Below are positions 1-46,924 of a stretch of 46,924 nt of DNA, piece after piece (position 1 is the stretch's first letter; every line of letters starts with the position of its first letter). The notes beneath the pieces are model-generated. The model worked only from the letters and a program-made list of their open reading frames with translations. It had not been told where the DNA came from and ran no database searches. The DNA comes from Gemmatimonadota bacterium (GTDB lineage: Bacteria; JAAXHH01). Position numbers and translations under genes: made by a program. The stretch lies in NCBI GenBank assembly GCA_026706345.1, contig JAPOYX010000239.1, positions 1 to 46,924 of the forward strand. Direction: 5' to 3'.

Positions 1-561
1 CTCCTTGAAACGATTAATCCCTGCCGTTCTGAACAAGCCGTGCGTACGGGCTATGTGGATCGTGCCGCCCCTCGCCTGGCCCCGCAGGGTATCGCGGGAA
101 ACCTGCTCCACCACCTCGAGCACCTGGTGTTCCGTCTGCAGCAGGTCCGCGAGGGAAATGTGATCGAGCACGCCGGACAGGTACCGGGCCAGGACCGTCC
201 AGACCGGACGGATGGCGCATGCGTTCAGGTGCGCGCACGCCTCCAGGTGGCCGGAGAAATGATCGCACATGTGGCTGTCCGGGCTGGTGATCACGATCCC
301 CTCTTCAGAACTCAGGGCGCGCATGACCTCGCCCAGCGTGATGCTTCGCGGCTCCTTCGCCAGCGCGTATCCTCCCCTGATTCCCCGCACGCTTCGGACG
401 AGTTCCGCCCGCCTGAGGATCATCAGCAGCTTCGAGACGTAGTCCAGGGAAATGCCCTCCGACTCGGCGATCTGGCGGCCCGTTACCGGGTCGCGGGAAT
501 GATGTCGCGCCAGTTGCAGTATGCACCGAAGTCCGTATTCTTCCTGGGCGGTCACTTTCAT
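1..561 (-). CDS. Rrf2/IscR-family transcriptional regulator (C-terminus beyond window)
   Basis: The frame is open from an ATG at 561 to the window edge, giving 187 codons without a stop, so the C-terminus lies outside. The start MKVTAQEEYGLRCILQLA is the Rrf2-type winged helix, followed by a recognition-helix region (ISLDYVSKLL) and the wing motif GIRGGYALA near residues 60-68. Three cysteines at about 99, 109 and 115 match the usual positions of iron-sulfur ligands in IscR/SufR-like members, so it probably senses Fe-S status, redox or NO. The start is supported by AAAAAGGAG eight bases upstream. Rrf2 genes often precede suf/isc genes, but the downstream genes are outside this window. Family assignment is firm; the sensed signal is inference. 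Confidence 0.9.
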   Translation of the reverse strand, partial: MKVTAQEEYGLRCILQLARHHSRDPVTGRQIAESEGISLDYVSKLLMILRRAELVRSVRGIRGGYALAKEPRSITLGEVMRALSSEEGIVITSPDSHMCDHFSGHLEACAHLNACAIRPVWTVLARYLSGVLDHISLADLLQTEHQVLEVVEQVSRDTLRGQARGGTIHIARTHGLFRTAGINRFKE

Positions 562-597
562 GGAGGCGTCTCCTTTTTCATCCGATTTGCCTACGTG

Positions 598-625
598 AAT
601 ATAGCAAACCTGACTTTTCTGTCAA
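598..625 (-). promoter_or_regulatory. Sigma-70-type promoter of the Rrf2 gene
   Basis: Read on the minus strand, TTGACA (620-625) and TATATT (598-603) are separated by 16 bases, a near-consensus housekeeping promoter. The predicted start of transcription lies about 30 bases ahead of the ATG at 561, leaving room for the ribosome binding site at 570-578. Confidence 0.75.
611..624. promoter_or_regulatory. Palindrome inside the Rrf2 promoter, candidate operator
   Basis: TGAC, six bases, GTCA forms a short inverted repeat spanning the -35 box and spacer of the Rrf2 promoter. IscR/Rrf2 sites typically contain similar GAC/GTC half-sites within an AT-rich palindrome, and Rrf2 regulators commonly repress their own promoter. 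Autoregulation is an inference from position and half-site form. Confidence 0.5.
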
Positions 626-731
626 GTATTAAATCTGTTTCTTAATCGAAGCTGTTGTTGCGTGCGGGTTTGCTGTGCCGAGCCATGCCGGCCGCTCAAG
701 CTGAGACGCTGTCGTTTCCTGTGCGATCTCC

Positions 732-760
732 TTGACATCAAAGGCTGCCTGCGTTACAGT
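732..760 (+). promoter_or_regulatory. Probable promoter of the first sialidase-like gene
   Basis: TTGACA at 732-737 and TACAGT at 755-760 are separated by 17 bases. The -35 is perfect and the -10 matches four of six consensus positions. Transcription would start near 767, giving a leader of about 50 bases before the ATG at 817. Confidence 0.5.
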
Positions 761-816
761 CGGTCCCATATCCGCTTAACCGAATCACACGCTTACACAA
801 GGACATCAGACCACCC

Positions 817-1908
817 ATGCCCGGTAAACTCGATGTACGCCTTTTGCCCGGTACCCATTCGATCGACGCGCTAGTGGGTGAGGGGTATTTCCCTGTCATA
901 ACCTGCCTGGGAGGCAGCGAACTGCTTGTGGCATACCGTTGCGGCGCCGCGCACATGGGCCTGGGCGGTCGCCTTGACGTAGGAAGGTCGCTTGACGGCG
1001 GTTTGACCTGGTCCGCACCAATGACCGTGGCCGACAGCGAAAGAGACGACCGCAACCCCGCACTGGGCCTGGCTCCTGACGGCACGCTCGTCCTGGCCTA
1101 CCACTGGCAGGGTTCCTACGATGAAGACGGCGCGTGGAAACCGGAATTGGGCCGCGTCGATACCCGGGTCGTATTCTCCGCAGACGGCGGACATACCTGG
1201 ACCGGCGACGAACTCATCGATTACACTCCGATCAACGGGGCCTCTCCCTTCGGCAAGATCTTCACCGCGGACGGTGTCCTGCACATGCTGATCTATGGCG
1301 GCTCGCCGTTGTGCCAACCCGGTGACGGTACGGTCCGCGTCGGCCCCGCGACGACACCGACGTATATCCTCCGATCCACGGACAACGGCCGTACCTGGGG
1401 AGACCCGACCCTGGTGGCGATGGGATTGAACGAATCGGACGTGGCCATCCTTCCCGACGGCCGCTGGCTGTTTGTCGCCCGTTCGGAGAACCGGTCCGAA
1501 CAGGCGCTGTACGCCTGTGTTTCGGAAGACGGCGGGTACACCTGGCGTGGGACCGGACGGGTCACGGACGCGATGGAGCATCCGCCGGACATTACCCTGC
1601 TATCCAACGGCTGGCTGCTGATGCTCTTCGGACGCCGTCATCCACCCTTCGGCGTGGAAGGCCTGATCAGCCGGGACGGCGGGGCGACCTGGGACGACCG
1701 GAGGCTGGTCATCGATGACTCCCTGCCCGGGGCCGACATCGGTTATCCCTCCACTGCCCGCCTCGAAGACGGCCGGCTGGTTACCGCCTATTACACGGCA
1801 GGGACCGCGGAGAAGCAGTGGGAGATGTTCCGTGCCGCGGACGTCGCCTGCAAGGTCGTGTCCTACGACGAATCCAGCCTGATCGACCACTGGAGTAAAG
1901 TCACGTAA
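817..1908 (+). CDS. BNR/Asp-box sialidase-like glycosidase
   Basis: This 363-residue protein is a six-bladed beta-propeller of the sialidase superfamily. Five Asp-box motifs of the form S-x-D-x-G-x-T-W are visible: SLDGGLTW, SADGGHTW, STDNGRTW, SEDGGYTW and SRDGGATW, spaced along the chain. Asp-boxes are structural, so they establish the fold rather than the substrate; I cannot assign the arginine triad or nucleophile of a true exo-sialidase with confidence. There is no signal peptide, so the protein looks cytoplasmic, which is unusual for a glycan-degrading sialidase. A second, unrelated-length paralogue follows 39 bases later on the same strand, and sugar-acid enzymes lie beyond it. The actual substrate is unknown. 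Confidence 0.85.
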   Translation: MPGKLDVRLLPGTHSIDALVGEGYFPVITCLGGSELLVAYRCGAAHMGLGGRLDVGRSLDGGLTWSAPMTVADSERDDRNPALGLAPDGTLVLAYHWQGSYDEDGAWKPELGRVDTRVVFSADGGHTWTGDELIDYTPINGASPFGKIFTADGVLHMLIYGGSPLCQPGDGTVRVGPATTPTYILRSTDNGRTWGDPTLVAMGLNESDVAILPDGRWLFVARSENRSEQALYACVSEDGGYTWRGTGRVTDAMEHPPDITLLSNGWLLMLFGRRHPPFGVEGLISRDGGATWDDRRLVIDDSLPGADIGYPSTARLEDGRLVTAYYTAGTAEKQWEMFRAADVACKVVSYDESSLIDHWSKVT

Positions 1909-1947
1909 CCACAAGTTCAAGAGCGGGTTACAATTTTTGGAGGATTC

Positions 1948-3078
1948 GTGCGCCTTGTAGATTCCGGCGTGATTTGCGACGACCAGGTCATCCCGGATCA
2001 CCGCAGGAACTGCGCCTTCACCACCATCAGCCGGCTGCATGACGGCACGATACTCGTTTCGGGCCGCTGGGGCTCGGCACGCGATTCGGTGGACGGGCAC
2101 GCCTGTATCTGGGCCACGGCGGATCTCGGCCGGACCTGGGAACTGCGTTACGACGGCTTCGGCAAGGGATCGTGGGACGGCAAGCCCGGCGAAATCAAGG
2201 GGCTTACCAGTACGGAACTGTCCCCCGGGAAGCTCACCGCCACGGCTCTGTGGGTAGACCGTTCCGACCCTGATCTACCCTTCATCCATCCGGAGACGCA
2301 GGGCCTGCTCCCCATGCGCATCATGCACGCGGATTCTGAGGACGGGGGATTCACCTGGAGCATGCCGCGCTCCATGGAAACCACGCCCCACCTCGCCGCC
2401 TCACCCTGTTCGCACCCCATCATACGGTTGCCCGGCGGTGTCCTGGCGCAGCCCTATGAACAGTGGAAGGAATACTTGGATTCGTCACCGGGCCGGCCCG
2501 CGGCCAGGCTGCGTTTCTCCCGGGACGGGGGCCGGACCTGGCCGGACTTCGCCACCGTGGCCCGGCATCCGGACAATGCGCTGGCCTACTGGGACCAGCG
2601 GCTGGCTGTCCATCCCGATGACGGCCGCCTGGTCGCCACGTTCTGGACCCACGATTTCTACGCGGGCATCGACGTCGACATTCATATCGCCTTCGGATCG
2701 CCGGACGGCAGGTCATGGACGGTCCCGCGCGTTACCGGCCTTCCCGGCCAGCACTGCCAGCCCCTGTCCCTGGGCGGCGACCGCCTGCTGGCCGCCTATC
2801 CGCGACGCAGGGATCCTCCGGGCATCGTGCTTTCCATCAGCGAGGATTTCGGGGAGAACTGGGATCGCGAACGGGATCTCCTGGTCTACGACAGCACTGC
2901 GGGCACGGAATCCGGCGCCAGCGGCGCCCGCAGCCAGTCCGAACTGTGGGGCGACATGGAGCGGTGGCGCTTCGGACATCCCCGGATGGTGCGTTTGCCG
3001 GACGACGAGGTGTTTGTCGTCTACTATGCGGGCAATGATACCGTCAAGACCGCACGATGGGCGAGGGTGCGCGTTTAG
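1948..3078 (+). CDS. BNR/Asp-box sialidase-like protein, second copy
   Basis: This 376-residue protein starts at a GTG with GGAGG six bases upstream. Asp-box-like motifs are TADLGRTW, SEDGGFTW, SRDGGRTW and SEDFGENW, giving a sialidase-type beta-propeller. It is divergent from the preceding gene rather than a recent duplicate. No signal peptide or membrane segment is visible. The 39-base gap to the upstream gene indicates co-transcription. It converges on the galactonate-dehydratase-like gene, whose stop is 55 bases away. Such proteins in environmental bacteria are often annotated exo-alpha-sialidase, but catalytic residues cannot be checked here and a non-catalytic or different glycan-binding role is possible. 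Confidence 0.83.
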   Translation: MRLVDSGVICDDQVIPDHRRNCAFTTISRLHDGTILVSGRWGSARDSVDGHACIWATADLGRTWELRYDGFGKGSWDGKPGEIKGLTSTELSPGKLTATALWVDRSDPDLPFIHPETQGLLPMRIMHADSEDGGFTWSMPRSMETTPHLAASPCSHPIIRLPGGVLAQPYEQWKEYLDSSPGRPAARLRFSRDGGRTWPDFATVARHPDNALAYWDQRLAVHPDDGRLVATFWTHDFYAGIDVDIHIAFGSPDGRSWTVPRVTGLPGQHCQPLSLGGDRLLAAYPRRRDPPGIVLSISEDFGENWDRERDLLVYDSTAGTESGASGARSQSELWGDMERWRFGHPRMVRLPDDEVFVVYYAGNDTVKTARWARVRV

Positions 3079-3133
3079 GCGGGCGGCGACACGGCCCGAC
3101 GACCAGCGATACGCTTACTCCAATCACCCGGGT

Positions 3134-4324
3134 TCAGCCCCGCACGTCCCGCCACGGCCGGGCCATGATCTGCTCGAATCCTTCCGGGTCGATGTCGACA
3201 CCGAGACCCGGGCCCTGGGGAACCGCCACGCAGCCGTCCGCATCCAGCACGAAGGGTTCGGCGAAGTACCCCTTGCCGATGAACGTCCTGCCCCCCTCGC
3301 GCCAGCAATTCACTTCGTTGTGTTCCTGGACCAGGAAATTCGACGCGCAGGCGTCGATCTGGATGGACGCGGCCAGGGCCAGGGGGCTCAAAGGGCAGTG
3401 CAGGGCGAGTTTCGCGTAAGCGCTTTCACCCATCACCGCGATCTTGTGGCATTCTGTGATCCCGCCCGCGTGGCACAGGTCCGGCTGCATCACGGACAGG
3501 GCGTTCTTGCGCAACGCATCGTAGAAGATCCACTTGCCCATCCATCGTTCCCCGGCGGCGATGGGGACTTCGCTGTTGCGCGCGATGTCCGCGAGCACGT
3601 CGACCCGTTCCACGGGCATGGGTTCCTCGATGAATAAAGGACGGTGGGGCGTGAGGGCGGAGATCATCTGTTTCGCCATCGCGGGGTGCGGATTGTGGAT
3701 ATCCACGGCCACTTCTACATCGGGACCGGCCCCCTTCCGCACGGCGGCGAAAGCTTCGGCAATCCGTTCCACTTCATAAGTAGGTTCCAGTCCGGTACCC
3801 ATGCCCACGTGCAGCTTCATGCATCGGAAGCCCCATTCTTCGATAATGACCCGGGCTGCTTCCTCGTGGCCCTCCGGGAAAACCCAATCCGGTTCCCGGG
3901 AAGGATCCCAACCCGCATCGTAGGGCAGACCGGGCTCCACGCACCACGGCAACTGGCCTCCCACGGCGCGGTACATGCGTATCCGGTCGCGGCAGGCCCC
4001 GCCGAGCATGCCGTGGACCGGGATCCCCGCGGCTTTCCCGGCAAGGTCCCAGAGCGCCATGTCGATGCCGCTGATCGCGCTCATCTTCACCGGTCCGCCC
4101 ACGTAGCCGGAACCGCCCTCGTACATGGTATGCCACAGCGACTCGACGCGGCATGGATCCTTGCCGATCAGCAGCGGCTCGAGGCGCCGCACTTCGGCAA
4201 TGACGCTTTCGGGGTGGTTTTCCAGATAGGGTTCGCCCCAGCCGAACAGCTCGGTGTCCGTGTGGATCTTCAGCCATACCCAACTGGGCGGAACGCGCAG
4301 GATTTCGAAGTGGGTTATTTTCAT
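3134..4324 (-). CDS. Enolase-superfamily sugar-acid dehydratase, DgoD-like
   Basis: This 396-residue protein belongs to the mandelate racemase/muconate lactonizing enzyme family and resembles D-galactonate dehydratase throughout, including the N-terminal GWGEP, the MSAISGIDMALWDL capping-domain motif and LGVDIDPEG near the end. Predicted magnesium ligands are Asp in VDIHNPHP (about 205), Glu in FIEEP (about 228) and Glu in AAGERW (about 256). The His of DIH and the later His of LHCPLSP correspond to the catalytic histidines of DgoD-type dehydratases. It should remove water from an aldonic acid to give a 2-keto-3-deoxy acid in the cytoplasm. It is transcribed just after the mannonate-dehydratase-like gene (60-base gap). 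The exact aldonate is not determinable from sequence. Confidence 0.88.
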   Translation of the reverse strand: MKITHFEILRVPPSWVWLKIHTDTELFGWGEPYLENHPESVIAEVRRLEPLLIGKDPCRVESLWHTMYEGGSGYVGGPVKMSAISGIDMALWDLAGKAAGIPVHGMLGGACRDRIRMYRAVGGQLPWCVEPGLPYDAGWDPSREPDWVFPEGHEEAARVIIEEWGFRCMKLHVGMGTGLEPTYEVERIAEAFAAVRKGAGPDVEVAVDIHNPHPAMAKQMISALTPHRPLFIEEPMPVERVDVLADIARNSEVPIAAGERWMGKWIFYDALRKNALSVMQPDLCHAGGITECHKIAVMGESAYAKLALHCPLSPLALAASIQIDACASNFLVQEHNEVNCWREGGRTFIGKGYFAEPFVLDADGCVAVPQGPGLGVDIDPEGFEQIMARPWRDVRG

Positions 4325-4384
4325 GTTCGATTTCGCTCCTCGTCTGGTTTTGCGGAATGGCCGGATCGGACCGCCTGGCCGTGA

Positions 4385-5362
4385 TTACCGGCCGTAGACC
4401 GTCTGGATCGTGGCGCGAATGTAGCCGTTCGCATAGGCGCGCCCGGCCCATCCGGCCCGTGCCTGCGGAAATCCCGGCGTGTGGTCCATCCCGAAAGGCC
4501 CGTCGTACCCGTTGTCGCGATAGGTTTCCATGGCCCGGCGCATATCCACTTCGCCTTCATCGATGAACACCTCGGCGAACCTCGGCAATTGGCCCCGGAC
4601 GTTTCGGAAATGAACCAGGGCGATCTTGTTCCGGGACGCCATCTCGGCAATGATGCCGTATACACCCTGGGGACCCGCCAGTTCGGTCATGCAGCCCTGG
4701 CAGAAAAGCATCCTGTGGTTATCGCTCGGTACCGTGTCGAAGATGCGCCGGAAGTGCTCCACCGTGGAACAGATCTGCGCGACGCCGCCCAGCGGCTCGG
4801 GAATGGGCGGGTCGTCCGGGTGGAGCGCCAGGTTGACGCCGGCCTTCTCGGCGGCCGGAACCACGATATTCATGAAGGTGACCATGTTGTCCCACATCAC
4901 CGCTTCGGAGACGGGCGGCTCGCGGGGCGGAGGACGGTTCCGGTCGAACTCGGCATAGTCGAACGTGCTGTAGACCACGCCGCCGCGGCCAATGTCGGAG
5001 GGGGTCCGGAAATTCCCCATCGGCTTGAAATTCCAGGCGAGGGTTGGTATGCCCGCGCGGCCGATGCATTCGATGAGCCGGACAAAGGCGCCCAGTTCGT
5101 CGTCCCGCTTCTCCGTGGCCAGGGTGATCCCTTCCAGGACCGGCATGAAGACGGTATGCAGCCGGAGCCCATGGGATTCGGTCTTCTCCCGGGCTTTTTC
5201 GAAGAGCTCCGTGCTGTCCTTGCCCGCCCTCACGTGCCGTTCAGCCTCGACCCTGCCGCCGGTCCTGAGATCCAGCTGGATCAAATCCACGCTGATCGCG
5301 CGATAGAAGCTGAGCGTATCGTCGTCGAATTCGGTCCAGTTTACGACATCGTGCAGATACAT
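4385..5362 (-). CDS. Mannonate dehydratase-like (UxuA family) TIM-barrel enzyme
   Basis: I choose the ATG at 5362 because GGAGG lies five bases upstream and the chain then starts MYLHDVVNW; a longer frame to 5494 has no family similarity. The 325-residue product shows UxuA-type signatures: LALHPDDPP, a cysteine-containing FCQGC segment, HFRNVRG and FGMDHTPGF. In mannonate dehydratase, His, Cys and Asp residues in such motifs bind the metal. The family converts D-mannonate to 2-keto-3-deoxy-D-gluconate. It precedes the DgoD-like gene on the same strand, so both probably feed the same keto-deoxy acid pool. It could also act on another aldonate or ketose, as the family includes many uncharacterised members. 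Confidence 0.85.
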   Translation of the reverse strand: MYLHDVVNWTEFDDDTLSFYRAISVDLIQLDLRTGGRVEAERHVRAGKDSTELFEKAREKTESHGLRLHTVFMPVLEGITLATEKRDDELGAFVRLIECIGRAGIPTLAWNFKPMGNFRTPSDIGRGGVVYSTFDYAEFDRNRPPPREPPVSEAVMWDNMVTFMNIVVPAAEKAGVNLALHPDDPPIPEPLGGVAQICSTVEHFRRIFDTVPSDNHRMLFCQGCMTELAGPQGVYGIIAEMASRNKIALVHFRNVRGQLPRFAEVFIDEGEVDMRRAMETYRDNGYDGPFGMDHTPGFPQARAGWAGRAYANGYIRATIQTVYGR

Positions 5363-5648
5363 CGGGCTCCTCCAATGCGGGCGCTGTGGACCGGACGCCG
5401 GATTTCTGCGGCCTGGCCATGGGGATGGGGATCTGGTGTTAAGATAGACCGCCCGGAAGTCTCGGCAATTCGAAAATGGAAAATGAAAGCCCACAGCGCC
5501 ATATTGACTGTCGAAAAAAGGCGTCGCGCATTATACTCGAGATTACTTGACCATCCCTGTACGGCGTCAGTCGCGGCAGGCTGGCGCGATCCTTCGATAG
5601 TTTTACACCCTATTTGCAGAAAGCAAACCACAACAGGAGCAAATCCAT

Positions 5649-6374
5649 ATGGCGGCGGGCAATTTGAAACAGCGCATTGGTGCGGGCGAGCAGATCATTG
5701 GCGCCAATGTCGGCATGACCCATACCCTGGAGCAGTTGAAAAAGATCGTTGAATCCGGAAAATTCGATTTTCTCTGGGTGGATGGACAACACAGTGCCTT
5801 CAGCGAAGACCGGCTGGTGGAGTTCTGCGACCGGGCCGATACGCTGGACGCCGACGTGGTATTCCGAATCAAGCACACCTGTCACAGCTATCTCGTCGGC
5901 AACCTGCTCGACCTCGGCCCGGCGGGGATCGAAGTGCCCCAGGTCGAAACGGAATCAACCGTCGAGGAGGCGGTCGACTTCTTCTACTACCCGCAGAAGG
6001 GCATGCGGAGCTGGGGAGGCGGGGCGCGGCGGAAAGTCAACGAAGTCGGGGGAGACCGGCTTCAGTACGCCGCATGGTGGAACAACTACGGCGTATTGAT
6101 GATCCAACTCGAATCGATCCCCGCGGTGACCGGTGCGCGGAGACTGGCCAAGGCGGGCGTGGACTGCCTGTCCTTCGGCCCGAACGATCTGATGTACAGT
6201 ATCGAAGCGCACCCGCAACACCCCTTCCGCGACGTGGACGACTGCGTCCAGCACGTGGTCGACCAACTCAGGGACTCTGACACGCGAGTATGCTTTCGCA
6301 ACTACGCGCCGGAAACCCGCCAGGAATACGTGGACATGGGTGTAACGGTATTTCTGGAGAATCCGGTTCTGTAA
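5649..6374 (+). CDS. HpcH/HpaI-family class II aldolase
   Basis: The 241-residue protein is an HpcH/HpaI (citrate-lyase-type) metal-dependent aldolase. Visible features are the WVDGQHSAF segment (the usual D-x-E-H region carrying the catalytic His), EVPQVET in place of the common metal-ligand loop, MIQLESIPAV with the metal-binding Glu, and SFGPNDLMYS near the end. Such enzymes cleave 2-keto-3-deoxy acids to pyruvate (or oxaloacetate) plus an aldehyde, which fits the two neighbouring aldonate dehydratases. AGGAG nine bases upstream supports the start. It is divergent from the UxuA-like gene with a 286-base gap in which I find no convincing promoter of standard spacing. Substrate is inference. 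Confidence 0.85.
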   Translation: MAAGNLKQRIGAGEQIIGANVGMTHTLEQLKKIVESGKFDFLWVDGQHSAFSEDRLVEFCDRADTLDADVVFRIKHTCHSYLVGNLLDLGPAGIEVPQVETESTVEEAVDFFYYPQKGMRSWGGGARRKVNEVGGDRLQYAAWWNNYGVLMIQLESIPAVTGARRLAKAGVDCLSFGPNDLMYSIEAHPQHPFRDVDDCVQHVVDQLRDSDTRVCFRNYAPETRQEYVDMGVTVFLENPVL

Positions 6375-6424
6375 ATTACCGGTTTGCCAACTGATATCGT
6401 AATCTTTTCCTGTCGGTCACGCCG

Positions 6425-6667
6425 CTAGTCCCTGCCCGACGAGAACGCGCCAAAAACCACGTTGGCCAGTATGAACGCCACGGCGAGCTTCAGCGATGTC
6501 GTCCAGGACAGGGTATCGACGATGAGACCCTGGGCCACCGCTTCGGGGAACAAATCGGGTATGATCCAGGCCCATAGCCATCTCAGAACCAGAATCGACA
6601 GGACAAAGATGACGACCATGGCAAGCAGTCCGATTGGAAGTATGTTCATGACTATCTTTTTATTCAC
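6425..6667 (-). CDS. Small two-helix membrane protein of unknown function
   Basis: This 80-residue protein begins at GTG with GGAGG seven bases upstream. It has two hydrophobic segments, roughly residues 9-35 (rich in Leu, Val and Trp) and 57-75, separated by a polar loop containing IPDLFPEAVAQGLI. I do not recognise the family. It starts 26 bases after the ABC exporter stop on the same strand, so it is probably translated from the same transcript and could be an accessory subunit. That link is based only on adjacency. Confidence 0.65.
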   Translation of the reverse strand: MNKKIVMNILPIGLLAMVVIFVLSILVLRWLWAWIIPDLFPEAVAQGLIVDTLSWTTSLKLAVAFILANVVFGAFSSGRD

Positions 6668-6693
6668 CGGATGACCTCCGCAAATGGTAGATT

Positions 6694-8487
6694 CTACTCG
6701 AAATCCAGCGCCTGGGCCTCGTACATTTTTGAGAAGATGCCACCGCGAGCTACCAGTTCTCTCGGTGTGCCCGATTCGACCAGTTTTCCTCCGTCGATGA
6801 CCAGGATGCGGTCCGCATGACGGATCGTGGACAGACGATGGGCAATGACGATGGCGGTTCGGCCCGTTCTTGCCTCTTCAACGGCTATTCTGATCTTCTC
6901 CTCGGCCAGGGCGTCCAGGGCGGAAGTGGCCTCGTCGAGAATCAGGATCCTCGCACTGCTACGCATGAATGCCCGTGCCAGCGCGATGCGTTGCTTCTCC
7001 CCTCCCGAGAGCGCGACCCCGCCCTCTCCCGCGAGCGTATCGAGGCCCTCCGGTTGATTTCCAATGAATTCTTCCAACGAGGAGGAATGCACGGCCCGGG
7101 CTACCATCTCCGGACGATAGTCGGTTTCGGGGTAAGCGATGTTCTCCGCGAGCGTGGCGTTCCAGATGAATACATCCTGGGACACCACGGCGATCTGGTT
7201 CCGCAGCGATTCAAGGGACATATCACGAATGTCCCTTCCAGCGACTGTGATCCGGCCGCTTTCAGGTTCCTGTAATCGGGTCAGCAGATCGATAATCGTG
7301 GTCTTCCCCCCACCGCTGGGACCCACGACGCCGACGAATTCCCCTCCGTTCATCCTGAACGACAGATCCTTCACCTCATAGCCCCGTTCGTATCTGAAAT
7401 CCACATTGGAAAATTCGATGGCCGGCGGTTCGATGACGAGCGGTTGAGGGCTGAACGTACCTCGCAGACCCGGTTCAAGGGGAAGATCGAACAGGTCGTT
7501 CAGACTCTCGACCGAGACCTTGATCAACCGTGTGCCGGTATAGGTGGTGAGCACCGTTCGCAACGCGGCGTACGCCCGAGGCGCATAGGCCATAATCGCC
7601 ACCAGGCTGCCGATGGTGACGGCATCGTCCATGACCTGGAATGCGCCGTATCCCAGCAGCACGCCAAGTACCAGTCCGTTGATTACTTCGTTCGGAAAAG
7701 TGAGCATGATGTCGTGGAGGGCCGCGCCTCGTATCTTGATCCGGGTGAGGCTGTCCATGTGGCCGGCCCACCGCCTCATGGCATGTTCCTCGCCGTTGAA
7801 CATGCGTATCGTGCGAAATGCGTTGAATACTTCGTAGAGAAAGCTCTCCGAGACCTTGCCCTGGTCGTTCACCTGCCGGTCCATTTCCTTCGAGTACCGG
7901 GTCAGGTACCGGGTCACGAGATAGGTCGCCGGCAACGCGGCGCAGAAGACGGCCGCCAATTCGACGTTCAAAACGAACATCACGGCCAGCACGCCGGCCA
8001 GCACGATCGCGCTGGAAACCACCGGCAACAACTCGTTCTTTATGTACATGTCGCCGATCTTGCCGGCATCCCGCGTTACCCGATAGACCATGCCGCCCCT
8101 GGGAATCTTCTCGACGGCATCGAGCCGCACGTGCAGCAGATGGTTCAAGACCGCCTTGCGCAGGGCCAGCGTTACCGTATAGCCTATTCGGACCCTGATA
8201 TGTCCCTCGAAATAGGAGATCCCGATCGCCACCAGGGGGGTCGCCACCATCCCCGTCAGCAGCCACCACAGCAGACCGGTGTCCGATTCCGGGATCACCC
8301 TGTCGAACAGCATCTTGTAAAACAGGGGCTGGACCAGCATGACGGCCGATCCCGCAAGCATCATGAGGACCACTGCGATAATGGCGTACTTGCGCCGATA
8401 CAGCGTCTGCCGGATTATCTCGGCGGTACGTGGCACTGAATCATGGTTTCCTTGGATTCGCCTGTTTTTCGGTTCGTCTGACGCCAT
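6694..8487 (-). CDS. ABC exporter, fused permease and ATPase (MsbA/LmrA type)
   Basis: This 597-residue half-transporter has an N-terminal six-helix exporter domain (about residues 30-330) followed by an ATPase domain. In the ATPase I see Walker A GPSGGGKTT (about 390), the signature LSGGEKQR (about 494), Walker B ILILDEATSALD and the H-loop IAHRLST. AAAGGAG nine bases before the ATG supports the start. It would work as a homodimer in the inner membrane, exporting a lipid, peptide or drug; the substrate cannot be read from sequence. A possible terminator lies upstream at 8580-8611, so it may be a separate unit from the aminotransferase gene. A small membrane protein follows 26 bases downstream. 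Confidence 0.92.
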   Translation of the reverse strand: MASDEPKNRRIQGNHDSVPRTAEIIRQTLYRRKYAIIAVVLMMLAGSAVMLVQPLFYKMLFDRVIPESDTGLLWWLLTGMVATPLVAIGISYFEGHIRVRIGYTVTLALRKAVLNHLLHVRLDAVEKIPRGGMVYRVTRDAGKIGDMYIKNELLPVVSSAIVLAGVLAVMFVLNVELAAVFCAALPATYLVTRYLTRYSKEMDRQVNDQGKVSESFLYEVFNAFRTIRMFNGEEHAMRRWAGHMDSLTRIKIRGAALHDIMLTFPNEVINGLVLGVLLGYGAFQVMDDAVTIGSLVAIMAYAPRAYAALRTVLTTYTGTRLIKVSVESLNDLFDLPLEPGLRGTFSPQPLVIEPPAIEFSNVDFRYERGYEVKDLSFRMNGGEFVGVVGPSGGGKTTIIDLLTRLQEPESGRITVAGRDIRDMSLESLRNQIAVVSQDVFIWNATLAENIAYPETDYRPEMVARAVHSSSLEEFIGNQPEGLDTLAGEGGVALSGGEKQRIALARAFMRSSARILILDEATSALDALAEEKIRIAVEEARTGRTAIVIAHRLSTIRHADRILVIDGGKLVESGTPRELVARGGIFSKMYEAQALDFE

Positions 8488-8579
8488 GTCTATGAACTCC
8501 TTTGATCGTCAAAATCCACCCGTCGACCGTAAAGTCGCCTACGCGCAGGCATCCGATCTGTCGACCTCACAAACAGGCA

Positions 8580-8611
8580 AAGCCCCCGGCAGCATGCACC
8601 ACCAGGGGCTT
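8580..8611 (-). terminator. Possible hairpin terminator after the aminotransferase gene
   Basis: AAGCCCC (8580-8586) and GGGGCTT (8605-8611) form a seven-pair stem with an 18-base loop in the gap between the aminotransferase stop and the ABC exporter start. On the minus strand it is followed by a short T-containing stretch rather than a clean T tract, so termination would be weak. Confidence 0.35.
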
Positions 8612-8642
8612 GGTCTTGTTTGCTTCGAAACCGATCGTCTGA

Positions 8643-9914
8643 CTAACCCTGGTTCGACCCACCCAGGATATCCTCGAGTTCATTCACGAACACCTCGAGT
8701 TCGTCCGGCTTGCCGATGGTGACCCGCAGATGATTTCCGAGGAGATCGGTCTCCCTGGTGCGGTATCCCGATCCGGCGCGCACCATAACACCGCGTCTGA
8801 ACAGTTCGCCCGACATCCGCCGGCTGTCCCGCTTGACGTCCACGATCATGTAGTTTCCGTGGCTCGGCGTATACGCCAGTCCCAGGCGGTCGAACTCGGC
8901 AGACAGGTATTCCTTGCCGTCGTTCACGACCTTCAGCGTGCGCGCCACGAATTCATCGTCGTCCAGGGCCGCCAGCGCCGCGTGCATGCCCAGCGTGCTC
9001 AGCCCGCCCCCGAAGAAACCCATGTGCGCCATCAGCATATCCATCATCCGCTGGCCAGCGACGGCGTACCCGATGCGCATGCCGGCCAGGCCGTAGATCT
9101 TGGAGAAGGTGCGGGCGACCACCACGTTTTCCCGCTCCAGGGCGAGTTTGACGGCATCCTGGTAGTCCGGATCCCGAACGAAGTGGATATAGGCTTCGTC
9201 GATGAGCACGATGGCCTTCTCGGGCGCCGCATCCACCAGGGACACCAGTTCGTCGTAAGGCACAATCGTTCCGGTGGGATTGTTGGGATTGGTGACGACG
9301 ATCAGGGACGTATTCGGGGTGATGGCCGCCTTCATGGCGCCAAGATCGTGCACGAAATCACCCGTGGTCGGCACGCGGACGACGCTGACGTTCTTCCCCA
9401 TCATCTGAAAACTCTGAAATCCCCGTGCGACCGATCCATATCCCGGGACCGCCTCGATACACTCCCTGCCGTCGCTCGCGGCCATGACGGCGAGCGCCTG
9501 AAGAATCGGACCCGAACCGGGGGTAACCATGATCCGGTTCAATTCCCTGAAACGCATGAAGGAGCGCATGTCAGTGAAACTCAGTTCGAAATTCTCGACG
9601 CCGGGGACGCCGTGGAACTTGTTGAGGCGGACCGGCAGGTCGACGCCGAAATCGTATCGGTTGATTTTATGCAGGTTCTCGGCGATGGCCGCAATGGCAC
9701 GGGGGGACGCGCCAAGCGGGTTCTCGTTGGCACCGATCTGAACCCGGCCCGGATCAACACCGTAGCCATGGACGTCGCTCGCCTTCTTGCCGGTGGCGAG
9801 CGCTTCCGCGATGTCCCAGGTCGATCCCGCGGCCACGGCGCCGGCGCCCAGCAAAGCGCCCTTCATGAAACGACGCCGGGTGAAACCGTTCTTCAGTACA
9901 CTCCCGAAACCCAT
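8643..9914 (-). CDS. Tat-exported PLP aminotransferase, HisC-like fold type I
   Basis: Starting at the ATG at 9914 gives 423 residues; GGAGG at 9922-9926 is seven bases away, whereas the nearby ATG at 9920 would be only one base away. The N-terminus has a twin-arginine signal, TRRRFMKGALL followed by an Ala/Gly-rich hydrophobic stretch. The rest is a class I/II aminotransferase similar to histidinol-phosphate aminotransferases: ENPLG, NPNNPTG, LIDEAY and the PLP lysine in TFSKIYGLAG, with MRIGYA after it. Tat export of a folded, cofactor-loaded aminotransferase to the periplasm is uncommon. It follows the GMC oxidoreductase gene after 53 bases on the same strand. Substrate is unknown; histidine synthesis is unlikely for a periplasmic enzyme. 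Confidence 0.88.
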   Translation of the reverse strand: MGFGSVLKNGFTRRRFMKGALLGAGAVAAGSTWDIAEALATGKKASDVHGYGVDPGRVQIGANENPLGASPRAIAAIAENLHKINRYDFGVDLPVRLNKFHGVPGVENFELSFTDMRSFMRFRELNRIMVTPGSGPILQALAVMAASDGRECIEAVPGYGSVARGFQSFQMMGKNVSVVRVPTTGDFVHDLGAMKAAITPNTSLIVVTNPNNPTGTIVPYDELVSLVDAAPEKAIVLIDEAYIHFVRDPDYQDAVKLALERENVVVARTFSKIYGLAGMRIGYAVAGQRMMDMLMAHMGFFGGGLSTLGMHAALAALDDDEFVARTLKVVNDGKEYLSAEFDRLGLAYTPSHGNYMIVDVKRDSRRMSGELFRRGVMVRAGSGYRTRETDLLGNHLRVTIGKPDELEVFVNELEDILGGSNQG

Positions 9915-9967
9915 GATCATGCCTCCGCAATTAAAAGTGATCAAACCACGTTCTGAGCTCGAACCTG

Positions 9968-11635
9968 CTACCTGATATTCAATCTTGACATCTGCGTAAT
10001 GATGTAATCGGCGCAGCGGAACGCCAACGCCTGGATCGTCAGCGTCGGATTGCTCTTTCCGCTGGTGACGAAGGACGAACCGTCCACGATGAACAGGTTG
10101 TCCACGTCGTGGGCCTGGTTGAACTTGTTGACCACCGAAGTCGCCGGATCGTTGCCCATGCGGCAGGTACCCATGAGATGAGCGTCGCCGTGGGGTACGA
10201 AATTCGGTGAGGCGACGATCCCGTGGGCCCCGGCGGTGTCGAGCAGCTCACGGGCCCGGTCGCGGAAGAAGTCCCCGAGTTTATGCTCGTTCGGATGCAC
10301 GTTGTAGGTTACGCGCGGGACAGGCAGGCCCCACTTGTCCCTGACGTCTGGATCCAGGTCTATCGTATTGGATTCCTGGGACATGGACTGCATGCTCGTC
10401 AGGGCGACCATGTAGCGGGTGTAGTTGTCCATGATCCATTTCTTGCGCCGGGCGCCCCACCTGCGAAGGCGCGGCATGTTCAGGTTGGCGAAAGATATGG
10501 TTTCGCCGTCTCCCCGCGGTTCCAGCACGCCCCCGCCGAAGAAGCCGTACTTGTCCGGATCGGGGTCGTAGACATCCTGTATGATCCGGGAATCCATGAC
10601 CCCCTTGTACTCGTTCAGATCCTTCTCGAAGAAACCCCGCGCGGACTGGTAGTAGTTGAACATGAGGTGCCTGCCCACCTTGCCGCTGCTGTTCGCCAGA
10701 CCGTCCGGAAAGAGATTCGATTTGGACATGAGCAGGAGGCGGGGGGTATGGACGCCGTTGCAGCAGACGATCACGGCACGGGCCTCCAGGCGATGCTCCC
10801 GAAGGTCCTTGTCGAGGTAGATGACCCCTTCCGCTCTGCCGTCCTCGTCGACGACGATCTCCCGCACGCAGGAATCGGCCCGCACCTCGCAGTTGCCCGT
10901 CCTCAGCGCACGGGGGATCATGGTGACCAGCATGCTGGACCGAGCGCCGATGGTACAGACGTAGCTTTCACAAAAGCCACAGTTCATGACCGGCGGCCGC
11001 CCGCCGTATTCCCGGGAGTTGATGGCCAGCGGCGCCGGGTAGGAGTGCCAGCCCAGCTTCTGGGCCGCCATGTCGGCCAGGGCGCCCGAGCTGGTCCGCG
11101 GCACCGGCGGCATGGGATAGGGCCGGCGGCGCGGCGGATCGAAGGGATTGGCGCCGGCGAGTCCAGAGATGCCGACTTCGTACTCGGCCTTTTCGTAGTA
11201 GTGCTCGAGGTCCCAGTAGTCGATGGGCCAGTCCTGCACGTCCGCGCCGTCCAGGTCGCCGAAGAGGCTTCGCTCCTTGAAATCGTTCTCGTGGAGCCGC
11301 CAGGATATGCCCGTGTAGTGGAGCGTGCTGCCGCCCACCGTGCTCTGCATGTGAATCCCGTGATCCTCGATGGCCTGTTCACTGGCCGACTGCCGGTAGG
11401 TATTGGGCTGGTCATGGCGATAGATGTCGGCGTGTTCATGCAGGCTGCTGCTGGCGGGATGCATCGCCGTGAGCTCGTCCTGGTCGAAGTGCCGCGTCTT
11501 CAGGAAGGGCCCCATTTCCATGGCGACGACCCTTAGGCCCTGCGTGCTCAGTTCCTTCGCCATGACGGCGCCGGCGGCACCGGTGCCGATGATGATGACG
11601 TCAGGTCGGCGGATTCTGGGATTGGGAAGGGACAT
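9968..11635 (-). CDS. GMC-family FAD oxidoreductase, gluconate 2-dehydrogenase large-subunit-like
   Basis: This 555-residue flavoprotein has an N-terminal dinucleotide-binding motif, IIGTGAAGAVMAKEL, and the typical C-terminal GMC block HLMGTCRMG followed by LFIVDGSSF and SNPTLTIQALAFR. The length and pairing with a subunit-3-like Tat protein match membrane-associated gluconate 2-dehydrogenase-type enzymes, which oxidise sugars or sugar acids in the periplasm and pass electrons to a cytochrome. It has no signal peptide of its own, so export would rely on riding with the small subunit, as known for this family. GGAG five bases before the ATG supports the start; only 13 bases separate it from the small-subunit stop. 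No cytochrome c subunit is encoded next to it. Confidence 0.9.
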   Translation of the reverse strand: MSLPNPRIRRPDVIIIGTGAAGAVMAKELSTQGLRVVAMEMGPFLKTRHFDQDELTAMHPASSSLHEHADIYRHDQPNTYRQSASEQAIEDHGIHMQSTVGGSTLHYTGISWRLHENDFKERSLFGDLDGADVQDWPIDYWDLEHYYEKAEYEVGISGLAGANPFDPPRRRPYPMPPVPRTSSGALADMAAQKLGWHSYPAPLAINSREYGGRPPVMNCGFCESYVCTIGARSSMLVTMIPRALRTGNCEVRADSCVREIVVDEDGRAEGVIYLDKDLREHRLEARAVIVCCNGVHTPRLLLMSKSNLFPDGLANSSGKVGRHLMFNYYQSARGFFEKDLNEYKGVMDSRIIQDVYDPDPDKYGFFGGGVLEPRGDGETISFANLNMPRLRRWGARRKKWIMDNYTRYMVALTSMQSMSQESNTIDLDPDVRDKWGLPVPRVTYNVHPNEHKLGDFFRDRARELLDTAGAHGIVASPNFVPHGDAHLMGTCRMGNDPATSVVNKFNQAHDVDNLFIVDGSSFVTSGKSNPTLTIQALAFRCADYIITQMSRLNIR

Positions 11636-11648
11636 GATCGCTCCGGAA

Positions 11649-12329
11649 CTACTCCTTGCCGATGATCCTGCTCTTCATAGGTCCGCCGTAGGGCTGCCAT
11701 TCGGGGTAGGCGATCTCCGGAATGGTCATGTCGAATTCACTGAAGGGGGGATCGTAGCCGAAAGGCGCACGGCCCGGGAAACGGATCAGCTTCCATCCAG
11801 TCTCACGGTAATTCCCGCCGTGGGCTGGATCGCAGAACATCCCTTCCATGGTATGCGTAACCACTATGCGCAGGAAGTCGCGGGCGCCCATGGGGGCGTC
11901 CTGCGGCCATTCCCGGGGAGACCTGGCCCGGTCGATTCCCATGAGCGCTCTTCGCTTTCCCCGGGTATCCAGATCCACGAAATCGGATTCGAGCGTAGCC
12001 CGGCAATACCGGTCGAAGGTGTCGAGGCCGGCTGTATAGGACGCCTTGTAGTCTGACCGATGGGCGCCGAGGGCCTGGTCGATATACACGACCACGCGGG
12101 CTTCCGCCGCGCCGGGACCGTTTTCGTCCGACGGCATGATCATCCGGGTCAGGGCATCCACCGTCCGTCCCTGGCGGGCGTCCAGATTCTGCCAGACATG
12201 TTCGTAAGGGACGTCCTCCTGCGCGTCGAGGACGCCGGTCCGGCTGAGTACGCCCAGCGTGACCACGCCGCCCGTGGCCCGGGCGGTGTTGGATATAAAC
12301 GACCTGCGTGAAAACCGCTTGGTAGTCAT
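11649..12329 (-). CDS. Gluconate 2-dehydrogenase subunit 3 family protein with Tat signal
   Basis: I place the start at the ATG at 12329, giving 226 residues beginning MTTKRFSRRSFISNTA, a twin-arginine signal with a hydrophobic stretch after it. The mature part begins with a helical segment around LDARQGRTVDALTRMIMP and DENGPGAAEA, typical of the gluconate 2-dehydrogenase subunit 3 family. FCDPAHGGNYRETGW in the middle and the WQPYGGP tail are also characteristic. The subunit normally carries the FAD subunit across the membrane and stabilises the complex. It is the first gene of a minus-strand unit with the GMC oxidoreductase and the aminotransferase. A longer frame to 12362 exists but has no better ribosome binding site. 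Confidence 0.87.
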   Translation of the reverse strand: MTTKRFSRRSFISNTARATGGVVTLGVLSRTGVLDAQEDVPYEHVWQNLDARQGRTVDALTRMIMPSDENGPGAAEARVVVYIDQALGAHRSDYKASYTAGLDTFDRYCRATLESDFVDLDTRGKRRALMGIDRARSPREWPQDAPMGARDFLRIVVTHTMEGMFCDPAHGGNYRETGWKLIRFPGRAPFGYDPPFSEFDMTIPEIAYPEWQPYGGPMKSRIIGKE

Positions 12330-12360
12330 GGTTGCGGGGCTCCGGAATCCGGTGATTACC

Positions 12361-12372
12361 ACGTTCGAACGT
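12361..12372. promoter_or_regulatory. Perfect 12-base palindrome ACGTTCGAACGT, candidate operator
   Basis: The sequence is its own reverse complement over 12 bases. It lies just downstream of the predicted transcription start of the gluconate-dehydrogenase-like unit and 31 bases ahead of its ATG, a usual position for a repressor site. No regulator for it is encoded next to it. Confidence 0.4.
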
Positions 12373-12382
12373 ACATCGGGAA

Positions 12383-12412
12383 TGTATACACATTTCGGGC
12401 CGATTTATTCAA
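12383..12412 (-). promoter_or_regulatory. Probable promoter of the gluconate-dehydrogenase-like unit
   Basis: On the minus strand TTGAAT (12407-12412) and TATACA (12383-12388) are separated by 18 bases. The start of transcription would fall near 12376, at the edge of the 12-base palindrome. Confidence 0.5.
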
Positions 12413-12490
12413 ACTATCCGCTCCAAAAATACGGCTGGATACCGGGTTGACAATAGAATTCGGCCGCGCGTAATCAGACGGGCAAAGAAG

Positions 12491-12518
12491 TTGACGGCTA
12501 TGCCTTCGAATCTATATT
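12491..12518 (+). promoter_or_regulatory. Promoter abutting the LD-carboxypeptidase start
   Basis: TTGACG (12491-12496) and TATATT (12513-12518) are separated by 16 bases. The -10 ends eight bases before the ATG at 12527, so transcription should begin at or next to the start codon, with no room for a Shine-Dalgarno sequence. This also argues against the in-frame TTG at 12491 as the start. Confidence 0.6.
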
Positions 12519-12526
12519 CATTTAGC

Positions 12527-13483
12527 ATGGATGTTCTGAAACCTCCGGCATTAAAACCCGGAGATACCATCGGGATCGTCGCGCCGGCCAGCCACTCCGC
12601 GCTCCCGAGCGCGTTGAATAACGGCCGCCGATCGCTCGAAACGCTCGGATTCCGCACGGTCACGGCGACGCATCATGCCGACAGGCACGGGTTCCTGGCC
12701 GGACGGGACGATGATCGTCTTGGCGATCTGGAAGCCATGTTCGCCGATCCGGATATCCAGGGCATCGTCTGCCTCCGCGGCGGGTACGGCTCGGCGCGGA
12801 TGCTGCCGCGCATGGATTTCGAGATGATTCGCGCCCACCCCAAGGTCTTTGTCGGCTACAGCGACATAACGGCACTCCACGGGGCCATACGCCGGCATAC
12901 CGGTCTGGTCACATTCTGGGGGCCCATGGTCTCGTCCGACATGAGTCCCGATTTCCGTCCGTTCAACCGGGACGCTTTCATGAAGGCGGTTACAGGCACG
13001 GCCGCCATCGGGACGATACCGCATCCGGACGATCTGCCCCCCGTGCAGGTCATTCGTGGTGGAACGGCCGTCGGACCATTGATCGGGGGCACGCTTTCGT
13101 TGCTTGCCGCCGCGGCGGGGACACCGTACGAATTCGAATACGACGGCGCCATCCTGTTCTTCGAGGATGTGGGCGAGGAGCCCCACCGGATCGACCGGAT
13201 GCTGACGCAGTTGCTGCAGGCCGGCAGGCTGGAACGGGTATCGGGGATCGTGATCGGCGAATGCGCCGGATGCGGCAGCGCCCCGAACAATCCCGCCTTC
13301 CCCTACGGAAATTTCAGCATCGAGGAAGTGTTTGCGGAACGCCTGCTGCCTCTTGGCATTCCCGTGATCTTCGGCCTGGGAATCGGCCACGGCACGTACA
13401 AGGCGACGCTGCCCCTGGGGGTACGGGCCACGCTGGATGGAGATGCCCGCAGACTCACCATCGAAGAATCGGGCGTCGGCTAG
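12527..13483 (+). CDS. ldcA: LD-carboxypeptidase, peptidase family S66
   Basis: The 318-residue protein starts MDVLKPPALKPGDTIGIVAPAS, a typical S66 N-terminus. The nucleophile is the Ser of FVGYSDITALH (just past residue 100); the Glu of FFEDVGEEPHRIDRML and the His of GLGIGHG complete the Ser-Glu-His triad. LRGGYGSARML is the conserved loop before the nucleophile. It trims the terminal D-alanine from murein tetrapeptides during cell-wall recycling in the cytoplasm; MccF-like immunity peptidases share the fold, so that alternative is not excluded. No Shine-Dalgarno precedes the ATG and a promoter ends eight bases upstream, suggesting a leaderless transcript. In-frame codons reach back to 12491 but run through the promoter. 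Confidence 0.88.
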   Translation: MDVLKPPALKPGDTIGIVAPASHSALPSALNNGRRSLETLGFRTVTATHHADRHGFLAGRDDDRLGDLEAMFADPDIQGIVCLRGGYGSARMLPRMDFEMIRAHPKVFVGYSDITALHGAIRRHTGLVTFWGPMVSSDMSPDFRPFNRDAFMKAVTGTAAIGTIPHPDDLPPVQVIRGGTAVGPLIGGTLSLLAAAAGTPYEFEYDGAILFFEDVGEEPHRIDRMLTQLLQAGRLERVSGIVIGECAGCGSAPNNPAFPYGNFSIEEVFAERLLPLGIPVIFGLGIGHGTYKATLPLGVRATLDGDARRLTIEESGVG

Positions 13484-13542
13484 TCTTCATCGGTCGAAAT
13501 GTCCCCCCGGTAGCCCGCAGTTTACGTGACAAAGGAATCTCA

Positions 13543-14484
13543 ATGGGCAGTCACATCTTGCTGGACGTACCCTTGCCGCCATCCGTAATGGATCTCTTCG
13601 ACTCCGGGGACCGGTTTCATCTGCTGGGTGACCTGGCAGATGAAGATGACCGCTGGCAACTGATCGACGCGTACCTCACCTACGGCCATCCCCCCACGGA
13701 CGGCGCGGTGATGGACAGGATGCCGAATCTGAAGGTCATCAGCAACTTCGGGGTGGGCGTGGATCATATCGACACCGAAGCGGCCCGGGTCCGGGGGATC
13801 CCCGTCGGCAACACGCCGAACATGCTCGACGGCGCCACGGCCGATATGACCTTCACCCTGCTGATGGCGGCGGCGCGGCGCGTTGTTGTCGGCGACCGGT
13901 TCGCGCGCAGCCCCGGGTTCACCCATTACGACCCGAGCATTCTCCACGGCTATGAAGTGCACGGGAGCACCATCGGCATCATCGGGATGGGCAGTATAGG
14001 GAAGCAGGTCGCCAGGAGGGCCCGGGGATTCGACATGGAGATCATCTATCACAACCGGAAGCCCGATCCCGAAGGATCGGAATACGGGGCCCGGTATGTC
14101 TCCCTGGAAACGCTGCTCGATACCGCGGATTTCGTGACCCTGAACTGCCCCCTCACCGACGAAACCAGGGGACTCATCGACGAAGACGCGCTGAAACGCA
14201 TGAAGCACACCGCCATATTGATCAACCTGGCGCGCGGCGGGGTGGTCGATCATGACGCCCTGTTCAACGCCCTGAGTAATGGCTGGATAGCCGGAGCGGC
14301 GCTGGACGTCACCGAACCGGAACCGCTGCCCAGGGACCACCCCCTGCTCACGTTGGACAACCTGGTCATCGCGCCCCACCTGGGCAGCGCGACCACGCGC
14401 ACCCGCCACGCGATGGCCCGCAGGACGGTGGAGAATCTCAAGGCGGGACTGGACGGGCGGACTCTGATCACCGGCGTCGCCTGA
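13543..14484 (+). CDS. D-isomer-specific 2-hydroxyacid dehydrogenase
   Basis: AAAGGA six bases before the ATG at 13543 fixes the start; the frame is open further upstream only because it overlaps ldcA out of frame. The 313-residue protein has the NAD(P)-binding GIIGMGSIGKQVARRA motif in the middle. Catalytic Arg lies in INLARGGVVD, Glu in DVTEPEPLP and His in IAPHLGSAT, all in order. YHNR after the second beta-strand lacks the acidic residue favouring NAD, so NADPH use, as in glyoxylate/hydroxypyruvate reductases, is likely. It would reduce a 2-oxo acid in the cytoplasm. It follows ldcA after 59 bases and precedes the interrupted ppx by seven. Substrate is inferred from family only. Confidence 0.9.
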   Translation: MGSHILLDVPLPPSVMDLFDSGDRFHLLGDLADEDDRWQLIDAYLTYGHPPTDGAVMDRMPNLKVISNFGVGVDHIDTEAARVRGIPVGNTPNMLDGATADMTFTLLMAAARRVVVGDRFARSPGFTHYDPSILHGYEVHGSTIGIIGMGSIGKQVARRARGFDMEIIYHNRKPDPEGSEYGARYVSLETLLDTADFVTLNCPLTDETRGLIDEDALKRMKHTAILINLARGGVVDHDALFNALSNGWIAGAALDVTEPEPLPRDHPLLTLDNLVIAPHLGSATTRTRHAMARRTVENLKAGLDGRTLITGVA

Positions 14485-14491
14485 GGTTGCA

Positions 14492-16030
14492 TTGTATTCC
14501 TTTGCGCCACTCGATCACCGTGTTGCCATTATCGACCTGGGGTCGAATACCCCCCGGCTCATGATCGCGCAGTACACCACCGACCGGGTCTTCAAGATTA
14601 CGGATGAGGTGAGCCGCCGGGTCCGCCTGGGCGAGGGCACCGCGGCCGAGAACCGGTTGCGCGTCCGGGCGCGGTCACGGGCGATCGACGCGGTCCGCAT
14701 GTTCAGGTCCTTCTGCGACGCCTAGGGCATTGAAGAGGTGATCCCGGTGGCCACGGCGGCCGTAAGGGACGCGGAAGACGGTCCAGCGTTCCTCGAAGAA
14801 ATCAGACAGGCGACCGGACTGGAATTCAGGCTCCTGAGCGGGGAAGAAGAGGCCTTCTACAGTTCCGTGGGCGTTATGAACAGTCTGGGGCTGTACGACG
14901 GGGTCATGCTGGACATCGGCGGCGGGAGCGCGGAGATCGGGTTGATCCGGAACGGTGCGTTTGCCCGGGGCGTAACCACGTTTTTCGGCACAGTGCGTAC
15001 CACCGAGACCTTTTTCCCGGACGACAGGGTGTCTCCGGGCCAGATGAAGCGGCTCGACAAGGTGCTTGACGCGTGTTTTTCCGGCATCGATTGGCCGAAG
15101 GCGAAGGGGAACCGGGCCATCGCGGGCGTAGGCGGCGTCGTTCGCGCTCTGGCCCGCATCGACCGCGTGGACAGGCGGTACCCGCTCGGACTGGTCCATG
15201 GGTACGAACTGAAGCGGGGACGGGTAGAAAAGCTGATCGGCCGCATCGCCGAGTTACTCGTTTCAGACCGGGCCCGACGGATACCGGGACTCCAGTCGGA
15301 TCGCGCAGACATCATCCTGGCGGGCGCCATGGTCGTGGCGGGCGTTATGCGGAACGCCGGCGCCGGCGGACTGGTCGTAAGTGGACAGGGGCTGAGGGAA
15401 GGACTGTTCTTCGAGCACGCCCTCAGGCCCGCCAGCCGTCCCGGTCACAGCGCCGAGTTACGGCGCTTTACCGTTCTGAACCTGGTCCGTCTCTACGGCT
15501 ACGAAGGAGCGCACACGGCCCACGTCGCCCGGCTTTCGCTCTCCCTGTTCGATCAGCTTCATGACGTGCACGGGTACGGAGTACGCGAAAGGGAATACCT
15601 GTGGGCCGCGGCCATGCTGCACGATATCGGCACGGTAATCGACTACTACGATCATCACAAACACTCGGCCTACATCATCGTCAACGCCGGGCTGCCCGGC
15701 TTCGACCACCGCGAAATCGTGATCATTGCCTATCTCTGCCTTAATCACCGTCGCGGGAAACCGGACTTCTCCCGGTACCACGCCATGTTGAAAAAGGGTG
15801 ATTTGAACCTGGTATACCGGCTTTCCGCGTTGCTCAGGCTGTCCGAGTACCTGGACCGGAGCCGGTCTCAGGCCGTCGAAGGCGTTCGACTTGTCGTGAC
15901 GGACAAAGAGGCGCGTCTGAAGATTGTGGCCGACAGCCCCGCTGCCGCCAGGGTCGAGTTGTCGGAGGCCCGCCAGCGTATTCAGTTGTTCGAAGAGTAC
16001 TTCGGCTTAAAACTCGACATCGTAGTGTGA
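14492..16030 (+). pseudogene. Ppx/GppA phosphatase with HD domain, interrupted by one in-frame amber codon
   Basis: Two open segments in the same frame, 14492-14725 and 14726-16030, together encode a full-length (about 512-residue) exopolyphosphatase/guanosine pentaphosphatase. The first carries the phosphate-binding AIIDLGSNT and VRLGEG; the second has VATAAVRDA, the DIGGGSAEIGL motif, GVGGVVRAL and a C-terminal HD domain (MLHDIG, then LNHRRGKP). They are separated only by TAG at 14723-14725, between FCDA and GIEEV. Related proteins usually have Tyr or His there, so a single change from TAC or TAT explains it. TAG is a normal terminator here (ilvD-like, pfkB-like and ldcA genes end with it), so recoding is unlikely. 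A fresh nonsense mutation or sequencing error is most likely; restart at GTG 14738 would lack the first ATPase lobe. Confidence 0.8.
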
Positions 16031-16129
16031 CCGAGGGGCCGGAGCGGGCTGTTGTTCAAAGCGTACTTCGGTCCTGGTGTGGTGTGGCGGCGGCGCGGAC
16101 GGCGGCCGTCACGAGGGAATCTGCCCGAG

Positions 16130-16858
16130 ATGATACTGAGCCATCACCAGAAGCGATTTTTTGGCGACTTCGGCTACCTCGCCCTTCCCGGCCTCATGCG
16201 GGAGGAGGTCCCGTGGATCGTCGAGGAATTCGAACGGGTGTTCCGCGAGGCCGGCGTCGTGCACGACGGAACCGCCCGCTCGAGTCTGGGATGCTTCATA
16301 GAACGAAGCGAACGGCTGTGTGCGCTGCTCGACAACCCCGGGGTCGACGGACTGCTGGCGGGCCTTCTGGGGGAGGACTACAACTACCTGGGCAGTGGCG
16401 GCGAGTTGTATGTCGGGGACGGCCTGTGGCATCCCGACTGCCATGGAGACCCGGTAGTCCAGGTCAAGTGGGCCATGTATCTCGATCCCCTGACCCGGAA
16501 GACCGGGGCCCTGAGGCTCGTGCCGGGTTCCCACCGACAGGGTTGGCAGGGAAACCTGGATACCCGGGCGCTCTGGGGCATCGGCATGGAGGAGGTCCCT
16601 TGCGTTGTTCCGGACAACCAGCCCGGCGACGTGATCGTGTTCAACCAGATGACCCTGCACAACGCCCTTGGGGGCGGAAACCGCAGGCGCATGCTGAATA
16701 TCCTGGCCTGTTCGTCCTGCCGTACGGAGACCGAACGGGCCTTTCTCAGGCGCAGGCTCCCGGCCGGCCGGAACGAACTGCGGTGGGAACTGATGCGCAA
16801 GACGGCGACGCCGGAGCGCATGCGCCACCTGGATCAACCATGGCAGATGCTGGCATAA
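16130..16858 (+). CDS. Phytanoyl-CoA dioxygenase (PhyH) family protein
   Basis: I take the ATG at 16130, giving 242 residues beginning MILSHHQKRFFGDFGYLALPGL, a normal PhyH N-terminus; an in-frame TTG at 16052 would add an arginine-rich stretch without similarity. The Fe(II) facial triad is visible as WHPDCHG (His-x-Asp) and LHNALGG (distal His), and NRRRMLNIL supplies the 2-oxoglutarate-binding Arg. LRLVPGSHRQG is the usual strand between them. It should hydroxylate a small molecule using 2-oxoglutarate and oxygen. Its last 19 bases overlap the start of the sugar-acid dehydratase gene, so the two are translationally coupled. Despite the family name, a fatty-acid substrate is not implied. Confidence 0.87.
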   Translation: MILSHHQKRFFGDFGYLALPGLMREEVPWIVEEFERVFREAGVVHDGTARSSLGCFIERSERLCALLDNPGVDGLLAGLLGEDYNYLGSGGELYVGDGLWHPDCHGDPVVQVKWAMYLDPLTRKTGALRLVPGSHRQGWQGNLDTRALWGIGMEEVPCVVPDNQPGDVIVFNQMTLHNALGGGNRRRMLNILACSSCRTETERAFLRRRLPAGRNELRWELMRKTATPERMRHLDQPWQMLA

Positions 16859-18528
16859 AGGGAATCGACCGGAACCTGACCCGGTACGGCGACACGGAAT
16901 TCAGCCGTTACATGCGGCGGGCGTTCCTGTCTTCCGCGGGCTATGACGGCGAAGACCTCGACCGGCCGATTATCGGTATTGCGGACACGTCATCGGACTA
17001 CAACACGTGTCACCGGGATATGCCGGCCCTGGTGGAGGGCGTCAGACGCGGGATCGCCCAGGCCGGCGGTCTCGCCCTGGTCTTCCCCACGATCTCGCTG
17101 GCCGAAACGCTGCTTTCGCCCACCTCCATGCTCTTCCGCAACCTGATGGCCATGGATACGGAGGAAATGATCCGGTCGCAGCCGATGGACGGCGTCGTGC
17201 TGCTGGGAGGCTGCGACAAGACCGTGCCGGCCCAGTTGATGGCCGCCGTTTCGGCCGGCGTGCCGGCGATCTCGCTGGTGACCGGGGCCATGCGCACGGG
17301 CAGCTGGCAGGGCGAACGCCTCGGAGCCTGCACGGACTGCCGGCGGTACTGGCTCCGGCACCGGGCGGGTGAGATCGGCCCGGAGGAAATCGGCGAAATC
17401 GAACAGGCCCTGTGCCCCACGGGCGGAACGTGCATGGTCATGGGAACGGCCTCTACCATGGCCTGCCTCACGGCGACGCTGGGCCTGATGCTGCCCGGTG
17501 GAGCTACCCCTCTTTCGGGATCGGGAGACCGGCTCAGACAGGCGGTAATGACAGGCAGACGCATCGTCGAACTGGCCAGATGCGGGGCAGATCCGCTCAA
17601 GTTCCTTACCAGGGCGTCATTCGACAACGCCGCGACCGTGCTCGCGGCGCTGGGCGGGTCCACCAACGCCGTGATCCACCTCATCGCCATCGCCCGCCGC
17701 GCCGGCATTGCCCTTACGCTGGACGACATCCACGAAGCGGCTGCGGAAACACCCGTGCTGGTGAACTGCAAACCCGTGGGTACGGGATACATGGAGGACT
17801 TCCACAAGGCGGGCGGCCTCCCCGTACTGTGGAAGGCCCTGGAATCCAGGCTGGAACCGGATGCCCTGAACGCCAATGGCAAGTCACTGGGGGAGATCCT
17901 GAAGGACACGCATCCGCCGGCCGTCTGGCAGGATACCATTGGCACCCTGGAAAAACCCATCGGTCCACCCGGCGTACTGGTCGTCTTACGCGGGACCCTG
18001 GCGCCCGACGGCGCCCTGATCAAACAGGCCTCGGCAGCATCGAATCTGCAACATCACCGGGGGCCGGCCGTTGTATTCGAGTCGCCGGACGACGTGGCGG
18101 CGCGGATCGACGATCCGAAACTGGGGCTGACCCGTGATCACGTGCTCGTCATGCGAAACGCGGGTCCCGTGGCCATGGGCATGCCGGAAGCCGGCTCGCT
18201 GCCCATTCCGGCCTACCTGGCGAAGAGAGGCGTGGTAGATATGGTGCGCGTGTCCGATGCGCGGATGAGCGGCACGGCCTACGGTACGGTCGTGCTGCAC
18301 TGCTGCCCCGAGGCCGCTGCCGGCGGCCCGCTGGCGCTCGCCAGGGATGGCGACATGATTGAACTCGATGTGGAGAACAGGCGGCTAGACCTGTGCGTGG
18401 ATGGGGAGGAACTGGCCCGGCGCAAGTCCGGACACCTCCCTCCCCCGGCGCCTGACCGGGGGTGGCGCAGATTGTACGCCGAACACGTCCTTCCCGCCCA
18501 TCTGGGCGCCGACCTGGATTTTCTTTAG
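16840..18528 (+). CDS. IlvD/Edd-family dehydratase, sugar-acid type
   Basis: The ATG at 16840 gives 562 residues, the normal family length; the same frame is open back to 16027 but that part is antisense-like noise over phyH. Cysteines expected to hold the Fe-S cluster are in DYNTCHRDMP, LLGGCDKTVPA and GGTCMVMGTASTM. The GTC-x-MGTASTM form is closer to arabinonate/xylonate-type sugar-acid dehydratases than to dihydroxyacid dehydratase of branched amino-acid synthesis. GGSTNAVIHL and the C-terminal SDARMSGT are conserved. It should dehydrate an aldonic acid to a 2-keto-3-deoxy acid, matching the PfkB kinase encoded two genes on. The overlap with phyH suggests a shared transcript. Confidence 0.88.
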   Translation: MADAGIKGIDRNLTRYGDTEFSRYMRRAFLSSAGYDGEDLDRPIIGIADTSSDYNTCHRDMPALVEGVRRGIAQAGGLALVFPTISLAETLLSPTSMLFRNLMAMDTEEMIRSQPMDGVVLLGGCDKTVPAQLMAAVSAGVPAISLVTGAMRTGSWQGERLGACTDCRRYWLRHRAGEIGPEEIGEIEQALCPTGGTCMVMGTASTMACLTATLGLMLPGGATPLSGSGDRLRQAVMTGRRIVELARCGADPLKFLTRASFDNAATVLAALGGSTNAVIHLIAIARRAGIALTLDDIHEAAAETPVLVNCKPVGTGYMEDFHKAGGLPVLWKALESRLEPDALNANGKSLGEILKDTHPPAVWQDTIGTLEKPIGPPGVLVVLRGTLAPDGALIKQASAASNLQHHRGPAVVFESPDDVAARIDDPKLGLTRDHVLVMRNAGPVAMGMPEAGSLPIPAYLAKRGVVDMVRVSDARMSGTAYGTVVLHCCPEAAAGGPLALARDGDMIELDVENRRLDLCVDGEELARRKSGHLPPPAPDRGWRRLYAEHVLPAHLGADLDFL

Positions 18529-18593
18529 GACGGAACGTATAGAACCCGATTCGTTATTCGCCCAGGCAGTTCGACCGAGAAAGGAACCTTGTC

Positions 18594-19340
18594 ATGGCAG
18601 ATAACCGGCTTGACCTGAAACTGCGCCGCCAGGAACTGGTGCGTGACGACGGCTTTGCCGTGTGGAAAACGATCACGAAGGCGACCCGCTGGGAACCGGA
18701 GCGTACCGCGCTGGTACTTTGCGACATATGGGATTCTCACTGGTGCCGCGGCGCGGTGGAGCGATTGAACGCGCTGACCCCGCAAATGAACGAAGTCGCG
18801 GCAGCCTGCCGGTCCCGCGGAGTCCTGATCGTTCACGCTCCGTCCGATACGCTGGATTTCTACAGGGATACGTCCGCGCGGAAAAGAGCCGAGTCCGTGC
18901 CGCCCGTGGATACACCGCCGGATCTCGATCTCCCGGATCCCCCGCTCCCCGTCGATGCGTCCGACGAAGGTGCGGATACGGGCGAAACGAAGACTTTCAG
19001 TGCCTGGTCCCGGCAGCATCCGGACATCGTCATCGACCAGGAAAGAGACCTCATGTCCGACAACGGCGGACAGATCTACGCCTGTTTCCAGCATTACGGA
19101 ATCCGCAACATGCTGATGATGGGCGTGCATACCAACATGTGCATCCTGCACCGGACCTTCGGCATAAAGCAGATGGCCCGGTGGGGCGTTCCCGTGGCGC
19201 TGGTCCGCGATCTCACCGACACCATGTACAATCCCGCGATGCCGCCCTACGTCAGCCATGAAGAAGGCACGCGCCTGGTGGTCTCCTTTATCGAGAAGCA
19301 CTGGTGTCCTTCGGTTCACAGCTCGGACCTCCTGCCGTGA
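18594..19340 (+). CDS. Isochorismatase-family cysteine hydrolase
   Basis: This 248-residue protein has AAAGGA eight bases before its ATG. Family features are the catalytic Asp in LVLCDIWDSHW and the nucleophile Cys in GVHTNMCILHRTFG, preceded by a MMMG strand; the intervening Lys may be the one in TKTFSAW. An acidic, proline-rich insertion around residues 98-125 is unusual. Members hydrolyse amides or ureas such as nicotinamide, N-carbamoyl compounds or isochorismate, and the substrate cannot be chosen here. It sits between the sugar-acid dehydratase and a PfkB kinase, all in one direction with short gaps. Confidence 0.85.
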   Translation: MADNRLDLKLRRQELVRDDGFAVWKTITKATRWEPERTALVLCDIWDSHWCRGAVERLNALTPQMNEVAAACRSRGVLIVHAPSDTLDFYRDTSARKRAESVPPVDTPPDLDLPDPPLPVDASDEGADTGETKTFSAWSRQHPDIVIDQERDLMSDNGGQIYACFQHYGIRNMLMMGVHTNMCILHRTFGIKQMARWGVPVALVRDLTDTMYNPAMPPYVSHEEGTRLVVSFIEKHWCPSVHSSDLLP

Positions 19341-19412
19341 ACGCGAGGCTCGGACCAGCCCGCGGCTGTGTGGAAACAGCCACCTTCATATGACCCGGTT
19401 TCAGGTGATGCG

Positions 19413-20372
19413 ATGAAGCGCGAGCTGGAGGTGCTGTCCGTGGGGGACGGTAACCTTGACGTCTGGATGCGGGTACCGCGCCATCCGGACCGGCGCGCCG
19501 GAGGCGTAAGGGAAACCGGCGTCGTCGGTGAGGCCTGCCATGTCGGTCCGGGAGGCGCGGCGGCCAACGTCGCCCTGGGCGTTGCCCGGCTCGGCGGTCG
19601 CGCGGCCTTTGTCGGCGCGGTAGGCGACGACGCGCCCGGCGCTCAGTTCGCGGATCGCATGCGGGCGGAGGGGGTAGATCTGTCCCATCTCCACGTCATG
19701 CCGGGACAGGCGACCTCCCTGGCCTGCATGTTCGAGACGCCGAACGGCGAGTACGAGTTCTACGTGTGCCCCGGTCCCAGGACCATACCCGCCCACTGCC
19801 TGCCGCACGATTTCGTTCGGTCGGCGCGCATCCTCTACCTTACCGGGCATGTACTGACCGAGGACGAATCGACCAGCCGGAACATGCTCGACGCGATGGC
19901 GGCCGCGCGGGAGGGCGGCGGGACGGTAGCCTTTGATCCGGGCAAATACTGGCTGAATCCAGCACTGGAATCACGTGTGCACGAGGCCTTGAAGCTCACT
20001 GATATCATCATTCCGAACGAGCCGGAAGCGGAACAGCTCACCGGCCGGAAACCGCCTCACGACGCCGCGGCGGTTCTGCTCGAGACGGGTATAGCGGTTG
20101 TGGCGCTTACCATGGGCAAACGCGGCTGTCTGGTGGCCTCCAAAGACAGCATGGTTGAACAGCCAGCCTTCCACGCCAGCGACGGGTCCACAGTGGGTGC
20201 GGGGGACGCTTTCGCCAGCGGACTGCTGTACAGTTACCTTGCGGACAGGACTCTGGAGGAAATGGCGGCATTCGCGAATGCCGCGGCGGCCATCAAAATC
20301 GGTACGCCCGGCGCGGCGGAAGGACTGCCTGCCGCGGATGTCGTATGGGCGTTTCTGAATAAAAACGGTTAG
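19413..20372 (+). CDS. PfkB-family carbohydrate kinase, possibly 2-keto-3-deoxygluconate kinase
   Basis: The ATG at 19413, with AGGTG just upstream, gives 319 residues. The PfkB signature 1 region is GPGGAAANVALGVARLGG and signature 2 is GSTVGAGDAFASGLL, whose GAGD aspartate is the catalytic base. DIIIPNEPEAEQLTG is the typical nucleotide-domain strand. In this neighbourhood a 2-keto-3-deoxy-aldonate kinase is plausible, because the dehydratases nearby make such acids; ribokinase- or fructokinase-type activity is equally possible by sequence. It is the last gene of the plus-strand run, converging on gcvT with only 20 bases between stops. Confidence 0.87.
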   Translation: MKRELEVLSVGDGNLDVWMRVPRHPDRRAGGVRETGVVGEACHVGPGGAAANVALGVARLGGRAAFVGAVGDDAPGAQFADRMRAEGVDLSHLHVMPGQATSLACMFETPNGEYEFYVCPGPRTIPAHCLPHDFVRSARILYLTGHVLTEDESTSRNMLDAMAAAREGGGTVAFDPGKYWLNPALESRVHEALKLTDIIIPNEPEAEQLTGRKPPHDAAAVLLETGIAVVALTMGKRGCLVASKDSMVEQPAFHASDGSTVGAGDAFASGLLYSYLADRTLEEMAAFANAAAAIKIGTPGAAEGLPAADVVWAFLNKNG

Positions 20373-20392
20373 AGGTACGGTTTGAGTTCCAG

Positions 20393-21490
20393 CTACTTTC
20401 TGCTGCCGGTATAAAAGGGCAGTTTCACCACTTCGGCGGCGATGTGCCTGCCTCTTATTCCTATCGCCGCCTCCCTGCCGGGTTCCGCCAGATCTACGGG
20501 GACGAATCCCGTCCCGATCCCGTGACCCAGCGTGGGTGAGATCGCTCCGCTTACGACCTGGCCGACGGGGACCCCATCGTGGAGGATTTCATAGCCCTGC
20601 CTGGGAATTCCCCGTTCCAGTAATCTCAGTCCGACCAGCTTCCGCTTCACGCCTTCGCGCCGGACCCTCAGGAGGGCTTCCCGGCCGATGAACCCTGGTT
20701 TCTTCAGCTTGACCGTCCATCCCAGACCGGCTTCGATGGGATTGATCGATTCGTCGATCTCGTGATCGTACAGCGCGAGTCCGGCCTCCAGCCGAAGGGT
20801 ATCCCTCGCCCCCAGGCCGCACGGCGCCAGACCCCGTGAAGCGCCGGATTCAAGCAGGAGGTTCCACAAGTCGACCGCCCGCTTCGCAGGATACCAGATT
20901 TCGAAGCCGTCCTCTCCCGTGTATCCCGTACGAAACACCCTGGCGTCAATGTCGCTGATACGCGTTTCAACGAAACCCTGGAATCTGAGCGTATCCAGTT
21001 CGGTTTCCGCCAGGGGGTTCAGGATCGCCTCGCTGGCGGGGCCCTGCAGGGCGACGAGCATGGTCTCGTCGCTCAGGTCCCGGATCTCGACGTCGAAGGC
21101 GGAGGCGGATCTCCGAAACCATTCCAGGTCCTTTTCGCTGTTACCCGCGTTGGGAATGATCAGCAACCGGTCCGGCATGCGGTAAACCAGGAAATCATCG
21201 ATGATACCGCCGTTTTCTCTGCATGCCAGCGTATACTGGGAACGGAAAGGCTTCAGCCGTTCGACATCGTTGACCGTGACATGATTCACGAAGGCCACGG
21301 CGTCCGGTCCGTGAATCTCCACCCGCCCCATGTGGGAAACATCGAACAGGCCGGCGTCCGCGCGTACCGCGTGATGTTCGGCCAGAATACCCTTGTACTG
21401 AACCGGCATCTCCCAGCCGCTGAAGGGTACCAGCCTGGCGCCCAGCTCCTGGTGGCGTTCGTATAGCGCGGTTCTTCGCAGATCCGACAT
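20393..21490 (-). CDS. gcvT: Glycine cleavage system T protein (aminomethyltransferase)
   Basis: The 365-residue protein matches GcvT along its length: LVPFSGWEMPVQY near the N-terminus, FDVSHMGRVEI, the segment ending ENGGIIDD with the catalytic Asp, GYTGEDGFEIW and GLGARDTLRLEAGLALYDHE. It transfers the aminomethyl carbon from the lipoylated H protein to tetrahydrofolate, releasing ammonia. No gcvH or gcvP is in the window, so the other system genes must be elsewhere. No glycine riboswitch is visible in the 173 bases upstream. YgfZ-like paralogues lack several of these motifs, so true GcvT is favoured. Confidence 0.95.
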   Translation of the reverse strand: MSDLRRTALYERHQELGARLVPFSGWEMPVQYKGILAEHHAVRADAGLFDVSHMGRVEIHGPDAVAFVNHVTVNDVERLKPFRSQYTLACRENGGIIDDFLVYRMPDRLLIIPNAGNSEKDLEWFRRSASAFDVEIRDLSDETMLVALQGPASEAILNPLAETELDTLRFQGFVETRISDIDARVFRTGYTGEDGFEIWYPAKRAVDLWNLLLESGASRGLAPCGLGARDTLRLEAGLALYDHEIDESINPIEAGLGWTVKLKKPGFIGREALLRVRREGVKRKLVGLRLLERGIPRQGYEILHDGVPVGQVVSGAISPTLGHGIGTGFVPVDLAEPGREAAIGIRGRHIAAEVVKLPFYTGSRK

Positions 21491-21531
21491 GAGATGCTCC
21501 TGACGGCCATGTATCGTGTATTGCCCTTCGC

Positions 21532-21561
21532 ATGTAACGCAAGGCCATCTGATGATGTCAA
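21532..21561 (-). promoter_or_regulatory. Possible promoter of gcvT
   Basis: On the minus strand a perfect TTGACA (21556-21561) is followed after 18 bases by TTACAT (21532-21537). The -35 is strong, the -10 only fair. The leader to the ATG at 21490 would be about 35 bases. Confidence 0.4.
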
Positions 21562-21663
21562 TACAAAAACGAGATACCTGACGACTTTCCGACTGATTGG
21601 ATCAGACAGATATCGAGGGTCGGCGAACACGCATCACCACTCAACAAAAGGAATCTCCTGATC

Positions 21664-23322
21664 ATGATACGAAAACGTCATATGGCTATCGCGGGTCTAT
21701 GCCTTTACATCGCGGGAAAAGCCGCGGGGGCGGAAATCGTCATAACCGAGGTCTTGTCCGACCCGGTCTCGGAATCCAAAGGTGAATTCGTGGAATTGTA
21801 CAACGCAGGGGACGTTCCGATAGACCTCGACGGCTGGTCGCTCGGTGACACCAGGGACATAAACGACACGATTGCGGATTTTACGGGTCCATACGATGTC
21901 GGGCTTTCAGGTACTGTCCTGGGACCCGGCGCATACGCGCTCGTCGTAGATCCCGATTATGAGGGAGGATACGGCGGCCGGATCGTTGCGGGCGGCGATC
22001 CCGCGAGTCTTCTGATGCTGACGATAAAGGGAGACCGCACACTGGGCAACGGTCTCGGAAACAGTGCGGATCTGGTCTTCATCAAGAAAGACGATATTAC
22101 GATCGACCGGTTTGAATGGACCGAGTCAGCAGGCGGAAACGGCATCTCCTGGGAGCGAAGACGATTCGACCTGGCCGTGGATGCATCCAATCTCTCCCCG
22201 TCTATGCATCCGGACGGATCGACCCCCGGGTTCAGGAACAGCGCGGCGAGCGAACCCCCCGCAGTACCGGAGCCGGAGGGACCCGAGGAGCCGACTGAAC
22301 CCGAAGAACCGGCAGAACCGCAGGAGCCGGCACAGCCGGACGAACCGGAGCCGGAGGAGCCCGAGGAGCCGGCCGGAACTGAAGAACCCGTAGCGCCCGA
22401 GGAGCCGGAAGGACCTGCTGAACCCGATGAACCGTCAGAACCCGGCGAGCCCGAAGAACCGCAGGAACCGACGCAGCCGGTCGAATCCGAAGAACCGCGA
22501 ACCATCGACCAAGCGGGGAAAGAAGTGTTTATAAACGAAATCATGTTTAATCCCGGCCCCGACCAGTCAGAATGGATCGAGCTGTACAACGGCGGGAGCA
22601 ACGAAATCGATCTTGCCGGATGGTCTCTGCGACTGGATCACGTGGAGCGGTCGCGGCTCATTTCCACGGGTGGTGTCTCGATCGAAGGCCAGGGCTACCT
22701 CGTCATTGCCCATGACATCGGCCTGTTCCGGAAAACCCATCCCGCGTTCGACGGCAGTGTGGTGGAAGCCATGGGCGGCTGGGAAAGACTCCGCAACAGC
22801 GGCGCAAGGGTCCTGCTTATGGATGCCAGCGGAAGTATAATCCGCGACGTGGCGTACGACGGGGAGTCGAATCCCGATCCGGGCCGTTCACTGGAACTGG
22901 TGAACCCGAACTTCGATCCGCAGGTCTGGGGACCTTCCGCCGCTGCCCCGGGCGGTACCCCGGGACAAAGGAACTCACTGTACGCAACCCGTATCCCGGA
23001 TGGCGTTTCTCTGCACGTGAGCAACAATCCATTCTCCCCGGATGGCGACAACCATGAAGACATTTGTCTCGTGACAGTCGATCTGCCGGCATCCCACGGG
23101 ATTCTCCACGCGATGGTTTTCGATATCAGCGGACGTTTTCTCAAGACCCTCATCGATCAGACAACCGTGGCCAGCCGTCACGTCTTCACCTGGGACGGAA
23201 CGGATCAACATGGGCGAAGACTGCCCGTTGGTCCGTACATTCTATACGTCGAACAGATGCTGCCGACGCTCAACAGGCTGACGGCGTCCAGACACCTGGT
23301 GGTCATCGCATCCTCGCCGTGA
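21664..23322 (+). CDS. Secreted lamin-tail-domain protein with Pro-Glu linker and FlgD-like C-terminal domain
   Basis: This 552-residue protein has an N-terminal signal peptide (MIRKRH followed by a hydrophobic stretch ending near Ala-Gly-Ala, about residues 1-22). Two lamin-tail domains follow: the first begins IVITEVLSDP and contains GEFVELYNAG and LDGWSLGD; the second, from about 287, has VFINEIMFNPGPDQSEWIELYN and LAGWSLRLD. Between them lies an 80-residue linker of repeating Pro and Glu (about 196-280). The C-terminus from about 440 is a FlgD/Ig-like module: NPFSPDGDN, VFDISGRFLKTL and TWDGTDQHGRRLPVGPYIL. Such modules end many secreted proteins in FCB-type bacteria and may act in surface attachment or sorting. 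Function is unknown; an exposed structural or anchoring protein is likely. Confidence 0.85.
   Translation: MIRKRHMAIAGLCLYIAGKAAGAEIVITEVLSDPVSESKGEFVELYNAGDVPIDLDGWSLGDTRDINDTIADFTGPYDVGLSGTVLGPGAYALVVDPDYEGGYGGRIVAGGDPASLLMLTIKGDRTLGNGLGNSADLVFIKKDDITIDRFEWTESAGGNGISWERRRFDLAVDASNLSPSMHPDGSTPGFRNSAASEPPAVPEPEGPEEPTEPEEPAEPQEPAQPDEPEPEEPEEPAGTEEPVAPEEPEGPAEPDEPSEPGEPEEPQEPTQPVESEEPRTIDQAGKEVFINEIMFNPGPDQSEWIELYNGGSNEIDLAGWSLRLDHVERSRLISTGGVSIEGQGYLVIAHDIGLFRKTHPAFDGSVVEAMGGWERLRNSGARVLLMDASGSIIRDVAYDGESNPDPGRSLELVNPNFDPQVWGPSAAAPGGTPGQRNSLYATRIPDGVSLHVSNNPFSPDGDNHEDICLVTVDLPASHGILHAMVFDISGRFLKTLIDQTTVASRHVFTWDGTDQHGRRLPVGPYILYVEQMLPTLNRLTASRHLVVIASSP
22250..22503 (+). repeat. Degenerate Pro-Glu codon repeat (linker in the lamin-tail protein)
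   Basis: About 250 bases of imperfect repeats of a unit such as GAGCCGGA or GAACCGGAG encode Pro-Glu-rich text. The unit varies in sequence and spacing, so it is a protein-level linker rather than a DNA element. It probably forms a stiff, strongly acidic spacer between domains. Confidence 0.85.
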
Positions 23323-23438
23323 AAGTCAGATATTCTACTTGACACGGCTTGCCCGGATTTCTTGATTTACAGTGGCTCCCGCAACACGGCTCCAGGTCGC
23401 CTCGGGCTGAATCGGGTCGCGCGTACAGAGATGGATAC

Positions 23439-24386
23439 ATGAACAATATCGTGGTCTTCAGCGGCTCTTCCCATCCCGCTCTGTCGGAAGAGGTATGCCA
23501 CTATCTGAACGTACCGCTGAAAGCCAGTACCCTGACACGATTCAGCAATGATTGTCTCCAGGTCCAGTTGAACGCGAACTGCCGGGAAGGGGATGTTTAC
23601 ATTATCCAACCCCTGGGACCGCCCGTGCAGGAAAACCTGGTGGAACTGCTGTTGATGCTGGACGCCGCGCGCGGGGCATCGGCGGCACGCGCCACCGCCG
23701 TGCTTCCCTATTATTCCTACTCGCGATCCGACAAAAAGGATGCTCCCCGCATATCCATCGCGGGACGCCTGGTAGCCGACCTGCTGGGAACAGCCGGAGC
23801 CAATCGCATTCTCACACTGCAAATGCATCAACCGCAGGTTCACGGTTTTTTCAGTATCCCGGTGGACCATTTGAACGCGATCAAGGTCCTGGCGCAACAC
23901 TTCCAGCAGCGCGACCTGAGCAACACCGTCGTCGTATCGCCCGACTTGGGCAATGCAAAGAACGCCGCCCATTTCGCGCGGCAACTGATGTTGCCGGTGG
24001 CGGCGGGCAACAAGCGCCGCATTTCGGACGAAAAGGTCGTAATCGACATGATCGTGGGCGACGTTTCCGGCAAGAACGCGATCATCATGGACGATGAGGT
24101 CGCGACAGGCGGCAGCATCATCGAACTGATCGAACGATTGAAGGAGCGGGACGTACAAAGGGTGTCTGTCGCCTGTACGCACGGCATATTCAGCGGAAGG
24201 GCTGTTGAGCGGTTTAAAAACTGTTCCCGTATCGACGAGATCGTCACGACCAACACGGTACCCATAGGCGAAGAAAAACGTCTTCCTAATATGGTGATTC
24301 TTTCGGTCGCCTCGTTGCTGGCCGAGACGATTCGCAGGATCCACAACGGTGAATCGGTGAGCAGCCTGTTTGCCGACACGATGTAG
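23439..24386 (+). CDS. Ribose-phosphate pyrophosphokinase family protein, divergent form
   Basis: The ATG at 23439 gives 315 residues beginning MNNIVVFSGSSHPALSEEV. The order of motifs is that of PRPP synthase: PYYSYSRSDKKDAPR (usual PYxGYARQDRK), LQMHQPQVHGFF (usual DLHxxQIQGFF), VVVSPDLGNAK, KRRIS, and the PRPP-binding loop as MDDEVATGGSI. Several normally strict positions differ, notably the DLH/LQMH metal-binding segment and Ala in place of Asp in the PRPP loop. It probably makes PRPP from ribose 5-phosphate and ATP, but a changed substrate or regulatory role is possible. No purine gene is adjacent. Confidence 0.82.
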   Translation: MNNIVVFSGSSHPALSEEVCHYLNVPLKASTLTRFSNDCLQVQLNANCREGDVYIIQPLGPPVQENLVELLLMLDAARGASAARATAVLPYYSYSRSDKKDAPRISIAGRLVADLLGTAGANRILTLQMHQPQVHGFFSIPVDHLNAIKVLAQHFQQRDLSNTVVVSPDLGNAKNAAHFARQLMLPVAAGNKRRISDEKVVIDMIVGDVSGKNAIIMDDEVATGGSIIELIERLKERDVQRVSVACTHGIFSGRAVERFKNCSRIDEIVTTNTVPIGEEKRLPNMVILSVASLLAETIRRIHNGESVSSLFADTM

Positions 24387-24491
24387 TTTCCGGTCGGCCT
24401 GGCCGGAGCGTTTGATCCGGGCGTGTTTCACGTTTTAAGGACACCGGACTGATTGCCGAACTCGATATCAACCTGTTCACGGAGGAAAAGG

Positions 24492-25610
24492 ATGGATAAG
24501 ATCAAGCGAAGGGAGTTTCTGAAGACGGCATCTACGGCCGGACTGGCCGGAGGAGCCGCGCTGATGGCTGGATGCGGGTCGGGACAGGAAAGCGGCGGTC
24601 CCGCCATCCGCACGGACAAGACCTATGAATGGAAGATGGTCACGACGTGGACGCCGAACCTGCCTATTCTACAGGAGAGCGCGCGGCTTCTGGCCGAATG
24701 GGTGGAGGAAATGTCCGAGGGGAGGATGAAGATCACGGTGTACGCGGGCGGTGAGCTGATCCCAGCTCTCGAGGGATTCGAAGCGGTGAGCCAGGGCGTG
24801 GCGGAAATGGGACACGGCGCCGCGTACTACTGGGCAGGCAAGGCACCTGCCACGCAGTTCTTTTCGTCGGTACCCTTCGGAATGAACGCGCAGCAGGTCA
24901 CAGCCTGGCTCTACAGCGGAGGCGGCTTGCGGTTGTGGGAGGATATCTACGCCCCCTTCAATCTGGTCCCCATGCCCGCGGGCAATACCGGATTCCAGAT
25001 GGGGGGATGGTTCCGGCAGGAGATCAACACCGCCGACGACCTGCAGGGACTGAAAATGCGCATACCCGGCCTGGGGGGAGACGTGATCAAGCGGGCGGGC
25101 GGTTCGGCCATTCTGTCTCCCGTTGGAGAGATCTACACCAACCTGGAACGCGGCGTCATCGACGCTACCGAGTGGATCGGTCCTTACCACGATTACCTCA
25201 TGGGATTCTACCGGGCGGCTCAGTATTACTACTACCCGGGCTGGCATGAGCCGGGAACCGTGACGGAACTTATGGTCAACAAGAGCGCCTTCGAGGAACT
25301 GCCGCAGTACCTGCAGACGGTGATTCGGACCGCGGCGGCCCGATCGACCCATTGGGTGCTGTCCGAGTTCGACGCCAGGAACAATGAATACCTGCAGAAA
25401 CTGATAAACGAAGAAGGGGTACAGCTTCGCCGGTTCCCCGATACCGTGCTTAGGACTCTCAAGGGATACGCGGACGAAGTCATCACCCAGCTGATCGACA
25501 CGGACGAAGACAGCAGGAAAGTGTACGAGTCCTTCATCGCTTTTCGGAAGACGGTAAGCGGCTGGACGGACCTGGGAGAGAAGATCTACTACTCCGGCGC
25601 CATGGGGTAA
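24492..25610 (+). CDS. TRAP transporter substrate-binding protein, DctP/TakP-like, Tat lipoprotein
   Basis: GGAGG about seven bases before the ATG at 24492 fixes the start of this 372-residue protein; a frame to 24453 is spurious. The N-terminus KRREFLKTASTAGLAGG is a twin-arginine signal ending in a lipobox-like LMAGC near residue 28. The mature part begins WKMVTTWTPNLPIL and continues with the DctP-family pattern: MGHGAAYYWAGKAP, LQGLKMRIPGLGGDV, GEIYTNLERGVIDATEWIGPY and LMVNKSAFEELP. The Arg in KMRIPG should contact the ligand carboxylate. TakP-like proteins bind 2-oxo acids. The two membrane subunits (DctQ and DctM types) are not in the window, which is unusual. Confidence 0.9.
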   Translation: MDKIKRREFLKTASTAGLAGGAALMAGCGSGQESGGPAIRTDKTYEWKMVTTWTPNLPILQESARLLAEWVEEMSEGRMKITVYAGGELIPALEGFEAVSQGVAEMGHGAAYYWAGKAPATQFFSSVPFGMNAQQVTAWLYSGGGLRLWEDIYAPFNLVPMPAGNTGFQMGGWFRQEINTADDLQGLKMRIPGLGGDVIKRAGGSAILSPVGEIYTNLERGVIDATEWIGPYHDYLMGFYRAAQYYYYPGWHEPGTVTELMVNKSAFEELPQYLQTVIRTAAARSTHWVLSEFDARNNEYLQKLINEEGVQLRRFPDTVLRTLKGYADEVITQLIDTDEDSRKVYESFIAFRKTVSGWTDLGEKIYYSGAMG

Positions 25611-25671
25611 GGCGGAATCTAAGCGGGGACGGCCGGGCGGAGCACCTTGCCGTCTGCACCCGGATGAGTCA

Positions 25672-26385
25672 TCATCCGAATACGCCGTCTATCCGGGCGA
25701 TCCAGCCCGTCGTCGCGTCGCAGTACAACAGGTCGTCTCCGCAACGCGCCAGGCCGTGCGGTTCCGGATGATCCGGGCCGATATGGATCTCGTCGCGCAC
25801 TGTACCGGTCTCGATATCCATCTTGGCAATGACGCGGTCCACCTTGAATACCATCCACAGGGCATCGTCTTCGGTCCTTACGACACCGTGCCCGGCGTCG
25901 TAAGGCAACGGAATAACTCTTTTTACCGACCAGTCCGGGATACGAACCTGGGTAAGCGTTTTCTCCTGAAGCGTGCTGAGCCAGATCGTACCCTTTTCCA
26001 CGAAATCGTAATCCAGGCCATGGGTGCCTCCAGGGGCGGGCAGCGGCCGGCGAAGCAGCGTAGCTCCGGTCCGGGGATCGACCTTGAGTATCTCGCCCGT
26101 TCCGGCCGGAGCGTCGGTATCCTTCGGGAAGCGCCACCGGTCGCCCGGACCGTTCGCGGCCAGCCAGAGCCCTCCTTCGCCAAATGACATGCCGCTTGAA
26201 TTGGAGGATTCGGTCGGCAGCTCGCGGAGTATTCTGGATACGCCGTACTCGTGCGGAGCTTCCAGGGCCAGGAGTGCCACGCGATCGGTCAATTGATCCA
26301 CGACCCACAGGCCTTCGCCGGTGACCTGCAGGCCATTGGGCGCTCCGTAGGGCGCCCGCATGTATCGGGTAATGCCGGGGTTCAT
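25672..26385 (-). CDS. Beta-propeller protein, Vgb/SMP-30-like lyase or lactonase fold
   Basis: This 237-residue protein shows recurring blade motifs: GLWVVDQLTDRVALL, GLWLAANGPGD, TIWLSTLQEKT, ALWMVFKVDRVIAKMD and LYCDATTGWIARID. This fits a six-bladed propeller of the streptogramin lyase/SMP-30-like group. GTHGLDYDF and AGHGVVR contain His residues that could bind a metal. No signal peptide is visible. It is encoded 97 bases after the PhyH gene on the same strand, so the two may be co-expressed. Substrate and catalytic competence are not readable; the family also contains non-enzymatic members. Confidence 0.72.
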   Translation of the reverse strand: MNPGITRYMRAPYGAPNGLQVTGEGLWVVDQLTDRVALLALEAPHEYGVSRILRELPTESSNSSGMSFGEGGLWLAANGPGDRWRFPKDTDAPAGTGEILKVDPRTGATLLRRPLPAPGGTHGLDYDFVEKGTIWLSTLQEKTLTQVRIPDWSVKRVIPLPYDAGHGVVRTEDDALWMVFKVDRVIAKMDIETGTVRDEIHIGPDHPEPHGLARCGDDLLYCDATTGWIARIDGVFG

Positions 26386-26482
26386 AGCGGTTTCCTGGAT
26401 AATCGATTCTCGACTTAAAGGATCCAGAGGTCCTTTCGACTTCGTTCATTTAGTCCTGCGATACAGCATCCGCAACCGCAGA

Positions 26483-27451
26483 TCATTCCCGGTCCTTGAG
26501 GCGCGTCCAGCCCCTGCCCGGGTTATAGGGCTTCGCTTCGTGGTAGCGGTCCCGGAGTTCCCTGAAGGCTTCCGGCGTCCTGATCTCCCGCTCGGGACGA
26601 TTCGAATCCCGGATCACGAAGTCCGCCTCGCTCGGATAACAGGCCATGGTGACCGGGTCCCTTTCCGGTGTATACGTTTCCGGATCCTCCTCCGCGTTGT
26701 TCGGCGCGTCCATGGACTGATACCTCAGGTCGATGCTCCAGCGAACGATTTCGGAACGGTTCACAAAGGAAGCGTGGGGTGTAAGATTGGTCATGAACAG
26801 GACATTACCCAGTTTCATTTCCATGGGAATAGGTTTGTTCTCCGGCAATTCGTCCCCCGGGATCTCCAGGTAGCCTCCATGCCCGCCCGTGTAGTGCCGG
26901 AACACACCTTTCTTATGAGCGCCAGGTATTACGTATAGGCATCCGTTTTCCACAGTAGTATCGACCAGGGGGATCCAGCAGGTCACGATCAGGTGCCGGT
27001 CGCAATGGGGCAGGAAGTAACCGGAATCCTGGTGCCACGGCACTTCCGTCCGCTCATACTCGGGGATCTTGGGACGTATGCGATATGCGGAGGCCCCAAC
27101 GATGTCCGGTCCGATCAGGTCTGAAACACAGTCTACCAGTTTCGCGTTCCGCAACAGGGCCAGCATCGCCTCGCCGCTGAATCCGCCTCCACCCCGGCCC
27201 ATAATCATTCCCATGATCACCTGGCCGGCTTCTTCGGATTCCTTGTATATACGGGCGAGCCGGGTCTCGAAGCCCTCGTTCTCGTAAAGACCGGCCAATT
27301 TACCGTCGCCGTGCAGTTTCTTCGCTCCACGATCGACGATACCACTTAAGGCGGTTGTCAATGGACCCAGATCACCCGGCGCCAGCAATCCCGCCTTAAC
27401 CAGATATCCCCGCGCTCTGAACTGTGCGATTTCCGTCTGTGAAAAGCCCAA
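26483..27451 (-). CDS. Phytanoyl-CoA dioxygenase (PhyH) family protein, second copy
   Basis: The start is TTG at 27451, with GGGAGAGG a few bases upstream, and the 322-residue chain opens MGFSQTEIAQFRARGYLV as expected for PhyH. The Fe(II) ligands are in VPWHQDSGYF (His-x-Asp) and LTPHASFVNRS (distal His), with RWSIDLRY giving the 2-oxoglutarate-binding Arg. ENGCLYVIPGAHKKGVFRH is the conserved strand region. It is longer than the copy at 16130-16858 and not closely similar. Bacterial members hydroxylate diverse small molecules, so the substrate is open. It is separated from the ptsI stop by a structured 109-base gap. Confidence 0.9.
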   Translation of the reverse strand: MGFSQTEIAQFRARGYLVKAGLLAPGDLGPLTTALSGIVDRGAKKLHGDGKLAGLYENEGFETRLARIYKESEEAGQVIMGMIMGRGGGGFSGEAMLALLRNAKLVDCVSDLIGPDIVGASAYRIRPKIPEYERTEVPWHQDSGYFLPHCDRHLIVTCWIPLVDTTVENGCLYVIPGAHKKGVFRHYTGGHGGYLEIPGDELPENKPIPMEMKLGNVLFMTNLTPHASFVNRSEIVRWSIDLRYQSMDAPNNAEEDPETYTPERDPVTMACYPSEADFVIRDSNRPEREIRTPEAFRELRDRYHEAKPYNPGRGWTRLKDRE

Positions 27452-27477
27452 GGTACCTCTCCCGTACTTACTGGATG

Positions 27478-27548
27478 GGGCTCCGCGTGCCGCCCGCTCC
27501 TCGTACCGCCTACTCCGCGTGCGGCAGGACCTTCAGAACGCGGAGCCC
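27478..27548 (-). other. Overlapping inverted repeats between ptsI and phyH
   Basis: On the minus strand the arm GGGCTCCGCGT (27538-27548) can pair either with ACGCGGAG shortly after it or with ACGCGGAGCCC at 27478-27488. The ten-base CTCCGCGTGC is directly repeated on the plus strand at 27481-27490 and 27513-27522. The two hairpins exclude each other. No T tract follows, so this is not a standard terminator; it may still end or process the long ptsI transcript. Confidence 0.5.
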
Positions 27549-27560
27549 TCCAGCCAGCCG

Positions 27561-29321
27561 TCAGATCCGCAGCATGTCGGATACGTCCAACTCAGTCCTG
27601 GGCTGGTAGGGTTTCAGGAATCGCATGATCTCTTCCGACGTGGGCAGATCCAGGGCATCGCGCGTGATGGTCTTGAGCTCCTGGTAATCCGCCGACCGGA
27701 TCAGGCTCTTGATCTCCGGAATATCGATCGGGCTCATACTGAGTTCGTCAACGCCCAGGCCCAGCAGTATGCAGGCCGCCAGCGGATGAGCGGCCATGGC
27801 GCCGCACACCCCGACCCAGATATCGTTGTCGTGCGCGGCATCGATAATCGATGCGACCAGCCGGAGCACAGCCGGGTGGCACGGATTGTACAGAGAGGCG
27901 ATACTCGAATTGCCCCGATCGGCCGCCACCGTATACTGGATCAGATCGTTCGTTCCGATACTGAAAAAGTCCACTTCCTTCGCTAGATCATGGGCTGTAA
28001 GCGCGGCAGAAGGAATCTCGACCATGATCCCAACCGGCATCGATTGACCGACAGGCACCCCGTCTGTGAGCAATTCATCCCGCGCCTCATCAAGCAGCGC
28101 CTTTGCCCGTCGCAGTTCATGTACTCCGGAAATCATTGGAAACATGAGGCTTACGTTCCCCTCGACACTGGCTCGCAGGACGGCCCGCAACTGTACTTTG
28201 AACATTTCCGGACGATTGAGACAGAGTCGAATACCCCGCTGGCCGAGGGCGGGATTGGCTTCGTCCGGCATCTGCGTCGGCATCTTGTCCGCCCCGAGAT
28301 CCAACGTGCGTATGATTACGGCATGGGGCGCCATGCGTCGGGCGATATCCAGGTAGGTTCGGGTCTGTTCTTCTTCGGAGGGTAACTCGTTGCGAACCAG
28401 GTAGAGGAACTCGGTACGATACAGGCCTATGCCGTCCGCGCCATGATTCAAGACGTCTTCGAGTTCGGCCGGCAGTTCGATGTTTGCCGAAAGCTCGATA
28501 CGCCTGCCGTCCCGTGTCTCCGCCGGAAGATCATGAAGTTCCTGCAATTCATGCTCCAACACGGATAACTGGGACTGCGTTTCCTCGTACCTGCCGACGG
28601 TTTCGGGATCCGGGTCGAGATGGACCATCCCGGTGTTGCCGTCGATGATGATCATCATGCCATCGGTGATTTCCTGCGTGGCGATATTGGCGCCGACCAC
28701 CGCCGGCACGGCCAGACCACGGGCCACGATCGCCGTATGCGACGTCTGGCCTCCGGCGTCCGTTATGAATCCGCACACCGAATCCCGGTCGATTTCCGCC
28801 GTATCTGAAGGGGACAGGCTGTGGGCTACGAGCACAATCTTTTCTTCCGTGGCTTCGATCCGGGGCCGGGCGCTGCCCGTGAGTTTCGCCAGTACCCGGT
28901 AATGCACGTCTTCGAAATCCGCGGTCCTTTCACGGAAGAACGGATTCTCGATCGAGGAGTAACTGGATATCCATCCTCTCATCACATCGTCGAAAATATA
29001 CTCTGCATTGGTCTTTTCCCGACGGATACGGACGATGGTGACGTCCACGACTTCCGGATCCTCGAGCACTGCCTGGTGGGTACGGAAGATCTTCAGGATG
29101 TCCTGGTCGATATCAACCGCGATACGGCGCTGCAATTGGGTGAGGTCGTTCAACGCCTCGTCGACCGCGCCTCTGAATCGTTCGATCTCCTCTTCCACTT
29201 TGTCGGGAGGAACCGGGCGCTGGTGTATGGCGGCGAAACGGCGATTGTAGACGAAAGCGCGGCCGATGGCGATACCGGGTGACGCCGGAATGCCTTTCAG
29301 TGCGCGGCGCTCTTCGCTCAT
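27561..29321 (-). CDS. ptsI: Phosphoenolpyruvate-protein phosphotransferase (Enzyme I)
   Basis: The 586-residue protein is a full-length Enzyme I. The phosphorylated His is in GGQTSHTAIVARG near residue 190; GADGIGLYRTEFLY, VEIPSAAL, FFSIGTNDLIQYT and the catalytic Cys in VGVCGAMAAHP mark the PEP-binding barrel. It takes phosphate from PEP and passes it to HPr. It is the last gene of the long minus-strand cluster, with one base between the HPr stop and its ATG. No EIIA, EIIB or EIIC is in the window, so this pair looks regulatory or serves a permease encoded elsewhere. Confidence 0.96.
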   Translation of the reverse strand: MSEERRALKGIPASPGIAIGRAFVYNRRFAAIHQRPVPPDKVEEEIERFRGAVDEALNDLTQLQRRIAVDIDQDILKIFRTHQAVLEDPEVVDVTIVRIRREKTNAEYIFDDVMRGWISSYSSIENPFFRERTADFEDVHYRVLAKLTGSARPRIEATEEKIVLVAHSLSPSDTAEIDRDSVCGFITDAGGQTSHTAIVARGLAVPAVVGANIATQEITDGMMIIIDGNTGMVHLDPDPETVGRYEETQSQLSVLEHELQELHDLPAETRDGRRIELSANIELPAELEDVLNHGADGIGLYRTEFLYLVRNELPSEEEQTRTYLDIARRMAPHAVIIRTLDLGADKMPTQMPDEANPALGQRGIRLCLNRPEMFKVQLRAVLRASVEGNVSLMFPMISGVHELRRAKALLDEARDELLTDGVPVGQSMPVGIMVEIPSAALTAHDLAKEVDFFSIGTNDLIQYTVAADRGNSSIASLYNPCHPAVLRLVASIIDAAHDNDIWVGVCGAMAAHPLAACILLGLGVDELSMSPIDIPEIKSLIRSADYQELKTITRDALDLPTSEEIMRFLKPYQPRTELDVSDMLRI

Positions 29322-29322
29322 T

Positions 29323-29586
29323 TCACGCCTCCTGATCCTGGTCGAACATCTCGGTTATGGCCTTCAGCGCGTCTGTTTCATCGGGACCTTCAATCTCGAC
29401 GGTGATGGAACTGCCGTACTCGGCAGCCAGCATCATCACGCCCATGATGCTCTTTCCGTTCACCGGCACAGCGTCCTTGACCAGGGTGACTTCCGATTCG
29501 AACATGGAAGCCGTGCGGACCAGTTGCTCCGCGGGCCGCATGTGCAGACCCTTTCTGTTCTTAACGGAAACAGTTTTCCTTACCAA
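29323..29586 (-). CDS. ptsH: Phosphocarrier protein HPr
   Basis: This 87-residue protein starts at TTG (29586) as MVRKTVSVKNRKGLH, placing the phosphorylated His exactly at residue 15 in GLHMRPAEQ. Ser46 lies in VNGKSIMGVMML, the site modified by HPr kinase, which is encoded 38 bases upstream. The chain ends with the normal helix and an acidic tail. It relays phosphate from Enzyme I, and its Ser46 form should report energy or carbon state. The combination of His15, Ser46 and an adjacent hprK makes a complete two-site HPr switch. Confidence 0.96.
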   Translation of the reverse strand: MVRKTVSVKNRKGLHMRPAEQLVRTASMFESEVTLVKDAVPVNGKSIMGVMMLAAEYGSSITVEIEGPDETDALKAITEMFDQDQEA

Positions 29587-29624
29587 GGCGCTTCCCGATT
29601 CAGTCAGCCGTACGTGATCCGCGT

Positions 29625-30608
29625 CTATTCGTAATCTTCCCTGCGGTACCGGACTCTTTCGCCTTCCTTCATGACTTCCAGCACGCGCTGATTCAATATC
29701 GACGCCGGGTTTATTCCGACAACTTTAAGGAGATGCCGCAGCGCGACCACCTCGGAGATTACGGTCAGGTTTTTGCCCGGATTGATCGGAATGCGGACAT
29801 AGGGCAGTTCCGCGTCGAGCAACGTCGTGGTCTTCTCGTCGAGTGCCGTGCGTTCGTAGTCCCCATCGCTGTTCCAGTCTTCCAGGTTCACCACGACTTC
29901 TATCCGTTTACGTACGCGGATGCTCCGGATGCCGAACATGCGTGTGACGTCGATAATCCCGACCCCTCGAATTTCCATGAAATGCTGCGTTATCGTGTTG
30001 CTCGTCCCCATGACGATGCCGCGCCGCATCCGGTACGCGGTCACCACATCGTCAGCCACCAGCCTGTGGCCGCGTTCCACAAGATCGAGGGCCGTCTCGC
30101 TTTTGCCGATTCCGCTGCGGCCCGTAAACAGAAGCCCCACGCCGTAGACGTCGACCAGCGCGCCGTGTACCGTCGTCATCGGCGCGAAATAGGGCTCCAG
30201 GTACTCGATCAGCGAGTGTACGAAGGCATCCGTCGTCAGGGTGGTTCCCAGGACGGGCGTATCGAACCGCTCGGCGGTTTCGGTCAGTTCCGCCGGCGGC
30301 TCCATGCCCTTCGTAATGACCATGCAGGGGATGCCCATACCGAACAGCCGGACCAGCGACGCACGCCGCTGTTCTCCGGACAGGCTCTTCAGGTAGGTTA
30401 ATTCGGTTTCTCCCAGGATCTGAATCCTGTTGTTGGAAAACCTGTCGACAAAACCCGACAGCGCGAGTCCGGGCCGATTCGTCTCCGCGTTGGTTATCTT
30501 CCTGGAGAGTCCCGTTTCACCCGTCAGCGGCGACAGTTTCAGATCGACCTGTTCTACCAGGGACTTGATCAGCAGGGCGCGCGATTTCAAGGGCGATATC
30601 GTGGCCAT
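29625..30608 (-). CDS. hprK: HPr kinase/phosphorylase
   Basis: The 327-residue protein carries the HprK hallmark HGALVDVYGVGLLFTGRSGIGKSETALDL, here cited in parts: HGALVDVYGVG, Walker A GRSGIGKSE and the following GHRLVADDVV. MEIRGVGIIDV is the K/P-specific motif and NPASILNQRVLEVM closes the chain. It phosphorylates and dephosphorylates HPr at Ser46 according to ATP, phosphate and metabolite levels. In proteobacteria with this gene it usually neighbours ptsN and rapZ; neither is here, and HPr and Enzyme I follow directly. No clear Shine-Dalgarno precedes the ATG, so the start is moderately certain. Confidence 0.95.
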   Translation of the reverse strand: MATISPLKSRALLIKSLVEQVDLKLSPLTGETGLSRKITNAETNRPGLALSGFVDRFSNNRIQILGETELTYLKSLSGEQRRASLVRLFGMGIPCMVITKGMEPPAELTETAERFDTPVLGTTLTTDAFVHSLIEYLEPYFAPMTTVHGALVDVYGVGLLFTGRSGIGKSETALDLVERGHRLVADDVVTAYRMRRGIVMGTSNTITQHFMEIRGVGIIDVTRMFGIRSIRVRKRIEVVVNLEDWNSDGDYERTALDEKTTTLLDAELPYVRIPINPGKNLTVISEVVALRHLLKVVGINPASILNQRVLEVMKEGERVRYRREDYE

Positions 30609-30690
30609 CGGTCATTTTCAAGGAGATTGGTTTGGATCGATCCTGAATCGCCATTCCTAACGCTTCAAGACGCGTGCGTGCCGAAGCCTT

Positions 30691-30993
30691 TCAATGGCGC
30701 CTTACCCGGTGGTCGTGCAACTTGCCATTGTGCTTTTTCAACTGAGTTTCCATCTTGTTGACCGCCTGATCAAGTGCGGTATAGGCCTCGGCGTCCTCTT
30801 CCTTGCTGGTCAGGACGTGACCTCCGACATGCACGTTCAGTTCGACCATGTACCGGTATTTTTCTTGAGAGACAATAAGATCTGCGCTCAGAATATTGTC
30901 GCTGTAACGGTTCAATCGGTCCATCTCTCTATCAGCGTGCTGCTTGTATGCGTCTGCCAGTTCGCAGTGGCGGGCTGTCATGGTTTTCTGCAC
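30691..30993 (-). CDS. hpf: Ribosome hibernation promoting factor, short form
   Basis: The GTG at 30993 is chosen because GGAGG lies five bases upstream and the chain then reads MQKTMTARHCELADAYKQHA, like the HPF N-terminus. The 100-residue length matches short HPF/YfiA proteins, lacking the C-terminal dimerisation domain of long HPF. VELNVHVGGHVLTSKEEDAEAYTALDQAVNKMETQLKK contains the usual DMYAAID-like segment as AYTALDQAV. It binds the small subunit in stationary phase and blocks translation. Its position just after rpoN is the classic arrangement. Confidence 0.93.
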   Translation of the reverse strand: MQKTMTARHCELADAYKQHADREMDRLNRYSDNILSADLIVSQEKYRYMVELNVHVGGHVLTSKEEDAEAYTALDQAVNKMETQLKKHNGKLHDHRVRRH

Positions 30994-31024
30994 GGTCGCC
31001 TCCCTTCGCTGTGTTTCTTACGGG

Positions 31025-32500
31025 TTAGATCCTTCTGCGCATCCGCGCTATGGGTATCCCCAGGTTCTCGCGGTATTTCGCCACGGTCCGCCTTTTGATC
31101 TGCACACCCTCTTTCGAACGCAGGATCTCCTCGATGGCCTGATCACTCAGTGGTGCGTGCTCGTCTTCTTCCGCGATGATCCGGGCGATTCGGTCCTTGA
31201 CCGTCTTTGTCGCCAATTGGCCGGCCGGGGCTTCGTCCGTATGCTCCGATGACTTCTTCTGCAACCTGCCGTCAAAGAAAAACCTCAGCGCGTAAATCCC
31301 CCTGGGGGTTTGTATATACTTGCCCTGCGTTGCCCGGCTGACGGTCGTTACATGCAAACCTACCTTGTCAGCGACCTCCTGCAGAATCATCGGTTTGAGA
31401 CGGGACAAGCCCGAATCCAGGAATGCACGCTGCGCTTTGACGATGCAGTTCGTGACTTTCAACAGGGTAGACCGCCGTTGCTCGATGGAGTTCACGAAGT
31501 GGTTGGCCTCGGTCAGCTTCTGCCGCACGTACCGCCGGTCTTCTTCGGTGGAGTGCTCGCCCCGGCTCAGGATGGCCTGATAGGCATGGCTGACACGAAC
31601 CCTGGGCAAGTTGCGGTCGTTAAGGTATACGACGTATTCCCCCTCCATCTTTTCGACAACCAGATCGGGGTGTATGGAGATTACAGACGAATCGCTGATG
31701 GCCAACCCCGGGTGGGGGTTGAGTCCCGAGATCACATGCAGGGCATCCCCGACATCGTTCTGGGAAGTCCGGGTTTTCCTCCGAATTGCCGCAATGCGCC
31801 GCAGTTTGACGTCTCGCCAGTGTTCCGATACCATCCGGTATGCCAGCGATTCGCGCAGGTTCAGCGCATCCAACTGCAACATCAGGCACTCTCGCAGGTC
31901 CCGCGCGCCCACGCCGGTGGGTTCGAGGGTCTGTACGACCTTCAGAACCCGTTCGGCCTCGTCGAAAGGTACGCCGGACTCCAGCGCCAGATCCTGCAAC
32001 GGGACGTCCAGGAGGCCGCTGTCGTTCAGGTTGCCGATCAGGTATTCGCCGATTTCCCGATCCCGGACGGATAGTTCGAGAAGATGCAACTGCTCGATGA
32101 GGTGCTGGGTGAGCGTCGGGCCCGACTTCCCCTCGCGTTCCAGGATATGCTGGTCTTCCCGCTTTTCGGTCTCCTCGCGGGAATCCATCTGGTTGTGCAT
32201 GCCGTCACGTATGTAGGCATCCCAATCGACTTCGTCCCGGTCAGGCGTCATGTCCCCGGGATCGTCCTCGCGCGTCGGGTCCGGCTCCTCCGCCAGCGGT
32301 TCTCCCGCCGGTCCATCCTCCGGTCCGTCCTGTCCGTCTGGTTCGCCCGTCTCCTCCTCCAGTTCCAGCAGGGGGTTCTCCTCGATTTTCTCCTTGATCT
32401 CCTGCTCGAGTTCCACCGTGGTGAACTGCAGCAGTTTGAGCGAATACATCAACTGGGGAGAAAACTGCTGCCTTGTCTGCGGTTGGAGATGAAGTTCCAT
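31025..32500 (-). CDS. rpoN: RNA polymerase sigma-54 factor
   Basis: This 491-residue protein has the Gln/Leu-rich activator-response region I at its start (QTRQQFSPQLMYSLKLLQ, ENPLLELEEE), an acidic region II (about 50-110) and the core-binding domain. LHVTTVSRATQGKYIQTPRG is the helix-turn-helix region, and the RpoN box RRTVAKYRENLGIP is intact near the C-terminus. It directs transcription from -24/-12 promoters in response to enhancer-binding activators, none of which is in the window. It follows lptB after 15 bases and precedes hpf, an order seen in proteobacteria as well. Confidence 0.97.
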   Translation of the reverse strand: MELHLQPQTRQQFSPQLMYSLKLLQFTTVELEQEIKEKIEENPLLELEEETGEPDGQDGPEDGPAGEPLAEEPDPTREDDPGDMTPDRDEVDWDAYIRDGMHNQMDSREETEKREDQHILEREGKSGPTLTQHLIEQLHLLELSVRDREIGEYLIGNLNDSGLLDVPLQDLALESGVPFDEAERVLKVVQTLEPTGVGARDLRECLMLQLDALNLRESLAYRMVSEHWRDVKLRRIAAIRRKTRTSQNDVGDALHVISGLNPHPGLAISDSSVISIHPDLVVEKMEGEYVVYLNDRNLPRVRVSHAYQAILSRGEHSTEEDRRYVRQKLTEANHFVNSIEQRRSTLLKVTNCIVKAQRAFLDSGLSRLKPMILQEVADKVGLHVTTVSRATQGKYIQTPRGIYALRFFFDGRLQKKSSEHTDEAPAGQLATKTVKDRIARIIAEEDEHAPLSDQAIEEILRSKEGVQIKRRTVAKYRENLGIPIARMRRRI

Positions 32501-32515
32501 GGGTGTGTCTTCCGG

Positions 32516-33259
32516 TTATTCCAGGCGGAATCGCTCGCCGAGATAGATGCGGCGCGCTTCGGGATCGTCGGCCAGGGCTTCGGCCGTACCGGACAGGTAT
32601 ATACGGCCGTCGGCCATTATATAGGAACGGTCCGTAATCTGCAAAGTCTCCCGGACCATGTGATCCGTGACCAGTATACCCAGTTTCCTTTCCTTGAGGC
32701 GCCCGATGACTTCCTGTATATCTTCCACTGCAATAGGGTCGATCCCGGCAAAGGGTTCATCGAGCAGTATGAACTTCGGTTCGGTGACCAGAACCCGGCT
32801 GATCTCGGTTCTTCGCCGTTCGCCTCCCGACAGCGTATAGGCTCTATGCTTGGCCAGATGCGCAATGCCGAAATCCTCCAGCACAGCCTCCATTTTCTGG
32901 CGCCTGGCCTTGCGGGTCATGGGCAACGTCTCGAGAATGGACATCAGGTTCTGTTCCACCGTCATCCGCCGAAAGATCGAAGGCTCCTGGGCCAGATAAC
33001 CGATCCCGACGCGCGCGCGCCGATACATTGGCCACCGCGTAATCTCTCTTCTCTTCCCGGTTTCCCGATCCTCGATGAGCACCTGTCCGGACCTTGGCTT
33101 GACCATGCCGACGATCATATAGAACGAGGTGGTCTTCCCTGCCCCGTTGGGACCGAGCAGGCCGACCACCTCGCCCTGGTCTACGCGTAAGCTCACATCG
33201 TCAACGACGCGGTGATTCTGATAGGATTTTACCAGGTTCTCAGCTTGCAGGCACTGCAC
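32516..33259 (-). CDS. lptB: LPS export ABC transporter ATPase LptB
   Basis: I choose the GTG at 33259, beginning [14 protein letters not shown], because GGAGG lies just upstream, it follows the lptA stop by 13 bases, and the 247-residue length fits LptB. An in-frame ATG at 33328 would overlap lptA. Walker A is [14 protein letters not shown], signature [11 protein letters not shown], Walker [14 protein letters not shown] and the switch [10 protein letters not shown], all of the LptB type ([11 protein letters not shown]). It energises extraction of LPS from the inner membrane together with LptF and LptG, which are not in this window. Confidence 0.95.
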
Positions 33260-33272
33260 GGGCCCTCCGCTT

Positions 33273-34523
<1,251 letters not shown>

Positions 34524-34545
34524 GACGTACGTATTTCTACGGTAC

Positions 34546-34574
34546 AATATACCTGAATTCCGGCTGGACGTCAA
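34546..34574 (-). promoter_or_regulatory. Internal promoter upstream of lptA
   Basis: On the minus strand TTGACG (34569-34574) and TATATT (34546-34551) are separated by 17 bases. Transcription would start about 15 bases before the ATG at 34523. It would allow lptA, lptB and rpoN onwards to be expressed apart from the upstream Kdo genes. Confidence 0.6.
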
Positions 34575-34624
34575 GGATAGGTCCCTTTGAGAAACAGCTG
34601 GCGAAGCGACGTACGGCAGCCCGG

Positions 34625-35236
34625 TCAGTTCGACTGCGCATCCGGTAGAAACTGGCCCTTGATGTTGCGGCGGATGATATACTGACGCATGCCCGGATCG
34701 GCTTCAAATCCATCGCCAGCAATGACATCCGTGTCCCCGGTCAATCTGACGGCGGCGTCCGTTTCGATACGGTTCTTCGCGTTTACCCAGGTCAGGGAAT
34801 CAGTTTCCAGGGTGCCGCGTTCCGTGCTGTGGACCGTTACGCCGCCCCTGACGCGCAGGTCGTGGGTCTGCCCGTCGATCTCACCCTGCTCAGCTTCGAG
34901 TGTCGAGGCCAGGCTGCCGTCTTTTTCGTAAAACTCGACATGGACTCCCCCGTCCATGATGGTAACGTTTGTTTCCGAAAAATACAGACGGTGGCCGGCC
35001 TGGATCGTGGCTTCCTGCCGGCCGTGCCGGCTCAGGTAGATCGTCGTATTCCATGCCTCCTGATCCGGAAGGATATCCTGGTTGCCGCTCTCCACCACCT
35101 GCTGATCGACGGATCGACAGGCAGCCGAGCATACAACTGTAGCTATGAACAGGTACGACAGCCAGAAGCGGGCGTGCCTTTCTGCGTCGCGAAACTTCGG
35201 GTGAGGCCAAATCCGGGGAATAGGCAAAGTCGACAT
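34625..35236 (-). CDS. lptC: LptC-family LPS export protein
   Basis: This 203-residue protein has a single N-terminal hydrophobic segment (ARFWLSYLFIATVVCSAAC, about 22-40) with a possible lipobox cysteine, then an LptC beta-jellyroll: WNTTIYLSRHGRQEATIQAGHRLYF, GGVHVEFYEKDG, AEQGEIDGQTHDLRVRGGVTV and a C-terminal GDGFEADPGMRQYII. It links the LptBFG complex to LptA. It lies 101 bases before lptA and after the acyltransferase. TATATT ends five bases before the ATG, so the internal transcript would have no leader. Confidence 0.85.
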   Translation of the reverse strand: MSTLPIPRIWPHPKFRDAERHARFWLSYLFIATVVCSAACRSVDQQVVESGNQDILPDQEAWNTTIYLSRHGRQEATIQAGHRLYFSETNVTIMDGGVHVEFYEKDGSLASTLEAEQGEIDGQTHDLRVRGGVTVHSTERGTLETDSLTWVNAKNRIETDAAVRLTGDTDVIAGDGFEADPGMRQYIIRRNIKGQFLPDAQSN

Positions 35237-35241
35237 GCCTG

Positions 35242-35270
35242 AATATACCTTGCATTGCCTGGAGGTGCAA
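35242..35270 (-). promoter_or_regulatory. Possible internal promoter at the lptC start
   Basis: TATATT at 35242-35247 is preceded after 17 bases by TTGCAC (35265-35270), which keeps only the TTG of the consensus. The -10 is five bases from the ATG at 35236, so any transcript would be leaderless. Confidence 0.4.
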
Positions 35271-35294
35271 GATCAAGTTGCGGTCGAAGGCCTG

Positions 35295-36191
35295 TCAAGC
35301 CAGCCTGGACGCTTTCCAGCGGTCGTGCATCCATACCCATTGGGCCGGCGCCTTCCGGATGAACCGCTCCAGTTCCGCCGTATACGCGCTCGTCGTCATT
35401 TCCACGTCTTCCGGAGCCCGGCCGGCGGACCGAATCGGCGGGCGGACGGTTACGAGGTGCGTATCGTCCGCCAGGCGGTGAATGGCCATGGGAACGATTG
35501 GCGCACCGGCCCGGTCGGCCAAGACGGCGGGGCCGGTAGGTGTCCGGGCGGGCCTGCCGAAGAAAGGCACCGCAATACCGGCCCCCCGGGTGTCCTGGTC
35601 CACCAGGAGCCCGACGACGTGCCCCTTCCGCAGCGCGCGAAGAACGGCGGCGGCAGCCCTGTCGCGGCTGACGACGTTTAATCCGCCGCGCACCCGGTTT
35701 TTCAGCAGGAGGGCGTCCAGCCGGGGATCATAGAGGGGCGCGGCCACCACGGTGACGGTGAAGCCCTTGAGGGCCAGGAACGTCCCCATCAGTTCGAAGT
35801 TGCCCAGGTGGGCGCTTACGGCTACTACACCTCTCCCCTCGTCATAGGCTGATTCCAGGAAGGAAAGTCCTTCGGCCCGGACCAGGTCGTCCACATTCGC
35901 CGCCGTGACCCTGGGCAGACGGGCGGCATCGACAACGTTCCTTCCCAATTCCCGGAACACGGACCTGCCCAGTTGTCTGATCTGTCGGCGGGACTTTTTG
36001 TCGCCGTAGGCCAGCGTGAGATTGGAAAGGGCAAGGCGCCTGGAATGACGCGCAACGTGGTAGGCCAGCCCGCCCATCCACCCGCTGACAGACAACGCCG
36101 TCCGTCGCGGAAGCGCGTTCATCAGGCCGACGAACACGCGCGTACCGTGATAGACCGCAGTATTGCGCAGGCGTTTGATCAGGGAGGCCAC
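35295..36191 (-). CDS. Lipid A biosynthesis acyltransferase (LpxL/HtrB family)
   Basis: I take the GTG at 36191, preceded by AGGTG, giving 298 residues; the frame extends to 36326 only by overlapping kdsA. The catalytic H-x4-E motif is SAHLGNFELMG. GLLVDQDTRGAGIAVPFFGRPARTPTGPAVLA is the conserved acceptor-binding segment, cited in part as GLLVDQDTRG, and VWMHDRWK near the end is typical. An N-terminal hydrophobic anchor is seen around GWMGGLAYHVA. It should add a secondary acyl chain to Kdo2-lipid A at the inner membrane. The neighbouring kdsA and kdsB support this, though which chain it adds is not clear. Confidence 0.9.
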   Translation of the reverse strand: MASLIKRLRNTAVYHGTRVFVGLMNALPRRTALSVSGWMGGLAYHVARHSRRLALSNLTLAYGDKKSRRQIRQLGRSVFRELGRNVVDAARLPRVTAANVDDLVRAEGLSFLESAYDEGRGVVAVSAHLGNFELMGTFLALKGFTVTVVAAPLYDPRLDALLLKNRVRGGLNVVSRDRAAAAVLRALRKGHVVGLLVDQDTRGAGIAVPFFGRPARTPTGPAVLADRAGAPIVPMAIHRLADDTHLVTVRPPIRSAGRAPEDVEMTTSAYTAELERFIRKAPAQWVWMHDRWKASRLA

Positions 36192-36210
36192 GAGTGCACC
36201 TGAATGCGGC

Positions 36211-37041
36211 TCATGAAGCCGCGTGGGGCCGTACGGCCTCGTCGATCGCCATAAGGCTTTCCAGCAGGGGTTCCAGACGATCAAGCGGCAACATGCTCGC
36301 GGCATCGCAAAGCGCTTCGGAAACACGGGGGTGTGTTTCTATGAATACGGCGTCGCATCCCGCTGCCACGGCCGCCTTGGCGAGGGGCTCGATGAATTCG
36401 GGCGTTCCCCCGCTCGTGTCGCTGCTCGGGCGGCCGTACAGCCGGACCACGTGGGTGGCATCGAAAACCACGGGGTATCCTGTCCGGCGCATGATGGCCA
36501 GCGATCGCATATCGGCGACGAGGTCGTGATATCCAAAGGAGACGCCGCGTTCAGTCAGGAGTATCTGCCTGTTGCCTGTGCTTTCTATCTTGGACACCAC
36601 CGCGGCCATATCCTCAGGCGAGAGAAACTGTCCCTTTTTCACGTTGACGGGCTTTCCGGTACGGGCGAGGGCCAGGGTCAGTTCCGTTTGCATGGACAGG
36701 TGCGCGGGAAGCTGCAGCATATCGAGGACCTCCGCGGCCGCGTCCACTTCCTCCACGCTGTGCACGTCCGAGAGCACCGGAACGCCCAGGTCCCGGACTT
36801 TATGGAGCACGCGCAGGCCCTCGTGCATCCCCGGGCCCGTGTAGTAGTCGACAGAAGAACGATTCGCCTTCGCGTAGGATGACTTGAATACGAGCGGGAT
36901 CCCCAGCCGGCCGGATATCGCGACCAGGCGTTCGCCCGTTTCCATGACCACCGCTTCGCTTTCGATCACGCAGGGGCCCGCAATCAGTGCCAGCGGCCTA
37001 CCTCCGCCGATGGCGACGTCTCCGACGGCGACCTCTTTCAT
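36211..37041 (-). CDS. kdsA: 3-deoxy-8-phosphooctulonate (Kdo-8-phosphate) synthase, metal-type
   Basis: The ATG at 37041, overlapping the kdsB stop as ATGA, gives 276 residues. It begins MKEVAVGDVAIGG and contains LIAGPCVIES, the substrate loop FKSSYAKANRSS, VLSDVHS, VKKGQFLSPEDM and the DATHVVRLYGRPSSDTSGG segment. The Cys in GPCVIES occupies the position that is Asn in metal-independent enzymes such as that of Escherichia coli, so this is probably the metal-dependent class. It condenses PEP with arabinose 5-phosphate to make Kdo 8-phosphate for LPS. The frame continues to 37188 but the extra residues are not conserved. Confidence 0.95.
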   Translation of the reverse strand: MKEVAVGDVAIGGGRPLALIAGPCVIESEAVVMETGERLVAISGRLGIPLVFKSSYAKANRSSVDYYTGPGMHEGLRVLHKVRDLGVPVLSDVHSVEEVDAAAEVLDMLQLPAHLSMQTELTLALARTGKPVNVKKGQFLSPEDMAAVVSKIESTGNRQILLTERGVSFGYHDLVADMRSLAIMRRTGYPVVFDATHVVRLYGRPSSDTSGGTPEFIEPLAKAAVAAGCDAVFIETHPRVSEALCDAASMLPLDRLEPLLESLMAIDEAVRPHAAS

Positions 37042-37808
37042 GAATTCCCTTCCTCGGCGGCCAGCCTTCGCTGCGCCTTTTCCAGGTCCTCCGGCACATC
37101 GACTCCCAGCGGGGCGTAATCGGTCTCTTTCACCATAATGCGGTAACCATGTTCGAGCGCCCGCAGCTGTTCCAGCCGTTCCGCGCATTCCAGTGGCGTC
37201 GGCTCCAACGCGGCGAAGGCAAGCAGAAAAGCACGCCGGTATCCATAAAGCCCCACGGTATTGTAGTACCGGGTCCGGCGCAGGCAGTTCCCGTCGATGT
37301 TCTCGCCCGGCCAGGGCAACGGCGACCGGGAGAAATACAGCGCCCGTCCCTGCCGATCGAATACGACCTTCCCCATATGGGGGTTGAGCAGGTCTTCCGG
37401 ACGGGTTATGCGGTGCGCGAGGGTCGACATGGGCACGTCGGGATCGTCGAGCAGGGCCTGCACCACGGTATCGATGGCCTCGGGCGTTATCAGCGGCTCG
37501 TCGCCCTGTATGTTGACGACGACGTCCGAATCCAGGTCCCGGACGGCCTCAGCCAGCCGGTCGGTACCGCTGGGATGATCACGGGACGTCATGATGGGCT
37601 CGCCGCCGAAACGGCGCACCACATCCGCGATCCTCTCATCGTCGGTCACGACGTAAAGGTCGGTCAGGCGACGGGCCCGCCTGGCGCGCTCAAACGTATG
37701 CTGGATCATCGGTTTGCCCAGCAGGGTTGCCAGCGCTTTGCCGGGGAATCGGGTCGAAGCGTAGCGGGCCGGAATGAGCCCCGTGATTTTCGTTTTACCG
37801 GATGCCAT
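37038..37808 (-). CDS. kdsB: CMP-Kdo synthetase (3-deoxy-manno-octulosonate cytidylyltransferase)
   Basis: This 256-residue protein has the nucleotidyltransferase start GLIPARYASTRFPGKAL, VVTDDERIAD, the DHPSGTDRLAEA segment and VNIQGDEPLI, all standard for KdsB. LYFSRSPLPW lies in the middle and DLEKAQ near the C-terminus. It activates Kdo with CTP for transfer to lipid A. Four bases overlap kdsA, showing translational coupling, and gatC ends eight bases upstream. Genes for arabinose-5-phosphate isomerase and Kdo-8-P phosphatase are not in the window. Confidence 0.96.
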   Translation of the reverse strand: MASGKTKITGLIPARYASTRFPGKALATLLGKPMIQHTFERARRARRLTDLYVVTDDERIADVVRRFGGEPIMTSRDHPSGTDRLAEAVRDLDSDVVVNIQGDEPLITPEAIDTVVQALLDDPDVPMSTLAHRITRPEDLLNPHMGKVVFDRQGRALYFSRSPLPWPGENIDGNCLRRTRYYNTVGLYGYRRAFLLAFAALEPTPLECAERLEQLRALEHGYRIMVKETDYAPLGVDVPEDLEKAQRRLAAEEGNS

Positions 37809-37815
37809 CTCGCGT

Positions 37816-38100
37816 TCAGATCACCTTGGGGACCGTGAAATGACCCCGGTCCGAAGAAGGCGCGTTGCGCAATGCTTCCTCCTGGGACAAAGACGGTCCG
37901 ATTTCGTCACGGCGAAAGACGTTTTTCAGATTCAGCACGTGGGAAGTCGGTTCCACGCCGGAGGTGTCAAGCGTATTGAGCTTCTCCATATAGGCCAGGA
38001 TGGCGTTCAGCTGCCCGACCAGTTGTTCCCGTTCGTCGTCCGAGAACTTGAGATGGGCGAGCGAGGCGACATGGTCCACATCTTCGATTGAAACCGTCAT
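37816..38100 (-). CDS. gatC: Asp/Glu-tRNA amidotransferase subunit C
   Basis: The ATG at 38100, with GAGG seven bases upstream, gives 94 residues: MTVSIEDVDHVASLAHLKFSD, EQLVGQLNAILAYMEKLNTLD, SGVEPTSHVL and a C-terminal FTVPKVI. This is the standard GatC pattern. It wraps GatA and GatB in the enzyme that makes Gln-tRNA and/or Asn-tRNA by amidation. gatA and gatB are not here. It lies between pcrA and kdsB on the same strand. Confidence 0.94.
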   Translation of the reverse strand: MTVSIEDVDHVASLAHLKFSDDEREQLVGQLNAILAYMEKLNTLDTSGVEPTSHVLNLKNVFRRDEIGPSLSQEEALRNAPSSDRGHFTVPKVI

Positions 38101-38142
38101 GGCATACCTCTTTCCAGGCACCTGCCCGCTGCCGGCACCTAT

Positions 38143-40374
<2,232 letters not shown>

Positions 40375-40466
40375 TCACCGTTCCCAAACGGCCGTGTGGG
40401 AGGACTGTGAATCCAGTATTCAGCCTGCTTCATCCATTTGGAAACTACGGCGAGCAGCGCGCTAAC

Positions 40467-40496
40467 ATAATACACGCCCGCGAGAGACTCTGTCAA
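40467..40496 (-). promoter_or_regulatory. Promoter of the pcrA-gatC-kds cluster
   Basis: On the minus strand TTGACA (40491-40496) and TATTAT (40467-40472) are separated by 18 bases. The leader to the pcrA ATG at 40374 would be about 85 bases, with no obvious structured element in it. Confidence 0.6.
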
Positions 40497-40549
40497 TAGA
40501 ATCATGGTTCACGCGACAACCGTCCAGGGTCGTCCCAGTCAAAGATTCG

Positions 40550-40578
40550 TTGAATATCCAGTGTGTTCTATATATTAT
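40550..40578 (+). promoter_or_regulatory. Promoter of the GHMP kinase gene
   Basis: TTGAAT (40550-40555) and TATTAT (40573-40578) are separated by 17 bases, close to consensus. The start codon at 40632 would be about 47 bases downstream of the transcription start. A GTG at 40563 in the same frame lies inside this promoter and is therefore not the start. Confidence 0.6.
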
Positions 40579-40631
40579 GGCGGATTGATTCCAACCCGTT
40601 CAACCGAAGCGAAAACACGGGGTCGCTGTTT

Positions 40632-42089
40632 ATGCTGGACTGCCTGACGGATCGTGGAACCTTGCCCGATGACGTTGAAGCCTTTGAAAATGCCCTGGCT
40701 TGCACGCCAAAGAGCCTGCACGGACCGCTGGGGAAGCGATTCCGCGTCGATAAACCGATTTACGTGGTCAGGGCTCCCGCACGACTGGACTGCATGGGCG
40801 GTATCGCGGACTACAGCGGCTCGCTGGTTTGCGAGATGACCCTCGACCGGGCGGTTCTGATGGGCATCCAGGCCCGCGACGACCGACAGGTGGCCATACA
40901 CAGTGCCGGCGTAGACGCGATGGGCATGTCACCGGACGTTACGCTGGCGCTGGAAGATCTGACGGCCGGCAGGGCTACCGGGGACTACGATACCTTGAAA
41001 CTGCGTTTCTCCAGGACGCCGGAATCCGCCTGGGCGGCGTACGTAGCCGGGGCATTCAGTGTGCTGCAGGGGGAAGGATACATGGGTCGTTTCCCCCACG
41101 GAGCCACGATCGTGCTGGTGAGCAACATCCCGCTTCGGGTGGGCGTGTCTTCCTCGGCCGCGCTGGAAATCGCGGCCATATACGGACTGAGCCTGCTGTA
41201 TGGGATCGAACTGGACGGCATGGACCTGGCCGTCCTGTCCCAGAAGGTGGAGAACCGTGTGGTCGGCGCGGCATGCGGCATCATGGACCAGGTCACCTGC
41301 GCCCTGGGTACCCGGGGCCGCCTGCTTTCCCTGCTTTGCCAGCCCCATACCGTACGGGAACAGATTCCGGTTCCGGAGGGGGTACATTTTATCGGGATAA
41401 ACTCCGGCATCCGCCGCGAAATCAAAGGCTCAAGGTATACGAACAGCAGAATCGCCGCTTTCATGGGCCTGGCGATCATACAGGATCATTTGCGTTCGGG
41501 TAACGGAGCCGCGGCGAATTCCCACCTGGGCTACCTGTGCAATTTATCCACGACCGAATACGTGGAATCCTACCGGTCCCTGCTTCCACCGAGCATCTCG
41601 GGCCGGGCATTCGAACAGCGCTACGGGGGCACGCCCGATCCCGTGACGACCGTTGACCCCGAGGCGTTGTACAAAGTGCGCAGCCGGGTGGAACACCCGG
41701 TTTACGAACACCGCAGGGCGACGGAATTCACCGAGTGCATCCGTCTGGCGGGCGTTACGGAACAGGCCGGGTCTCTCGAGCAGGCTGGCAGGCTGATGTA
41801 CGCGTCGGACTGGAGTTACACGCACCGGTGCGGGCTCGGTTCGACCGAAACGTCCTGGATCGTCAGAGAAACGAGGAAGCTGGGCTTGGAAGCAGGATTC
41901 TACGGAGCCAAGATCACGGGCGGCGGAGCGGGGGGGACGGTCGCCGTCGCGGGCAACGACCGTATGTTCGACCACCTGGGTCATCTGCTTAAGCGTTACG
42001 GTGAAGCGACCGGTATCGAGGCCGAACTCTTTACCGGAACTTCGCCTGGCACCCTTGAGTTCGGGCACCGCGTCTACCGTATAACCTGA
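40632..42089 (+). CDS. GHMP kinase of the galactokinase/L-arabinokinase type
   Basis: The ATG at 40632 gives 485 residues. The N-terminal sugar-binding motif VRAPARLDCMGGIADYSGSL is the form found in the kinase domain of plant L-arabinokinases rather than the GRVNLIGEHTDY of galactokinases. The ATP loop is IPLRVGVSSSAALEIA, and GAKITGGGAGGTVAV is GHMP motif 3. CGIMDQVTCALG is conserved with galactokinase. It should phosphorylate the anomeric carbon of a sugar, perhaps L-arabinose, galactose or a uronic acid. A GalU-like gene follows 33 bases later, so the sugar 1-phosphate is probably turned into a nucleotide sugar. The specific sugar is inference. Confidence 0.85.
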   Translation: MLDCLTDRGTLPDDVEAFENALACTPKSLHGPLGKRFRVDKPIYVVRAPARLDCMGGIADYSGSLVCEMTLDRAVLMGIQARDDRQVAIHSAGVDAMGMSPDVTLALEDLTAGRATGDYDTLKLRFSRTPESAWAAYVAGAFSVLQGEGYMGRFPHGATIVLVSNIPLRVGVSSSAALEIAAIYGLSLLYGIELDGMDLAVLSQKVENRVVGAACGIMDQVTCALGTRGRLLSLLCQPHTVREQIPVPEGVHFIGINSGIRREIKGSRYTNSRIAAFMGLAIIQDHLRSGNGAAANSHLGYLCNLSTTEYVESYRSLLPPSISGRAFEQRYGGTPDPVTTVDPEALYKVRSRVEHPVYEHRRATEFTECIRLAGVTEQAGSLEQAGRLMYASDWSYTHRCGLGSTETSWIVRETRKLGLEAGFYGAKITGGGAGGTVAVAGNDRMFDHLGHLLKRYGEATGIEAELFTGTSPGTLEFGHRVYRIT

Positions 42090-42122
42090 GCATTCGCGGC
42101 GGGAGCGAAGGAGTCGAAAGGA

Positions 42123-43019
42123 TTGAAACGCATACGAAAGGCGGTCATACCCCTGGCGGGCCAAGGCATCCGCATGATGCCGGCGACACGCGCGGTGCGC
42201 AAGGCGCTGTTCCCCATTGTGGACGTACGGGGACGCGCAAAAACTGTTTTGCAACTGATCATGGAAGAAGCGATTAACGCGGAAATCGAGGAAATCGGCC
42301 TGGTGATCGCGCCGGAAGACGAGGCACTGATTCGCGCCTACTTCTCGCGGTTGCCCGGCCCGTTAAAATCCGCGATCGGAAATCGAGCGGACTTGCTCGC
42401 CGCGGCCGAATTCCCCGGTGAACTCTCGGAGAAGCTGACCATTATTCCGCAGGATCGTCCCCGGGGGTTCGGCGATGCGATCCTCCGTGCGGGAGCCTGG
42501 ATCGGAAACGATCCGGTCCTGGTCATGCTCGGCGATCACCTGTACCTCAGCGGGGAGGAACGGTGCTGCGCGCGTCAGTTGCTGGACGCCTTTGCGGAAC
42601 TACAGGCACCGGTCTCAGGCGTGATCCGCAAGTCCGTCGACGCCATAAAACACTTCGGTACCGTTTCGGGCTGTCCCGTGCCGCGGTGGAACGGGCTTTA
42701 TAAACTTGACGCCGTGGTGGAAAAACCCGAAACAGTCCTGGCACGAGACCGGCTACGGGTAGAGGGCATGCCGGCGGATACATACCTCTGCTGGTTTGGC
42801 CTGCACGCCATGACGCCGGATCTGATCTCCTGCCTGGCGCGAATGGCAAGAGACGGCGCCACCGACGAAGGCGAACTGCAGCTTACCGGAGCGCAGGCCA
42901 TGCTGGCGTCTCAACGGGCGTACTTCGCCCTGGAAATAAACGGTGAGCACTTCGATACGGGTTCGCCGGACGGATACGTCGAGGCCGTGGCGGCTTTCGC
43001 CGATCCTGCTCGTCCCTGA
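42123..43019 (+). CDS. GalU-like sugar-1-phosphate nucleotidyltransferase
   Basis: The start is TTG at 42123 after GAAGGAG; the 298-residue chain opens MKRIRKAVIPLAGQGIRMMPAT, the nucleotide-binding loop of UTP-glucose-1-phosphate uridylyltransferases in a modified form (normally AAGxGTRFLPAT). KALFPIVDVRGRAKTVLQLIMEEA replaces the usual KEMLPIVDKP. IIPQDRPRGFGDAIL and VLVMLGDHLYLS are the sugar-nucleotide site, and VVEKP is conserved. It should make UDP- or dTDP-sugars from a sugar 1-phosphate, most simply the product of the preceding kinase. Changes in the first loop mean the nucleotide specificity is uncertain. Confidence 0.83.
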   Translation: MKRIRKAVIPLAGQGIRMMPATRAVRKALFPIVDVRGRAKTVLQLIMEEAINAEIEEIGLVIAPEDEALIRAYFSRLPGPLKSAIGNRADLLAAAEFPGELSEKLTIIPQDRPRGFGDAILRAGAWIGNDPVLVMLGDHLYLSGEERCCARQLLDAFAELQAPVSGVIRKSVDAIKHFGTVSGCPVPRWNGLYKLDAVVEKPETVLARDRLRVEGMPADTYLCWFGLHAMTPDLISCLARMARDGATDEGELQLTGAQAMLASQRAYFALEINGEHFDTGSPDGYVEAVAAFADPARP

Positions 43020-43145
43020 CAGAGCCCTGATCACCGGAGTTGATCCGGTACGGTAAGCCGGCTGCGAACGCCGGTTGGAAGTCACGAAACAGATTAACCC
43101 CGGCGGCATAGTACGCCGTTCACAATAGAAAGGGAATCTGATACC

Positions 43146-43862
43146 ATGTCTGAACAGCAAGCCCCATCACGAGAAACCCTCGAATCCCTGCTCATTCCGA
43201 GTACGGCCACACTGACTTCCGTGCTCACTGAGTACGGTTTGTATAACACTTTCATGCAGGACGTCGCGCCACTTGCGCCCGGCACGCGCATGGCGGGACC
43301 TGCTTTCACGCTGCGGTACATACCCGGCCGTGAAGACATCACGCACGTACCCGTGGACAACCTGACGGACATGCAACGCATCGGTATCGAAAGCATCCGG
43401 CAAGGTGAAGTGCTCGTGATCGACGCGCGGGGAGACACCAGGGCCGGTGTCATGGGCGACATCCTTGCCACGAGAATCCTGCAGCGCGGCGCCGCGGGAG
43501 TGGTGAGCGACGGCGCGTTCCGGGATACTCCGGCCATCGTCGAAGCCGGGCTCGCCGCGTATGCAAGGTCCATGAACGCCCATAACAGCAAGAGCGTGCA
43601 CTACCCGAGCGATATACAGCGCCCCATCGCCTGCGGCGGCATAGCCGTTTTCCCGGGAGACATCATCGTGGGCGATGCGGAGGGCATCGTAGTGGTACCG
43701 CGCCACCTGGCGGAAGTGGTAGCGGAAAAGGCCGAGGCGCAGGAGGAGCGCGAAGTCTTCATCCTGCAGAAGATCCAGCAGGGACACAGCATCATCGGCG
43801 TTTACCCGCCCGATGAAATGACCCTGGCCGAATACGAAGCCTGGAAGGCGAAAAAGGGCTGA
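43146..43862 (+). CDS. RraA-family protein (aldolase/decarboxylase-like)
   Basis: This 238-residue protein carries the RraA-family core GDTRAGVMGDILATRILQRGAAGVVSDGAFRD, cited by its parts GVMGDILATR and VVSDGAFRD, where the Arg and Asp bind substrate and metal in HMG-type aldolases. IACGGIAVFPGDIIVGDAEGIVVVP follows. The family includes 4-hydroxy-4-methyl-2-oxoglutarate aldolase, oxaloacetate decarboxylases and the RNase E inhibitor RraA. Given the keto-acid theme of the region an aldolase or decarboxylase is more likely than RNase control, as the chain is longer than E. coli RraA. It converges on the transporter gene with four bases between stops. Confidence 0.87.
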   Translation: MSEQQAPSRETLESLLIPSTATLTSVLTEYGLYNTFMQDVAPLAPGTRMAGPAFTLRYIPGREDITHVPVDNLTDMQRIGIESIRQGEVLVIDARGDTRAGVMGDILATRILQRGAAGVVSDGAFRDTPAIVEAGLAAYARSMNAHNSKSVHYPSDIQRPIACGGIAVFPGDIIVGDAEGIVVVPRHLAEVVAEKAEAQEEREVFILQKIQQGHSIIGVYPPDEMTLAEYEAWKAKKG

Positions 43863-43866
43863 ACGC

Positions 43867-46200
43867 TCAACCGGTGGCCAGATCCGCTATGCGTTGCAAG
43901 GCCACCACCGCCAGCAGTCTCTCCTCGGCGTGCAGGGTCCTCGTCCGGCCTTCGGATTCCAGGTCCGACAGCACCCTGTACGCCAGTTCGATATCGTCCC
44001 GACCCGCCGCTGGTCCTCCAGCGGGTGCCGCATAATCGGCAGAACGATCCGGGCGTTTCGGGCCGGCCGCCCCTTCCGGACGCGCTTCCCCGACGACGTC
44101 CCGAGCGACCTCCACGAGCAGCTTCAGCATCTCCCCGGTCTGTTGCCGCTCGAAAGCATTCATGGCGCGGTCGACGGCGGCCGTGTACTGATTCCTGGTA
44201 TCTCTTTCGACATACGACCAGCCGCCCAGCTGCCGGCGAACAGTCCGGAATATCCGCACCATCGCCCGATCCTGGTCCATCTCGCCGGCCTGAAGCAACC
44301 GGTACAGGAGATCCGGTGCACCGAGCAGATGCCCTGCCGACATGACCAGCACGCCCCGCTCGAGGCTGGTTTCGCTGGTCCGTATAAGATCCTGAAGCCG
44401 GCCGAGGATCCCTGTACTTCCCATCCTGGCCAGCGTTTCCAGGGCGGACTGTACGATCGCTGGGTCCCGCTCATGTTCGAGCAGGGCTTCCAACGCCGTT
44501 TCCGCGCGCCGGTCTCCGATCCTATCCAGGGCGATAACTGCGCTTCTTCGGATTCCCGGGCGCTCATCGTGCAGCAGGGTCACCAGGATGTTGAGGCTAA
44601 GCGACGAAGGCACCGCGCCCAGGGCTTCCACGGCCTCTTCGGCGATGTCCGACGAGGGGTTGCCCACGCATTCGAGCAGCGGATTGACCGCCTCCTCCGC
44701 ACCGATCCTGCTGAGGGACTGTACGGCCTCCCGCCGTACGTTACGATCGCTGTCATCGAGCAGCGCGATCAACTCGTCCACGGCCAGGTGGCTGCCGGTT
44801 TCACCCAGTTCACGGGCGGCTCGTGCCCGGACCGATGGATTGCCGGATTTCCCCATGCGCACGAGGTGCCAGAGGGTCGCGATGGGATTCCCCTTGCGCA
44901 CGCGGTTGATCACGTCCCTGGAAGAAACCTGCGAATCGGAGACCAGACGGGCCAGCAGGCCCATGTAGGAGATTCGAAGCACTCCGTTGGCAAGGAACAG
45001 GTATTGCAGGCCCGCGAAGGTGTAGCCGAAAAACGATACGGCAGGGATGGAGGTACACAGGTCCGCGGCTATTCCTCCCAGTACGGCACCACACGCCGCG
45101 CACCCTCTCGAGACCGCGGAGTAGCATCCCAGGAAAGCGGATCGGTTGGCCGCCGGGGCCGTCTTGACGATGAGATTGAAGCGGGCGGTACTCCATCCCG
45201 CGCTCATGCTGCCGCCCCAGACCTGCACCAGCGGCACCATGATCCAGTAGTTTTCCAGGGTCACGAATCCCCATCCCAGCGGAAACAGGGCCAGTCCCGC
45301 GGCAGTAATCGACATGACCGGCTTGTAACCGTACTTGTCCGCCAGGTAACCCCAGAAGGGATTCATGATGACCGTGGCAATGGTCTGTATGGCCGAGAAA
45401 ATCGCGATCTGGGCGTAGGAGACTTCAAGCGTCCGCAGCATGTAGACGGTAAAGAAAGGCGCGGCGATCTGGGCAATGAGGAGCCGGCCCGAAACCAGGA
45501 ACATCAATCTGCGAAAGGGACCGTGACGGAAGGGGAGGCGAAGCAACTGGTTCGAAGGGATGTCCTCCCCCCGGCTTTTCTGTGGTTCGGGAATACGGGA
45601 CCAGGCCCAGACCCCGAAGCCGGAGAAGACCACGGCCACGACGAATATGGAGCTGAAGCCTTCCTGTGAATCTCCAGCGGCGTACGTACTCAGGAAGAAT
45701 CCCGCGCAGACCGACGTGATCAGACCGGCGGATGCCGTCAGGCTACGCTGCCGGGCGACGAAGCGGCCGCGTATCTCGTCGGGAACCAGGTCGGTCAGCC
45801 AGGACTGACGCGCCGGGGAAACCAGAGACATGGCTGCCTTCGAGAGGGCGATGAAGGCCATGAGCGCCAACAACTGGTACCCCTCGAAGAAGAGAAAGGG
45901 GATGAAGGCGATGGGCAGCCAGAGCGATGAACTGATGCCATTGGCGAACAGGCACAGCGTCTTGCGTCGGGGCAGGCGTTCGATCAGCAGCGGCGAGAAG
46001 GCTTGCAGCAACTGGCCGATGGAAATGGACGCGGAGATAAAACCGATCATGGCGCTGGATGCGCCGAGATGCAGCGCGTAACCCGTGGTGTAGACGCCCG
46101 TGGTAATCGCCGAATGAACCGACTCGAGCATACCGTTCACGTTCCACATGCGCATCCCGCGCGCCGTCTGCAGCCGTGTCAGTTTCTTATCTTCTTGCAC
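43867..46200 (-). CDS. Major facilitator transporter fused to C-terminal HEAT repeats
   Basis: The 777-residue protein starts at GTG 46200. Residues about 15-425 form a 12-helix MFS domain with the loop DLVPDEIRGRFVARQRSL between helices 4 and 5 and the GYLADKYGYKPVM loop in the second half. From about 450 to 640 there are helical repeats of about 31 residues typed by VRARAARELGETG, VRREAVQSLSRIG, IAEEAVEALGAV, IRRSAVIALDRIG and IVQSALETLARMG, which are HEAT/PBS-lyase-like repeats. A Gly/Pro/Ala-rich linker near 725 precedes a final helix. The repeats should lie in the cytoplasm and may bind a partner. Substrate is unknown. Confidence 0.87.
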   Translation of the reverse strand: MQEDKKLTRLQTARGMRMWNVNGMLESVHSAITTGVYTTGYALHLGASSAMIGFISASISIGQLLQAFSPLLIERLPRRKTLCLFANGISSSLWLPIAFIPFLFFEGYQLLALMAFIALSKAAMSLVSPARQSWLTDLVPDEIRGRFVARQRSLTASAGLITSVCAGFFLSTYAAGDSQEGFSSIFVVAVVFSGFGVWAWSRIPEPQKSRGEDIPSNQLLRLPFRHGPFRRLMFLVSGRLLIAQIAAPFFTVYMLRTLEVSYAQIAIFSAIQTIATVIMNPFWGYLADKYGYKPVMSITAAGLALFPLGWGFVTLENYWIMVPLVQVWGGSMSAGWSTARFNLIVKTAPAANRSAFLGCYSAVSRGCAACGAVLGGIAADLCTSIPAVSFFGYTFAGLQYLFLANGVLRISYMGLLARLVSDSQVSSRDVINRVRKGNPIATLWHLVRMGKSGNPSVRARAARELGETGSHLAVDELIALLDDSDRNVRREAVQSLSRIGAEEAVNPLLECVGNPSSDIAEEAVEALGAVPSSLSLNILVTLLHDERPGIRRSAVIALDRIGDRRAETALEALLEHERDPAIVQSALETLARMGSTGILGRLQDLIRTSETSLERGVLVMSAGHLLGAPDLLYRLLQAGEMDQDRAMVRIFRTVRRQLGGWSYVERDTRNQYTAAVDRAMNAFERQQTGEMLKLLVEVARDVVGEARPEGAAGPKRPDRSADYAAPAGGPAAGRDDIELAYRVLSDLESEGRTRTLHAEERLLAVVALQRIADLATG

Positions 46201-46276
46201 GATCCCGTTTCCCTGGAATTAACCTATCCCGTATATACTGTCCGGCACGCGTGCGTGATTCTCTACACCTGCCCGG

Positions 46277-46924
46277 TTACTCCTGCCCGGCATCCCTATT
46301 CCTGGCCTGCTCGTTTCTCGCGTTCCCATTTCTCGCCAGCACCCAGCTGACCGCCGTGCCGACCCCCAGGTTCACGGCCAGCGCCATGGGACTGATCCAC
46401 ATGAAACTGACCGGGTCGTTCCCATCGGGCAACATGCCGAACAGCGGACCGGAAAAGGCGATCAGCGAGGCGGTGAGGATGCCGCACACGGCGCCTGCGA
46501 CGACGCCTGCCGGGCGGGCGAACGGCACGAACAACGCGAAGAAGAAGAGGGCGAATATGGGTGTTGTCAGCAGGTTTGAGGTCTTGTTGGTCACCGCCGT
46601 GATGTTGCCGGGCACCAGTTCCATCAGCGAACTCGCGCCTACGGCTATGGCGCCTATGACGAACGCGAGCATTTTCGCCGTACGCGTCAGTTGTTTCTCG
46701 GTTGCCGGCGACCTCCTGAACCGGTCGATGAAATCAGTCGAAACCACCGCCGTGATCGCATTGACCCCCGAGTCCAGGCTCGACATGGCGGCCGCGAACA
46801 TGGCGGCAACCACGAACCCGGACACGCCGGGCGGAAGGTAGTAGGCGATATAGTGTGGGAAAACATGGTGCGCCTGTCCGTCCAGGTCGGCGCCGGCGGG
46901 GAGCAGATCGGGTTGGGCCTGGAA
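46277..46924 (-). CDS. Sodium:solute symporter (SSS family), N-terminus beyond window
   Basis: The frame is open from the window end to the stop at 46277, giving 215 residues of the C-terminal part; a GTG at 46825 is internal. FPHYIAYYLPPGVSGF and AAMFAAAMSSLDSGVNAI are the SSS sodium-binding helix 8 region (SSLDS), followed by TAVVSTDFIDRF. Three to four more hydrophobic segments follow, ending in a basic, Asn/Arg-rich tail. It is a member of the PutP/SGLT group that imports sugars, sialic acid or carboxylates with sodium. The co-oriented MFS gene is 76 bases downstream. Confidence 0.9.
   Translation of the reverse strand, partial: FQAQPDLLPAGADLDGQAHHVFPHYIAYYLPPGVSGFVVAAMFAAAMSSLDSGVNAITAVVSTDFIDRFRRSPATEKQLTRTAKMLAFVIGAIAVGASSLMELVPGNITAVTNKTSNLLTTPIFALFFFALFVPFARPAGVVAGAVCGILTASLIAFSGPLFGMLPDGNDPVSFMWISPMALAVNLGVGTAVSWVLARNGNARNEQARNRDAGQE

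Follow-up and report, generated by a model that had tools for sequence, protein, structure and literature searches.

Transamination is usually regarded as a cytoplasmic process. What, then, is the role of a HisC-like aminotransferase that carries a twin-arginine (Tat) signal and is encoded beside a gluconate-dehydrogenase-like complex with a Tat signal of its own, and do the two enzymes act in a common route outside the cytoplasm?

Three closely spaced genes encode two proteins with Tat signals

This question is raised by three genes, all on the minus strand, at 8643-12329 of the window (the whole stretch of 46,924 nucleotides analyzed here), which comes from an uncultured Candidatus Latescibacterota MAG. 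They encode a gluconate 2-dehydrogenase subunit 3 family protein (226 aa, 11649-12329), a GMC-family FAD dehydrogenase catalytic subunit (555 aa, 9968-11635) and a HisC-like class I/II PLP aminotransferase (423 aa, 8643-9914), and are separated by gaps of 13 bp and 53 bp. The best explanation for this trio, and one we consider somewhat probable, is an operon-like unit for two enzymes located beyond the cytoplasmic membrane. An ABC transporter gene at 6694-8487 was considered as a fourth member and rejected, as it is missing between the aminotransferase and HpcH genes in several relatives, the closest one (L040) among them. The window also holds an S66 LD-carboxypeptidase family gene.

The subunit 3 protein has the N-terminus MTTKRFSRRSFISNTARATGGVVTLGVLSRTGVLDAQ, with the motif SRRSFIS in a Tat signal region of residues 1 to ~23 (12261-12329) that is conserved in full-length orthologs. 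In the aminotransferase the corresponding region spans residues 1 to ~22 (9848-9914), carries TRRRFMKG and is likewise conserved in orthologs. Translation of the aminotransferase likely begins at the ATG at 9914, seven bases past GGAGG; the start as listed, a TTG, is further upstream, and the signal TRRRFMKGALLGAGAVAAGS is retained with either one. We applied a test for RR followed by a hydrophobic segment to the 174 called genes of the genome. Seventeen were positive, nine of them these aminotransferases or the small subunit, and the background rate in other genes was ~5%. The signals of the trio are therefore not due to chance. All orthologs whose N-terminus could be read had the RR signals, at identities as low as 53% for the aminotransferase and 39% for the small subunit, and the SRR motif and hydrophobic segment of subunit 3 were found in all of the aligned orthologs (9/9). 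The genome also encodes TatC. Judged from these sequence features, export of both Tat-signal proteins is likely. The earlier note had reported twin-arginine signals on these two proteins, and they are real and conserved.

The dehydrogenase resembles FAD-dependent complexes exported with a small subunit

As the note had also observed, the GMC subunit between them has no signal peptide. This fits co-export with subunit 3, which has been shown structurally for the gamma-alpha complex of Burkholderia cepacia FAD-GDH (BcGDH), where the catalytic subunit leaves with subunit 3 (PMC6719666). The combination of a signal-less GMC subunit and a Tat-signal small subunit is shared with gluconate 2-dehydrogenase and fructose dehydrogenase as well. 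The GMC protein matched PF05199 and PF00732, has the FAD motif GTGAAG, and found its best PDB matches in the large subunits of FAD-GDH (6a2u/8hdd) and fructose dehydrogenase (7w2j), with E-values of ~1e-62 to 1e-58. Like the FAD-dependent complexes it has three invariant cysteines and a His/Asn pair: Cys219, Cys222 and Cys227, candidate 3Fe-4S ligands, and the catalytic pair His486/Asn529 did not vary among 7 orthologs with identities down to 68%. The equivalent residues of BcGDH are Cys212/218/222 and His476/Asn519 (PMC6719666). The cysteines map to the region aligned with those of BcGDH and differ from them in spacing (CxxCxxxxC, versus positions 212, 218 and 222), and the cluster is a predicted one.

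The subunit 3 protein matched PF13618 with 83.1 bits (cut-off 23.4) and is presumed to be a hitchhiker or chaperone subunit. No sequence relatives of it were found in the PDB, and a fold search for likeness to the BcGDH gamma subunit gave no significant match, the AF2 model being poor (mean pLDDT 58.5). Unlike in BcGDH, no conserved cysteine that could form an inter-subunit disulfide was found in subunit 3 across the orthologs. The locus also departs from the FAD-dependent complexes in its lack of an adjoining c-type cytochrome subunit: there is no CxxCH protein among the called genes of the window, and thus no multihaem cytochrome c subunit is encoded with the GMC protein.

The aminotransferase has an intact HisC-like active site

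The aminotransferase matched PF00155 with 155.3 bits, over the Pfam cut-off. The PLP-site residues Lys272, Asn212, Asp239, Tyr242, Arg280 and Arg397 are intact and invariant in the alignment. Its AF2 model (mean pLDDT 77.8) matched HisC structures best in the PDB (3ffh and 3ly1, TM ~0.84-0.88 by target), so that fold and PLP-site residues both resemble HisC. The subfamily model NF006580 (PRK09105) spans residues 9-416 and, as in the window protein, covers a signal region together with the whole enzyme; the match reached 224.9 bits, under the cut-off of 444.

The gene trio is conserved within one order of Latescibacterota

The trio is adjacent in those genomes of its own genus that have enough contig (the others are truncated), in a second genus of the same family (G012, L051) and in another family of the same order (G014, L052), where the flanking genes are unrelated. 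In a third genus (G013, L050) the genes are clustered and, in this cluster only, accompanied by three c-type cytochrome genes of the kind missing beside the window trio; these cytochromes are the expected electron acceptors of the dehydrogenase. The GMC and subunit 3 genes co-occur in the same genomes, and in G015 they stand together at a contig edge. A G015 fragment (C799) was examined as the missing trio aminotransferase and discarded, since it groups with another paralogue in the tree. Both Tat signals are present throughout the trio-bearing relatives. Within Latescibacterota, therefore, the RR signal and the gene order, the two points on which the note had staked its reading, are both retained. 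Divergence within the trio is unequal, however: identity in G014 is 71% for GMC, 39% for the small subunit and 53% for the aminotransferase, which counts against coupling. Joint loss of the trio in G007 was set aside as evidence. The LD-carboxypeptidase ortholog is missing there too and the sole HpcH match is 55% identical, versus 85-90% for the syntenic ortholog; with neighboring genes also missing, the joint absence is uninformative and the block is probably just unassembled.

The interpretation given in the note finds partial support. Order is conserved within the taxonomic order where other synteny has been lost, but exported aminotransferases beyond it lack GMC and subunit 3 neighbors. 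Among 80 loci examined, such neighbors were found only at two orthologs from the genus of the window, and at none beyond Latescibacterota. A plasmid collection yielded only ordinary HisC-type proteins among the matches listed.

A sister clade is paired with an unrelated dehydrogenase

In the tree, the exported HisC-like aminotransferases group in a single well-supported clade, separate from cytosolic HisC. Tat signals were found on 9 of 10 copies in this genome and on 13 of 14 in a relative, and Latescibacterota genomes carry 8-13 exported paralogues each. The roughly nine exported copies here suggest that extracytoplasmic amino-group chemistry reaches further than the single well-studied case. 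Trio aminotransferases form one clade (support 100/98), sister (94/88) to those of marine Woeseiaceae (Gammaproteobacteria).

In Woeseiaceae the aminotransferase gene sits in a block for exported proteins that includes an unrelated PQQ/cytochrome dehydrogenase, and in 8 of the 10 loci read it lies two genes from that of an exported PQQ dehydrogenase-cytochrome c fusion. Pairing of the aminotransferase is thus found with two different dehydrogenases. Against coupling, its direct neighbor in Woeseiaceae is an M24 peptidase-family protein and not the dehydrogenase, and another member (L080/L259) stands among M28, M20 and arginase-family genes, with no dehydrogenase. The Woeseiaceae loci are also near genes for cysteate racemase and D-cysteate sulfo-lyase. 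The route from DHPS or sulfolactate to cysteate involves dehydrogenases, an aminotransferase, CuyB and CuyA, and these loci resemble it in combining a dehydrogenase, the sister-clade aminotransferase, CuyB and CuyA. The Latescibacterota searched for CuyA and CuyB gave no match above cut-off, and the cysteate route is therefore no claim about the organism of the window.

Alternative functions of the aminotransferase

Co-transcription might join two biochemically separate enzymes, and we regard this as possible, if rather unlikely. The dehydrogenase would take electrons from a sugar or alcohol for the respiratory chain. The aminotransferase would belong to a set of paralogues that differ in substrate, and would catabolically deaminate periplasmic amino acids or peptide-derived amines. 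Consistent with this, the other exported paralogues of the genome have no GMC or subunit 3 neighbor where checked, which counts against coupling and indicates that the aminotransferase family can do without this dehydrogenase. Furthermore, genes for peptide- or amide-type hydrolases recur near clade members. The window has the S66 LD-carboxypeptidase family, L051 and L052 have amidohydrolase families, Woeseiaceae have M24 and amidohydrolase genes, and L080 has its M28/M20/arginase-family genes. Separate roles do not account as well for a trio that stays adjacent in two families despite otherwise lost synteny, or for a sister clade that is independently paired with a PQQ dehydrogenase.

The best-studied exported transaminase that we found, PtaA of Pseudomonas, acts in the periplasm after Tat export with its cofactor (PMC6206403). 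It tailors pyoverdine in Pseudomonas fluorescens and, like the window protein, is a HisC-like PLP aminotransferase with a Tat signal (PMC6206403). PtaA-like tailoring of a secreted natural product or siderophore, with the dehydrogenase as a second tailoring enzyme, is nevertheless improbable. The window protein does match the PtaA model (NF051461), but its 165.7 bits are far under the cut-off of 500, we noticed no NRPS/PKS or siderophore gene next to the trio, and the paralogues stand in diverse, non-biosynthetic neighborhoods. The ptaA gene is described as mostly outside pyoverdine clusters, whereas the window gene lies in one conserved unit with the genes of an exported dehydrogenase, lacks a pyoverdine context and comes from a family that has grown to about nine copies.

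A cytosolic enzyme, either HisC or an aromatic aminotransferase, in which the N-terminal RR stretch does not work as a signal is very improbable: the catalytic core is HisC-like and TIGR01141 (hisC) is the best NCBIfam match by E-value, but its 226.2 bits fall under the equivalog cut-off of 276.55, the RR-F/L-K-G motif and hydrophobic segment occur in all orthologs and nearly all of the 54-row clade and are missing from cytosolic HisC rows, and the genome has separate HisC-like genes without a signal.

A proposed periplasmic route

We favor functional coupling, with the dehydrogenase and the aminotransferase in one periplasmic route, as plausible and slightly better than an even chance. By analogy with their relatives, the GMC subunit and subunit 3 would fold and take up FAD before export and would leave the cytoplasm jointly through Tat by means of the subunit 3 signal, and FAD would hand its electrons on, via the iron-sulfur cluster, to a c-type cytochrome. 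The aminotransferase would fold with PLP in the cytoplasm and be exported in the holo form, as PtaA is. Less surely, the dehydrogenase may oxidize an alcohol (a sugar, polyol or hydroxy acid) to a carbonyl in the periplasm, and the aminotransferase may interconvert that carbonyl and an amine, in either direction, with a periplasmic amino donor or acceptor. Coupling is favored by the conserved Tat signals, TatC, the trio genes staying together in two families and the invariant active-site and cysteine residues of the GMC protein, and also by the second, unrelated exported dehydrogenase paired with the sister clade. For its export part there are precedents in PtaA, an experimental one (PMC6206403), and the BcGDH gamma-alpha complex (PMC6719666). 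The idea of oxidation followed by amination outside the cytoplasm, put forward in the earlier note, thus gains indirect support from the sister clade; the amino sugar or cell-surface precursor suggested as its product found no support.

More speculatively, and with rather low confidence, Latescibacterota and some marine Gammaproteobacteria might share a periplasmic oxidize-then-transaminate module. An exported dehydrogenase linked to cytochromes (FAD-GMC in the former, PQQ in the latter) would yield a carbonyl, and an exported HisC-like transaminase would aminate this carbonyl or a derivative beyond the cytoplasm. In Woeseiaceae the module may provide the aminotransferase step of a cysteate (C3-sulfonate) route that ends in CuyB and CuyA, and the roughly nine Latescibacterota transaminases would be a diversified system for periplasmic amino-group exchange. 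The sister-clade loci suggest concrete substrates, C3 sulfonates such as cysteate and sulfopyruvate, and the pairing allows a shared versus a separate substrate to be tested directly. If the exported reading is true, it warns against labelling such proteins histidinol-phosphate aminotransferase. With a conserved trio unit and 8-13 exported enzymes per genome, some bacteria would then run periplasmic amino-group chemistry as routine metabolism.

Gene layout and export signals of the trio

The genome carrying the window spans 4.49 Mb in 293 contigs, and the window falls within contig C239. Named records holding almost identical loci identify the genome as a Candidatus Latescibacterota MAG. Three minus-strand genes encode a PF13618 small subunit (11649–12329), a GMC-family oxidoreductase (9968–11635) and a class I/II aminotransferase (8643–9914), separated by 13 bp and 53 bp; the earlier note had described this trio correctly. 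The aminotransferase likely starts at ATG 9914, which has a GGAGG seven bases before it, and the TTG start given in the ORF list lies upstream of this codon. An MsbA-like ABC exporter gene (6694–8487), carried by some genomes of the genus and not by others (L040, L041, L044, L046), lies between the aminotransferase and HpcH aldolase genes. Aminotransferases of 89–97% identity are found in the relatives JAAXHH010000141 and JAJEEG010000006. Isolate names on some relatives' records resemble those of sponge projects. MAG naming is inconsistent, as L070, L078, L086, L093, L083 and L087, from the same genus or family, are publicly titled Gemmatimonadetes or Zixiibacteriota. Latescibacterota living with sponges have been described (PMC12993501).

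The small subunit carries the Tat signal FSRRSFISNTARATGGVVTLGVLSRTG and the aminotransferase FTRRRFMKGALLGAGAVAAGS, while no export signal was found in the GMC sequence. The motif [ST]RR-x-F-[MLV]-x-G was present in every trio-group aminotransferase ortholog, down to 53% identity, and [ST]RR-x-F in every full-length small subunit. Our own RR-plus-hydrophobicity rule, applied to 174 genes called in the window's genome, was positive for 17; because 9 of these are the proteins considered here, its background is about 5%. The genome also encodes TatC. Tat export of both proteins, as claimed earlier, stands as a strong prediction. Another window protein (24453–25610) has a Tat-like signal with a cysteine after it (KRREFLKTASTAGLAGGAALMAGCGSG) and is possibly a Tat-exported lipoprotein.

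Conserved residues of the two enzymes

Key residues are preserved in both enzymes. The GMC protein has the FAD motif GTGAAG, and its Cys219/222/227 and His486/Asn529 are invariant across seven orthologs. In FAD-GDH from B. cepacia, Cys212/218/222 bind the 3Fe-4S cluster, His476 and Asn519 form the catalytic pair, and the gamma subunit serves as a Tat hitchhiker (PMC6719666). The cysteine spacing differs between the two enzymes; an Fe-S cluster in the GMC subunit is likely.

Lys272 in the PLP lysine region RTFSKIYGLAGMR is invariant among the aligned aminotransferases, as are Asn212, Asp239, Tyr242, Arg280 and Arg397. Its AF2 model finds matches in two structures of HisC, 3ffh and 3ly1. By curated cut-offs the protein is not HisC (226 vs 276.55), PRK09105 (225 vs 444) or PtaA, the periplasmic transaminase of Pseudomonas (166 vs 500).

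Conservation of the trio and expansion of the aminotransferase

Within the genus, GMC adjoins the aminotransferase wherever the contig extends far enough, with the small subunit beside GMC. The trio is also adjacent and in the same order in the Latescibacterota genomes G012 (L051) and G014 (L052, another family), where flanking genes differ. G015 has GMC and the small subunit, at a contig end. The order is rearranged in G013 (L050), where three c-type cytochrome genes (2160–2981, 5641–6333 and 6317–6727, with four, three and one CxxCH) are interleaved in the same run; these cytochromes are likely the electron acceptors of the GMC enzyme. Absence of all three genes from G007 is uninformative, since at least one neighbouring ortholog is missing too.

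In a maximum-likelihood tree of 76 sequences, Tat-bearing aminotransferases formed one clade (100/99), separate from cytosolic HisC and including a few sequences without the signal; its members come from Latescibacterota, Woeseiaceae and other Gammaproteobacteria, Zixiibacteriota, Bacteroidota and Acidobacteriota. The trio enzymes formed a single subclade (100/98). Tat signals were found on 9 of 10 copies in the window's genome (in the output for this genome L035 duplicates L032, and the window copy is missing), 8 of 9 in both G001 and G006, 13 of 14 in G013, and each of the 7 copies tested in G015. Carriers outside Latescibacterota had 1–4 matches in total, cytosolic HisC included. Latescibacterota are expanded for Tat-exported HisC-like aminotransferases, to an unexpectedly large 8–13 per genome (L024, L032 with two copies, L033, L034 and L036–L038 in the window's genome; L181–L218 in relatives). 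One pair is in tandem (C23:58313–60737 of the window's genome). No GMC or small-subunit gene adjoins the other copies of this genome. Two Cytophagales encode, after the exported aminotransferase, a Tat-signal protein of the flavin amine oxidase family (L121:8306–9859 and L138:8290–9837; the Pfam test covered L121).

A sister clade in Woeseiaceae

Aminotransferases sister to those of the trio occur in Woeseiaceae, where a conserved same-strand block (L251–L257, L260, L261) comprises an amidohydrolase, a PQQ dehydrogenase-cytochrome c fusion, an M24-family protein, the Tat aminotransferase and an NHL protein; these look exported when their N-termini are judged by eye. Of the 10 loci having a called aminotransferase (L251–L257, L259–L261), 8 contain the PQQ dehydrogenase, which was not seen in L256 and L259. 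Next come a racemase and, where the contig is long enough, a desulfhydrase-family gene; those tested scored as CuyB (237–238, NCBIfam cut-off 190) and CuyA (494–529, cut-off 450), respectively. In the CuyB/CuyA route, a hydroxy-sulfonate is oxidised and aminated to cysteate, which is racemised and cleaved; for Ruegeria pomeroyi, the aminotransferase gene of this route has been reported as not known (PMC11382572). Together with the genes that follow it, the block is a candidate C3-sulfonate locus, with steps that would take place in the periplasm. As a lead, a cysteate-route role concerns the Woeseiaceae enzyme alone: no CuyA or CuyB scored above cut-off in the Latescibacterota genomes searched.

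A possible shared periplasmic pathway

Gene structure, signals, residues and conservation are direct observations; by analogy with relatives, GMC would leave the cytoplasm together with the small subunit, and electrons would pass via an Fe-S cluster to cytochrome c. The aminotransferase would be exported as a PLP-bound holo-enzyme, as are the PLP enzymes PvdN and PtaA (PMC6206403). We infer with moderate confidence that dehydrogenase and aminotransferase act in one periplasmic pathway. Two independent neighbourhood facts favour this, the conservation of the trio and the different exported dehydrogenase of the sister clade; the paralogues without a GMC dehydrogenase, and peptidase and amidohydrolase families as repeated neighbours, argue against it. 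The coupling proposed in the earlier note is plausible, and the amino-sugar product it suggested is unsupported. The window transaminase is PtaA-like and predicted to be exported, and it is joined to a gluconate-dehydrogenase-like pair, also predicted to be exported, within an unexpectedly large lineage expansion.
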